Below, in pieces: positions 1-64,000 of a DNA stretch of 64,000 nucleotides. Each line of letters begins with the position of its first letter. Position 1 is the stretch's first letter. The stretch is taken from positions 3,342,401-3,406,400 of the forward strand of contig MU004231.1 of NCBI GenBank assembly GCA_010405405.1. Direction: 5' to 3'. The notes under the pieces are model-generated. The model worked only from the letters and a program-made list of their open reading frames with translations, had not been told where the DNA came from and ran no database searches. The stretch comes from Microthyrium microscopicum. Lineage: Eukaryota > Ascomycota > Dothideomycetes > Microthyriales > Microthyriaceae. The translations under genes were made by a program, and so were the position numbers.

Positions 1-548
1 TAAAATACTAAAAACAAGTCGCATATTTCTTAAATTAAAGATTTAACTTTAATAACTATAATTAAATAGACCTTTCTAGTTCTTAAAAATTAAGCAAAAA
101 TCAACTTGCTATTTAGCTTCTTCAGAATATCTAAATATGTGCTAGTTTTGGTGTAATAATTGCCTTTACATTTCTATGTTTGTTGTACTTTTTGGTTTTG
201 TTGAAGTGGCCAGGGTGGCCGTTATGAGCCGTCATAACTAGTCTGTGGCTTGGATTCAGCCACAAGCCTACATTTGCTGATCCTGTCCTGGCTTTGAACT
301 TTCGCGTCGTTCTACAAACACTCTCTCCAAAGCTGAAGAGCTTTACGTTGTACTGTTTCTTGAATGGCATGCATTGTACTGCCAATTACTGTCGCTGACG
401 AATAGCAATGGTGCTTTAGAATGCTCTCTGTCAATGATTCAATATGTTTCGCCATCGGCCACTTCACTCGCTTTCCACGTGCATACGCAAAGACATCCTT
501 AGCGAGCAAGGCTCACAATTGAGGCCGTTCTCCCACTCTACAGGCGCT
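1..548. other. AT-rich left edge and upstream region, no gene seen
   Basis: The first 150 bases are strongly A+T rich, unlike the rest of the window. This may be the margin of an AT-rich or RIP-affected segment lying outside the window. The remaining bases hold only short open frames with no recognisable product. The right end serves as upstream region of the phosphotransferase gene that begins at about 549. Confidence 0.4.
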
Positions 549-2284
549 ATGAAGAGTCATGGTAAGGCTCTATCTCCAGCCTCTGTTTGCCTCCCTGACA
601 GTTGAGATTGGAACTACCAAGATGAACTCTTTCAGTTTACCCGCGGCCGGTTTCTCTACAACGAGAGAAAGCAGTTTCTGCAACGAGAAGTGCGATTTGA
701 TATGAACAAGCTTGCTCAAATCGCCGTTGAACTTCTCGGGGCTCAACGATGCGAACAAATCCAAAAGTTCCCGGACGGTCTGTTCAATAAGGCATATCTC
801 TTCACCATGGACGACGGACAGGAGATTGTTGGCAAAGTTCCCAACCCAAACGCTGGAATTGCGCACTATACTACTGCAAGCGAAGTAGCAACACTGGACT
901 TTGTAAGTCAATGCTGGTCCAGAATTGCTTACGTGCTAACTAGTCTCGAGGTACGAAACACGCTGAATATTCCAGCCCCCAGAGTTCTAGGATGGAGTTC
1001 CCATTCTGCGAACAATCCCGTCGGAGTGGAGTACATTCTGATGGAGAAGGTAGCTGGAGTGCCATTGGAGCCGTTCTGGAGAGTATTGAAGCCCGTGAAG
1101 AAGTTGGAGGTGTTCATGAAGATATTTGAATACCAAAAGCGACTTTCGGGTGTTGTATTTCCTCGAATCGGCAGTCTTTATTACGCAAGTGACCTAAGTA
1201 CTTTCGACCAGGCACCGCCACTTGTCGTCAAAGTCAACGGAGAACCGCTCGAGCTGTCAAACTTCTCGATTGGTCCGACCGTCGGTCAGGGGTGGTTCTC
1301 TGACGGTCGAGAGACATTGGGCTTCCAAGAGGGGCCATGTACGTTCAGATAACCTTTTTGTTGGTCTAAAATACTCACAAGTGGGTAGGGGCTGATGTGC
1401 TGGAGTACAGAAGAGCAATCGCATCACGAGAACTGCACTGCATTCGTGAACTACACGCACGCAAGCCGATGCAGATGATCTGCGGCCCAAAATTATATCA
1501 ACCAACGTCAGCAAGGAAGGTCAAGGCGTTGGAACTCTTTCAGGCGTGGCTTCCGAAACTCATTCCTGCATCTCAACCAGAACTGCTGGAGGCTTATCTG
1601 TGGCACAATGATCTGCATGCAGAGAACATCTTGGTAAACCCCGAAAAGCCGACGGAAATTATGGGTATCATTGACTGGCAATCGACCGAAATCGCACCTC
1701 TGTTTGAGCTTCGAACAGCTCCAAGCTTCCTTGGCTATGAAGGGCCGGCCATAGACGACAAACTGGAGGCCCCTGTTCTCGATAAAGAGAGCGTGAACTC
1801 GGCTGAAGAAAATGCTCGAGTGATTAAACAGCACAATGACTCGGCGATCATGACTGCATGGTTAAGACTCTTGAAAAAGAAGGATCCCAAGCAGTATCAA
1901 GCGTATCGCTTCCAACAAACAATGCCAGGAACAATTCTTCACATATCTCAGAATATCTTTGAGATGGGAGAGGCACACCTGCTGAGTTTTCTCCTTCAAC
2001 AGCAGAAGCAGGCTGGCTCGGGCGCTCCACAGCTAAGCATTTCTACCGAACAGGCCCGTGTGATAGAGGAAGACGCCCAATTGGCGGATAAAAGCTTCGA
2101 CCTCATGAGCCAAATCCGTGATCAGATGGGTGACGCTTGGCCAGACAAAGGATTGGTCGATCACCAGCAGTATCAGCAGGCGAAAGAAGACCTCAGTCTG
2201 GCAAAAGAGGACATTGCAACTCTACTTGACTTGTCAAATCAGGAGAAAATGGAGCTTGAGAGATACTGGCCATTTGATCAATGA
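549..2284 (+). CDS. APH/choline-kinase-like phosphotransferase family protein
   Basis: I model four exons: 549-561, 607-902, 951-1338 and 1389-2284, giving 530 residues. The tiny first exon joins in frame to a conserved N-terminal segment (DELFQFTRGRFLYNE), which is why I chose this start. The kinase-like fold shows a Brenner-type catalytic motif HNDLHAEN near residue 305, followed by IIDWQ, the metal-binding aspartate segment. Introns are 45-50 bp. The second has length 48, a multiple of three with no stop, so unspliced reads would stay open. The protein ends in WPFDQ, as many fungal members do. The family phosphorylates small molecules or has unknown substrates, and some members are annotated as mitochondrial AIM9-like. 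A paralog of identical predicted length lies at 29169-30855. The substrate cannot be inferred. Confidence 0.85.
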
Positions 2285-2691
2285 TTGCAATGCGCATCAG
2301 CGTCTCAGCGTCAGACAGCGGCAACACCAAGCAGCAACAATGACAACTATCGACAGCCAAGCGGCGGGCTCCACTTCTACGTTTGTCGCCAATCCTGCGA
2401 TTGGATTTTGAAGCATTTCGGTAGACGAATGAGGAGCAAATCGGAATTGACTGCGAATAGAGAAACGTTTTTCTGAAGAAAGCTTCAAGTGGCCAAAGAG
2501 TGTCAAGCTGATGCGCCGCTTAGCAGTTGTTATGAATACATACAAGAAGAGAATAAACATCTATATACATGAAGTTATGCTAGTATGCAATAAGGGTAGA
2601 ATGATGAACGAGTTTTATATGCTCTAAATGCTTCCGTAGTCCCGTGTGTTTAAATCAAAGTTCGTAGGCGTCTCTCATGGCATCCGATCAT

Positions 2692-4418
2692 TCAATCATC
2701 TCCTTCGTCTTCGGCTTCAGCCTTGCCTTTACCAGAAGAAGTGAAGCGGGAGTTCTTTGAGCTTCCCACTCCAGCAACGAGACGAGTAGTCACGACCTTT
2801 CCGTCGCAGAATTGAACCCAGCCATCTAAGGCTTCGACCTTGATGACAGTGGAAAACTTGGGGCCAAGATCAGGAGCGTTGCGCATATTGCAGAACTTGG
2901 AGATCGATCCTGCATCGAAAACGCCCTCTACGGCTCGATCACGACCGCCCCATGTTGGTCGGGCACCAGCTCCACCAGTGATCTTGTTCTGGACATACTC
3001 GATGTGGAACACTGGTTTGCTGCCGAGGAACTGCTTGTAGCCGCCACATTCACTTTGTGAGGTCAGCAAATATTCCGCACTTTACAATCATAGTGAACTT
3101 ACCCATTTGCAGCGCATTCTTCGTTGACGGCGAACTGAATGACGCTTTGAACTTTTGGCAGAATCTGAACAGAGTTCTTCAAACCAATGGACATGTTGTA
3201 TTTGCGAGCTTCAGCTGCCATGAACTTGACGTAGTTGATCGAGTCTTGCTCCGTCAGGCCAATGCCATTCTTGTTGTCATATCCATCTTGAAGAATTGTC
3301 AGCTTACGCCTATCGAATGATTACAGTTACTTACCAGTGTTATCGGGATCAATAGCGTTGCAGCCCTTATCTGCGGCAATCTTTATTCTATCGCGCATGA
3401 TTTGCCAGACGACTGGAAGTGTTGCAGAGTTTGGATTTGGGTTCTTGATGTTCAACCACTTCTCGCCTTGCCAGTAGCTGGAACCTTTGTCGTCTTTGGC
3501 AATGGGGCCACCCATGTCAGATTTGCTGAATCGCTTGAAATCGTCTCGCCATGATTCGGAGCTTCCAGCGCTAAAGTAGCAGATGACCTTCTTGTTGTGT
3601 TTCTTGAGAGCATCAATCGTAGATTTGGGAGTCTCGAAAAGATCAATGTCAAAAATCTCGACGTGGTCTGGGGAAGGCACAGAGCTGGTATCAACCAATC
3701 CATTGAGAATGATCTGGAAAGGAGCAGCAACCTTTGGTTGCCAGAGAGAAGTTCTCATGCTGCTTTCAGGGGCCTCGCCGGCAGGTGCTGAAGGAGGGGC
3801 CTCTGAGCCAGCTGGCGTTTTGGGCTTCTTAGGCTTCTTGGCTCCATCGGGCTGAGATTTGCCTTTCTTGCCTTTCTTGTTTGGGTCCTTATCGCTGACT
3901 TCCTCTGCGGACTCTGATGAGTCTTTTGACTCTGGGGTCTCTTTAGACTCTGGAGTCTTTGAGGATTTGGGCTTGAACCAGTCCGCCCAGCCTTGAAAAG
4001 ATGGAGTCTCTTTTTCTTCTGCTGCCTCTGCTTCCTCAGGAGCTTGTTTGGCTTCTGAGACTTCGGGAGCTTGTGGGGCAGCAGGAGCTTTTGGAGCCGC
4101 GGGAGCTTTTGGAGCTTTTGGAGAGTTTGGTCGCTTCCAAGATCCCCAGCCTTGTGCGCCTGAGTTCTTGTTGGGTTTGTTGCCTCCCCATGGATTCGCA
4201 AACGATGAGCCAAACTGGAAGCCACGAGAGCCTTGGCCTGGGGGTTTGTTGACATTGTTTTTGCTAGGCTTGTTTCCCCATGGCCATCCTCCTTGTTCGG
4301 CTTCGGTAGCCTCAGTAGCTTCAATGGCTTCGGTGGCCTCGACAGACTCTACGCCTGCTACAGGAGCTGAGAGTGCTACGCCAGCGTAGGCTGTAAGCAC
4401 CAAAAGGGATGTCCTCAT
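2692..4418 (-). CDS. Secreted glycoside hydrolase family 114-like protein with disordered N-terminal stalk
   Basis: Three exons (4418-3335, 3286-3103, 3052-2692) give 542 residues. Residues 1-18 form a signal peptide ending in ALSA. Residues 20-220 are low complexity, rich in Pro, Glu, Lys and Ser, with short KAP and ESKETP-type repeats. Residues 222-542 match the GH114 (endo-alpha-1,4-polygalactosaminidase) barrel: SLWQPK, FQIIL, VEIFDIDLFET, VICYFSAGS, and DPDNTDGYDNKNG restored across the first intron. The family hydrolyses galactosamine-containing polymers, some of them fungal wall or biofilm polysaccharides. A 200-residue charged stalk before the domain is unusual and may tether or space the enzyme from the wall. 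The family call is from remembered motifs. Confidence 0.85.
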
Positions 4419-7080
4419 GACTGCTGATAATTTTCAAAGGAATGTGAAGAATAGGAAAAAGGAGTGTGTCTATTTGCGCATAAAGAGTGAAATGAAATCC
4501 AAGACTTAAGGATGACGGTAGCCAGCACCAATGCGTTTTGTGTCAGAACTCAGATGGTGAGGACTGTTAAGTAGGAGACATATGAATATCCTGCGATCTA
4601 TAAAGAACCGGCCACCTGTAAGTGGTGTAAATACAGAGCCGCCTTAAGCAGGGTATATTCCCAGGTTTTACGTGTCAATGGTATCGGAATGCGAGGATAT
4701 AATTTCCGAATGCGGCCCTTCTCACTGCGAGTTGGGACATTTTGCAGTCCATTGAGTCCATCGTATGCTTATTGTTTCAGTCGACACACCGTTTCTGAGA
4801 AAAGCTTGAGGTAAAATTCGATATTGATCTGGAAGATATACTAGAGCCGGTAGATCACGGGCATAGACCTGGTTAGAAGACCTGTATATATCAAGGGCTA
4901 TAAATTCAGTCCAATAACTGTAAGTGTATTTATTACCCTCATTTTCCCACCTGCTACTTTTCGACCTGATTTGCTGCTTCTAGGGTCACCGTATTGTGTT
5001 ATGTTGGCCCTTCTTTAGGACATTGCTCAAGGGTTTCTGACTTCCAGGAGTGGCTCATTTTAAGATCTATACTAGATCGCTTGGTTTGCTATGAAATTCT
5101 TAGTACTTTAGGTAGCTACGACCAGGGAAGTTCTATTGTTTCTGACCTCACACTGAGGTTTGATAGGACTTTCCGAAGTACTCACAAAATCACAAGTCAA
5201 CATATTTCACAAGTTTAGTACGATGTCAATTTCCAAAAACTGGGAGAAACGTGCTGAATCTCCTCTTGTACTAATTGATTGCATTACGACGACCAGACTC
5301 TGTTGGAGAAATGAGCATTTCGTGAGTGAGGGTGAACAAAATGACCGGCAAGGACCGGAGGCCTAGTCAATGTCAATATACTTGAAGTGCTCTTGAATAG
5401 AGGGGGAAGTTGTGGTCATTGTATTTAGGTATTAGGGTCGAGAAGCTTTTAATTGGAAACCAGCTGGGGTCATCCTCAATGACTGTAGTGAGCGGCGAAA
5501 CTGAGCCTCAACGAAAATATGGTACTCCAGTCCTACAATGTAATGAATAAAGATATAATTCTAATGATGATCATGAGAGTATGGAAGTTCAACAACCTAC
5601 GCTATATTCTAATCTCGCGAGAGAGAGGGGGATTACTGGTTTGACGCCGCGCGAACCAAGCTTGAAATCGATCTTTTGACCAGATGGCTCCCAAAGCGTC
5701 CTTTGTAGCGATCTCGAAGACTTTCCCTGGCGGCTGAGATGATAGACACATGGGGTGTACAACGAGATTCCTATCCCAGGTAAGTTGCAAGGGACCTTCT
5801 CAGGTACCTCTACACAGTAATAGACATGCCCAATCATTATCACTTTCGCCTCCATGCATTTGCACTGCTGGACACTGAAAGTAGACCGAATTTCGCCCCA
5901 AAAGCTTGTTTACGAAATCCGCCTGAACAGATTTTCCCGGTCCGAGGCCCTTCATTTCCTTCACCTTAAACTTTGACCTAAGCATCGGCTGGAATTGTCG
6001 CCGGGCATTGTTGTCTTTACATCAGCTTAGATGCCTTGTGCATTGATTGCATGCGGCAACGAGTTTCCTATTGGCGATATGACCGGGTTTCTGATGCAAG
6101 ATAAATAAGATTTAACGTGCAAGCACTGTCTACGCATACGCAAATGCTGTACTCGGATGATTACCTGCGATTGACATCAAAGCTCGAGTCTTGATCGATA
6201 GCTTGACACGGATATGTTATGTACCGTATGCTGCCGCGACATGAGGACAAAATCCTGGTTATATGTACGATGCTCTTGGACGGGGTAAATTCTAGCACTT
6301 ACGCATTTTGCTTAGTGATAGCTTGCGTGGCAATTTGAGAAAACAGACCTGAGCAAGAACACTCGAACTAATGAACTGTTTAAACCCTACTGACAGCTTT
6401 CACATCAAGCAAACCTTCCATTTCTCCATTACACATAGACATGTCTGATCCACGGCTCGCATTGATGCTCTCTCGTGGCTCAAGTAACATGATCATACAC
6501 CGGGTGCCACAGCGTCAATAACAAGCACAGCTCCGTGGCACATCACTGCCCGATTGTTCAACAACCTCGCATCATTATCTTCCAAGATACATGTTCAAGC
6601 ATGTCAAAGACCTGCAAAAGGCCTCTTTTGATCCGCAAGCGCAATGAAGCACAACATTGGCATCGTTTGATCAACAGGCACAAGCTTAGCACTTGATCAC
6701 ACTAACACCCATTCAAGTAGTTCATGAAAGTACTTTGCACGCTTTTGCTCCCGCACACGTTGTGGCTAGGGCCAATCAGCTGCCCAAACATCTATTTAAG
6801 CTTATTACTCTTCATATCCAGCACAGTAGTGTGATATAGCTTATCACTACAATAATTGTAGATCCACGGTTCTTGGCTTGGCAGACAAACTTTGATATCT
6901 GCTATCGTCAATGCCAATGGGCATCAAACCCCACGCCAAACACTAATATTCACGATCTCGCAAACATATCCCACGACTGCTGATACATAAACTCACCGCT
7001 CTCCTTGCAGTTCACGATACAGCGGTTGACGACCTACGTTATTCGCTCCCCCATCATCGATCGCGACCAACACTACAATC
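4419..7080. other. Intergenic, 2.7 kb, mostly without convincing genes
   Basis: This is the space between the head of the GH114 gene (-) and a small secreted-protein gene (+), so it holds two divergent promoters. Apart from the possible remnant at 5599-6020, I see no open frame with recognisable protein content. Confidence 0.4.
5599..6020 (-). pseudogene. Possible decayed gene fragment, product unknown
   Basis: One reading frame runs across this stretch and is interrupted once, by a TGA at about 5797-5799. The two halves look protein-like: a basic N-terminal part containing FVNKLLGRNSVYFQCPAVQ, then WACLLLC, then after the stop a segment with LTWDRNLVVHP and ALGAIWSKDRFQAW. I do not recognise the family. 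It could be a recent pseudogene, an exon pair whose intron I have not found, or a chance frame. Confidence 0.25.
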
Positions 7081-7671
7081 ATGCCATCCCCAGCATTCAT
7101 AGCAGCCTCCCTCCTTGCAGCATCAGCCTCAAAAGGCACAATAAACACAACAGCCACCAAAGGCACAATAAAATACACTCCAAACCCACACCAATGTCTT
7201 GAAAGCAGCAACCCACACTCCGCAACCTCCACCATAGTCCTCGCCTCCTGTTCCTCCACCACACCCAACAACAAGACTACCATACCCGCACGCCAACTCT
7301 GGCGCATCGACCCCGACCGCCTCACCATAACATCCAGCTCCGGCAAGCGCTGCGTCTGGGTCCAGCACCCAGACGATACCTCCGATGAATTCTCCAACAA
7401 TCCCGTCGATGTTACAGCGTGCAAGACAGTTCGGCTGGGCGATGGGTTAGTGAGCGCGGATGGGTTTCAGAAATTGGTGTTTTTGGATGGCACGATTGTG
7501 TGGAGGGGACAGAGTAAGACGTTGCCGCAGAGGGTGGAGGAGCGGTTTTGCGTGGAGGCTAGTAGACAGGTGGTGAATGGGAGTGCGGATGAGGGGGCCG
7601 TCGCGTTGATGTTGCAGCATTGTGTGCCTGGGAAGCCGGAGCAGCAGTTTCGGTTTGATGTTGGGGTGTAG
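7081..7671 (+). CDS. Small secreted protein, possibly beta-trefoil (ricin-B-like)
   Basis: A single exon encodes 196 residues. Residues 1 to about 17 look like a signal peptide (MPSPAFIAASLLAASAS). The body has spaced cysteines (NPHQCLE, LASCSS, GKRCVW, TACKTV, RFCVEA, LQHCVPG), a QLWRID segment, and alternating hydrophobic strands. This resembles the QxW-bearing repeats of ricin-B-type lectin folds, but I am not certain of the fold. The first half is C-rich in codon use and the second half G-rich, giving a visible strand-skew switch near 7440. No intron is evident. A carbohydrate-binding or effector-like secreted role is inference. Confidence 0.6.
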   Translation: MPSPAFIAASLLAASASKGTINTTATKGTIKYTPNPHQCLESSNPHSATSTIVLASCSSTTPNNKTTIPARQLWRIDPDRLTITSSSGKRCVWVQHPDDTSDEFSNNPVDVTACKTVRLGDGLVSADGFQKLVFLDGTIVWRGQSKTLPQRVEERFCVEASRQVVNGSADEGAVALMLQHCVPGKPEQQFRFDVGV

Positions 7672-7933
7672 AAACTTGGGATTGAGAGGATCAAGTAGAG
7701 GTCGCGAAGGAGGATCAATTGGAGGCTGGTGGTGATGTTGATGTTAGAGTAATGCGGTTGTGGGTAATGTGTATCATAGTATAATAATAGGAAGCGTTAA
7801 TGTTGAATCTCTGCTATAAGAAGACATACACAAGGACGGTAAGCACCATATGCAATAGATAAAGAGACATTATTGTATTATCTGCCATCATTTAGCATAA
7901 TGCAAGTATTATCTCTACAGAGAAACGAAATCC

Positions 7934-10900
7934 TTAAAGTTTCGATTCGATATCTTCATATTCCGAAATATCCCTGACCGGCCGCAGGCCCAAAGAGGCC
8001 TGTAGACTGGCGCGGAACTCATGGACGTCAGTGATAGTGGTAGCCTTAGCCGCGACTGGAATCACGTCGGTAGTGGCAGGTGTCTCAGTCTTGGATTCGA
8101 TGCCCACACTGGCGAGGACGCTGCCAATTGCAAGTTTTCCTTGTTCAAGAATACCTTGAACGTCTTCCTGCGGCAATCCAGCATCCTCGCGCAGGTACGT
8201 ACCTACGGCACCGAGAACCGCATCAGAATCACCACCCGACAAGTCGACTTTGGCAAAGCGGGCTTTGAGCTTGTCCGCATCGACTGGCATGTTAGACTGG
8301 AAGAGCTGGACGATAAGCGCAACAGTCTTGTCTAGTTGCTCTTCGGGGGTCATGTGTGCAGCAATGGATGCTGGAGTAGCTTGGGCTAGCAAGTGGATGG
8401 ATAATTTCGATCGAGTTTTGGATGCTGGCGAGAGGTACGAGTTGTAAAAGTCGACAATATCGGCCTTGGTGAGCTTCATTACTTCAGCGACATCGGTTTC
8501 GGCTGAAAAGGTTAGCCAAGAACGTCGAATGTTGGAATATCACACGGAAACTTACCCGAGTCAAAAGCAAAAGTCTCTGCGAGGATGTAGCTCATCAGCT
8601 GGATTGATTCATCCTTCAGATTCTTCGGCTTCTCCGATATTTTACTACACAAGCCAGCCTTGTGCTTCTCGAATTTGTTTTCGTCCATATCGCGAATCTG
8701 CTCTCCAAGTTGCACTAAAAAGGCTTCAATGCGACCTTCCAGATAATCGGGAGACTTTTCGCTTTGCACTAGGATGCGATAGCATAGATGGGTAACGGGA
8801 ATAACCGCACCACTAAATACCACGTAGCCAAGTTGTTCTTTGGTCCTGAGTTGATCATAACATGGCTCTTCTCCTATCGACGCAGCAAGAAGAGTCTTAG
8901 CGCGTAGGTTTCGATCCTGGTCGTCCCCTATGGGCAAAACATATTCAATGCAATGATTGACATTTTCCGGGTCCGCCAGAGTTCGTTCATACAGATAGTT
9001 GCTGCCCGGTGGGATAACCAAAGTTCGTCGCATTGGCCATTGAGCTGAGGGAAGTCCTTTTGGTTTCAGAATCGTCTCTACAAGGTCGGTGATGTTACGA
9101 GCATCCTCTTTCGAGAGATTGCCGTGCGCGAGAACCTCAATGTGTAGCTGCTTGAGGAGCTGGGGATAAAAAGCTCGTATATCCTCGACCGTGATGTTTT
9201 GAAGTTCGTTGGCCAATTCATCGACGATAAAAGACCGGTCTTGAGTCAGCCAAGATTTGTATGTTCCCACTTGGTGAAATGGTTGTTTAAAGTGCCAGTT
9301 CTTGTAAACACGTTGAGCTCGCTCTTTGATGATGTCGAATCGATCCTCCTTGACATTAAGCTCTCTCATGGAATGCAGGACTTTCTCTAGCAAAACCGCC
9401 ATTTTATCATTGTATCCAGAAATAATAATTTGGAGACCCAGACCGTTCTGGCTAAGCGAATATTCCAGGCCGGCAATTTCCGCATCGTAAGAGTACTCAT
9501 TGAGAGAATCTTGTACTAAGGAGCAATATAGCTTAGATATCGCAGAGCATCGAGGAGTAATGCTTGATAATGGCGTTCTAAGTGTGATCTTAACGTTGGC
9601 TTTTGGAACCCAGAACTGGTCATCCTTCTTGTACCAGATCCGGACATACTGATCGTTACGAATAAGCTTGGGGGCTATGGCAGGTGTCAAAACTTCCTTC
9701 TTTTCCACGTCAAGTCTAGTGGGGATAAACTCGTTCTTATGGGGTAGGTGGAGTTGAGATGGTCGATCAGCTGAACGCGCTCCTGCAGCATCGATAATCA
9801 TCTTTTTGAAATCCTTCGGCCATGGCTGGTAAGAGTACTCTGTCCCGTACCACGCTTCTTTCTTGTCCCAAGTTCCTGGATAATTTTGGCTTACGACTGT
9901 AATTCTTACATTATCTGGTCGAAGGTATTCCAGGCCTTCTTGGATTTTCGCGGGGGAGAACACTCTGGTCGTTACAGGAGCGCTGAGCAGCTCATCCCTA
10001 GGATAGGGTCTTTGCATCATGCCGCTTAGACGGCTTGCCGTCTTACTAGCACTGCTGTTCTGCTTGAAGCGGAACTCGACCTCTCCGACATTTTTGAGCT
10101 CTTCGAAAACCCATTCCTGTGGTGTACCTTCCCTGAGAAGAGCAATGTACTGAAAGATGACTTTGGCAATCTCCTGGTATTGTATCAAGCCTTCCGCAGT
10201 AAGCGTGACGCGGATATCGAAGTAGGCAGCTCCGGGGCAAAGAGGCAATGAGCCGCAGCTGAGACTATCAGCCCAGCCCTTTTCCTTTAGATAAGCGAGA
10301 ACGCTACCAGGCCCTTCATGTCCAATGAGATGACTCAAGTAGTGCGAAGGGTGGCAATCCCACATATCAGTCTCATCTGGGTAGGGGAAGAAGAAGCTGA
10401 GGGTTCGGACATCAGCAACAGGCTTGGCAAATAATTGCATAAATGAGCCATTCTCTTCGAACAGAGGGATATCATCCCAGCGGTTTTGCTGCAAGTTCTT
10501 ATTGGGCACGTCGGAAAACAGCTCCACAGTCCAGGACTCAAGCTCATCCAAGCTTTCACGACCAAGGACCACAAGCTTCATTCGATTCGCAGAGTAGTGC
10601 TTCTCATAGAAGTCCATAAATCGCGCGCGAAGATCAACGCCTTTAGAAAGCGGGTTGTCGTGCAAAGTCTTCCAATTACCGGTGCTAAAGTGGTTGTATG
10701 GATGCTTTTTATTTGAGACTGACTGAGAGAGTTGGTGGAGGCGCCAAGTATCGGACTGTAAATTCTTTTTGTTCTCCGAGTCTACAGATCGAAGTTCTTT
10801 TTTGAGGGTATCTTCGAGGAATAGTGGTTTCACAAAGAATTGTGCGAACCTGTCCAATGCGCCATACAGAATTGAATCATTGGTTGTTTTCGAGACATCG

Positions 10901-11675
10901 ATCTGAGACGACGCTTTACTATTAGACGGCGTATGAGCTGATGCCGCAACTTCGAAATAGAAATTTGTCGACGTCGCTGCTGTAAATGCATTCGAATATC
11001 CGTTATGCGTGCTAAGATATTGATTGTATTCATTCTCTGATGGAAACTAGACGCAAATCAATGAATTGAAAAGCTTCAAACGAGCGGATTTCCTACCTTT
11101 TCAGTGCCCATGAAAAGCATATGCTCCACCGCATGAGCTAGGCCGGGCATATCCTCGGCATCACTATAGCTACCGACATTGACATCAAGAGCAGCGCTGG
11201 CTTTGTCCGTCTTTGGATCATGGATGAGGAGCACCTCGAGCTGATTTGGCAAAAGTATGACTCGATAAGAGCGGTCGTCGAGCGCGGGCTTCTCGAGAGA
11301 ATCAGTGACTCTGGCGGCCGATACAACGGACTTGTTGTGTATGGGTGCTGTCATAGCAGCAAAAGTACGTCTGGAATTGTTGGTGTATGGCGATGGATTT
11401 GTGGCAACGGGACGAAGATATCGAGGATATGAGGATATTAAAGGCAAAGGCAACGACGACAAGCGTAATGGTGGCGACGCGACAAGGCTGAGGCTCGGGC
11501 GACCACCTGCAGTTTGTGCGGATACGGGTTGACCAGCTCGCAAGGTTGAGTTTGATGCAAACGACGAGACTTGTGAGATGGATGCAAGTGGCGAGCCAGA
11601 TGTTTGTGAGTAGTGGTCGAGTTGTGTTTTCCTCCTCTGCGACCGCCTTACCACACTCGCTGCCAAGGTTCGCAT
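7934..11675 (-). CDS. Insulysin-like M16A metalloprotease (IDE/Ste23 family)
   Basis: Three exons (11675-11097, 11046-8556, 8502-7934) give 1212 residues. The inverted zinc motif HAVEH is at residues 181-185, followed by FPSENEYNQYLSTHNGYSNAF across the first junction, a hallmark of the family. Later segments such as LRTKEQLGYVV and the middle and C-terminal M16 domains are present. Insulysins are zinc peptidases that degrade peptides; yeast Ste23 and Axl1 cut the a-factor precursor. The C-terminus is SKL, a peroxisomal targeting signal type 1 (human IDE ends in AKL). The first 107 residues are Arg/Ser-rich and mitochondrial-presequence-like, and Met108 (codon at 11354) could start a cytosolic or peroxisomal form. 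Length exceeds the usual 1000-1050 mainly because of this extension. Confidence 0.93.
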
Positions 11676-12324
11676 GCAAGGAGAGGCAGTTGGAATTTGG
11701 AATGGCAGCTTCGGGACAGTACGATGACGGGTTGAGCTAGCGCAAGCGAAGTAGGAGGATACCGTAGGGCGAGATGCGATTGAGGTGAAGATGGCGGTTG
11801 CAAATACTAGAAATCGGCGAGGGGAGTCAGAAAGATCTCAAAAGCGGAGAGTAGCTTCTCGTGGGCTGGGGATAGATCACCGGGTGTGGAAATTTGGGGT
11901 TGTATGTTGCTGCCAGCTCAAGGTCAAGGCTGGTGTTGATTTTGTGGATTAATCTGGAAGCTGCCAAGCTGCCCTGGCCTTTCATGAATCAACACCATCT
12001 CCATCTCCCCATCTCCAACAACAACATCCAAATTGTCTGCCATCGCCGTTTGTTGTAAAGTCGTCCATCTTTATCCTGGTCGGTTGGTCTGTCAGGGTCC
12101 AAACCGGTACATCGGACGTACTTGTTCACCTCCGCCTTGTCGCAGGGCTGTCCGCACGAGTTGCAATTCTTACGTCGCTTGTACTCCCTGTGGCCGTTTA
12201 TATGTTCTTAGCCGATTGTCGTACCATCTAGACTCGGTTACTCCGGTTTTGCTTCCTCATCAAGTAGATCTTTGTTGCTCAATTTGACGAGTCTGCCACA
12301 TAACTTTCGCCCTTATCCATAATC

Positions 12325-12887
12325 ATGGTTCTCGAAGCCGGATATCCAGGCACCACAGGCTTCCGCAAAGTTACCAAAGCCACAATACTGGTGAAGAAGA
12401 AGGAGGGTATATCCGATGCCGATTTCATAGAGCATTACAACAAGAAGCATGCCCAGATGGCCGCTCCAGTTCTGCTGAAACACAACATAATCAGCTATAG
12501 TCTGGTATGTCTTTTTGTCTCACTTGGCCACGAGGAACTAGCTAGTTCCCATACTCCGGATGATATCCTAACGAGTTGATTGCTGTAGACATATCACTTA
12601 CAAAAGGATCGTACAACCATGCAGGATATTTTGAAAGGCAATGCTCAATTGCTCGATTATGATGCTATTTGCACTTTTTACTTTCCTTCATATTTGGATT
12701 GGGCCAAGTTTTTGTATGATCCAGCATCAAAGGCTTTGACCAAGGATCATGATAATTTTATGGATGAAAGCCAGATGAAGATGATGGTTGGGTGAGTGAT
12801 CAGAGTCGTCAAACGCTGAACGAGGTCGCTGACAACCACTGAAGTGATGAATATATGGTTATCGAAAATGGAATCAAAGTTGGTTAA
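12325..12887 (+). CDS. EthD domain-containing small protein
   Basis: Three exons (12325-12504, 12589-12791, 12845-12887) give 141 residues. The sequence shows the EthD-type alpha+beta pattern: KATILVKKKEGISDADFIEHY, then HAQMAAPVLLKHNI, YDAICTFYFPSYLDWAKFLYD, and a final MVIENGIKVG. EthD proteins are ferredoxin-fold dimers found in fungal and bacterial secondary pathways; several act as dehydratases or cyclases, and others have unknown roles. Both introns have canonical donors (GTATGT, GTGAGT). The gene stands alone next to the protease gene. The substrate cannot be predicted. Confidence 0.85.
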
Positions 12888-13296
12888 ATACTATATGTTC
12901 CTTTGCAAGAAAGGTTTGTCTCCATTGGTGTATGAGTAACACCTGCATGAAAGTCAATGCGAGGCCTGCTCACGCTTCACTTACAGCTCATCATTCCATT
13001 GCATCTGCATATTGACCGGTCAATGACCAGGTTGTCGATGCCTACCGCCTACTGCCTATTATCTTGGCATAAGGACCAGCACATTAGTATTATCCTTGAT
13101 GTTCTCTATTCTGATATACGCAACTTGGTTGCTGTCAATAACATCAAGCTCACTTGTCATTCAATGGGATTTTATATCCAAATCCAAGGACAAGTGATAC
13201 TTACCGCAAGATCACCAAACAACACTGACACAAATATCAAGCCACTCTTACATCGATTCCTATACAATTGAACGAGATGAGTACTTCCACCATCAT
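12888..13296. other. Short convergent intergenic gap
   Basis: This is the 3' space between the EthD gene (+) and the secreted hypothetical gene (-). It presumably contains both 3' untranslated ends. No independent gene is visible. Confidence 0.4.
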
Positions 13297-14037
13297 CTAG
13301 CTCTTAGCAACAGTAACAGCATGAACATACTTCAACTTCCCCCCCTCAACCCTGAATTCATGACTATCCGGCATCCCACCCCCAAAATTAACAAACGCAT
13401 CAACCGTCCCGTACGCCTCATCGATAACATATCGTCGATTCGTCATCTTCATATTCCCCTTTGGTATGCCCGCCGTACAATCTGGCGCCACATGCATCAT
13501 GCCCTCCAACCGCTCACACGGACTCGCATGCGGTACAGGCACACTCTGATTCGCAAAACGATCAAAGTACGCATCCGCAATACTCTGAATCACCGCCCGT
13601 GTATCTCTCTGACCTTCCGGAATCATTGGCCGACTCTCTTTCGCAGCGTAGGAAGCGAAGACGGCCGGATCAGCGATCCACCCGTTTTCTTTAGTCGTGT
13701 AGAGCGTTTCCATTTTAGAGACTTTGTTATCTGTGTAGCGTGTTTGGGTTACTATGACCATCGGCGGTGTGTTTTCAGGGGCGTTGATTTCGCTAAAGGT
13801 CGCGCAGGCGGTTGTGTCGAGGAGATGGCGCGTGAGGCCGACTTTGATGGGCTTGGAGTGGATGCCCTTTGCCAGAGAGGAGGGTTTGAATTGCTCGGTG
13901 TAGGTGCTGGCTTGGAGACCGCTGCCGGCTTTTAGGGAGGAGATGTAGGTGTCGGCGTGCTTTTGGAGGGATTCACGGGTACATTCTGCGGCGACGTGGG
14001 TGGCTAGGAGGGCTGATAGGGTGAGGAGTTTGACCAT
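13297..14037 (-). CDS. Secreted hypothetical protein (DUF8021-like)
   Basis: A single exon encodes 246 residues with a clear signal peptide (MVKLLTLSALLATHVAA). The mature protein begins with ECTRESLQKHADTYISSL, has a Tyr/Thr-rich middle (MVIVTQTRYTDNKVSKMETLYTT as overlapping short elements) and a C-terminal half with CERLEG, PDCTAG, YVIDEAYGTVDAFVNFGGG and a final beta strand. Proteins with this layout are common secreted hypotheticals in Pezizomycotina, and I associate them with DUF8021. Four cysteines in the mature part may form disulfides. Function is unknown. Confidence 0.75.
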   Translation of the reverse strand: MVKLLTLSALLATHVAAECTRESLQKHADTYISSLKAGSGLQASTYTEQFKPSSLAKGIHSKPIKVGLTRHLLDTTACATFSEINAPENTPPMVIVTQTRYTDNKVSKMETLYTTKENGWIADPAVFASYAAKESRPMIPEGQRDTRAVIQSIADAYFDRFANQSVPVPHASPCERLEGMMHVAPDCTAGIPKGNMKMTNRRYVIDEAYGTVDAFVNFGGGMPDSHEFRVEGGKLKYVHAVTVAKS

Positions 14038-15960
14038 CGTGAACTTATCTCGTGGGACTAGAGTGAAGTGAAGTTGAGTCAGGATCTGGTGAGCTAGTTT
14101 TTTTGACAGTTATGTGAGGCTATATTATCTATTCTTCTTCTATTGATGGAGTTGAACTGTATTTGGTTATAGTAGAGCATATTTGATGGATACATTAAGG
14201 ACTGGATTGTTATCTCTTTCGGTAATTCAGTAATTCGTGAGACCACCGTACTGTCCGTGCTTGAGATCTTTACAGCTATCTATACAGTGAAATCAGTTTT
14301 TCCGTAATGAGTTATGAGAGGGGCAGAGGATTAAGGGAATTATCTAATAAATATCTATTACTCTTCTTTGCTTAGAGTGCCGAGCAAACGGCTTCAATAC
14401 CACTCCCGAAGGTAATACCGATGCCGAATATATTTGAGGAAATATACCCTACGGCTATCAACTTGAAACTTGTTGGAAAGCATGACGTAGAGAAGATACT
14501 CATAGTCTTGGATTTGCGAAGTCTTCGCACACTTGTTCAGGAGTGGCCAGATATGGGAGACGATAGATTGTGGTGTTGAGTACGATTTGTCCTACCAGTC
14601 ACTGAATGAATTTGACCTATTGAGTAGCCATTTCAGGCTTTCTTTATCACCAGAACTTACAAAACATTTATCTTTCTGTAAATCAAGTTCTTATTTGGAG
14701 TTCCGTGAAGCTTGTTGCTAGTGGTAAGTCCTCCATGATTCGAAATCGATTCAGGAAGACGAAAATGAAATTCCATTGAGAGTCACACAAACTATGATTT
14801 TCACTAAACTTTCTCCAAGCTTTTGACAATTAGACACAGCCCAAAGCTGTCGTAATAGTCTTGTTCCAACGCGCGTTCGTTTTGTGGACCGATGAGGAAG
14901 CTATGTGTCTGTGAAAAGAGGGGAGACATCATACTCATATCCTGTTCGAATGGAATCTTGCGTGCAAACTCGCGGTATAGGCTCTCAAGGTTCAATAATA
15001 CAAGTGCTTAGATACTAGAATTTCTCTGTATGAACCCTTCGCGGGATATTACAGGCACGTGTTAATACTTGATTGCCCGATCGAGAGCGAGGGTCTTGAG
15101 GAGAATGCACACTTGCACAAATGCCGAAGCCCCGAAAGCACCAAAAACGGACTTGACCAGGATATACTGGACTTGGCATGAGCTTATTCCAAAAGCCAAG
15201 ATTCATAGTGGCTTTGCAAACCAGTCATTTGGTCCTTATCTTGAACCCTCAGTGGCTGGCACAGCTGGATAGCCGGGGTATTATGCACGATTTGGACCGT
15301 ACCCCGCCTGCTAAGGTCTCCCAAGTCCGGACGACTGAACGGAAGACCATGTGCCGTTGTGCTACGTGTAATTAGAACTGTGCAATAAATATTGACATGT
15401 TACGAAGATTGTAGATAGGTGCATAGCCTACTCATTGGTAGGAGCAAGGGCCGAATGTTTGGAAACAAGAAGCTTTTGCCAGCCACTGCAGCGTCATATT
15501 TCATTTACAGAGTTGACAAGCCCTGCTCGGATCTTGGAAGATGAACTGAAACGCCACATCTATCAGGTGCAGTAACCTCCAAGGTAGTGATGTCAATAGG
15601 GCTAGCTTGCGACCGTTTGCAGAGGCTCGTGGTTACATCCAGCCACGCATTGGTCCATGAATCCATTGCGTGCATTGATACCGAAGCGATTGGTCTCAAA
15701 TTCAAAGTACATTTTCCCTGTGCTGGCTCGGTGCTAAGCAGTATCGAACGATAATAGCCTGCATTATTGGAACAGCGGTGGATAGCCCTGTCTTACAAGC
15801 GCGGAAGCTGTTTATGGCATGCCACTAAGCACCGATTTGATATCCATCTGTCAGGGAGAGCAAATGAAATGACATGCTCTATACATGGGCCCACATATTT
15901 CATGCAAGAGACCAGACCCATTCTTGTTCCAAGGAAGGAGAAAGTTGGCAGACGCTCGGC
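14038..15960. other. Intergenic, 1.9 kb, nothing recognised
   Basis: This is the divergent space between the secreted hypothetical gene (-) and the micro-gene array (+). Open frames here are short, have no recognisable motifs and run in all directions. I see no RNA gene. Confidence 0.35.
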
Positions 15961-15961
15961 G

Positions 15962-15967
15962 TATAAA
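15962..15967 (+). promoter_or_regulatory. TATA-like element upstream of micro-gene copy A
   Basis: TATAAA stands 194 bp before the ATG of the first Cys-rich micro-gene and 112 bp before its leader intron, a plausible distance for a fungal core promoter. A CT- and CAA-rich leader follows, typical of well-expressed fungal genes. This is inference from position only. Confidence 0.4.
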
Positions 15968-16073
15968 GCTTGACGAGTCTGTAGCATTTTTGGCTTTTCG
16001 CACAAAGACATTTCAGCACTTCAAATCAACATCAAATCAATTCTTCACCCTTTCCACCCACAAACTACCTCAA

Positions 16074-16140
16074 GTATGTTCCCATAGCAATGTCACTCTT
16101 GACAATGTCGCGCGAACAATATACTAACCTGTCTCTGTAG
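16074..16140 (+). other. 5' leader intron of micro-gene copy A
   Basis: Donor GTATGT, branch ACTAAC near 16122 and acceptor TAG define a 67-bp intron just before the start codon. Copies B and C have introns at the matching place, which argues for descent from one ancestral gene. Confidence 0.6.
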
Positions 16141-16155
16141 CATCCTCTTGTCAAG

Positions 16156-16248
16156 ATGATCGCCACAATCAAGCCAATCAAGCACACCTGCGGAGAGAGC
16201 TGCGAATGCTGCGGAATCGGTGAATCCTGCGGATGCGTTGTCATGTAG
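16156..16248 (+). CDS. Cys-rich CaaX micropeptide, copy A (30 aa)
   Basis: ATG at 16156 opens a 30-residue peptide. The N-terminus is IKPIKHT. The core has cysteines at 12, 16, 18, 19, 25 and 27 (pattern C-x3-C-x-C-C-x5-C-x-C), and the peptide ends in CVVM. The core is made of two half-repeats, GESCECCG and GESCGC. CVVM is a canonical CaaX box and Met last favours farnesyltransferase. A 67-bp intron (16074-16140, GTATGT, ACTAAC branch, TAG) ends 15 bases before the ATG, which supports a real transcript and this start. Two diverged tandem copies follow on the same strand, so chance is unlikely. It could be a metallothionein-like peptide, a prenylated peptide or a lipopeptide pheromone precursor. 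I know of no exact described match. Confidence 0.7.
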   Translation: MIATIKPIKHTCGESCECCGIGESCGCVVM

Positions 16249-16889
16249 ATACACCATCAAATACAAGACATCAATAACTCCAACATGCTTCCTTCGTGTC
16301 TCGATAACTGAAATAGACAACTGCTCCTCCTTCCTATTCAGCTCCAACTGATCCTTGCTCTTACCGCTCAACGTGGTCGTCTAGCTCCAAAACAAGAAAT
16401 CACGAATCTCAGTCCACCAGTGTCTCCCATCCCTGAAAATTGTACCCTTGACAATCCTTCTTCTCAACGCATTCGCCAACTATCGTGACTCTATCTAACC
16501 TTTGTACTTGTAGTTGTAGGATTGTAGTTGAGAATTCCTCTTGGCACCAAGAAGCCAAGAAAGAGGCACAAACACTAGTGACGTAGCGGGCTTTTCTGAA
16601 CAACGTGTGCACACCGCTCGTGCCCATTTGAAGCTGGTGGTGCATCCATGATACGAGCCTGTGAGTCCAGAACCTTGGAGAGGGTTTGGAGGGTTTTTTG
16701 CCTTGATTTCTATTTTGACCTAGAGTGCATGTGCTTTTCCGAAACCAATTGCCCTCTACTCTACAAATAAATACAATCCCTTCCCCAGCCTCAAACCTTC
16801 CTTCTTCTCACCTTTCAATTCAAAGACAACTTCAATCTCAATCCCAGCGCTTACACAGAAACCACCCAACCAATTCTACTCCCACAACC
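16249..16889. other. Spacer between micro-gene copies A and B
   Basis: This holds the likely 3' end of copy A and the promoter and leader of copy B. The leader from about 16755 is rich in C, T and A, with an ACAAATAAATAC AT-rich core-promoter-like stretch. No further copy or other gene is seen. Confidence 0.4.
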
Positions 16890-16957
16890 GTAAGTCTTAG
16901 CATTTCTTACCCCACCTTTTCACTCGCGGAAAAGACCATTTCAACTAATTGCCGCAG
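16890..16957 (+). other. 5' leader intron of micro-gene copy B
   Basis: GTAAGT donor at 16890, ACTAAT branch-like site near 16943 and CAG acceptor at 16957 define a 68-bp intron that ends 10 bases before the ATG, the same architecture as copy A. Confidence 0.6.
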
Positions 16958-16967
16958 AACCTTCAAA

Positions 16968-17063
16968 ATGCAACCTACACTCATCAAGCCAGTCAAGCAC
17001 ACTTGCCACGAATCCTGCGACTGCTGCGGAATCCGCGAGAGCTGTTCGTGCGTGGTCATGTAA
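16968..17063 (+). CDS. Cys-rich CaaX micropeptide, copy B (31 aa)
   Basis: The 31-residue peptide starts MQPTLIKPVKHT and has cysteines at 13, 17, 19, 20, 26 and 28, with the same spacing as copy A, ending CVVM. Compared with A, the conserved parts are the IKP-x-KHTC segment, ESC-x-CCGI, ESC-x-C and the VVM tail. The intervening residues vary (G/H, E/D, G/R, G/S), as expected for coding constraint around a Cys scaffold. An upstream in-frame ATG exists in the unspliced leader, but the leader intron removes that reading, so I start at 16968. Role alternatives are as for copy A. Confidence 0.7.
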   Translation: MQPTLIKPVKHTCHESCDCCGIRESCSCVVM

Positions 17064-17794
17064 ATCAGCCATACGAGCACGAGTGCGAGCGCGAACGAAA
17101 TGGCGCTGCGTCTGCGGGCATCTGCTGTGCTGCCGATCCTTTTCGTCTAAACAGCCGAGGAGGGCAATTCTAGCTCTGCGAACTACTGAGACAAGGACAA
17201 CACTGTTTATATGATATACCTATAAATGGAGCTAGCTTAGCACGATAATCACACTCCTTCTCGACAAATTGCTATTTTCTGAAGCTGCCATGTTCTAGTA
17301 TACTTGCTAATCCTGTGAGGAGTCAGTGGCTCGACTCGTTCATGCTCTGAAGCATCAGCGCAAATATTATACAAGTCTTCCAATCTCGAATTACCTTCGT
17401 TCATTGGAACAATACACGCAAAATCTATTTCAAGAACATTCCATGGTCCAAGTGTGTCCAATTAATAACCTGGCAAAGGGCAAAGAACAAAGCCACACAC
17501 TGACGAAACACTACACGAATCCTACAGTATCTCCATTGCCTGGTGGATTCAAAATATACAAGCTGTAATGAGGCTACCTGGCTCAGCCTCAATGAACCCT
17601 TCCTTCTCAACAGAACTTGTTGAAGATACATACCTTCTGATATCCTCAATGCAGTTTGAAATATTTTCAACAAACGTCACTGATCATCATTCACACATTT
17701 GTCCAAACAGTTCAGTTAGCAAATACACCCTCGCTAGTACATTGTCAACTTTACGCAAACTTTTTTTCCAATCAACGATTTATATCAAGACCAG

Positions 17795-17854
17795 GTATAT
17801 CCCAACTTAAACACTTGTCTTGTTGTCCTAGATGATTTGTACTAACCTATAAAG
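17795..17854 (+). other. 5' leader intron of micro-gene copy C
   Basis: GTATAT donor at 17795, ACTAAC branch at 17841-17846 and an AAG acceptor at 17854 (or AGAG two bases later) define an intron of about 60 bp, ending roughly 24 bases before the ATG. Confidence 0.5.
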
Positions 17855-17879
17855 AGCTTTTTTTCTTTTCAAAACGAAA

Positions 17880-17978
17880 ATGAAGCCGATAATTTCATCA
17901 CCCGTTAAGAATACATGTTCGGAATCTTGTAGCTGCTGTGGCTGCTCCGAGTCTTGCTCGTGTTGTGTTATAATGTGA
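17880..17978 (+). CDS. Cys-rich CaaX micropeptide, copy C (32 aa, 8 Cys)
   Basis: The 32-residue peptide starts MKPIISSPVKNT and has eight cysteines (13, 17, 19, 20, 22, 26, 28, 29). It keeps the C-x3-C-x-C-C ... C-x-C scaffold but adds one cysteine inside the central loop and one next to the end. Both half-repeats read SESCSC. The tail is CVIM, the same four residues as the K-Ras4B farnesylation box. Codon use is more A+T rich (TGT, TCT, ATA) than in A and B, so this is the most diverged copy. A leader intron precedes it. Roles considered are metal binding, prenylated signal peptide or pheromone-like precursor. Confidence 0.7.
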   Translation: MKPIISSPVKNTCSESCSCCGCSESCSCCVIM

Positions 17979-18192
17979 TGGTTATATCAAAGTACACGAT
18001 TTGACGACTACGGAAGTGGACACCTTTGATTTCATCGAATGAGGATTGACTCTTATTTTGTTGTCCAAACGATGGACAACTTTATGGGCTCATAACGATA
18101 CATACAAAAACTGTTGACCATTCATCTTGGTTATCACATATCAATACATTTCTTTCCAAGATCCTAGCGTTGAAAGCATCGGCACAAATGTC

Positions 18193-20195
18193 CTAGATAT
18201 GAGTTTCTCTCACCTTCCTACCTTCCTCACAGGCCGTAATCTCCAAGCCTTCCAGCTTCCCATCCTCCCTCCAATCCTTAAGCACAGCATGATAATCCGC
18301 AATCCCTTTACCCCAAGCGCCCCTACGCGCAAGCGTATCTTGCACTTCTTGCGGCAAAGTAGCCAGCAGATCCATCTGGCCCTCCGCATTCATATACGAA
18401 GGTGTACATCCCATCATTGCCTTTCCATGAGACGCCATCTGACTGACTCGATAACCCCATTCATCTTCCGCTTCGGCGGTAGGTTCAATTGAAATTGTTG
18501 AGCCATACTTCTTCTGCGCTGTGGTGAGGATGTAGCTGACATGTTGGGCCGTTGAGTCTAGGACGAAGACAAAGTTTGCCGCTGAGCCGGATTGGCTGGG
18601 TCCGTTCTGGAAGAGGTTTGGAAAGTCGCGAGTGACGATCCCTTGTAACATGACTCCGGCTTGTTCACCTAGTTTTTGTGTCATACTATGTCCGCCGCGG
18701 CCGATGATGGTGACGGAGGCGCGGGAGGATGGGTCGGTGTATTTTGATGGACTTTCGTAGCCGGTTGCGAAGATTAGGACGTCGACGGGGTAGTCTTTGC
18801 CTTCAAAGGTGACGCTTTTGGAGTTGATTTTGGAAATGCTTTTGCCGTCTGTGTGGACGAGCGATACATTTGGTTTGTTGAATGCGTCGAGATATTCATC
18901 GTGGAAAGCTGGTCGTTTGCACCATGTTGGATACCAGGGTTTCAGATCTTCTGCTGTTTTTGCGTCTTTGACGATTGATGAGACTCTGGCGCGAACTTTC
19001 TCTTGGTGTGGTATATCTTTCTCGCGGAGTCCTTTGACATGCTCTGCTTCATTTTCGCGTGTCACGGTCCTGGGAGATCCTATGAGAGCATAATAGGTGG
19101 GAAGTGTAGTCCAAGCATCGCCGATCAAATTTGGGGTTGTTGATGGTCTGACTTGCGCGACGCTGGCGTTGAAGTTTTCATTTCGTGCTCTCCACCAGCC
19201 TTTCTGTGCTGACAGTTTTGCCCATTCAGTGGGATCTGTGGTCTTGTTTCCGCGCTCGTTCACTGAAGATGGTGTACGTTGGAAAACAGTCACTTGCTTT
19301 GACCATTTAGCCAGTGCCGGGACGATCTGGATTCCGGTTGCTCCTGTTCCAATGACACCGACTGATTTGTCCTTCAAATTGGTCATGTTAGGATTGCTAG
19401 GAGATCCGCCCGTGGCAGCATAGTCCCAGCGAGAAGTATGAAAGATTGAACCCTCAAAGTCGGAAATGCCTGGAACATTGGGAAGTTTTGGCTTAGAAAG
19501 CACGCCTGTAGAGAGCATGACAAACTGAGAGCGAACAGACACATTAGGGTGTGCATCTTCAGCAAGATTCTTGAAATTGAGAGTCCATTCCTTGGTCTTG
19601 TCGTCCCACATCATGTCTTTCAATTCGTATTTGAAGATCGCTTGGTCGGTCAATCCCCATCTCGTAGCAATAGCATCTGCATGAGCCTGCAATTCTGTCC
19701 CACTGACATACTTTTCTGTAGGCATATAGTCCATCTCTTCGAGTAGCGGCATGTAGATGTAGCTTTCCACGTCACACATGAGTCCAGGATATCGATTCCA
19801 GTACCAAGTTCCGCCAAATCCGCCCGCGGAGTCAACGATATGGATATCCGAAACTGGAATTCCTGCTTCAATCAAGCGGACTGCGAAGAGTAATCCTCCG
19901 TAGCCAGCGCCAATAATCAAGTACTTGAAAGATGCTCCATTGACTGTTCTTTGTGGTACTTTTTGCTGCCATGGATCTTTAGCAAAGCTTTGGAACTTGT
20001 CCGTCTTGGACAGATCGATGTACTGGAAATTTCCATCTTGACGATAGCGTTTCTCTTTTTCTTCGGTGTATTTGCGCTCAATCTCAGCCTGTTTAGTCTT
20101 AGCGAGCTAGATCAAACTTCTCTTGAAAATGGTCCTACCTGGCTGTCTTTTGACACTGCTTCTGCACCGCCTTTTCCAGATTCGTGGTTAGACAT
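18193..20195 (-). CDS. FAD/NADPH Baeyer-Villiger-type monooxygenase
   Basis: Two exons (20195-20139 and 20097-18193) give 653 residues. The first dinucleotide-binding motif GAGYGG is at about 82-87 and the second, GTGATG, at about 269-274. Between them lies FEGSIFHTSRWD (233-244), which fits the Baeyer-Villiger fingerprint FxGxxxHxxxW(P/D). Other family segments are GGTWYWNRYPG and DVLIFATGYES. Such enzymes insert oxygen into ketones or oxidise heteroatoms. The 41-bp intron is short. An alternative acceptor would leave only 32 bp, so I prefer the CTAAG acceptor. No biosynthetic cluster is evident around it, although a GST follows in the same direction. Substrate unknown. Confidence 0.9.
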
Positions 20196-20866
20196 GTTTG
20201 GGACACTACTGAATACCTGCTTGAGGACTACTCTGCAAAAACAACAGATGATGAAGATAGATTTGAGATCCTGTCCGGCCACGGGAAGAAGCTCATATTA
20301 AGACTCAACATCTCGTCGCACAGTAGGGATAAGTCATTTTAGCTTTCAACCTTAGGCCTTGGCTTGTATAAGCCAATGATTTCTATCTATCAGCGTACGC
20401 ATATGCACATATTATCGTTATTTGTGTATCATACCGTCTTTACATATACGAATCCGAATTTGGAAAAACAAGACTTAGACGGAGCAAAGTAGGAGCAAGC
20501 TAATCTGTAAACGGGAGGATCTGCTTTGCTCGAACCGTCCCATCGGTTTGCTAAAGTGACTTCCGGTTCCGTAGGTCAAGAGAGATCATCTCGGATGTGG
20601 AAAATAGGGCCATCCGAAATAGTTTAAAGCACAAAAATTGTTCTCAGAGCGGTAATGATGAATAGTCAGGTCCGCAATACTTTAAAAATCGGCAAATAAT
20701 GTTTCCTTGGGTTCGTCTGCCGTCCGCTGCTTTATCTATTTGACTTTGCTAGCATTGATACCTTGTACCTTTATTTGCGTATAATATTTTCCAAGATTAA
20801 GGAGGGAATTCAGAGATTCGAAGTTTTTGAATATCTCTAACAAATGCAAACTTGTTCCAAGAATAT

Positions 20867-21930
20867 TTAGAGACTGATGGAGAATTTTTCTCCAGTCGCA
20901 TCTTCCACCTTCTTGATTGCTCTTTTGTACGCTTCTCTGTTATGTATCATATCGACATATTCGAGAATCTTGGGATACTTCTCCTTTGTGAGACCACTCC
21001 GGCCTGGAGCCACCTCAAGTGGGAATATCATCATAATGTCCTTGAGTTGTTATCAGCAATTGAAAATGGGGAAAGGAACGATTCTGCATACCGCTCCAGA
21101 TAACTCTGGTCCTGCGAGGAACTTGCCATTTTGTGGACTAGTTGCAAGCTGCTCCTCAATAAAGTTTAGATGATTTGCAAAACTCGGCTTCAGAAATGCA
21201 GAATCGACTCCTGAAGCAACTGCCCCAGTTATGGGTCGAATGAAAAATGGGACGCTTGGCCCTCGTATCTCTACAAACTGTTAGAGAAAGAGGAATAATT
21301 GTATCGACAGCATAGCTTACCACCGAGTATCAAGGCGACAATCAAAAGTGGCATAACACTTCATACCATTAGTATGCAACAAAGAATTACTGTCTTCGCT
21401 CGAATGTTCTTACCTGCCCTCTGCATAATGCAAGAAATACTTGTATCGTAGCCACTCTGCAGTTTCGCCGCCGACTTGTCCTTCCTTTCCTGGTCCATAA
21501 CGCTTGGGAGCTAGTTGAGGACCAAAATGCTCAATCAAGTACTCTGTGATCAGACCAGACTCGGCAATGACGATTGGCTCCGAGGTAGCATCAGCTTGAA
21601 CTGTAATCACTGGTGATTTTCCAAGAGGGTGGATTTTCTTGAGCTCTGGAGGCGCGAGCCTGGATTCCAGGCGTTTGAATGTCTTGAGTTCATACTCGAT
21701 TCCTAGCTCTTCGAGCAGCCAAAGGATGCGATGAGATCTGGACTTTTCAAGCCTATATTGACAATTAGTACGAGGAGTTGAACCTGTGAATTTCGCGGTT
21801 CAATCGCAATTGGAATTGAAATTGTGCTCTCCTAAGCCTTTTGCGTGATCAAGGGGTTGTGACGTCACGGAAAGTTTACGTACCAGTAAAGTGTGATTTT
21901 TGCCTGCTGTTTTGGAGTTTCAGTAGCCAT
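20867..21930 (-). CDS. Glutathione S-transferase (Gtt1-like)
   Basis: Five exons (21930-21884, 21752-21414, 21358-21321, 21270-21092, 21040-20867) join in phase to 258 residues. The N-terminal thioredoxin-like half has ITLYWLEKSRSHRILWLLEELG, KIHPLGKSPVI and the glutathione-contact AESGLITEYL. The helical C-terminal half has WLRYKYFLHYAEGSVMPLL, FIEEQL, FLAGPELSGADIMMIFPLE. Fungal Gtt1-type GSTs conjugate glutathione and act in detoxification, often at membranes. It sits downstream of the monooxygenase on the same strand, a pairing that would suit oxidation followed by conjugation, but this is inference. The 38-nt third exon is notably small. Confidence 0.9.
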
Positions 21931-22691
21931 ATTGATGTTGTATCAATGAGTAGGGATCTTGTGTAACGTTCGCGTGGCTTCGATCTGTGTAATTAGGCGA
22001 CTTGTATGATGACAAGGGTAGCAAAATGAAAGAGGTTGGCGACATCTTGTCTTTAAGGAGTAGTCCGCTCGACCTAGTGATCTTAGCCGCAACGTTGCAT
22101 GTGTCATTGACGTCCTTAGGAAAGCTTCTCATTTCAATATCTGGAGCCCTGGTAAACATCATGTGAATGTTCCCGGAAAAGAAAACGTTTATCAATAATG
22201 GACCGAGAAACGACTATATCTTTGAATCCATATCCGACATAAACCAGTAGATACCAATGCTACCTGAGTAGGTAGGTAATTTGCGAATAGAATGTATTTG
22301 TGAGGTAGACTGCGATAGGAATGCAAGATAATTACGTTTTTCTGAAATCCTCTAGGGAATACCTGAATGGTTGAAATCAATCTAGTCTTAGCTGTACATT
22401 GCGAACTAATCAGCATCTCTGGGTGGAAATTTGACAGGCATTTTATGTATGCAAAAGTTATGCTATGCGGAATATATACTATATCATTACTGTATCATTA
22501 CTGTCTTGAAAACTTCAAGAAGCGTCTGCGTGAGACCAATCTCCACAAAATGTGTCGGCGAGAGTTGATGACTTATACAATTTTTGCTCTGGTACTTCAT
22601 TTTATCTCCCGTCATATTCTTGTATGCCAACTCCTTCAAATTGACCAGAGTATTGGTTCTTGATCCGTCCTTGGATTTGACCCCGGGCTAT

Positions 22692-23291
22692 TCATTCGAA
22701 GTTCTCATTCTCTTCGGTAATGCTGTATAAATCGTCGGGAGGAGCGTGCCATGTGTGTCTACTTCGTTTGTGAGGAATTCTAGGTGGAGGGTCTTTTTTG
22801 GTTGTGGCAGCTGGCTTTGAGAAAAATTGTTGGACCTGTCCTGTTGTGGGTTCGTGCTTGCTGGCTGACGATGACTTGGAACTATCATGCTTCTTCCTTT
22901 TATGCTTCGCAGCTTCTTCCTTACCAACTTTGATATCAGACTTTTCTGTCGACTTGGGTGATTCTTGATGGGCATAGTGACGGCGAATGAATCGAGCCCA
23001 TTTTCGTGCGATGGACGTGCGGAACTTGTAGGCCTTTTCACTGCTCTTGGAAATAGATGGGTGAGATCCCACGATCCCGGCGCTGGAAGCCAGTGCGTCT
23101 AGAGTAGGTTCGTAGTCGTCTTCCTGAGAAGGTGACACGAAATGAGCAAATGGATCGTCGTCTATGTCGGGTAGTGGGACGTGGATGGTTGATATGTCGA
23201 TGAGTTCAAGAGATGGTGGATATGAATATCTTCGGTGATGATGCTTCCTGGGTAAGTGGTTGTTTGCGTCGCGGCTAGGCATCGTGCTCAT
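22692..23291 (-). CDS. Hypothetical basic, disordered protein
   Basis: A single open frame of 199 residues begins MSTMPSRDANNH; a second Met at residue 4 could also start it. It has a His/Arg patch (RKHHHRRYSYPP), an acidic middle (DIDDDPFAHF, SQEDDYEPTLDAL), a basic segment ARKWARFIRRHY and a Lys/Ser-rich C-terminal half. There is no signal peptide or membrane span. I do not recognise a family. The coherent amino-acid composition and lack of competing frames make it plausible as a gene. Confidence 0.5.
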   Translation of the reverse strand: MSTMPSRDANNHLPRKHHHRRYSYPPSLELIDISTIHVPLPDIDDDPFAHFVSPSQEDDYEPTLDALASSAGIVGSHPSISKSSEKAYKFRTSIARKWARFIRRHYAHQESPKSTEKSDIKVGKEEAAKHKRKKHDSSKSSSASKHEPTTGQVQQFFSKPAATTKKDPPPRIPHKRSRHTWHAPPDDLYSITEENENFE

Positions 23292-24510
23292 ATGACCATG
23301 GATATGCTCGCATTACGCTCAGATGGATAAATAAGTATTTGTAGATAGCGATGAAGGTGAAGTATTTAGCGTTTCTTGGTCCGGCTCGAGGCCGGCCAAT
23401 AATCAAGCAGCCAAAATGGAAGATGGGAGTGAGGAGATAAAGAAGATCCAACTTTGGTTCAATTTTCAAACTGGGGGATGAAAGTGTGGTACTTATATGG
23501 TAGGCCTCCGCAGTTTGAAATAGGCAGTCAAGGCAGTTAACTAGAGCCTCATTCAGTGGCGCAGGACCAGAACTATTGGGTGGTGACTCCGGTGAAACAT
23601 GGTAGGCTGCGTTGACCACTCAGTAGATATTGTAGTTACCAGTGACCGATGGAAGTACCATTGAGAGACAGAAATACTAGCAAGCAAACTCGAATGATCA
23701 ATAAGACAGAGCTTTAAGTAGGAAAATCCTTGAAGAGAGTAATCGTGGAAGCTTACGAATGGCAGCACGCGATGAATGGTGCGCGTGACAGACGCGCGCC
23801 TTTGGGACACTGGTGTAGGCTTGTAGATGAGGGAGAAGGTTCGATCTTGGGCGCATATCACCATGCAGTGTTCCTACATAACATGAGTAGTTCGTTGATG
23901 AGAAGAGCGCGCGCAAGTTTGACTTGAAGGTCATGATGCGAGATGGATTCTAGGGAGTTCCGCAAGGCGAAGCACTTGCAGGCGCACAGCTCAGCGAATG
24001 ATTGGTTATGACTGGGTCACCGAAGACCAGATTGAGCTGAGAGGCCGGTGAGCGGCAACAGGTTAAATGATGAGGCTCCATTGCGTTGCCACGTCGAAAA
24101 GAGTCGAAAATGAAGATAGAATATGGACTACGAAAAGGGTTGACGAATTGATCTCAAAAAAAGGCAGTGAGGACACGGAAGAAGGCAACGGCAGGGATGG
24201 GTGCGCGGCCCGAAACGCAGAATTGGCGCTAGCCTCAAGGAGGTTGGTATACCTGGTTACCACTGTTTACCAACGAAAGGCTGAGAGCTACCAACCCCCT
24301 CCACTTTTCAGCCCAACCACCAAAGGAAAAGACCACTTTTACTTCTCCTACCTTCTGCCCTCACTAAATCTATTCTCAACATTCCACACTCATCCAACAT
24401 CCAATAATTCTCAACTCAACAACTCGAACTTTGATCAATTGCCCTACACCAACAACTCTTCTGAACAGTCCGACTATCAACCACCGCGAGCCTTGTGCTC
24501 AAACTGAGCC
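23292..24510. other. Divergent intergenic region with a CT-rich leader
   Basis: This separates the hypothetical gene (-) from the membrane-protein gene (+). From about 24290 to 24500 the plus strand is rich in C, T and A without G runs, as is typical of a long 5' leader of a well-expressed fungal gene. No gene of its own is convincing. Confidence 0.4.
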
Positions 24511-25839
24511 ATGGCACCACTTATTCAATCATGGAGCTCTCTGTTCTCCCGCTCAGCTATGCCAAACGCTCAGTCTCTCTCCTCCATCACCGCCTTCGTA
24601 AAACGCTCCGCCTTATCTCCTCTTGCTCATGAGCTCTCTCGCAGAGCGGACACCTCCGTCAACTACAACCCTGGCCAAGGAGCCAAAGACCCAAACTCGT
24701 TCAACAAAATACTCTTCATAGTACTGTTTGCATGTATTGGTTCGGGAATGGTTCTTACCAGCATCTACTTCTTCTTCGTTGCTCGCAATGGTGGCTTTGT
24801 CTGGAAAGAAAACGACTGGGACGACTACAAATCCACCGTTCTCCGTCGTAAAGGTCCAGATGGCAAGACTCTCAGTAACGCCACCAAGAGCACAAAACTG
24901 GGTGGTGGCAGTGTTGTTCCGAAATGGGATGATGACCGCTATACAGATGTCTCTGGTAGTACCTTGAGCGTCGACCCAGAAATGGGACAGGTCAAGAACA
25001 ACCGACAATCCCGACAACACTATCGCAACAACCAACAGGATCCTGTCTTCAAGGATTATGTCGACGAAAAGCCAGCCGGTGTTGGAGGACTGAACAAGCC
25101 GCACGAAGGATCTCACTACGCTCCGACCAGCACTGCACGCTCAGAAGCCACTGCACCACTTAGTAAGAAGGAAAAGAAAGAGCTTGACCGTCGCGAGAAA
25201 GATGCCCGTAAGAAGGCCGCCAAAGACCAAAAGGAGAAAGAGAAAGAGCAGAAAAAGAAGCAGAACGACAAACGCGACCGTTCATCTGCCCAACCTCAAC
25301 CACCAAAACCTGCAGCCCAAGCAGCAGCACCAGCTCCTCGTGCCCCTGCAAGCACTACCTCCTTCGCCGACTACGCCTACTCCGACAACAACTCGTACGT
25401 CGCACCAAACAGTGCCGCCTACGGTGTCCCACAACCAAGCCCATCGTCTGCCGGCGGCCATAGCTATTACAAGGACTATCGTCCTCAATCAACTCTCCGC
25501 GTCGTCCCAGAGGATCGTCTCAGCCAGCGTAGCAGCCCGTCAGGTGCTAATCGACACACTGCCACTGGTGGCAACGCGCGACGCGAAGGTAGTCCCCGCA
25601 AGCAACATCGCGATGCGCCCAGCGACCATGGAACTTCTTCATACAACGGCAGTGACGTGGGAACCAAAGTCTACCCATGCCACATCCCTGGTGTTAGCCG
25701 TGGTGAGCCAGCGCCTGCACCACCGTCTACGATCTTCCAAGGTGGCCGCGATGAAGTGCGTCCAGATGAGAGTGCCAGTCAGATTGGTGCGCAGCAGGCG
25801 CCTCGACGTGGATTCCGTCGTGGACGTGGAGGTATTTAA
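24511..25839 (+). CDS. Single-pass membrane protein with long charged cytosolic tail
   Basis: A single exon encodes 442 residues. One strong transmembrane segment lies at about 67-91 (KILFIVLFACIGSGMVLTS and on to YFFFV), followed by ARNGGFVWKENDWDDYKSTVLRRKGP. The tail is disordered, with a Lys/Glu coiled-coil-like stretch near 215-255 (KKEKKELDRREK, KEKEKEQKKKQ), then Pro/Ala/Gln-rich sequence and an Arg/Gly end (RRGFRRGRGG). It resembles conserved single-pass hypothetical proteins of filamentous ascomycetes with no assigned role. An endomembrane or plasma-membrane location is inferred from the span only. Confidence 0.75.
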   Translation: MAPLIQSWSSLFSRSAMPNAQSLSSITAFVKRSALSPLAHELSRRADTSVNYNPGQGAKDPNSFNKILFIVLFACIGSGMVLTSIYFFFVARNGGFVWKENDWDDYKSTVLRRKGPDGKTLSNATKSTKLGGGSVVPKWDDDRYTDVSGSTLSVDPEMGQVKNNRQSRQHYRNNQQDPVFKDYVDEKPAGVGGLNKPHEGSHYAPTSTARSEATAPLSKKEKKELDRREKDARKKAAKDQKEKEKEQKKKQNDKRDRSSAQPQPPKPAAQAAAPAPRAPASTTSFADYAYSDNNSYVAPNSAAYGVPQPSPSSAGGHSYYKDYRPQSTLRVVPEDRLSQRSSPSGANRHTATGGNARREGSPRKQHRDAPSDHGTSSYNGSDVGTKVYPCHIPGVSRGEPAPAPPSTIFQGGRDEVRPDESASQIGAQQAPRRGFRRGRGGI

Positions 25840-26839
25840 AGATGGTGCATGCACATGGCAGATACTCGGGGTATTATAGGGGCTTCCAGATTGTATAATC
25901 AGTAGGCTGACTTGTGTCAGTCGTTTTATTGTGGAACTGTCATGTTTGAACGGCGTCATGAATGCATTGCAGCGCTGGATGGGTACAGATTGTATGGGCC
26001 TTTCTTGGGCTTGGGAACCGAGATCAAATGTCGTACGATCATTTAGATAGGAAAAAATACATATCCATACCAACAAGGAACAAAATAAACTTCGTCATTA
26101 TTTAGTCGTACCCCAATATGAGCTACAGGACCTTGAGTCAAGTCGGAAACAAGCACATCCGAACCCGAAGAAAGCCTGTAGAAACTATATCTTTAGCTTT
26201 ACGAGGATAATCAGAGACTGAAGACCCAGTAAAGTATGTATTGGCCAATTATGAGCCAGACTGGCTGTAGATTGATGAGGGGAACACTGATTTGTTGTAG
26301 GCTTTCCCGTGGTTGGATCGTCTATAGGGTTGTATAACACTGGTACTTATTGTCACTACCTCTTTCAAGAGCTCGGTCTCGTAAAACCATGCATTGGAAG
26401 TTCTAAATCATCAGTCCGCATAACGAACTTGTAGAGCAAAATGCAAGCCTGATGTTGTTCGAAGATAGTCATGTATGTGGTTACTATTACTATGTGCAAC
26501 TCGTTCTTTGGCTGCTTTCAAGACCAAATCAAACTTGCAAGCTTAGAACAGTTTTCGGACTCAAGCAAGAAGTTTAAATTGACTTATTTGACAAACGGTA
26601 CATTTCGAGCCCCAACTTTATATCATAGACTGTCAACATAGCTTGATAGATTGACTATAACACTGCGTTCCACAGCTGAGGTTTATGCTATTGGGCGATG
26701 CTAAATTCCCTGGGTCAAGCCGACCATAATAGATATATAAGTCTTGCTTCGCTGGATGATTTAAATATGCTTCATGTTACTTCTCATGTTTGACAAGAAA
26801 CTACCTAACCTACTACCAATTGTCTGAAAAGTTGCAGTC
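25840..26839. other. Intergenic, 1.0 kb
   Basis: This contains the 3' end of the membrane-protein gene and the promoter of the SDR gene. No gene-like frame is seen. AT-rich tracts near 26690-26760 probably belong to the SDR promoter. Confidence 0.4.
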
Positions 26840-27826
26840 ATGTCTGGGTCAGGATACACCATCTCCGAGCACCGTCCAGATGCATCTGAGACCCCTCGTC
26901 TTGCAAATCCAGATGCATTCAAAGGCCAAACCGTCATAGTCACCGGCGGTACTGGCAAGATTGGTCTTCAGATATGTCGCAGTCTTGCAGCATCCGGCGC
27001 CAACGTTGTGGTCAGCGACATCCGCGCCGACCCAGTTCATCTCCTCGTCAAGGAGCTCACAGCAGAAGGATACTCCGCACTGGCAGTCCCACTATCTGCG
27101 GTGGAAGGTAAAAAGATCGTTGAACAAACACTCCAGAAATATGGCAGTCTTCATGCCATCGTTCAACCAATCATCGCGCCCTTCCAGTTTATTCCTTTTG
27201 AGAAGATGCCCGCCGAGGAATTCCGCAACACGTTCGAGAGCGATGTGATGGGCCCTATTGCTGTGATGCAAGCTGCGTGGCCGCACTTTCAGAAGCAAAA
27301 GTACGGTCGCATTGTGAACTTTACATCCGGTGCGATCTTTGGAATGGAGCTGGCTAGCACATATCCCACTACCAAAGGCGCCCTACTCGGACTCAACAAG
27401 ACTCTTGCTGAAGAAGGAGCACCATACAACATCACTGTCAACTGTATCTCGCCGGTTGGGCTGTATATGGAGAAACAGGCCAAAGGAGTCCAGGATATGC
27501 TGGCGAAAGCTAATGGACCATTCTTAAAGGCATCTGTTCCAGTTGCCAATGTGCCGATGGTTTTGGCGCTGGCTCACAAGAACAATAAGGCTTCGGGAGA
27601 GATATTTTACACTGCAGCCTATGGTGTCTTTCGGCACTCTATGGGGATGACTACTGGACTGACCGACTGCACGACTGTGGAGAAATGTCTGGAGAAGGTT
27701 CCTGGTATTATGGATAGGGGATTTAGACAGATTATGGAGCCTTTCAGTGCGCATGCTCTGGGAGAGTATCAAGCAGCATATTTTCTGGGGACGGAAAAGG
27801 ATTTTAAGGCCCCCTCTCACCTGTAA
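26840..27826 (+). CDS. Short-chain dehydrogenase/reductase, possible PTS1 end
   Basis: A single exon encodes 328 residues. The NAD(P)-binding glycine motif TGGTGKIG is at 35-42, an acidic residue closes strand beta2 (VVVSDIRAD), and the catalytic Ser163 and YPTTK (Tyr175, Lys179) are in the expected order. The usual NAG element after beta4 is replaced by QPIIAPF. The overall form recalls the dehydrogenase half of peroxisomal multifunctional enzymes. The last three residues are SHL, which fits the broad PTS1 consensus, so peroxisomal location is possible. The C-terminal 100 residues after the fold are unusual for a simple SDR. The substrate cannot be told. Confidence 0.85.
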   Translation: MSGSGYTISEHRPDASETPRLANPDAFKGQTVIVTGGTGKIGLQICRSLAASGANVVVSDIRADPVHLLVKELTAEGYSALAVPLSAVEGKKIVEQTLQKYGSLHAIVQPIIAPFQFIPFEKMPAEEFRNTFESDVMGPIAVMQAAWPHFQKQKYGRIVNFTSGAIFGMELASTYPTTKGALLGLNKTLAEEGAPYNITVNCISPVGLYMEKQAKGVQDMLAKANGPFLKASVPVANVPMVLALAHKNNKASGEIFYTAAYGVFRHSMGMTTGLTDCTTVEKCLEKVPGIMDRGFRQIMEPFSAHALGEYQAAYFLGTEKDFKAPSHL

Positions 27827-28465
27827 ATAAGTTTCAGATGGCAGGTTGACTGGATAAATGAGCGAGAGCGTTACAAAGGATATTAACGCTCCTCAAATAA
27901 CCGAGTTCTCCCTGTGGCTCTCTCACGAAATATATGTATTTTTCGACTTTAACTACAGCGCATCGTGCGCGGGTAGGACTATCGTGCGCTGTTCAAGTGT
28001 TGTAACTTGTATCTCAAAAGCTCTATACATGTAGGAATTAGTTAGTACACCAACAGAATTGCGTCTAATTAGTAGTCCTAAAAGCCATATTAGACTAGTA
28101 ACCCTCTATAATAACGATATAAGCTATTTCTGTCTCATGCTTAGAACACAATTCTGGGACTGAGGCTAGGTAAGTATGTTATTTCTATTTTAACTCTTAT
28201 AATCCTGAAAGTGGACCCCTTCAGTTCGAGGTAGTCGCGCTATCAGACATGCTTACTTTTCCTAGTGGCCATTCCTCCACTCTTTTTGCGCAGGTAGCAT
28301 CGTATCCTCCTTAATACCCACAATGGCGGAAAGAAAGCCTTAGCACCACAGAAATGTCATCTGTTGATGGAATTTTTGAGTGGTTTCTCCCTTTACCATC
28401 AAGAGCTGCCGACAGGTCCATAGATTCCATGTGGTAACACCGTTAATAACCAGCCTAGATTTCGA
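27827..28465. other. Intergenic, AT-rich in part
   Basis: This is the region 3' of the SDR gene. Bases 28010-28160 are A+T rich with many TAG/TTA words and no coding potential, and may be an old repeat that has decayed beyond recognition. The right part runs into the fragment described at 28466-28770. Confidence 0.3.
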
Positions 28466-28770
28466 TGTCGTCGAATGCGCTTTCGACGGCCTCTTCAACT
28501 TCCTCCTCCGTAGCACCTTCTTTGACCAGAACATCAGCCATAACTGCATGCGTAGAGCTGCCGTTCTTTTTCATCCAATTCGAGATGCTAGTCGGGATCT
28601 TTCCAGCATTGGCTGCACCCGAAACTTGTGATAGGAAACGTCCCCCTGAGTGACGGTGCCGTCGTAGTCGAGTCTAATACCAAACTTCTCCAGTCGGCCT
28701 GTTGTTGATACGTCTAGGTAGCAAGGCATTGATAGCCACAAAATAACGTCTGCAGGTTCCCAAAGCATTG
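28466..28770 (-). pseudogene. Fragment of an unidentified gene, probably frameshifted
   Basis: On the minus strand one frame reads TGRLEKFGIRLDYDGTVTQG. A frame one step away then continues FLSQVSGAANAGKIPTSISN, WMKKNGSSTHAVMADVLVK and EGATEEEVEEAVESAFDDIE before a stop at about 28466. The second part has clear protein-like composition with an acidic C-terminal helix. The two together look like the C-terminal end of one protein broken by a frameshift near 28638-28645. I do not recognise the family. No upstream exons are obvious. Confidence 0.3.
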
Positions 28771-28857
28771 CCCGCTACAAGATCTCGACATTGTGTGTAA
28801 AGTCCCGACTAATATACTGGAACGGGTTTCAATACCGTCGAGTTGCATTGACGTTGA

Positions 28858-28878
28858 GCGCCAAGCGCCAAGCGCCAA
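28858..28878. repeat. Three tandem GCGCCAA heptamers
   Basis: Three perfect copies of a 7-base unit lie in a row, within the gap before the second phosphotransferase gene. No function is apparent. Confidence 0.7.
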
Positions 28879-29168
28879 ATGCTTTGTGTTTATTGGCTGG
28901 AACGGCGCCGCCCGCATGGGTGCCTGCATGTGGCGCGCGTTTCGAGCGACCGAGCCGCCTTAACTCCTAATAATATTTTGAAAGTTAGAACTCAACTCCT
29001 GGAGACTCTCATCCATGATCGGGAATGACAACCTGAGTTGTGATGCGCACGTGTACTCTACTCTCGCGACTGCTGCATAAGAGCCTGAGTGAGAGGGCTA
29101 CCCCATTCCGACTTCGTGCCTATCTTCCACATAGACACTCCACACATGACGCGAAGGCGAGAGCTGTG

Positions 29169-30855
29169 ATGGATGATAGAAGTGACTTCTATCAGTATAC
29201 AAGTGGGCGATGGCTGCGGGTACCTGTCTTGTTATTAGAAAGTACATTACTGACCCTCGAGCAGTTACAATGAAACGCTGCGCCAAAAGGAGAGATTCCT
29301 CGCATTCAATGTTCTTGGCCTACAGGATATTGCGGCCAAGGCCATTGGGAAATCAGCTAGTGACGTTGTCAGCTTCCGAAAATTAGCTGAAGGTGGGTTC
29401 AACCGGATCTTTGTCATCGGTATGAATGATGGGCGCGAAGTTATAGCACGGCTGCCGTGTTCAATCGCCTTACCAAGTCGACTCACAGTCGCAAGCGAGG
29501 CCGCAACTATTATGTTTTTGCGATCCCATGGTGTGCCTGTACCAGAAGTGCTAGACTACTCCACGACCACAGAAAATGCGGCTGGCGTTGAGTATATCAT
29601 CATGGAAAAAGCTGCCGGAGAAGAGCTAGGCGACCGCTGGTTCTCTCTTCCAGATCTTGACCGTGCCAAACTCGTCGGTCGGCTCTCGCAGATCGAGAGC
29701 CTGTTATTTTCTATCCCACTTCCGGCTTCAGGTAGTATATTCTACAAGAAAGATTTGGACAGCGCCATTCCGTCGCTCCAGATTTCGAATACAGAGTTTT
29801 ACGTCGGCCCGTCCGTGGAGCAGCGTTGGTGGCACGATCAAAGAGGTGAACTAAATGTTAGTCGAGGTCCCTGTAAGTTATTTCTACGATTGTAACCGCC
29901 TAGCTCATCGAATGCAGTTCGAACCGCTGAGGACTTCCTCACAGCTGGAGCAGAAAAGGAATTGGCTTGGTTAAGAAAGTTTGGAGAGCCTTCCTTCCCA
30001 CCCCGAGAGTACAGAGAATTCACCAATTATCAGCAGTCCGATCCAGCAGAGCAAATCGGGTCCCTTCAGCAATTTTTGCAAATTGCGCGGCATCTCATTC
30101 CTACTAACCCAGAACAGCAATATCTGCTTAAACCCACCCTTCGCCACCCTGACCTGAATCCGCGAAACATTTTCGTAGGCGCAGATCTCAAGATTTCTAG
30201 TCTTATTGACTGGCAGCATTGCTCTGCTGTCCCTCTTTTTCTCCAAGCCGGCGTGCCTAATACTTTCGCTAACTTTGGAGATGAGGACTCTGTACAACTT
30301 AAAAAGCCCGTTTTGGCACAAAATCTCTCAAATATGTCCGCACAAGACCAAGCCCAGGCAATCGAGCTATACCGTCGACAACATCTACATTTCTACTATT
30401 TTGGAGGAGCGTCCAAATTCAATAATGTCCACTACAAAGCCCTGCGGCTCCCGTCAACTGCGCTCAAGCAACGTCTTTGTTTCAATGCTAGCTCGCCATG
30501 GCAAGGAAATCCCATTCCATTAAAAGCAGCTCTAATCCTGGCAACACAAAACTGGGATACGCTGACAGCAGAGTCCACCGAGACAGCTTCAAATTGCCCG
30601 ATTTCTTTCACCGACGAGGAAGCAGCGAGAATTTTGCGGATCAATGCAGCTCAAGATGACGTTGATGAAAAGATTAGTCTGCTCAGGGATGGTATTGGAA
30701 GCGGGGAAGATGGATGGGTACCCATTGAAAATTATGACCGTGCCGTTGCAGAGAATCAAAGACTCAAAGAGGAGCTTCTGAAAGATGTTTCAAACGAGGA
30801 GAGGCGGTTAAGTCTTCAGCATTGGCCATTTGACGAGCATATTTTAGACTGTTGA
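29169..30855 (+). CDS. APH-like phosphotransferase family protein, second paralog
   Basis: I model exons 29169-29215, 29265-29872 and 29918-30855, giving 530 residues, the same as the gene at 549-2284. The start reads MDDRSDFYQYTSGRW. To continue into the conserved LYNE segment, the first intron must begin at a GC dinucleotide (29216) and end at CAG (29264). No GT donor gives the right phase. The second intron (29873-29917) is canonical. The catalytic motif HPDLNPRN is near residue 295, followed by LIDWQH. The end is WPFDEH. If the GC donor is not used, this copy may be impaired at its N-terminus. The substrate is unknown. Confidence 0.75.
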
Positions 30856-31106
30856 TGATCCGAACAATTCGTAACTACCTAGGAGCAACAAGCCATTGGT
30901 ATCATCCTCGGTTCGGTCGATTCTACACAAGCTTCACTATACATTTTGCCTAAGATCATTGGGAACCAAGTATGAGGGGCAACGACATAAAGAAACAATA
31001 CACGTACCGCAAGGTGCTGGTATATCTCTTGAGCAATGATGGCTCAGCCGCAAGGATCATGAATTATCTCATACTCCGGAGTAAGTCTTCCTACTTGTTT
31101 GACTCT

Positions 31107-33371
31107 CTACATACTCTGTGCCCCCACCAGCTTGTTCGGAAGCAAGCTTATCCAAATAACACAGCCCAGCGTAACGCCCCCAGCGAGATACAGAACTGCA
31201 TTGATATCGCCGCCCTCGCTCCTTGCGTACAAATGTTGTGCTATCAGCGGACTTACAATCCCAAAGAGTCGTCCCCAAAAGCTTGCTATGCCACATGCTG
31301 TGCCTCGAATAGGCGCAGGGAACACCTCCGGTGTCCACCCGTACAGCACAGCATTGAACATACTTTGGAAGAAGTACTCCATCAAATTGAGACCAACGTT
31401 GGCCGCTTGAGTGTTCACAGTACTGAAAATGAAAATCGAAGCACCCATAAGACCCGAGGAAAGTACTGAAACTTGTTAGTCGCGCGGTATGGTCCAGTAA
31501 TGGAACAGACTGACCCATTGTCCATTTTCGGCCAATCGCTGGGACATTGTACATGAAAGCTCCGATGAGAACGCCAACGATACCAGGGAGATAGATGTAT
31601 ATGTAGTTGCGATAGGTTTGCCGGAGACTGACATCGATTTGACCGCCTTTCTTCGCAAGAATGGTGGGAAGATAAGTGCCTAGAAGAATGAGTGAGCGAA
31701 GTACTGGCTATGATGAAAGCAGCACTAACCAGCAACAGTGAACCCCCAAAAGTCACAGATGTATGTGAGCCAAATCAAAATTGTGAGTCGACTGACTTGC
31801 CAATTGGAGAACAAAAGCTTGTACCTCTCAAGCTCAAATAAGCCCTTCTGTCTCCATGTCCGTTTAAGTGCCGATCCCAGTAAAGCTTTCCCGCTCGAAG
31901 CGCTCATGATACTCTCATGCTCTTGCGTTAAGCGTTCAAACTGCTCTAGTGTAATATTATTTTGGACTCCATTGAACTTGGCAACGTAGTCGAGTACTTT
32001 AATCGCTTTATCATCTTGTCCTCGAAAGACCAGGAACTTTGGTGACTCTTGGAATCGAAAGACGATGAACCGCATGAAGAATACAAAGAGTGTGATGCCC
32101 CCAATTGTGAAAAGAAGATAACGATATCCCATATTTTGAGCCTTTGAGCAGCATGGCGTGCCGGCTGCAACGTTTCGACATGACGGCAGAGGGTTAGATG
32201 TAGTAAAATCGGGCTTGCAAGAATGTTGAGGGATAAAGCCATAAGCAATGACGCTAGTTATGACAACTCCAATTGGCTGGAAGATTGAAAGTAAAGCGAG
32301 CAGAAAGCGCCGGTTCTATATCTGTCAGTTGTGGAGCATGATCATGAAGTCGGTAACCGTACTAGGAAGTGTCAGTCATGAAAATGTGTAGAAAGCTTCA
32401 AAGCCTTACCTTGCGGAATGAATTCCAAGCAAATAGTGGTGTCGATCGGAATGTTTCCCCCTACACCAAAGCCCACAAATGCTGTTAAAACAAGGAAAGA
32501 AGTGTAGCTGTCAGGCACACCCAGACACAAGCCGAATATAGACGAGAAGAATGCAGTCAGATTGAAAGCCCACCATCGGCCTGAACGGGAAATATTAGCC
32601 TTCTCCAAGATCATAGCCATACCATTGATCAGGAACTAACCGATAATATCAACCAGAAACCCCCAGACAAAGGCGCCAGCAGTAAGACCAGATGAGAATG
32701 CAACACTTATATCACCCGATTGAGCATCTTCGAGTTCGTCAGTATTTGCACATAATGTACCTCACAGTCGAAAAGCGTACTGCTAAACCCGAATTCTTGT
32801 TGGATAGGACTAAGGACTAATCCAAAAGCTTGTGCCCAGAGCAAGTCAAGAAGATATCCGAAACCGCAAAGTCCCCATATCCACCATTGATACTTTCCCA
32901 TACCATGTGCATCAATCTCGCGATTGATAAGGACACACTTTTTCTCATATAGAGTCAAGCCATGTAGCTGTAAGATATCAGCAAAGCAGTCTCATTTCGG
33001 CTCTGTTACTAGCATCGTGATACGTGATAGCTTCAGCAGCATGTTGTGCTATAGTAGCTCATAAGGAAAGCGATAGATAAGATTCGAATCAGGTACCATG
33101 ATGTTGTGCATATGAATGGTAAAGAACTGATGAACTGAAAGTGGAGACATACCCCAGAATCCTGCCCATCAAGTGGAGATGATACCCGTTCCTCATCGTC
33201 AAATACTGAATTTTGACCATCGACTTTGGACAATTTGTCCATTCTCAACAACCTTAGAGTCTCGTTATCGTGCTCTTCCTCGTCACTAGATGATCTTGGC
33301 GATAGATTGGGGGTGGTATCGGAGGCAAGCTGTAGAGACTGGGAAGAGTGAATCTGATCAGATGCTTCCAT
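31107..33371 (-). CDS. Major facilitator superfamily transporter (sugar-transporter-like)
   Basis: Exons are 33371-33153, 32967-32781, 32727-32641, 32580-32410, 32315-31730, 31679-31515 and 31465-31107. The N-terminus is a Ser/Asp/Glu-rich cytosolic tail. Transmembrane helices follow from IWGLCGFGYLLDLLWAQAF, with DIIGRWWAFNLTAFF (loop 2-3 motif), FVGFGVGGNIPIDTTICLEF, RYLLFTIGGITLFVFF, and a C-terminal half with GTYLPTILAKKGGQ and YGWTPEVFPAPIRGTACG. It is a plasma- or organelle-membrane solute carrier. The join between FIPQ and NRRFLLALL is out of phase by one with every GT-AG pair I can find, so the gene may be disrupted there or use unusual splicing. A possible extra small exon near 33030 (AITYHDA) is unresolved. 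Confidence 0.8.
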
Positions 33372-35934
33372 TAATGATTGGGAGTGAACGACAGGCTTCT
33401 CGTGACTAGCACCATCAAATATTCAATACATAGTTGTTGGCAATATGAAAGTGAAGTTGCATGGTGGAGCTAAAGTCATGACGACATGAAACCCTTCAAC
33501 GAGGCTAGTCTGCGTGAGATATCTTGACATCATCACTTCATAAAAGAGTAGATTCTGATAAGGTACAAAGTATGTTCATTAGTATATACTCATGAGAGGT
33601 TATCTGTCGATATGGCGCGAGAAATCGTTCGCAATTCTCAAATGGTGTTGTTGACGTTGCAAGTGCCACTCGTATGCAGGTGTGTAAAGCTTCAGATCAA
33701 CACTGCTATTTGAGCCTCACAATCACTTACGAAATATACTTGAACGTATAGAGATTATGGCATACATTATATGCTTTGATTTTCTAGTCATTAGAGCTTG
33801 AATCTCAATGTATACTGTGGTAACTGTTAATGTTGTGTCTTGAGATTCTTGCATCCTTACATACTATCGAGGTACATACTTCTTGTTCGAGTCTGTTGTT
33901 TTTCATCGTGAATCAATACAGATCTGGCTTTCCTCAGAACCAATAATATGCTGATCAATTTTATACTAGGACCACTACTACTACTAAAATATTCGCAAGC
34001 ATAGGAGACATAAATCTCTAACCCCTTGCTTCAGAACCACATCCAGCCTTACAATCCCTCCTCCCCATCCGGGATCGACCCAGCGCCTCACCCATCCCCA
34101 GTCCACCATTTGATAAGCCCATTGTGTCCCCAGCACCGAATCCAAAGCCTCGGCAAAAACCCCACATGCACAAAGGGGGGCTTCAGAACTCAAGGCTGCG
34201 GAGGTGCTATAGAAAAAATAGCCCTTGCTGCATGCACGAGTTTACGGACAGATTGGTGGGGCTGGAAGGCATGCAAGAGAGGGTAAGGCATGCAGAGAGA
34301 GGGTGAGCGTATGCATGAGATGGAGATGCGGTGAGTAAAGGGACGGGATGAACCACGGGGATAGAGGACGGTCAACGTGGATCTGGTTGGGATGATGGTC
34401 AATGGGGATGGGTTTGCGATGGGTTTCGTAGGGATGGAGGGAAGTTTGTGGGTGTTGGTGGTGCCGTTTGCGGATGAGAGGATCAATTGGTAGGGGTATA
34501 GGACGAATGAAGCAAGGTAAGGCAGATTCATGGATGCGGAGGGGACTAGAGCGGGAGGGGAAGGTGAGTTGTGAGTGAGATCTTGATACGGAGATGGACA
34601 TAGTGATATGAGTGTTGTTTTTGGGATGTTTGCTAGAATGATGTTCGTAATATGAATGAGTTACGATAGCGTAGAATGGGTGAAGTCGTAGAATTTAGCA
34701 GTTGCAAAGCACCTTGCTTTGCAATGTTAAGTAAAGGCGCATTGGCAGATATCACAGAAGAATATGAGACGAGAGATTAAGAGTGAGAACGCAGACGTCA
34801 AGTCTAGAATATCATTCCTATAATGCCAATTCGTCGATACATCCAGCAGCTCTCATCATCATCAGCCATCACCGGCTTGCTCTTGTCCTTCGGCAAGCAT
34901 CAGTATTATCGTCATCGTCATCCAGATCGTACACCTTCATCGATTATTATGAGACAACCATTCATATCGAGCCAGCAGCAGCAAAACGCTCCGAGATAGT
35001 AATCTCTTTCGAAAAAAAGCCCAATGCAAATTGACCGAAACAGCGGAACCCAAAATCCCTTGCGAATGTTCCTTGCGAGTTGACTCAGTAAGATGTTTTG
35101 CCCGCCAGGTGAACTTTTGATGTATTTTGGTGAGCACGCTCTACAAAGTGGCAGTGCGAGGCGCAAACAAGTAGATCCGCCCAGAAACAAAGATAGAAGA
35201 AGACCAGCTACAGTTGCCTGCTCGAGTGTCCATCTCGTGAAGAATCAGACATGTAGATCGCTCATTTTCCGGCCCAGATTAGCGATTCGCATCAGTATAG
35301 TCTGGTGGTTGTGTTCAACGAGAATCCCTTGCGCCAAATCGTGAGATCAATCTAGGTCTGATAAAGAGGTTCGCTGAATGAAATAACAAGACTTCCAGAA
35401 AGAGAACTTTGATGTGCCGCGAGAAAGAAAATGAAGCGATACAGAATTTGAATCCATCTTGGAAACAAACAAAAAGAAGTTTGAGTTGCAAGAGACAGAC
35501 AAGACATGCTCAATGCGCTTCGTATAGAATTCTTGGACTCTCAAGAACAATCGCTCACAAAGACAACAGTCGGTTCGACAGCGACAACGATGGCAAAAAA
35601 TGACCATTGGGGGTATCGAAAGGATGCCAGAGCCAACAACAGTAAGAGGAAACTCAGGAACAAAGGGGTATACGACAATGCTACATTTTTGGAACTATGA
35701 GATAAATAAATGCTGCGATAAATTATACATGATGTGATAGATCTCGGTTGCGCAAGATGGAAGAAGCGTAACTACCAAGTCCTCAAAGCAAAGTGTGATA
35801 GGACAGGAGGCTCAAAGCGCTCGAAAAATAACAGGAGATAAAAATGGGGTATAATTGCGAAAAAGATAAAACAAAAACATGCCAGTTTTAAAATCCGTCG
35901 AAATGAAAATGAATTCTTTTGTGACCTAGTAGAC
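33372..35934. other. Intergenic, 2.6 kb, with a G-rich plus-strand tract
   Basis: This lies between the 5' end of the transporter gene and the 3' end of the disordered-protein gene. From about 34240 to 34600 the plus strand is strongly G-rich and C-poor with repeated GGGATGG-like words, which gives long but unconvincing open frames on the minus strand. No gene, RNA gene or transposon is recognised. Confidence 0.35.
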
Positions 35935-38577
35935 CTATGCACCGAATGATTGATACTCGTGCTGCCCTGAGCCACCATACGATCGAGGGGACTGGGAATC
36001 GAAGCGTCCGTACATTTGGGACTGAGGGGAACGTGGCGTGCGTGGGTATTCATCGTCTGGTACACCATAAAGGGGTGGCCCAGGGTATCGACTTTGTTCC
36101 GGGGTTGCTGGGCGTCGGCTTTGTGCCTGGCCTCGACGAGCCCGGCTATCGACCGATGGAGCTCGAAGGGGGTCTCGACGACGGCGTCCATCATCACGAA
36201 CTGAATATGTCTCAGCTCGGCGGCGCGCGCCACCTCCTCGAATGCTCCTGCGTTCTGATCGAAGTTCGCGCTCCTCTTCGGAGTCGAAGTCTTCTTCTTC
36301 TTCTTCAGATTCTTCCTCCTCAATATATCTAGTACGTCGGGCAATTTGTCGATTGGGTAATTGTTTGGAGCCTGATGACGATGAAGCCTTGGACGTATGA
36401 TACTGAGTTTCTCGCTTCCCGGCAATATATAGATCGATGGTACCATCAGCGTTGGGCTGAAGCTTGACTTTGTTCCCGCCATGTTCGATTTCGTAGTCTT
36501 GCTTGATGTCAATGCGCATTTTGAAGCCGTCGCCTTGGTACTTTTCGTCAACGGGATCGATGATACTCTGTTGACGGCGGGTAGCTGAGCTACCAGTGTG
36601 GGACCTTCTACTTCGAACGGTGGCCGTCTCTTCGTCAGGGTTGGATTTCCTAAGAATGCCTGCCTTCAAGCTAGCCCCTGTAGATTTGGTGTTTCGTTTG
36701 ATATATCGTTCAGCTTCGTTGAGCCTTGGGTCATCAATCTCATCAGAGTCGTCTTCATCTTCATCGTCATCATAATAGGCTTTCTGGGTCTGGATTGGAT
36801 TGCGCAGTTGAGCACGAATGGCATCAGGGTTGTATCCGTTGACAACCTGGCTTTCACGACGTTGGCGTCGAGCGAATTCTTGCTTCTCGCGATCAAACGC
36901 CTGCTGCTCAGCAATAAGCCGTTGCTCGCGAAGCTCGAGAGCGATGGTCGTCTCATCTCCATACAGGGAGTTGCGACGAGCATTTCGCATTGCCTGGTCT
37001 GCAGCAAAGTTAACCCTAGGACTGGCATTATCTTGAGGATAAGACGGAGCCTTCATTGCGCCAGTAGGTGTCGGTAAAGGACGAGATCCATGCGGAAGGG
37101 CCTGTCTCATGGCGGCGAAATCATCTAGTGGAGCAAGTGCACCGGACATCCTGGGAGACTGGCCATAAGTAACGATCGGTGTAGCATTGGACGGTGGGCG
37201 TCGCATATTGTATCCGTTGACAACGGTAGCTGGACGAGGTGGAGGTGGCATGGCCATACGCTCGGCTTCTGCCTTGGCTTGTTGCGCAGCTTGTAGGGCG
37301 CGACGGTTGTCTTTTGAGGCAGCTTGGGCTTGGGCTTGGGCTTGTCTTTCAACGAATTGTCTTTCTGCCTGCTGGCGCATGTGCTGTTCCCTGGCCTTGG
37401 CCTGAAGCTTCGCTGCATGTGCCGCCTGAAGGAAGGCTGCACGAGGGTCTTCTTCTTCTTCAGATTCGGTTTCCTCTTCCTCTTCTTCATCCTCATCCTC
37501 ATCATCATCAAAGGGATCAGCAAACTTTGCACTTGACTTAGGCGGTCGACGAGCGCTAAGTATTGTATGTGGCTTTTGGGATTGAATTACCACTGGAGTA
37601 TGATAGGCAGTGCTAGGATTTTGCCTTCTCGCTGACATCTCGAGAGTGTGATTGTTCATATCGGTAACAAGATGCGGCATAGGGGGTCTGCCAGGGTGGT
37701 TCGCTCGGTTAACAACCATTTGACCGCCAGACATTGGGTAAGGGCCACCGCGAGCATACTGTGGAGGAACTTGTTGACCTGGTGGTATCGGGTATTGCAT
37801 CCCAGCATAATAGCTTCGAGGGCGTTGTTGTGAGGACGCTGATGTACCTCGAGGTCGTAAAGTGGGGCGAAGTTCAGGTCTGTCTTCGGGTCGAGGAGCG
37901 CGACGCTTTGGGGACGCTTGTCGTGGTTGAGGAGATCGTTTCATGAGAGGAGGTGGAGATCGAGCGGTTGGTTTTACGGGTGAGGTGATGGAGGACGTCT
38001 TGCTAGATCGCCCACGGTCGGTTCGGTGTTTGCAATTGGGATCAGTACATTTTTTGCCTTTCTTATGGCCAGAAGAGCTCTTGCGTGCGGAGCTTGATGT
38101 GGTCGAGCTGACAGTATTGACTTCCGATCCTGCCGTCGCTCTTTCGGCAATTCTGACACTTTTCCCAGAATCAGCGCTGGCAACGGTGGCCTGAGTGCGG
38201 CTCGAGTACCCTGAATCACTCTGACCATCAGGACTAGGCTGTAACTGCGGTGAATTGGCAGGCATAACAGTGTCTTTGCCTAGTCCTCCTGAACGTTTCG
38301 CGGCAATGTTGGCTACACCGAGATTGGCTTGCTTTCTTGAGTCGGCTACCTCCTCGCCTTCTTCAGAGTCGTAGTCGGCGCAGGAGGCAACACGGCTTCC
38401 TTTGGCCATGGAAAAAGATGTGGTGGGAGGGGAGCACTGGTAGATAACCAGCTCGCCTCGGGGCGGTGGGGTGGGTTTAGGTTTGGGAAAAGTTGGGTTA
38501 AAGGAGATGGTGGGATGAGTGGTGGTAGAAAAGTGGAAGAAAGGTTTAGCGGCGGCGCAGGCAGCGCTCGGCTCCAA
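35935..38577 (-). CDS. Large disordered, coiled-coil-containing conserved fungal protein
   Basis: A single exon encodes up to 880 residues. An internal Met at residue 57 (MAKGSRVASCADYDSEEGEE) may be the real start. Order along the chain: Ser/Thr-rich segment; a small Cys/His element KKCTDPNCKHRTD; Pro/Arg-rich region; acidic run with DDDEDEDEEEEEE; Ala/Gln/Glu coiled coil with RQAQAQAQAASK; further charged coil (ELREQRLIAEQQAFDREKQE); and a compact C-terminal motif FKMRIDIKQDYEIEHGG leading to NADGTIDLYIAGKRE. The end is Tyr/Ser/Pro-rich. I know no function. A scaffold role is only suggested by the coils. Confidence 0.75.
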   Translation of the reverse strand: MEPSAACAAAKPFFHFSTTTHPTISFNPTFPKPKPTPPPRGELVIYQCSPPTTSFSMAKGSRVASCADYDSEEGEEVADSRKQANLGVANIAAKRSGGLGKDTVMPANSPQLQPSPDGQSDSGYSSRTQATVASADSGKSVRIAERATAGSEVNTVSSTTSSSARKSSSGHKKGKKCTDPNCKHRTDRGRSSKTSSITSPVKPTARSPPPLMKRSPQPRQASPKRRAPRPEDRPELRPTLRPRGTSASSQQRPRSYYAGMQYPIPPGQQVPPQYARGGPYPMSGGQMVVNRANHPGRPPMPHLVTDMNNHTLEMSARRQNPSTAYHTPVVIQSQKPHTILSARRPPKSSAKFADPFDDDEDEDEEEEEETESEEEEDPRAAFLQAAHAAKLQAKAREQHMRQQAERQFVERQAQAQAQAASKDNRRALQAAQQAKAEAERMAMPPPPRPATVVNGYNMRRPPSNATPIVTYGQSPRMSGALAPLDDFAAMRQALPHGSRPLPTPTGAMKAPSYPQDNASPRVNFAADQAMRNARRNSLYGDETTIALELREQRLIAEQQAFDREKQEFARRQRRESQVVNGYNPDAIRAQLRNPIQTQKAYYDDDEDEDDSDEIDDPRLNEAERYIKRNTKSTGASLKAGILRKSNPDEETATVRSRRSHTGSSATRRQQSIIDPVDEKYQGDGFKMRIDIKQDYEIEHGGNKVKLQPNADGTIDLYIAGKRETQYHTSKASSSSGSKQLPNRQIARRTRYIEEEESEEEEEDFDSEEERELRSERRSIRGGGARRRAETYSVRDDGRRRRDPLRAPSVDSRARRGQAQSRRPATPEQSRYPGPPLYGVPDDEYPRTPRSPQSQMYGRFDSQSPRSYGGSGQHEYQSFGA

Positions 38578-41500
38578 AAAGGCAAAGTAAAAAAGCAGCC
38601 TTTAGCAGACTATTTCTGGGCGCGGCGGCGACCAGGCTTCGGCCCGGACAAGTCGGAGGGAGGGAGCCAAGGAGAGTGTGTGAGTGGAGACAGACACTGG
38701 AGAAGAGGCCTGAAGGGGGAGGTTTTGGGGAAGACAGCTGGGGGCTGTAAATGGTGGGTGAGTGGGGCCCAACTACTAAGCGGACGGAGAGAATTGGGAT
38801 TACGGGCTGTGCCAGGACAAGGGATTTACCTCGTCCAGGATTAGGATAGCCTGGAAAGGATTCTAGTGTTGAGTTGGAGCAGAGCAAGCAAGGGGAAGGC
38901 AAGCTGAGTGCAGAGTGCAGAGTGCAGTGTGAGCGGAGAGCGTCGCGCAGCGAAAGATGATTTGATATCGATGGAGATTGAAGAAGTGATTCTGGCGCCG
39001 TTATTGTGGGAAGATGAAGAACTCAGAATTGATTAGGTTGGAGTAGGGTATCGATGTGATATCAGACTGCAGACCATAGATGCAGAATGGCGTGGAATGT
39101 TTGCTGGCTGCAACGATGACTCTTCACAGCAACAGGTCAGCCATTTTTGTCTCTGGCTATTACTGCAAAGTGATGCGAACAGAATCGTGTGTGCCAGAGT
39201 CTCTGCCTATGGGTGCTGGATCTATGTCTGCCTAGGTGGTAAGATGATGGAAGCGCAAGTACGCATGCAGTAGTGCTGGCTGTCGTGCTGTGAGATTGCA
39301 TTCAAATGGATCCAAGGACAAACTTGGTGTGGAAGCTTGCTGTTGGTGCCTTTGAATACTACAGAATATGCGGCGCGGGCTGATGACTGGCAGGGCGAAC
39401 TGAAAGTCGGGGATAGGTTCAAGGCTGCCGCAGGTGGTAACAGGTAGCCGAATTGGACAGTCTTGTATGATGTCGATGAATATACCCTTTCACGTTCCTG
39501 TCCTAACTGTCCAGCGTTTTGCTTCAAACAAGTTCGTCTCGGCTCTCCAGTTTTGAATGTTTGGTGTGCCTGACAGGTGATGCAGTGCATTTGTAGAACG
39601 TGCGCCCTGCGTGATATATATTGAGATATTCATACTGTCGGCCTTTGCTTTGACATTGCCCACCTGCCCGCCTGGCCTAGCAAGTATTGCCAGAGCGACC
39701 CTACGGAGCCGTGCAGGTCTAGGTACCATGCTAGCCTTGACTATTCCAGCCTGGGCCTGGGACTACTTTCGACACACCTGTCTGTATCGTAGATTGTGAG
39801 CATGGCTTTCCGCGCGCGCTTCTGCGTCCACACCCACATGGCCAGCCTAATGGCCCTACCACAACTTTCCATCAAAAGTGTAATAGTGAGGCACACCATC
39901 GCAACAACATTCAAGATTCAATCTCTTTGCCACCGATCTCGATCATGCAAATCTGTCTCACGAGCAACAAGAGTGTGGGAGGGAAGGGTAACGCAAGACT
40001 AGCATCCCCTCGACAACGGCACCCTCGGATAGCTGCTGTGTACCCTTCAAGATATTCGTATCATCAGCAGGAACTGGTTGCTGCCCTTGACCACCCTGTT
40101 CCATTGCTATCGCGCAAATGTCGACCGGATGGATGCAATAATTAGTAGATCGTATAGCGCATTCGCCAGGCATTTTCGAAGGGATCAAGGCTGGTCTGCG
40201 CCAAATATGTTGCAGGATCGCAGACCTCATAACGGCCCTACGCACACTTTGGGATATTCTTTATGTTGCCCCAACATGGGGGAAGGCCAGTAGTGTGCAG
40301 GTCAGGGAAAATGCGGGATGGCTTCAATCCTCCAGCATTCATAAAAAAGCGCGAATCTGCCAGGATCGGAAGATGCGCGTCCTGTCCATCCTCCGCTCTC
40401 CGCCCTGGGGCGCTGGTGGTCGCGAGCGGTGCTGGAAACAAGTGTGCTTGTTTGAAAATTTCGAGGCAAAAGTTGCACATTGGTTGCCTCTGGTGCCCAA
40501 CGTTGACAAGGCAAGGCTGGTTGAGCCCAATGCCGGACGATCGCCAATCATTGATGCAGATGTTGTGTGCCCAACCAGGCTAACCAGCCAGATGCCGCGG
40601 CTCACAGCCGTGTAACTCTTTAAATCGTCCTGACGACCAAGTAGTGGAAAGTTAAAGGCGAAAAACACAAATAAGAGTCTCTGTGTGGTTGCACGATTCG
40701 AAACACTTCCATTTCAAACGACAGTTGATTGTTGAAGCGCCGCGTATGTGTGGCCCCCAGGTTCCTCCCAGGATGCCAACTTCACAGGGCTTACCTTTGC
40801 TGCGGCGCATGAGCCCCATCGGCTCTCCAAGGAGTCAAATCCATCTATAAATGTCGATTCGAAGGTACCAAGAATGACAACCGAAGCAAAGGGCATCAAT
40901 TGAAGATAGATCAGAGACAGGGTAGATGGAGTGAAGTTAAGAACAGAGGAGGAATAGGAGGGCAGATAAGAGTGGGCATGTTTTGCCAAAAAGGGAAGTC
41001 GCGATCAGATGAGAGGCAGGCACACCTGAGTCGCGCCTTCTATCACGACCATCGCAGCTTCCATCTCTGATCCTGAAGACCACCAGATCGGTTCGCATCT
41101 AAAATACTAGATCTGATATTGAATGTCTCACCATATTCGGCCCTTATACATACCCAATGCGCATACAAGTACTAGCATACCCACGAATTTACTGCAGGAC
41201 ATACAGTGCTGCATAGGTACTTTCAAGTACCTCACCGCCAACATACACCGCTTTTTAGCAAGGACCAACAACTCTCAACCACGCACTACAAAAGCACACC
41301 TCTTCCCATCCATTATCTCATGTCGCATACTCATCAACTCACCACCACCCGCTGGATGAGCTTTTCCAGCCAGCCCTGAACATGAAACGCAACATCTTAT
41401 CAGCACCCTTCAATGCAACTGCCATCGTTGCAGGCAACCATAGATCGACCATCAACCATTAAGCAGACCTATCCCCATGATATCCCAACATAGCCTACCG

Positions 41501-42643
41501 GCTCCCCAACACCACCATCATCATCATCCCTCGCCCTGCCACTGTACCTGCGCCGGCACAGCGCCGCAGATAGAGTAAACCGTCTGCACAACATCACCAT
41601 CCAGAGCAATCCTGCGCACCGTGAGCCTTGCCTTGCTTGCCCATGGGGTAACGTCAAAAGTCAGAAATGCGGATCCTGCAACTGCAAGCCATACAACCGT
41701 ACACATTCCATCCGCACGGCCGAGGAAACAACACAGGTAAGCACGCAATTCTCAGCACGATATTACAGCCAGATCACGGAGGGAACTTTGCGCCCACGTT
41801 TGATACATGTGGGGGCATTTCACCTCGTGTACCTGGGATGTGTAGAATTGCGGAGAAGGAAGGCCAATAGCGTTTGGGGGAGTGATTAATTGCTTGCTTC
41901 TAAATGATTGCAAGTGTGGTTCTGAGATTGGCTGGCCGTCCAGGGATTAGTTGAGTATGATGGGGGACTTGATTTCTCTGGTAAGGAGGGCGTGAATGGA
42001 AGGGGCTCTTGCGCTATCAAATGATGCCGAGTTCTAGAACTGGGGAACAGCATATGATACCCGGTCCGGGCTGGATTGTGCATTGGGTCAAATATATATG
42101 GTGTTGGAGCGAGTCATTGGCATGGTCTATTTGCATCGTACGTACTGGCGATCGACTCTCCAGACTGAAAGAAGTAGAACACGAGGTAAGAGTGATGATG
42201 GATCTATCGGAGAATGTTGATGTTGTTGAAACATTGGAGGTTAGATCTGATATTTGGTGGTTTATCGCCACTCGTTGCTAGGCCGGCTCGGGAAGAGCCG
42301 CGAAACCCACGTTGGTTTCAGCCTCATGAACGCGATCTGTGGTAACGATTGGCCAACGTGTATCGCCTCCCAGCCTTATAAGCATGAGGTCTTTACTTCA
42401 GCTCATTATATTGATCAAGTAAAGTCTCGGGTTAAGAAGTTGTTACAATACCTTCATGGACAGGCGGAAAGCTTTATTCTATATTTGATCCACGAAGAAA
42501 CCGAGTGAATTGTACACCTTTTATTTTTCGAGAGGTAGTAAGTATCCAAGACTTGGAAACCTGTCTACCTAATGTCGCAACGCCAGGAACGTACCATCTA
42601 GCGAATGCGAGATCGAAGGAGCAAAAGTATTGATCCAGCCTCT
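38578..42643. other. Large intergenic region, 4.1 kb, no convincing gene
   Basis: This starts with the G-rich upstream region of the disordered-protein gene and ends at the 3' end of the arginyl-tRNA synthetase gene. Open frames occur on both strands at the same place (for example 40240-40670), as expected in stop-poor GC-richer DNA, and none carries a motif. A 58-residue minus-strand frame at about 41530-41706 has a hydrophobic start but nothing else to support it. Confidence 0.35.
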
Positions 42644-44912
42644 TTACATTCTGCAAAAGTTAGCATATTGGAGAATCCAAGAGTCATTGCCTTCCACTTA
42701 CCGATCCAAAGGGCTCAATCCCAATAGTCGCATGCCATTGCTCAAAACCTGTCGCGCACTAGCGTACAACGCCATGCGTGCCTTCAGCAACTCAGGTGCT
42801 GAACCCACAACCTGCAGATGATCATAACTCGAAGATAACGCATGTGTCATCTTGAAAAGATATGTGAGAGTTGTGATGGGTTCTTCTGTTTTGAGCGTGT
42901 TAAGGAAGACATCAGGCCATTGTGCTAGTGCTCGAATGAGGTCCACGGCGTGCTTTTCCTTCAAAAGAGTCCAGTCGGCCTTGATTAGCTGATCCGGACT
43001 GGCTTCAGTTGAGACCTTGCGAATAATTGATGATAGTCGAGCATGCGCATACTGAAGATAGGGACCGGTGTCTCCTTCAAAGGAACACATACGATCCATA
43101 TCAAAATCATAACCGTTCACCCGTTTGCCAGTCATGTCTTGCACCATTACTGCAGAGATTCCAAGCGTATCGGCCGTTTTCACAGGATCCTCAACCTGCT
43201 TGTATTTGTCATCATTGACGCGCATGACTTCATGCATTTTGTCACCCACGTCCCGAAGGATGTCATCGAGGAACTTAACCGTTCCTTTTCGGGTGCTCAT
43301 ACCCTTGACCATTCCAAAGTTAATGTGCCTACACTTGTCGGCGATGTCCTTATGGCCTATCACCTCGACGATTTTGAACAGTTGAGCAAGATGGAGATCT
43401 TGTTGACTTGCCACAACATAGATCATTTTGTCGAAGTGAAATTTTTCGTCTCGCTGGAAAATTTCGCCAATGTCACGGGTAAGGTAAAGACTGGTTCCAT
43501 CTTTCTTCTTGACGACAGCCTTGCCTAGCTTTTTATTCCAGCGGGTCAAGTCGACAATGACGGCACCTTCCGAATTCTCTGAAACCTTGGTATCGGCCAT
43601 GATTTGGGCGGCCTTGTCCATGCTCTCATCCTTGACTTGCGACTCGCCAGAGTAGACATCATATGAGATGTTTAACCGGGCGTATGTTTGCTTGTATCGT
43701 TCAATACTCAGGTCCCGAAATCGTGCCCAGAGACCGAGTGCCTCTTTATCGCCATCGACCATGCGCTTGAAGTACTTTCGAGCAGCTTCGTCGCCTCCAG
43801 CTTCTTTCTCTTTCGCGAGCTGCTGCTTTTCCGCTGATGCGTCTTCGCCTTTGACCTCTTTGGCTTTGATGTCCTCCTCCATGGCTGTGTACTTTTCACC
43901 CTCCTCGCGGAAGATAGCATTGATCTTGACATACACGTCATATAGATGACCAATAGGATTGGCTTGGAGAGCTTCTTCGCTGCCGAACTTCTCGAAACCC
44001 AGCGCCAAGACGCCGTATTGTTTTCCCCAGTCTCCAAGATAGTTCATCCGGATAACATCCCAGCCAGCTCCCTCATATATGTTGGAGAGAAAGCCTCCAA
44101 TGATTGTACTTCGAAGATGTCCTGCGTGAAAAGGCTTGGCAATATTCGGGGAAGAGAACTCGACAATCACTCGTTTACGGCCTTTCGAGGGGTCTGAAGG
44201 GTCTTTCAGGCCTATATTTCGGTTGAAGCCATATGACGATGCATTGCGAATGATGGAAGGAAGTACGATATTGGCGAGTGGAAGAGGTTTGAAAAAGAAC
44301 TTTAGGAAGTTCTTGTCTGCTTTTGGTGGTTCGACTAAGGGCGATTCTGGGAACTTTACTGCGTTAGTTTCACTGCGAGAGCAACGGACACAATCAAAAT
44401 ACCTTGGAAGCTAATTCCTTAGCAAGCTCATCAGGTTTCTTGCCTTTTATTCGCAAGGCGGGAGTAGCAATTAACAGGTCGCCATTATCGAGGGTGGTTG
44501 CCCATTGCAGTCCTCGAAAGACAATTTCCTTGTCCACTCCAGCGATAGGCGCAAGGATCTCTGTGATGTGCGATCGGTAAATGTCGACAGGATTCAGTTC
44601 TGGGTAAGTGTTCGGTTGCTTAGGTACTTCATTGATGCCTATCGCAGAGAGAATGGCGGTCACGTCCTCAAGGGACTGATGGTGATCAAGTTGCTTGGTA
44701 TCCATGGCGTGAGACCAACTTCGTGGGAGCTCGTACAGATAAAGTGGTTTTCGGTTTGGTAGAAGACTGTAAGGTGGGCGAGTGGAGATAGAATACAAAT
44801 TCTTTTGGTAGGCTCGAAAAGAGTGAGTCAACAGACTATGAGTCAATGAGGCGCCCACCAGGGGTGAATGAAGGGAAGAAAAGAGTTGAGATGGAAGAGA
44901 ATGGAGTCGCAT
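42644..44912 (-). CDS. Arginyl-tRNA synthetase
   Basis: Three exons (44912-44403, 44353-42702, 42650-42644) give 722 residues. The class I signature HAGH is at about 246-249 in FHAGHLRSTI, and the KMSKS-equivalent MSTRKG at about 522. DTGPYLQYAHARLSSI belongs to the DALR anticodon domain. The last exon is only seven bases: it completes the Arg codon and adds Met and the stop, giving the ending DRM. Without that splice the protein would stop one residue earlier in the intron. The first 69 residues are Ser/Leu/Arg-rich and look like a mitochondrial presequence, while Met70 (44705, MDTKQLDHHQ) would give a cytosolic form, so one gene may serve both compartments. The enzyme charges tRNA-Arg. Confidence 0.95.
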
Positions 44913-45428
44913 TCACGGTATGAAGGCGTCTCTAGGACCAGAAAAGCCTGTATGATGTGTGAAGAGCAGGGAAAGAGTTGTTGTTGCGGGGTTGACGAGG
45001 AAATTGATGCCGAATTTTGGGCGCAACTTCATGTGGATCGCATGATTTTGGTGCCTGCCAAGCCTTATACGGCGCGGTATCTATGGTAGCATAGAGATCC
45101 AAGCGTCAACTTCAGCTCCAACTTCATCTCTATTCTCCATCATTTCAACAAAACTTCCACGAACCAGGTTTTCTATTACCTTATGGAAAATGGGTTCTTC
45201 ACACAATGCTATTCCGGATACCACCATGAAGTCGATCACTAACGTGGCACTTTGGCTGATTTCAGACCACTGACCATCACCGACGCGATTCGACAATTAA
45301 ATCAGCTCCAGTCAAAGTTATTTTTAGTACTTTACACCTTGTCTGCTTGAAACTCACGAGAATATCATCGTCCCTCTCACCCATGAACCATTTCCAAAGA
45401 TACAGTAAGAGCCTGTGCAACGACTCTC
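44913..45428. other. Intergenic, small open frame of doubtful value
   Basis: This lies between the ArgRS promoter and the 3' end of the adhesin gene. A 71-residue minus-strand frame ending at 45081 (with GALCEEP-like and NLVRGSFVEMMENRDEVG-like text) has reasonable composition but no known relatives. I do not call it a gene. Confidence 0.3.
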
Positions 45429-47692
45429 TTATGGTTCTCCACCCCAACCAGCAAATCCGGGAGCCACACCTTCCTTGCATCCATTAGTCACAAAGTACGG
45501 ATTCTCCTTTGTATCTTTGTCTAGAATAACAGTCCCATCCGGAGCAACAATCTTCACAGCCATAGATCCAGGCCCGATTCTGTTCGTCCAGATAATGCGT
45601 ATTGGAGTATAACTGCCAGCCGCAAGTGTAATCTTAAACTCCTTGTCTGGATCGCCCCATCCTTGGAATACCTGGTCCACATTGGCATTTGCCCTTGTCC
45701 AACCGGAATATGCCTTTGGCCCAACCCAGATTATTAAAAGGTCGTCAGCGACAGGCGCCGTGAAAGTGTATTGGCCCTCTTGCTGAGCGAAAAGGTATCC
45801 CTTGTGGTTGACTACAATTTTGTCTTCAACTTGTGGCTTATTTTCGTATATGGAGTCGGAAACGGTACCAACCGCCGTGGTTTGACCTTTCGCGTAAGGC
45901 GTTTGTGTCTTGTAGAATGCTGCGTCCCAGGCTTTGCTTCCGGCTAGATCAGATGTGGGGACATTGATGTTGGTGTAAATGGCGTATAGAAGACCTTGGT
46001 TGTTGCATGAGGTGTCTGGTTCTGGAGGAATAACTGAGACTCCTTTTCGGGCATCAGGATTTCCACCGCAACACGCTCCTGAACTGCAAGCTCCAGCGCA
46101 GCCCATGCTGTGGGCACTAGCAAAGCTGACAGCGTCAATTGTGGGCTTTCCATGATGGGAGCCAAGGTAACACTTCTTCGTCCCTGTTACTCATTCATTA
46201 GGCTTTCTAAATGGCATATGCGGAAGAAGGATCGACATACGCTCCTGATAGTCCACACTATGACAAGGTATCATGGAAGCACAAAGCTCCATACCTATCA
46301 TCAATGTCAGCAAATAGTCATAACAGAAGAGCAAGGGGTTTATGCACAATCTTGGAAGCTGTTCGCATTTGTCGCCTGGATGACCTTGGTACCATGGCGC
46401 TTGTAGCAATCCATTCTAAAAGTCTCGCCATATGAGGAGGCATAGGACATGCCATCTGCGTAAGGACATTTCGTCGTACAAAGCACATTGGGCATATCTT
46501 CAGCACCAATCCCTTCCACCGGTGGTGGGTCAACTAGCACAGCAGTATTGCATTCAGGATCTTCCTTCGGGCTTTCCTTAGTGTTTTTATTGAATAAGAC
46601 ACAATTGCCTGCATTTTTCGGCACGACTCCGATATCAACACTTCCGCAATTCGGCTGAGGCAGTCATTAGTCTCTATAGCAGTATTGACCAAATTTTGCT
46701 TACAGCTTTCGAGCATTTTTCCATGCCTATGGATGGTTCAGTCAGAGATCGGGGGTAAAGTTACGCTACTTACATGCTTCCCAGCTAGGCTCCGTCGAAC
46801 GGTCTCCTATTGTGTCGACCCAGTCGGTATGATGTGAGCATAGTAATTTATATGTTGAACCTATTTGATCTATTAGTCTTCTTCCAAAGGAGCGACTACT
46901 TGCTTAAGTACCGTCTGAAGTGGTAAACACCAATCCATTGTCTCCTGGGCATTTTGCGGTAGTTGTATAGGGACGTGGGAGTGGCTTGGGTTTACAAGTA
47001 TCGTCCTTTGGTTTATCATCAGGCTTGATGGTAGTGTCCTCGATTGGCTTCGGTTTGACTTCATCAGGAGGAGGAGGAGTGGCCCTTCTCGCGTTGTGAG
47101 TGATAGCCCCACCAACAGGTTCCAACTCTGCTCTCTAATGATACCGATTGTAAGTCTCAAAGTGTTCCCATGATTCTGAGCAAGCAGATGGGTGAGATAC
47201 TGACACGATTCTGTTTGCTATAGCCACATGATTTTGTTGCTGGAGTATAATCCACTGTTTGACATTCAGGCTTCTTTGCACAAGCATCAATACATGCTGC
47301 AAAAGTTTCTTGGGTGTCATCCTGTTCGAAGTCAACCGTGCTCCTTTAGCATACCGATATATTTGAGCTTACCGTCCAACTGCGATCGATCACCTTATTG
47401 CAGGTGATCAAGAAAGTTGCTGCAGATATGAGTTTGCGGAACGACATCTTCTGATGCTAGACTTACCATCTGCTATCTTCCGGTACTTGCCATTGTCTTG
47501 TGGGCATATGCCAGCCGTCGGTGACACTTCTACCGATGGGCTCGGCGCGGCGGCTTCCATTGTCGACATGTAGAGTTCGGGTTCCATGTCATACGATTGA
47601 GTCGCTGTCGCTTGGGAGCTATTGCTCCCCAACACTGGCACCGTCAGAGTGATGAGAACAAACAAGAAAGTAAGCATCGCGAAATTATACAT
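45429..47692 (-). CDS. Secreted GLEYA-domain adhesin with PAN/Apple-like repeats
   Basis: Nine exons join in phase to 612 residues: 47692-47467, 47419-47373, 47321-47205, 47134-46912, 46860-46774, 46726-46704, 46654-46348, 46294-46241, 46183-45429. A signal peptide (MYNFAMLTFLFVLITL on to VPVLG) is followed by three Cys-rich units of PAN/Apple type. Their shared pattern is C-P-x-D-N-G or C-P-Y-A-D-G, a central Cys, (F/W)-x-x-C-x-x-x-C, an x-C-x-(S/T)-V-D segment and a final Cys. A Pro/Lys linker (TPPPPDEVKPKPIEDTT) separates units one and two. The last 190 residues form the GLEYA beta-sandwich (QGLLYAIYTNI, GYLFAQQEGQYTFTAP, DDLLIIWVGPKAYSGW, YTPIRIIWTNRIGPG). GLEYA domains bind glycans in fungal adhesins. 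PAN repeats bind proteins or sugars. Confidence 0.85.
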
Positions 47693-48747
47693 CTCAAATT
47701 CGCAAGGTACGATTGATTACACTACTGGCATGTAAGCTGATAGAACCGGCGGTTATCTTGTAAGAGGCTTCCTCAACCATGGCTTCTTATGGCTGATAAT
47801 AACGTCCTCTGGTCTTTGCGAACTTTTGAGCTCCTTCGCTGGACTCAGTTTATGGTTGCACCAATAACACAAGAGTTCAAAATCGCTGTAGTGCAGTAAC
47901 GGCTCGCGTCACGGACTTACTCTTCAAATCCAAGATATTCCGCTCCAATGGAACTTCCACTCTGACAAGGAAGGTGAAGTCATGAATTTGAACACGAATT
48001 CATTTCATTCGAACAGTCAGGCCATGCTGAGAAATTCGTGGCATGGTGTAACTTCCAGTAGCGCAAAGTGTGTAGCTCGGAGTTGAGACAAAGCACTTTA
48101 TCCCAACGGCCCATTTGTGGCTCTCGCAATCGTTCGGGATACCAAATCTGTTCGATAGCTGACATGATCAAAAAGCGAGAACATCCTCGGGTGGTCTTAT
48201 GTCCTTGTACGTTCCTAGTGCGTGCTTTTGACATGTCACTGCGTTGCAAATACTATAAGAAAAGGAATGTCGATACAAAGTAGGGTCTGTACTTCTGCAC
48301 AAGTAGCCTTGTAACGGTTCTGTATATCCCACCACGTCTTCTACCCCCGGGGAATCGCCGTAATTCATCGCGGCCAAGTCTCTAGAACTGCACAGACAAT
48401 CCGAATATGGTGCGGTCAACGATGATTAGGCTCGCCGAAGTCACAGTGACAAGAGTCATCTCAGGAGACACAACTTCTCCAGAAACCAGCACTGTGGGTG
48501 ACGATCGGTACGAGAAGTATGGATAGGACGGCATGTTGATTGAGCATGTACAGACCGTAGGGTTCGTGACGTGGGCCCGTTTCCTGTCCTAATTCGTCAT
48601 AATCACTCATAACCGGGGTACAGAGTATATCTCGACAAGCTGTCCATCACCAAAAAGTAGATATACCACCTTTGCGGACTGATGTAGACAGAGCAGCTCT
48701 CTGTCAAGTATTCCCAGGTTCTCTCAATCGTTCTCTTTTACATCACC
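47693..48747. other. Divergent intergenic region between two secreted-protein genes
   Basis: The adhesin gene reads leftward and the small Cys-rich gene rightward, so this 1.05 kb carries two promoters and could co-regulate them. Minus-strand frames at 47980-48249 and 48168-48419 have no recognisable content. Confidence 0.4.
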
Positions 48748-49226
48748 ATGCGTTTGATCTCCTTCACAGCAGTTCTAGCCATCACCAGTCCGAGTACAGG
48801 ATTCTTCTTTCTCGTTCCCTGCCCTTTGCTGTGTTGGACCGATCCAACTCACTATGTTTTCTACGGAGTAGGTCAACGCAGCCTCTATCACAATTTCAAT
48901 CGCTAATTGCGTTAGGTTTTGTGCCAACGGAGACAGCCACCTCCAGCTATTGGTATGTGGTACTTAAAGCTTCAGCAAAGCTAGCACTAATCATATCAGT
49001 TTGTCCGCCGGGCTGTCCGGCCGGTGAGAAGACTACGGCTGTGAAAGAAGTACCCGGTCCAGTTACTACTGTCTACACCGTCAATCCAACAAAAGCTGCG
49101 GCGGCTGCTACTCGATGTAGCAATTATAAGGGGAAAATACCCAAACCAACTCCACTGTTCGATAAGGATGGGGTATGGCAATGTTGCATAGGAGAATCTG
49201 GGGATGACTCTATAGGTTGCGCATGA
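48748..49226 (+). CDS. Small secreted cysteine-rich protein (exon 1 boundary uncertain)
   Basis: The start MRLISFTAVLAIT is a signal-peptide core. The later exons are clearer: one ends FVPTETATSSY plus a split Cys at the GTATGT donor near 48955, and the last exon begins inside CCPPGCPAGEKTTAV and ends CCIGESGDDSIGCA. Between them lie VTTVYTVNPTKAAAAATRC and KIPKPTPLFDKDGVWQ. The mature protein would be about 85-110 residues with about eight cysteines. I could not fix the first intron: the candidate donors that give the right phase are weak. No family is recognised. It looks effector-like or wall-associated. It converges on the Ser/Thr-rich gene at 49568-51531. Confidence 0.6.
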
Positions 49227-49567
49227 GTGTTATTCAAGATGGAGCGGCTGGATAGTCTTGTATCAGTATGTCCGTAGCCTCTGACAAGAACACCGAGGAG
49301 ATTTATATGCAGTTTCTGATAATGGCAAGGTCTGAAGGGAGCAATGAGAACTAGCTGAGAAATATCTATCACTACAATAGCAGTATCAGGCCCTGGGAGT
49401 GATTGTTCAGAAGATATCCAGAGCTACAGTGTTTACCATTCACAGATTAAGCAAAGTATCAATGATTTACTACTGGCTGATATTGGAAAACATAAACACC
49501 TCATAAGATTGCTCAAAATCAAGTGATGCAAATAGTCGAAGTCGGTGAGACATAGCCGATATTGGTT

Positions 49568-51531
49568 TCAATAACCTTCATCTATACAAGCGTAGCCATT
49601 CTCTTCCACCGGGCCACAGCTGGGATAGGCAGGCGATCTAACAGGTGTTGCAGTAGTGGATGCGGCAGGCGGTGTTGGAGATGCTGCCACGTTTGATTTC
49701 TCTGCACCTGCTGCGACAGCGGCCGCTGACGAAGACTTTTCTGCTGCCAAGCTTCCGAGAGCGCTTGCTAATCCAGGTGCAGAAAACTGGAATGAAGCTG
49801 ATGCTGTGACCAATGTAGTCGACGAGGTTGTGGAAGTCTGAGTGGAAGTCATGAATGAGCTCGGCGTCGTAAAAGGCGGGTCGGGGGTTGAAGGAAACAA
49901 GGTCATTTCCCAGTTGATAGACATATCCATGGAGCAAGCCGGAAATACAGTAACTGAAGCGGTACTGCTTGTTGAAGGTGTCAAGTCACAACCGCTTCTC
50001 GTTACTGAGCATGTTGTTATTGTCGAGCAGTTTTGTGTCTGAGTCACAGTCGAAGTGATTGACGGAGCAACTGTAGTCAAAGATAGCGATTCGGAGCAGG
50101 TGGTGCTGACAAGACAGTCTGTGACTAGAGAGGCTGAACACTTGAGTCTGCGTTAAAACCGGACACTAAGAAAAGATTCAACAAAACTAACCGTTGTAAG
50201 AGATGTAGTCATCAAATTCGTCGGCACTGCCGTTGGTGCGGTTGTGGGCGCTGTGACTTGCGTTACCCCAGGCACAACGTTTGTCGGCTTAGTAGTAGTT
50301 TTCGGGATCTCATTCAAAGGTGGAAGACCTGCAGTCTCAGAAGGATCATCGTCGGGTGTCTCTGGTGGGCACGTATTTATGATAATAATATTGAAGCAAG
50401 TCGGGAATTTTATCGTTGGAATGGGAAACTTAGGAAGCTTGATTTCGACGTTGGGGAGTGAAACTAAATTCCACATGAATATCCTGAATTGGTCGGTTCA
50501 TTAACATTCCGTAGGATACAGTATCAGAAAACTTACCATATCTTTTCCCCTCCCTCTGGATCACAACTTTTACATCTGACAACCGGAATTGTTGTTTCCT
50601 TACCATCAGGTCCAGTTGTTTTGGTCATGAAGTTTTGGGTCCACAGTGAATTAGTAGTGGCTTTAGTGCTAAAGCCAGGAGGAGTGTTCGTTATTGTCAA
50701 CGTTGGATGGTTTGTAGTACCAGGTTGATTGGAAAGTAAGAGAAGAGGAGCCTCGCTTGTGCTAGATGTGGAAGTTGTGACGCCAGATACTGGGGGTGGG
50801 GTGGGAAACGTCGATGATGACGATTGATCGGACAAAGCACTGAGTGTGATGGAAGTTGAGTTTTCACTGGCAGTGCTATTGCTGACTGTAGAAACCCCGG
50901 AGCTTGCTAAGATGGATGATGAAATTGATACGAATGGATCATTAGTGAGGACGATTGTTGTAAGAGTTGAGCTTTCTGCTTGAGAAGCCGACTCAGAAAC
51001 ATCAGTGGAGAGTTGTAAAGAGTGATCGGAAGCGCCAGAAGTCGGAGAAGAGCTGGAAGATGAGAATGATAGAGATGGGTCGTTGCTTGATACCGTTGTA
51101 CTAAAAGTTGATCTCGTTATCTGTGTTATCGACTCGAAGATATCACCGGAGACTGCTGAAGAGACACTAGATACAGACAAAGAGCCGTAAAAGTCTGAAG
51201 CGAATAGAGTATTGTATGAGCTTAAGCTGGCAAGGTCGCTTGAAAGATACAACGACTGAGCAGTGCTTGAATCGTTGTAGCCAGAATTTGCAGTTGTAGG
51301 TAAGGTTGAGGGGCTAGAGAGCGCAGCTGCACCAGAGATAGTAGGGGACGAGCTCCAAGACACATATGGTGATGACGGGAAGAGTGACACTGAAGCCTCA
51401 CTCTGTCCATCCTCTCGTTTTTGAAGGTTTTGGTGTGTCTTTGACCTGCTATCTGGTTTCAGGACCCGGCAACTAATAGGCTCAAGTAAAAAGATCAAGG
51501 AGAAAATAGACGAGAATAGTCTGAACTTCAT
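49568..51531 (-). CDS. Secreted Ser/Thr-rich protein with small Cys-containing domains
   Basis: Three exons (51531-50537, 50483-50192, 50140-49568) give 619 residues. A signal peptide (MKFRLFSSIFSLIFLLEPIS) is followed by LQKRED, a Kex2-like KR site at about 38-39. Then comes a 250-residue Ser/Thr-rich, presumably O-glycosylated stretch. The middle carries a short ordered element, CKSCDPEGGEKIW then MWNLVSLPNVEIKLPKFPIP and CFNIIIINTCPPET. The C-terminal part has a Cys-Ser/Thr pattern (CSASLVTDCLVSTTCSES, CSTITTCSVTRSGCD) and ends CGPVEENGYACIDEGY. Cys/Ser/Thr segments like these recur in fungal wall proteins and in tails of some GH18 chitinases, but I cannot name the family. A wall or matrix location is inferred. 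Confidence 0.75.
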
Positions 51532-52618
51532 GATTGGAACAAGATTGGAGGGTATCAGGTATATCGTAGCAAAGAAAATCTAAGATCATGTTATTCAGAA
51601 AAGTCGTGATTTAAGCAAAGCCCGAATTTATATGAGAGTTTAAAGGGTAATGTTCTACACGCCCCAGTCTGGACTCTTCAGTTCTAATAACGGTGAACAA
51701 GGACCAAAAGAGATATATTGGTTCTCACAGCCGCCCTGGAGTTCCCCAAAACATCCTGAAGCGACCGCTTCTAATTCAAAATTAGCCACCAACTTCCCGG
51801 TGTCCTCTGCAATGAAGCTCGACTGGTATGATGTTCTTGTTGGTGTGATAGCTCGTATCTTAGAATAAACTAGCCCAACAATATGGCTTGTCAGGGCCGA
51901 CTAGGAAACAGAGGAATTGTTGGATTACAATCGAACTCTGTGGGATGAATCGAAGCCAGGATGGGTGGAATTATGTGGATATGCTTGCTTCAGTACCCGG
52001 AGACGGCTGGGTCAATTGGATCCGATGATACCCACCAACACGGAGTGTAGACAGCGCTTGTTGGTTATTCTGTAGGCATATTCAAATTTAGGCCGTCTTG
52101 TACTCCAAGTGTTTCATGTTTTCATGTTGGGTCTGTCTACCTGGGACCGACTTCGATTGCGCGGCGTAGATGTTGGATATTCCGTCTTTAAACCTCATAC
52201 TTGATTGGACGGTGACACTATCTCTGGTAGCTTCAGTTGCATCTCCTCTGCTTGGGGCAAATACAAACCCTGGAACATGTTGCAATCGTTATCAGAGGGA
52301 ATGGCCATTGCTGTCCTGAGACGGGCCACCTGGCATAGATGAGGAGTTGAAATGTTGTTGGTGGTGGGTGGCGTCTCTTAGTCGACAGCCGTGCCTTCTC
52401 ATATCACAAAGTCCTGAATGAAAGCGTTTCGCCAAGCAGTATTAATAGGAATTCTGCAGAGGGGAGGCTTGCGGCTAAGAAATATCTTCAAGTTCTATAA
52501 GATATAAGAATTGTGCCCAGATCGTCTTTGGTGTCATTGACATCTATCTCACTGCGAATCGCATTAATGACTGATTTGGTCACTGCTTAGTCCCATGTTA
52601 TTGACTTTGTTTATCGAG
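51532..52618. other. Divergent intergenic region, 1.1 kb
   Basis: This is the promoter space between the Ser/Thr-rich gene (-) and the secreted 299-residue protein gene (+). Short frames only, no recognisable product. Confidence 0.4.
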
Positions 52619-53663
52619 ATGCATTCGAACGCTTCATTCTGGCTCGTTTTATTCGCCTTATCTGCTACGCTACCGGAAGTTATCACAGCTCAGACAACCT
52701 CAACTCGGCCTACCGCAATTTATACACCGGTACCTCTGCCCCCCGAGATGAGTAAATATACTGTTCAGGTCAGTACCTAGCCTCTTATGCATAGTCTCGG
52801 CGATCACTAAATGGAGACATTCAGTGGTTTCTCGATAATGCCAAACCGCAATATAGGCCAATATTGAACAGGATGCCCCCTATGGAGAGATTGAGAGACC
52901 GCTGCTTGTTTTACTCATCAGGACTTTCCGATGATGCAAGACGTATTGCCCCACCGCTGGGTCTTATCACCATATGGGTTAGTATCTCAAGCATCGCTCT
53001 TCTTGTTCTTACAAATATAGGATGTCTGGGAGGATTGGCTTTATAATGGCGACCCAGTCGACACTAATCCGCTGAGAAACATCATCCGAACGGAAAGAGT
53101 CCCAGTTATAGATAATGCTGGAAACCCTGTTATGGATACAACAGTCACTCCACCTGTACCAAAAATGAAAACCAAGTCAACTGGAGTCGCTCTCACATAC
53201 TTCAGCAGAATGTCGCTGGCTTTTGCCCATATCTGCAGTGGCGAAATTCGCTCCATACATAAAGACCTCGGAGAGATAGCAGAAATTGGAATCTTTAGAC
53301 AGGTGGAATTGCGCTGGCTGCAGCGAAAGATGAAGCCGGGTTGTCAGCAATTTCCTGTATCAAGTGTGAGTACTTTGACGTCTGTTTGTATTCAACATCT
53401 GACTATTGCAGATTTCTGGAACTCAATATACGGATTGTCCTGTACAAGGCCCATCCGTGCCCCTTGAGACTGAGTCGGTTGGAGGTCCATATACACCTGG
53501 AAAATCTCGTCGACTGAAGCGTGGTGACCCTGATTCCGATTCAAGCGCTGCTGATAAAACGGCAAAACTGTGGGCCTCGGTGGATGATGTTGATTTATAT
53601 TCCGTGGGTGGAGTTATGGATGGTCTCTTTGAAAGTATCGAAAATCTGATGGAGACATGTTGA
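52619..53663 (+). CDS. Secreted protein of unknown family, 299 residues
   Basis: Four exons (52619-52768, 52825-52977, 53021-53365, 53412-53663) join in phase. The signal peptide is FWLVLFALSATLPEVITA after MHSNAS. An upstream in-frame ATG at 52595 would lengthen it by eight residues, and I prefer the shorter form because the n-region is more typical. The mature protein has WFLDNAKPQYRPILNRMPPM, a DRCLFYSSGLSDDARRIA segment, DVWEDWLYNGDPV, YFSRMSLAFAHICSGEI, CQQFP, YTDCPVQGPS, then KSRRLKRGD (possible processing site) and an acidic C-terminal helix ending METC. Five cysteines are in the mature part. Trp/Asp-rich text suggests a globular secreted enzyme or binding protein. I do not recognise the family. 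Confidence 0.75.
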
Positions 53664-54839
53664 ATGGACTGGTTGTTAGAGTATTTCCGGGGGTTTGCTA
53701 GCAGGTTAGGTAAGTACCTAAGTAGGTACTTAGGTAGTTGTATAAGTAAATGTTGTATAGATCCATCGCTGTCGCTTAGGCTACTCGACTTTTATACTAC
53801 TGGATTCAGCTAGGCTTGCCAGGCTCAGAAATTTGTTTTATTAGCTATCGCCTTCTAAACTTTCCATGTTCACAATTGATCAACTGTTTGGAAGCCTCAG
53901 TAGCTTTTCTCTTCAGTAAACTGAAAAGACTAGACAGAAGTAGCACTATTTTTTTTGGCTTTGTTCCGCATCACATACCTTAGGTACTTGGCTTATATTT
54001 CTATCGTTCTATCGTTTCTAGAAATATGGGTATGCCTGGAAGTTCCCACGCGAAAGTATTGGCGGCAGCCGCATTAAGGAAAGGATTGCCTTGGAGGGCA
54101 GAGCATTAAGTCACCGGTCGCTCTGGCACATTTTGATACCTAATCCAGATCTAAACCGTACAGAAGATGGAAATGCTTTTGATTGGTCGACCAATTTGTG
54201 GCGTTTTCAAGCTGGTGGCTCCGCTTTCCAGGAGATCCACCTGATGTCCGCTAATTTTAGTGAACCGTGACGAAATCTTAAGCTCTACGGAGTATGGAGC
54301 ATGGCCCTGCTTGACAGAACGTGGCCTCCTAGCATCTAAAAACTGTGACTGCGAAGACCCTTGGGACCTTCTTTTGCTTCGTATCCTAAGCAAATAATTA
54401 AAAAAAATTAGACGTAGTGGGTGTTGGATGGCATTATCGAGGCGTAAGGTTCAGGACGTGAGAGGCTGGACATAATAAACGCACCGTGAGGCCCAGGAGG
54501 CGAAGGAGGAACGGCCAATATTTCAAGGACCCGATTTCAAATCAGACGATATGAGCATGATACGGACCACTTTGGACCGACTGAGGTTGGTGGTCGAGCC
54601 GCGGGCCCAGTCAATGCATGTTTGAATGAGCTTTGACGAATTGGGCTCATGGATTCATGGTAGGCGCCGAAATACTTGTTAGCTGTTACGCAGCCTGGAA
54701 ATTCTGGGCCGCAACTCTATATTCTTGAGGACTTTCTATCTCGGACCTTGACCTCTACCCGAAAGAATGTGGCAATACATCGTCTTAATCCGAACACAGC
54801 GTCGCCAGTAAAATTCTATCTTCCTTCGTTCCCCAGAAA
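53664..54839. other. Intergenic, 1.2 kb, AT-rich with AGGTAC repeats
   Basis: This region has short palindromic AGGTACTTAGG-like repeats at its left end and several A/T runs (for example 54397-54410). No gene-like frame is seen until the ankyrin-like gene. It is likely 3' sequence and promoter. Confidence 0.4.
53704..53741. repeat. AGGTACTT/AAGTACCT near-palindromic repeat
   Basis: Four to five overlapping copies of TAGGTA or its complement make a near-palindrome. Similar clusters occur at about 62605-62632 and 62200-62216, and looser ones at 22259-22276 and 53976-53990. Confidence 0.6.
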
Positions 54840-55955
54840 ATGGCTTCGCATGAGACATTGTGCTTTGATGAGGCATTTAGAGAACTCGCTCGTGCACACA
54901 TCAACGAGACGGCCTTCTGGTCTCAGATCTTACTTCATTTCCAAGGCGTCAGACACCCGGCAGACAAAACCAAGGACAGAATTACGGGACAATTGCGATT
55001 CCAATATTGGGCTTCGCTCTACTCTATACGTCACATTGCGGTCGACACGGATTATACTCCTCTGTCCGAGGATTCCATTTTTGTATTGGAGAAGATTCTT
55101 CGAGCTTGCACAATCGATAACTTGAAGGTTCTGGAGTCGGACTTTCATGCGTTTCTAGCAGAGACGCCTCACTTGGAGGGTATCATTCAGCCAATGGCTC
55201 TGTTATCTGTCGAGTTCAACAGTACCGACTGTCTTCGCTTTTGCCTGGAGAATGGTGCGACCGTCCATGACGAACTCATGGACTTTGCCGTAGAGAGGTC
55301 ACGGACGTACACTACGAGCCCCCAGCTTCTAGGAATACTCTTCGAGCATGGCTGGCGCGAAATGAATGAGTTAGAATTATCAAAGCTCGCGACGCAAGCA
55401 ATTCTGCTCCCAAAGCCTAGAAGTGACACATCTGGTGCCGTACAATGGATGTTGGAACACGGTGCCAAACTTCAATCTGCCGACATTAGAGAGGCAGTGA
55501 GGAGAAAAGTACCTGAAAAGACATTAGCTCTTCTGATTGCCCTTGACCGCAAGGCGGCTACTACTTTTGGGTCAGTTCACGCCGCCATGATCGCCAAAAA
55601 TCCCGAAGCAGTCAAGTTGCTCTTGGAAGCCGGGGCTTGTCCTGATCATCCATGGCACGATGGATTTGACGAACGAGAATCTTCAATGAATACTCCTATC
55701 ATTGAGTCTATACGCCCTACCAAGATAGCCGATCCTGATACTCCGGAGAATTTGAGGAAACGTCTGGCGATTGCTCGTTTACTCTTGGAGCATGGCGCGG
55801 ATACCAATGAGATAGGCTATTCCAAAGAAACAATCATGACAGCACTTGCAAGGTGCAACGTCGGGAAGAAGCAGTTCGAAAAATTGTTTGAAGAGTTTGG
55901 GGTGGATATTACCAAAACCATAGATCCGGCTACGTTACCAAAGATTTATAGGTAG
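54840..55955 (+). CDS. Ankyrin-repeat-like protein
   Basis: A single exon encodes 371 residues. The last 170 residues contain two clear ankyrin-type units, SVHAAMIAKNPEAVKLLLEAGA and LAIARLLLEHGADTNE, and weaker ones before them (CLRFCLENGATVHDE, AVQWMLEHGAKLQ). The first 110 residues are helical without a known domain. There is no signal peptide. Fungal proteins of this type are often lineage-specific and may be signalling or immunity-like. A protein-binding role follows from the repeats. Confidence 0.8.
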   Translation: MASHETLCFDEAFRELARAHINETAFWSQILLHFQGVRHPADKTKDRITGQLRFQYWASLYSIRHIAVDTDYTPLSEDSIFVLEKILRACTIDNLKVLESDFHAFLAETPHLEGIIQPMALLSVEFNSTDCLRFCLENGATVHDELMDFAVERSRTYTTSPQLLGILFEHGWREMNELELSKLATQAILLPKPRSDTSGAVQWMLEHGAKLQSADIREAVRRKVPEKTLALLIALDRKAATTFGSVHAAMIAKNPEAVKLLLEAGACPDHPWHDGFDERESSMNTPIIESIRPTKIADPDTPENLRKRLAIARLLLEHGADTNEIGYSKETIMTALARCNVGKKQFEKLFEEFGVDITKTIDPATLPKIYR

Positions 55956-56353
55956 ACGAGTGATAGATTATGGGCAAATTTGACTTCCACAAAGGACATT
56001 TTACTCATACAACTGAAGTTTTACGTTTGCTTAGCGTTGTAGAGAATGGTACCATGGTTGACGTTGATATGATACCAACTTTGAGAGCCAACTAAGGAAC
56101 TCAAGCTTACACTAATTCACACCTGTACCATGGTTGACAATGAATCTCCTTCAAGGCTTACAATATCACCTGTAGGCAGATTGATTCTTATATCTAAGTC
56201 GCTGAGAATAAATTGTGGATTTCTCACTCTGCTTTCCCAAGCTACTTTCACCATATTCCTCCCCATTACAGAGTGAATCATTTCCTTACAATACATCCAC
56301 TCATCACCCTTTCTTAACCAATAATCACTCTTCTCACAAACACCACAACAGAA

Positions 56354-57820
56354 ATGGACAACTCCAAGATATATGCACCAGTCGACAGCCTGCCTTCCTC
56401 GGCTGATCCAAATTGCTACCCCAGAGCCAGCTTCCTACTTCTGCCGAAGGGTATCAGACTGACCATCCTCCGCAAAGCCGGCCTATCTCGCCAATATCGT
56501 GTCCAAATGGGAGTTGAGGATCCGCAGCATAATCCTCACAAGGAGTCGTTTGGAGACGAATGGGTACCAACTCCAGTCGCGTTATTTCAAACGTGCAAGA
56601 CCCTGCACCAGGAGGCCTGCGAAGTCTTCTATGGCGAGAATGTCTTCGTACTCGATGCCAGCAAGGGTATCAAGAACTTCGATATGCTAAGCAGCGTATC
56701 TACGCAAACCTTGACATTGGTTCGAACCCTCCAAATCGAGTTCAAAAACGAGTTCAAGGACGCAAACCCCCAACATCAGTGGATCAGTCCCTGGCTACAT
56801 GAATGGGAGAGAACATGCGAGTTCCTAGCGTCAAAGTTCCCTCGGGACGCAAATACAGTCTCCATTGACTTGTCAGTGCCCTACATCGACCGCTCTCCAG
56901 ACGCCTACCACTTCCTGGGATCCATGTGTACCTTAGCCCCGTTGGCTAGAGTCCGATATCATGATGAACGGCCTCAGCGTAGGCGCAGACGCCGTAATGG
57001 TTTGATCATCCCGCTTTTTCCTACTGAGCTCGAGCGGCAAAACAATTTTAGAACGCTGCGAATGTTGGAACACCACAGGTTTAGCTTTACGTCACGGCAA
57101 ATTGAGAAACGAAAGGGTGGCTTCTTTCCATTTCTCAGCTTACCGGTGGAACTTCAAGAGATAGTGTTGTCACATACGGACTTGGTTGGCAATACACGAA
57201 CAGGTCTGCCGCTCACCAAAGCAATCAACCATGCTTCTCAATGCTGTTCATATTGCATGGATCCCAATCTCAAGCCTGATAGCAAACCAGAAGAACGGTG
57301 TTGCTGCAGCGTCCCTCTCCACAGCTATTCAAGCACTTGTAGGTGCAATCCGCTACGGAGTTCAGGACTCCTCTTGACCAGCAAATACGTACGCGAATTA
57401 GGACTCGCAGTCCTACAGAGAGAGAACATCTTCTTCTGTTCCGGCCATCTGATCGACATGCTCCATGAAGTTAAAAGTCTAGTAAGGCCGAGCAAGCCTC
57501 AATTGCCGAGGGTCAGAGAACTCCGCATCACTATTGATCACTATAATTGGAGCTCCAGCTTTCACTCAGCGTCTTTGAGAGATCCTGTTGACCCGGAGCT
57601 CTGGCGAACAGGTATGCTGGAATTGCTGGCTGTGATAAATCTGCATTTCAAACACTTGAAGCTATTGAGTGTGGTGTTTGGTAGCCGTTGTGAACTTCCT
57701 CAAGGAATCACTGACTTGCTAGAGCAGACTATTACAGAGCTTGTTAAAGATGGTACTGTTAAGTACAAGCATTGTATCGTGGACTTGGCCAAGCAAAAGG
57801 TCAACGGCATGGCAACATAA
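56354..57820 (+). CDS. F-box/2EXR-like protein with internal Cys-rich segment
   Basis: A single exon encodes 488 residues. The start, SFLLLPKGIRLTILRKAGLSR, resembles the degenerate F-box or 2EXR-type opening (LP-x-E/G-IR-x-x-I). It is followed by TPVALFQTCKTLHQEACEVFYGEN, the 'leading residue' helix common in these fungal families. A second such helix appears at about 260 (FFPFLSLPVELQEIVLSHTD). Residues near 305-345 are Cys-rich (CCSYCMDP, RCCCSVP, CRCN). These proteins are usually substrate adaptors or of unknown role. The duplicated opening helix suggests two such units in tandem. Confidence 0.7.
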   Translation: MDNSKIYAPVDSLPSSADPNCYPRASFLLLPKGIRLTILRKAGLSRQYRVQMGVEDPQHNPHKESFGDEWVPTPVALFQTCKTLHQEACEVFYGENVFVLDASKGIKNFDMLSSVSTQTLTLVRTLQIEFKNEFKDANPQHQWISPWLHEWERTCEFLASKFPRDANTVSIDLSVPYIDRSPDAYHFLGSMCTLAPLARVRYHDERPQRRRRRRNGLIIPLFPTELERQNNFRTLRMLEHHRFSFTSRQIEKRKGGFFPFLSLPVELQEIVLSHTDLVGNTRTGLPLTKAINHASQCCSYCMDPNLKPDSKPEERCCCSVPLHSYSSTCRCNPLRSSGLLLTSKYVRELGLAVLQRENIFFCSGHLIDMLHEVKSLVRPSKPQLPRVRELRITIDHYNWSSSFHSASLRDPVDPELWRTGMLELLAVINLHFKHLKLLSVVFGSRCELPQGITDLLEQTITELVKDGTVKYKHCIVDLAKQKVNGMAT

Positions 57821-58097
57821 ATGGCAACAACACAGTTTAGGCCGATTGAAGTTTTCGCGACAAACTTTGGTAGGTTATCATCGGGGAATTACCACTGTAC
57901 TGCTAGCAAATTAAACATTACTTATCAACATATTGAGCATATAAAACAGCAGCACAGACACCAGGTGATATTAACTACAGCTGAATTATATCTTTCTTCT
58001 TCAACACCTCTAGACTTTTTCCACCTTCGCTCCAATCATCCCTATTCACATCATCATATTAAGATATTCATTTCTCCACCAAGTTGACTACATCCAT
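57821..58097. other. Short convergent gap
   Basis: This is the 3' space between the F-box-like gene (+) and the chitin deacetylase gene (-). A plus-strand frame directly after the stop at 57820 has no protein-like content. Confidence 0.4.
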
Positions 58098-59665
58098 TTA
58101 AGCGAAGAGAGCAACAACAGCGGCACCAACAGCAGCAGCGCTGAAGCCGAAGTTGCTGGCGCTGCTGTAGTAGTATGTGCCGTTGGCGGCGCTGCCTGGA
58201 GCACCAGCAGCGGGACTATCAATTGATTAGTTTTTGGATGCAGAAATTTGGATGTGAGGAACTTACCCAGCTGGCTTGGAGGTGGAGGTGGAGTTGCTAG
58301 CCCAGCCTGGGCCGGAAGCACCAGCGGATGCAGAGCCCTTGCCGCCGTTGACCTTTCCTTCTCCACCACCGCATGGTGGGAGAGCAGCGTGGCCGGAGCC
58401 GGTTCCGTGGCCGCCTTCGGTGTCTCCGCCGGACTTGGGGCCGGCTGGGAGGCCAGTGCCGTGGCCGGAGTATGGCTTTCCACCGTGACCGGATGAGCTA
58501 GATCCTGAGCCTGAGCCTGAAGATCCTGAGCCTGATCCTGAAGAGCCTGAGCCTGAGCCTGAAGAGCCTGAGCCTGGCTTGGATGATCCAGTAGGGACTG
58601 GGCCGCTGCCGCTCTTGGATGGGGATCCTGAGCCGGAGCTGGCACCTGGGCCGGATGGAGCAGTTCCGTTACCACTTGGGAGTGGGCCAGCAGCAGAGGA
58701 GGAAGCGATAACAGCGCTGGAGGATGCTCCTGCTGGAGCAGATGAGGTGGAAGCTGGGGCAGCAGAGCTGGAGGAAACAGTGGCAGCGCCTCCGCGGTAC
58801 CAGTTGGCTGGGTCGTCTCCAAGGCATTCACCAACTGGAACGGCTGCGAAGAAGGTCAGATATCGTTCAATGTTGATCGCAAATGTTAAACTTACACTTC
58901 TTTCCTTGGCTGGCGAGGTAGGAGATGATGGCTGGGACGAAGGTCTCGGCGGTTGGCTGATAGGGGTCGTGGTTCAAGGAGATGGTTCCACCAGCGGTGT
59001 AGTTGCCCTCATACCAGGCAATGGAGAGGTCGATTTGACCGATTGGGCCCTCAGCCCAATCCTGGGTGTCGATATCGACTTCGATGATCTTGTAGCCCAA
59101 TGACTGCAGGGTGCTGATAGCCAAGTCGTTGGTAGATAGATATGGAGGACGCATGTAGGTTGGGGCCTTTCCGAGGATAGCAAGATGCGCAGCCTCAAGT
59201 TCTCCCATCTGATCAGTGATTCCAGCCGCATCCAAAGTAGCAAGATCGGCGTGACTCCATCTATGTATTGTTTAACGGAATGCTTTGTTATATGAATCAA
59301 TAAGTAACTTACGTGTGGGAAGCGACTTGATGTCCTCCAGCAATCATGGATAGAAGAGTGGAGTTGTAGTTGTAGATGGTGTCCCAGTTTTGTCCTACAG
59401 TCTTGTTAGCTCAGATCCTTGTGTTGTACTAGATCTACAAACCGTTCTGGAAAAACGTGGCACGGTGACCAGCAGCAGTGAGCTGATCAACGATTTCCTG
59501 GGTGTAGATATATGGGCCATCATCGAAAGTCAATGCGACAACACCAGCTTCAACACAAGAAGTCCAGATGGTGCCATCAACAGGAATAGCTCCTCGCTTG
59601 TGGGAAAGATGGGCCAGCGCCGTGGAGGCAATGCTGGCACCAACAATTAAGTTCTTAATAGACAT
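58098..59665 (-). CDS. Chitin/polysaccharide deacetylase (CE4) with Ser/Gly stalk and GPI-type tail
   Basis: Five exons (59665-59443, 59394-59313, 59260-58896, 58843-58267, 58215-58098) give 454 residues. After a signal peptide (SIKNLIVGASIASTALA), the NodB domain shows TFDDGP at 46-51, HTWSH at 101-105 spanning two introns (metal-binding Asp/His/His), RPPYL, DTQDW and LNHD. The Cys-containing segment VPVGECLGDDPANWYRGG ends the domain. A long Ser/Gly/Pro linker with tandem GSGSGSS units follows. The tail SAAAVGAAVVALFA is a hydrophobic GPI-attachment-like end. CE4 enzymes remove acetyl groups from chitin in the wall. The gene is therefore likely to act at the cell surface. Confidence 0.92.
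58498..58575. repeat. Tandem 6-18 base coding repeat in the deacetylase stalk
   Basis: GAGCCT and GATCCT units repeat about a dozen times and encode the Ser-Gly stalk on the minus strand. Such repeats usually vary in copy number between strains. Confidence 0.8.
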
Positions 59666-60207
59666 TGTGAAGGTAAGATATTAGTATAAATGAACGACTG
59701 ATGCAAATAAAAGAGAGTGGTTAACCGCAAAGCAACAATAACGAGTGTGAAGCTAGGAGCGAAAGAGATGAAGAAGTCAGTTGAACTTTGGGATGGTTCG
59801 GCAGCCTTGCTGCATTTAAGCGTCTGCTTACCATTTTCAAAGAGCTTTGAATAGCAACACGATGGCGTCCAGACTAGAGCATGCAGTACGGTAGTGCCTT
59901 GGAGAAGGGGGTCATCTCATCTCGCGTGCGTTCGTTCAGAGGCTCAATCGGTACCCAGTAACCCAGTAAACATGGTCGCCATTGCTTGACAGTGCTTGAC
60001 TGGGATGGGAGCTCCAGCTCACAGTCAGGACTCAGGGCCGGTGGGTCTGGGGGAAATAGAGTTGTTGTCTGTGCTCGCCTATGTAGACGCCCAAACGTTT
60101 AGGGGAATGCATTCAACCAATGGCATCTAAGTGCGGCGTAAAAGATCCCAGCGTCAAATGCGACCTGAGATAAGCTCAAACAATGGTGAACGCCTTTCAA
60201 AGTCTTA
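59666..60207. other. Upstream region of the deacetylase gene
   Basis: Promoter-side sequence without a gene, ending at the TA target site of the MITE. Confidence 0.4.
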
Positions 60208-60431
60208 CAGTGCTATTGGGGTTCTGTTGTCCCCCCCCTAAAATTATGAAATAAAATCTAAAGGCCTAATTGGCCAGAGGACAAGCCATTAAGTCTCTAT
60301 TAGGCTTAATGTATAGCAACTTTTGGTCTCATCCAATTAACCCGATTATGGCGCTGGCCGTAAGCCAATCATACTAAGAGTTGCAAACTTATGGTTTTGA
60401 GGGGGGGGACAACAGAACCCCAATAGCACTG
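60208..60431. mobile_element. MITE with 32-bp perfect terminal inverted repeats and TA target duplication
   Basis: The left end (60208-60239) and the right end (60400-60431) are inverted copies of each other: CAGTGCTATTGGGGTT, then CTGTTGT and a run of eight C, matching over about 31-32 bases. A TA dinucleotide flanks each side (60206-60207 and 60432-60433). The 224-bp body is A+T rich and non-coding. The TA duplication and the CAGT start fit non-autonomous Tc1/mariner (including Fot1/pogo-like) elements. Perfect repeats suggest a fairly recent insertion. Confidence 0.88.
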
Positions 60432-62916
60432 TAATTGGATTCAATCTGGTCGTGTGGTTGAATTGCTCGTGTGTAAGCAATGTCATGGATTGGACACGGC
60501 GCGATCCCATAATGAGCCTAATCATGGAGCTGACCGACTGGTCTTGATCGTGAAGCCTGCAGTCCGGGGATTCTGGTGGTTGGTGCCACAACAATGGCTA
60601 GAAATTTACAGTCAGTGAAAAATAAAAGTCGGCTTCATCGCCGCCGCGCCGGGAGGATTTAGAATTCAGAGAAGCCCACCGCGGGTTGTAGACCGCAGGT
60701 GGCAAAAGGAAGGATTAAATCAAGCGGTTCCAGAGAGGCGCTTGAGAATACGGAGCCTCCATCTCGCGATGCCTGCATGGGGACAGTTTGGAGGCGAGTG
60801 GCAGTCAGTTCCTGGCAGTTCCTGGCAGAAGTCAGGGGCCAAGACCTCCAAGAGTAGCTAAAATCCCAAGCTTCAGGAGGTGACTGGAGAGATGGCGCAA
60901 AAGGTCTGGCGAAGAAGAACGTTGGAGTTGCATGCTTTGGAGCCAACCAACTTACCCCTGCATCTTGGCAGGCTTGGCAGGTACCAAAATGGATCAAATG
61001 GCACCACAACTTCGCAGGATCAATTTTGGAGTACGATGTCGCATCCGTATACCCGTCCTCCAGAAATTGTCAACAAAATGTTGGATTCAATCATATTTCG
61101 CAACTGCACTTAAAGGAGGCACATGGAATATCAGAAGACATTGCGTGCTTCGGTGGTGGCAACCAGTCCTCATTAGGGTCATTTCTAAACAAACCCCTTT
61201 TCCGAGTATCGTGATCAATCGTGTTGTTGTTGACTCAACACAACATACAGCTTGCAAAATTCCGGAAGCCAGATGAGATACTCGTTATCACATCGGATCC
61301 GGCCGTAGATATTCGTGACAACATATTATGAGGAAGAGAAATTCACAACCACTGCAACTTGGGGGCCGGCTCCAAGCCATCTCGCTTCCTACCACGCGCG
61401 TTTATATAATCAGGAACGAATACTGGCCAACTCGCGTGATGCCTGTCATTTCAAGAAATTAACAGCGCCTAAATCGTATCGTGGAACACTTTTTGACTGG
61501 GGTGTCGGAAGACTCGGTGTCCAAAATAGGAATCTGTGGTCTAGAGGCGTTCTTTTGGCCGCTTAAAGTTGGTCAACAACCGCCAATTTACGCTACTTCA
61601 CTGGCTCCTTAAGCTTTTCAGTCCTTGTTGACAAAAGTGCCACTCCTTTTCTTCGTCGCCCACGAGAGCCGTTTTGGTCATTTGGTTGAGCAGCCCTTGT
61701 TCGGATTTCCGAACAAAAAGCAGTCAGGTCTGCGATGATATAATTTGAGGAAGCTCGCGAGCGTGAAATTTGCACCAACCCGCCCGTCACCGCGATCAAC
61801 ATTGTTTGTCGTATATTCAATAGCTCACTTTCAGCACTATTTGGGTGCTCAACATACGATGTGATGCTAAATATATCTTACAGAATTTGCGGAAAGGTTC
61901 CAGGCACTCGGTCCCACTTCCCAGACAAGATCGTCTTGATCTTCTGATCCACCATGTGTTTCTAGCGGACGATCTTACTCCGTAGTGGCTCCACTTTTCA
62001 TAACTTCACGTTCTTCTGCAATTTAGAACTCGGGAAATTCATTCACACATGGATGGTGAAGTAGGTAATGAAGTTACTGTAGAGACTTCTTCCGTACTCC
62101 ATTCTCTATGCCATGAGCAATCTATGTGAATTCTTGAATCTGTTTTTGAGACTGCTTGCCGAAAGCATGCCTGGTTCTTGCCCGCTTGGAAGTAACGAAA
62201 AGTACCTAGGTACATTTCGATTGCATATAAACCAATGCTACCAATAACAGCAACATTTGCTCTCCATCATACTCGATCAGACCACTTTAGTTGGCAAGAG
62301 TTGAGTGGACTTTCGTTGGGGGCTCTGCCTCGCTACTTCTTCCTCAAAACAACCTATCTTCACTGCTTTCCTCGTTTCTATGCAGGACTGATGCTATACG
62401 GGCCATCTCTGCATATTCCCTCGATAACAGTTCCATTTGCAACATAAATACGCTGCGGACAGATATACCGACAGAATCTCTACTTAGAGTTATTTGGCTA
62501 ATGCGTTAGGACTGGTTTGAATTTTTCATGCAGTCCAGAATAAGGACGCGATGTCTATCTTAGAGACAATTGATGCCGCCGACCCCATATTAGCTTCGTG
62601 AGTCGCATCATAAGTACCTAGGTACCTAGGTATGTGAGGAGTCGTGTCTGGGAGCCTTGGCTACGATTGGACTGTCCCGGTGGTTACTCATTGCTAGTCG
62701 TCTGTTCTGAAGACCTTCAAGTAAATAGCAGATTGTGAGATCATGCTCAGAGTGCGTATAGGTTAACTTCGTCCAATTCTGTCACCAGTATGCCTCTTTT
62801 GTCTAAAGATCAATCGTTTCGTAGTATGCAAATGTAGGTAGTCTATCTATATTTATCTTCGATTCCCAGTGCTGGCAAAAGTTTGTCTCCGAAACACTGA
62901 TTTCTCGGCTGGACTT
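60432..62916. other. Intergenic, 2.5 kb, no convincing gene
   Basis: Open frames here are short and unrelated to known families. AGGTACCT palindromes occur at about 62200-62216 and 62605-62632. The right end is the 3' flank of the HET-domain gene. Confidence 0.35.
62605..62632. repeat. Perfect TACCTAGGTA palindromic repeat
   Basis: TACCTAGGTACCTAGGTA reads the same on both strands and is part of the AGGTACCT family of short repeats scattered in this window. Confidence 0.7.
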
Positions 62917-64000
62917 TCACAGTTTCCATACTTCCTCATGCTTCTTGGCAAGGTAGATAGTCTGGAAATGAAACCTATCTCTTAAGGACTCTTGACTAAC
63001 TGATTGCAATGAAGACTTTCTGATAAATGCGCCAGGAGGATACCCTAGTAACGGAAGCGTAATGAGATATGACGGACGTGAGGTGCGACAGCAGTTCAAA
63101 ATTGCCTCCCACTGTGAGGCATCTGACTTCCGAATTAATTGTAGGCGTATGCGAAGACCTTTGTTGGTCAACTCGAATGGCTCATCCACCCAGTTGCAAG
63201 GAACAATGTCCGCACTTGCCTTGAAACATACTGGTGACTGTGCAAAGACTCCGAGGAGAGGTAGAGGTTCCGGATTTGACATATATTGTGCAGACCAGGC
63301 AAAAATGCTTTGATCACGGGACGCTTGTATGATGTTTTCTTGAAGGCGAATAAATGCTTTAGCTAGCCCTTCTCCATAAAGAAGCGGCAGAGTGCAGTCA
63401 AATATTCCCAGTAGGCAGTATGCAGTGTCTTCTGGTTTTGTTGTTTGTCTGGTAGAGGCCCAAGACATACGTTTTGCAATACTCTTCTCATACAGAAACG
63501 AGCTTCCAGTAAGCAACACATCTTCATCAATTTTTGTGATTTTGTAAATGTTTTTCACTAGACTCTTTCGAGTACCAAACTCTTTCCATTCTCCAGAGTA
63601 GAAGCGTACAGTAGAAGGGGCTATCAGTTCCTGCAATGTCCATCCGCGAGTGAACCAGCGACTTTTGTCGAGTGAGCTTGGGTCAGCCTCATCATAGTCT
63701 TCGAGATAAGCATAACAGACAGCCGATTTCTTGTACCACTGAAACATGGAGTTGATAGCTTCAGAAAGCTCTGCGCTGGAACTTTTGTCGATTGTGCAAG
63801 TGTCGATCCAGGCATAGGAATAACCTTCGTCAGCGGCAATCTGGCAGCACTTGACGATCTTTTGATATCCTTGCTTTTCTTGACCAGTTCCATCTCTCAT
63901 CTCAGCATAGCTGACCTCTTCTGGACCCCATGTGTGCGAGAGAATGGCGTAGGCTGGGGCCTCTCCCAGAAAATACTCTAGCTGGAGGGTCTTAGTATTG
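62917..64000 (-). CDS. HET-domain (heterokaryon incompatibility) protein, 5' end outside window
   Basis: The open frame runs from the window edge (first full codon at 63999) to a stop at 62917, about 361 residues of visible protein. HET motifs are clear: AILSHTWGPEEVSYAEM, GYQKIVKCCQIAADEGYSYAWIDT, SSAELSEAINSMFQWY, VCYAYLED, then the RGWTLQELIAPSTVRFYS block. After it come SWASTRQTTKPEDTAYCLLGIFD and LPLLYGEGLAKAFIRLQENI, the common extension of this class. The usual CCIDK reads CTIDK here. HET proteins trigger cell death on non-self recognition in filamentous ascomycetes. The N-terminus, at most about 25 residues in typical members, lies beyond the window. Confidence 0.93.
   Translation of the reverse strand, partial: NTKTLQLEYFLGEAPAYAILSHTWGPEEVSYAEMRDGTGQEKQGYQKIVKCCQIAADEGYSYAWIDTCTIDKSSSAELSEAINSMFQWYKKSAVCYAYLEDYDEADPSSLDKSRWFTRGWTLQELIAPSTVRFYSGEWKEFGTRKSLVKNIYKITKIDEDVLLTGSSFLYEKSIAKRMSWASTRQTTKPEDTAYCLLGIFDCTLPLLYGEGLAKAFIRLQENIIQASRDQSIFAWSAQYMSNPEPLPLLGVFAQSPVCFKASADIVPCNWVDEPFELTNKGLRIRLQLIRKSDASQWEAILNCCRTSRPSYLITLPLLGYPPGAFIRKSSLQSVSQESLRDRFHFQTIYLAKKHEEVWKL

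Follow-up and report, generated by a model that had tools for sequence, protein, structure and literature searches.

Three tiny reading frames in the window, the 64,000-nucleotide stretch of DNA analysed here, are, judging by their sequences and together with an unlinked paralogue elsewhere in the host genome, real genes that belong to a conserved family of ascomycete micropeptides. We tentatively propose that they represent an undescribed group of farnesylated, cysteine-rich lipo-micropeptides of filamentous ascomycetes that would act as a membrane-tethered thiolate metal site or as an exported, metal-loaded signal and are possibly widespread, a proposal that we consider plausible and still some way short of probable. 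The original prediction had described three frames of 30-32 residues on the same strand, about 0.8-0.9 kb apart, with a C-x3-C-x-C-C ... C-x-C scaffold and CVVM or CVIM ends. The ORF calls bear this out: genes a, b and c are intact frames of 30, 31 and 32 codons whose starts lie 812 and 912 nt apart (Table 1). The proposed KP-x-K(H/N)TC entry is present in a and b, while c has SPVKNTC. In a and b, the core reads C-x3-C-x-C-C-x5-C and its cysteine block lies 8-15 residues ahead of the CaaX cysteine; in c, a cysteine directly precedes the CaaX cysteine. With the unlinked copy d included, the peptides a, b, c and d contain 6, 6, 8 and 7 cysteines within 30-35 residues, arranged in C-x-C, C-C and C-x3-C pairs.

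Table 1. Features of the array, its surroundings and the repeat-bearing CaaX precursors of the host genome. Positions refer to the window unless a locus or contig is named.
Feature	Position	Strand	Remarks
M16 insulinase-family protease gene, upstream of the array	7934-11837	-	Limits by eye; Pfam match on main exon 8512-11046
TATAAA, possible promoter element	15962-15967	+	Some 110 nt ahead of the donor of the gene a intron
Gene a, predicted 5'UTR intron, 67 nt	16074-16140	+	GTATGT...ACTAAC...TAG; ends 15 nt before ATG
Gene a, 30-residue Cys-rich peptide ending CVVM	16156-16248	+	MIATIKPIKHTCGESCECCGIGESCGCVVM
Gene b, predicted 5'UTR intron, 68 nt	16890-16957	+	GTAAGT...ACTAAT...CAG; ends 10 nt before ATG
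Gene b, 31-residue Cys-rich peptide ending CVVM	16968-17063	+	MQPTLIKPVKHTCHESCDCCGIRESCSCVVM
Gene c, predicted 5'UTR intron, 60 nt	17795-17854	+	GTATAT...ACTAAC...AAG; ends 25 nt before ATG
Gene c, 32-residue peptide with 8 Cys ending CVIM	17880-17978	+	MKPIISSPVKNTCSESCSCCGCSESCSCCVIM
Repeat-bearing CaaX precursor	L044 1294-1512, C7	+	
Repeat-bearing CaaX precursor	L058, C5:781495-781722	-	
Repeat-bearing CaaX precursor	L039 1276-1512, C5	+	

A chance origin of the three CaaX frames is excluded. No other frame in the window ends in C[VIL][VIL]M-stop, and each of the three has at least six cysteines in its last 25 residues. In 100 windows simulated with an order-2 Markov model, such ends occurred at a mean of 0.11 per window and never together with the cysteines. 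A search of positions 15000-18400 against Rfam at gathering scores gave no match.

The original prediction had further assumed duplicated genes under selection at the protein level, with a scaffold and tail that are kept while the residues between the cysteines vary. The pattern of variation holds across the members, and purifying, protein-level selection is shown, as far as coding sequences can show it, by an excess of synonymous over amino-acid change, dissimilar flanks and simulated neutral decay. Between a and b, pS is 0.51 and pN 0.21, giving a dN/dS of 0.28, and the corresponding ratios are 0.18 for b and d and 0.42 for a and d; the alignments are tiny, with about 18 synonymous sites, and single ratios are rough. 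Gene c is saturated at synonymous sites against a, b and d (pS 1.04-1.14), with pN values of 0.26-0.33. Its DNA-level alignment scores with a, b and d (14, 17 and 20) do not exceed the best of 200 shuffles (23, 20 and 22), and its protein scaffold is still kept. The flanks of a, b and c showed no similarity in 12 upstream and downstream comparisons (p 0.17 to 0.99). When gene a was left to decay neutrally in 20,000 simulated runs per distance, scaffold, tail and open frame survived together in 3 runs at a distance of 0.4 and in none at 0.6 or 0.85.

The fourth copy, d, came to light in the host genome (36.9 Mb, 20 contigs) with one of the relatives from other genomes, P0005, as query. This search returned b, a and a match at C1:516096-516167 (-) with an E-value of 5.4e-4, whereas a search with gene b matched only a, b and c, the last at E 3.9e-6. 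A CVVM-stop that belongs to d lies at C1:516019-516033 (-), and removal of a 50-nt coding intron with GTCCGT, CTAAC and CAG signals yields MEPKTFKPFKPAKPCGCSEGCECCGIEEYCSCVVM, again ending in CVVM. Here, too, ACTAAC and TAG occur shortly ahead of the ATG. With the relative P0004 as query, a and b were found in the host genome, and with the d protein d, b and a; neither of these two queries revealed a fifth copy, and gene c was not recovered with P0005, P0004 or d. At this locus on contig C1 (L004 3-401, +), a DnaJ-family gene lies no more than about 1.1 kb from copy d.

Searches for homologues recovered the same scaffold in four relatives and the tail in three of them. Alignment A2, built from the three window frames with some upstream codons, found P0002 (jgi, 36 residues, E 3.1e-5) and P0003 (Venturia inaequalis Vi05172_g489, 43 residues, E 1.4e-4). 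Alignment A4 (five rows), which took in P0003 and part of P0002, kept 4 of 144 candidates, namely P0002, P0003 and the new P0004 (53 residues, E 2.1e-5) and P0005 (34 residues, E 1.2e-4). P0003 ends in CSESCSCCGVSESCSCVVM, P0005 in CGCAESCDCCGLDESCSCVVM and P0004 in CVVM. P0002 matches the core as far as CCGFYES and diverges from there, its gene model lacking a CaaX end; an intron, the frame or the end of the model are candidate causes. Across the family, the signature is C-x-E-x-C-x-C-C-G-x-x-E-x-C-x-C-V-[VI]-M, with an extra cysteine in one copy, c. Its part up to the second glutamate is present in 8 of 8 members (a, b, c, d and P0002-P0005), and C-x-C followed by a terminal V-[VI]-M in all except P0002. 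N-termini and most residues between the cysteines differ among the eight, P0003 and P0004 having long, Ser/Thr-rich N-termini. By contrast, glutamate at two places and the glycine between the cysteines are invariant in all eight, which suggests, at the level of conservation, a role more specific than bulk metal binding.

Only these four relatives were found among 5.8 billion predicted proteins, perhaps because the family is narrow or because small genes are poorly annotated. Gene callers easily overlook reading frames that have only about 30 codons, follow a 5'UTR intron and in some cases are interrupted by a further intron, and the family could for this reason be far wider than the annotated handful. 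The expectation that such genes would be missed is not always true: one relative is annotated in V. inaequalis. Venturia belongs to the Dothideomycetes. In collections that by their descriptions are not fungal, 86 pattern-matched stretches of viral contigs (query A1) and 9 of bacterial and archaeal genomes (query A4) included none that codes for a relative, a result of little weight given the make-up of these collections.

Donor, branch-point and acceptor signals make a 5'UTR intron just ahead of the ATG likely for each of a, b and c (Table 1). In gene c, the AAG acceptor is unusual and the signals are weaker than in a and b. The left edge of the array in the original prediction, 16074, is not a start codon, as it lies 82 nt before the first ATG; it coincides with the predicted intron donor of gene a. 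Of the 2364 ATGs in the window (both strands, a, b and c included), 16 carry the intron signature, as do 16 of the 1069 in one shuffled window, a rarity that is only indicative since the signature was defined after the three genes had been seen and c requires the AAG acceptor. We also counted 14 promoter words in the 450 nt upstream of each of a, b, c and d, uncorrected for the number of tests, and none of the metal elements is present in all four. The counts for a, b, c and d, in this order, were 0/0/1/0 for an ACE1-like site, 1/0/0/0 for TTTGCTC, 0/0/0/0 for the zinc-response site and 1/3/0/0 for the metal-response core TGCRCNC (0.23 expected each). CCAAT (3/2/4/4, 1.27 expected) and CTTTG (2/2/3/2, 1.56 expected) exceeded expectation in all four genes, GCCARG (0/2/2/5, 0.56 expected) and ACAAAG (1/1/1/0, 0.34 expected) in three. 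Two upstream 8-mers, AAGGAAGG (a, b, c) and TTCCTTCT (b, c, d), are common to three of the four genes. None of these words and 8-mers is specific enough to argue from.

That the family is undescribed, as had been supposed, agrees with our searches, in which no curated model scored over its cut-off and no description was found in the literature. In Pfam, no family exceeded its cut-off for a, b, c, d or P0002-P0005, the HMA domain included, and NCBIfam, a prokaryote-oriented library, gave no match for the five rows of A4. A likeness of b to the spider toxin family D_CNTX (E 0.0011, 19.5 bits, cut-off 27) was rejected as a coincidence of cysteine spacing because it stays below the cut-off, a, c, d and the four relatives have no match, and no hydrophobic leader is visible by eye. 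Comparison with solved structures gave chance-level matches only (E 0.86 and 1.6). AlphaFold gave no confident fold for b (mean pLDDT 53.3, pTM 0.16), a result that is expected for a metal-free metallothionein and would fit any such short peptide equally well. Among the freely accessible journal papers listed, no description of the family was found as far as titles and the beginnings of abstracts tell. File S3 of PMC10569646, according to the accessible part of that paper, holds small CaaX proteins of seven Leotiomycetes and may contain family members. Metallothioneins, CaaX lipopeptides and HIPPs are known kinds; their combination in a family of 30-residue peptides appears to be new as far as we searched.

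We favour, as a reading that is only just short of probable, a lipid-anchored, metallothionein-like buffer of metal or thiols at a membrane. Since a, b, c and d have no hydrophobic leader by eye, the peptide would be made in the cytosol. A C-aliphatic-aliphatic-X end with X = Met stands directly before the stop in a, b, d and P0003-P0005 (CVVM) and in c (CVIM). The CaaX cysteine would accordingly be a candidate for farnesylation, after which the last three residues (-VVM) would be clipped and the new end methylated, leaving the peptide attached to a membrane from the cytosolic side. The other cysteines, five or more in number, might bind Cu(I), Zn or Cd in a small thiolate cluster or be partly palmitoylated, and the tandem copies would provide a higher dose. 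Two host proteins of prenylated classes have like ends, CCVVM in a Ykt6-like SNARE with Synaptobrevin and Longin domains and CCTVM in a Ras-family protein. For Neurospora CSR-3, the available part of PMC12561907 states that CVVM is needed for function. Peptides a to d share the dense cysteines and short length of metallothioneins, and none matches a curated metallothionein family in Pfam or NCBIfam; the terms metallothionein-like and farnesylation-type in the original prediction thus describe likeness of sequence. If the last cysteine is prenylated, a and b keep only five thiols, a small number for a metallothionein.

Alternatively, the genes could encode secreted lipopeptide signals, precursors of the a-factor type that undergo farnesylation and trimming before an ABC transporter exports them, with genes in tandem as for other pheromones; we regard this as rather unlikely. 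The host possesses a STE3 receptor gene (C10:1093487-1094384, -; one gene in two matching pieces, best piece E 4.2e-54), and the M16 protease gene about 4 kb from the array belongs to the insulinase family, which trims a-factor in yeast. Against a pheromone role, the 450 nt upstream of a, b, c and d contain no TGAAACA site and, to our knowledge, mating pheromones are not usually five-cysteine peptides. Moreover, three other CaaX precursors of the host fit a pheromone better: they have 70-80 residues with three repeats each, which end in CTVM, CSVM or CNVM (for example NADWGSNWQLCTVM, ENEFMHTYWSCTVM and GGGNGQNCTVM). By their sequences, they are possible h-type-like lipopeptide pheromone precursors, and two of them were run against Pfam with no match. 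Peptides a to d have a single CaaX end rather than the three C(T/S)VM copies, one of them C-terminal, of the h-type. In the accessible parts of the sources, short CaaX-ended precursors match the a-type layout (PMC3068285), CVVM is given among a-factor tails and a Ser/Thr-rich N-terminus, here found only in P0003 and P0004, serves as an a-factor trait (PMC10569646). The family resembles the a-factor-type precursors of Sordariomycetes and Leotiomycetes in short length, CaaX end and tail. However, the putative Leotiomycete a-factors in the same accessible text are 45-64 residues long, mostly end in CTVM and show a GY motif in 87 cases, although some lack it (PMC10569646), whereas a to d have 30-35 residues and a cysteine-rich core, and GY before the tail is absent from a-d and P0003-P0005. 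Trichoderma HPP1 is likewise a small CaaX-ended ascomycete peptide, but carries the motif (LI)GC(TS)VM three times, together with two sites for Kex2, in the available part of PMC3068285, whereas a, b and c lack these repeats and have a single CaaX end; the host genes on C5 and C7 are closer to it, although by eye they have single Lys/Arg after the repeats.

Other readings appear less probable still. A membrane peptide carrying several lipids, with a farnesylated CaaX cysteine and palmitoylated neighbours, could act as a regulator or competitor for which metal is irrelevant. The C-x-C-V-V-M ends, and C-C-V-I-M in c, do resemble the dual lipid ends of the host Ras and Ykt6-like proteins, yet the C-x3-C-x-C-C block of a and b, 8-15 residues before the CaaX cysteine, seems to be kept more strictly than palmitoylation would need, and we consider this explanation distinctly unlikely. 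Six to eight cysteines per 30-35 residues and tandem copies, as of the metallothionein CUP1 in yeast, would also suit an ordinary cytosolic metallothionein in which V-V-M does not signal prenylation. In 7 of the 8 members, however, C-V-[VI]-M stands unchanged before the stop while the N-terminus varies freely, a contrast that is difficult to understand unless the C-terminus is a signal for processing, and we judge this reading very improbable. The notion that the frames are chance or decayed ORFs could appeal to the first protein-database search, in which a single extended copy as query had no match; it is already contradicted by the homologues, the selection and the lack of any chance expectation, and deserves practically no weight.

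The favoured lipid-anchored buffer has the fungal metallothioneins among its closest counterparts, of which the Neurospora-type short copper metallothionein and yeast CUP1 are also very short and cysteine-rich with C-x-C and C-C pairs, CUP1 in tandem. They differ from a to d in the order of their cysteines and are not known to have invariant Glu and Gly between the cysteines or a CaaX end. The plant HIPPs share with the proposed peptides the idea of metal binding combined with an isoprenylated CaaX end; according to the accessible part of PMC7504674, they have a heavy-metal-associated domain and occur only in vascular plants, and with no homology seen the analogy is functional at most. Should farnesylation and metal binding both prove true, the family would be a fungal membrane-anchored counterpart of metallothioneins or a new class of lipopeptide signals. 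It would then also represent a set of substrates of fungal farnesyltransferase that has not been considered and a conserved family that may be lost in standard annotation. With the signature, fungal genomes and transcriptomes can be searched directly.

Two of the three neighbouring genes scanned matched Pfam, as an M16 protease and a flavin monooxygenase, neither of which concerns metals. The flavin-binding monooxygenase-like gene (18193-20106, -) lies directly downstream of gene c. Elsewhere in the window, the frames at 606-2284 and 29254-30855 (+) are alike and by eye have the look of aminoglycoside-phosphotransferase-type kinases.
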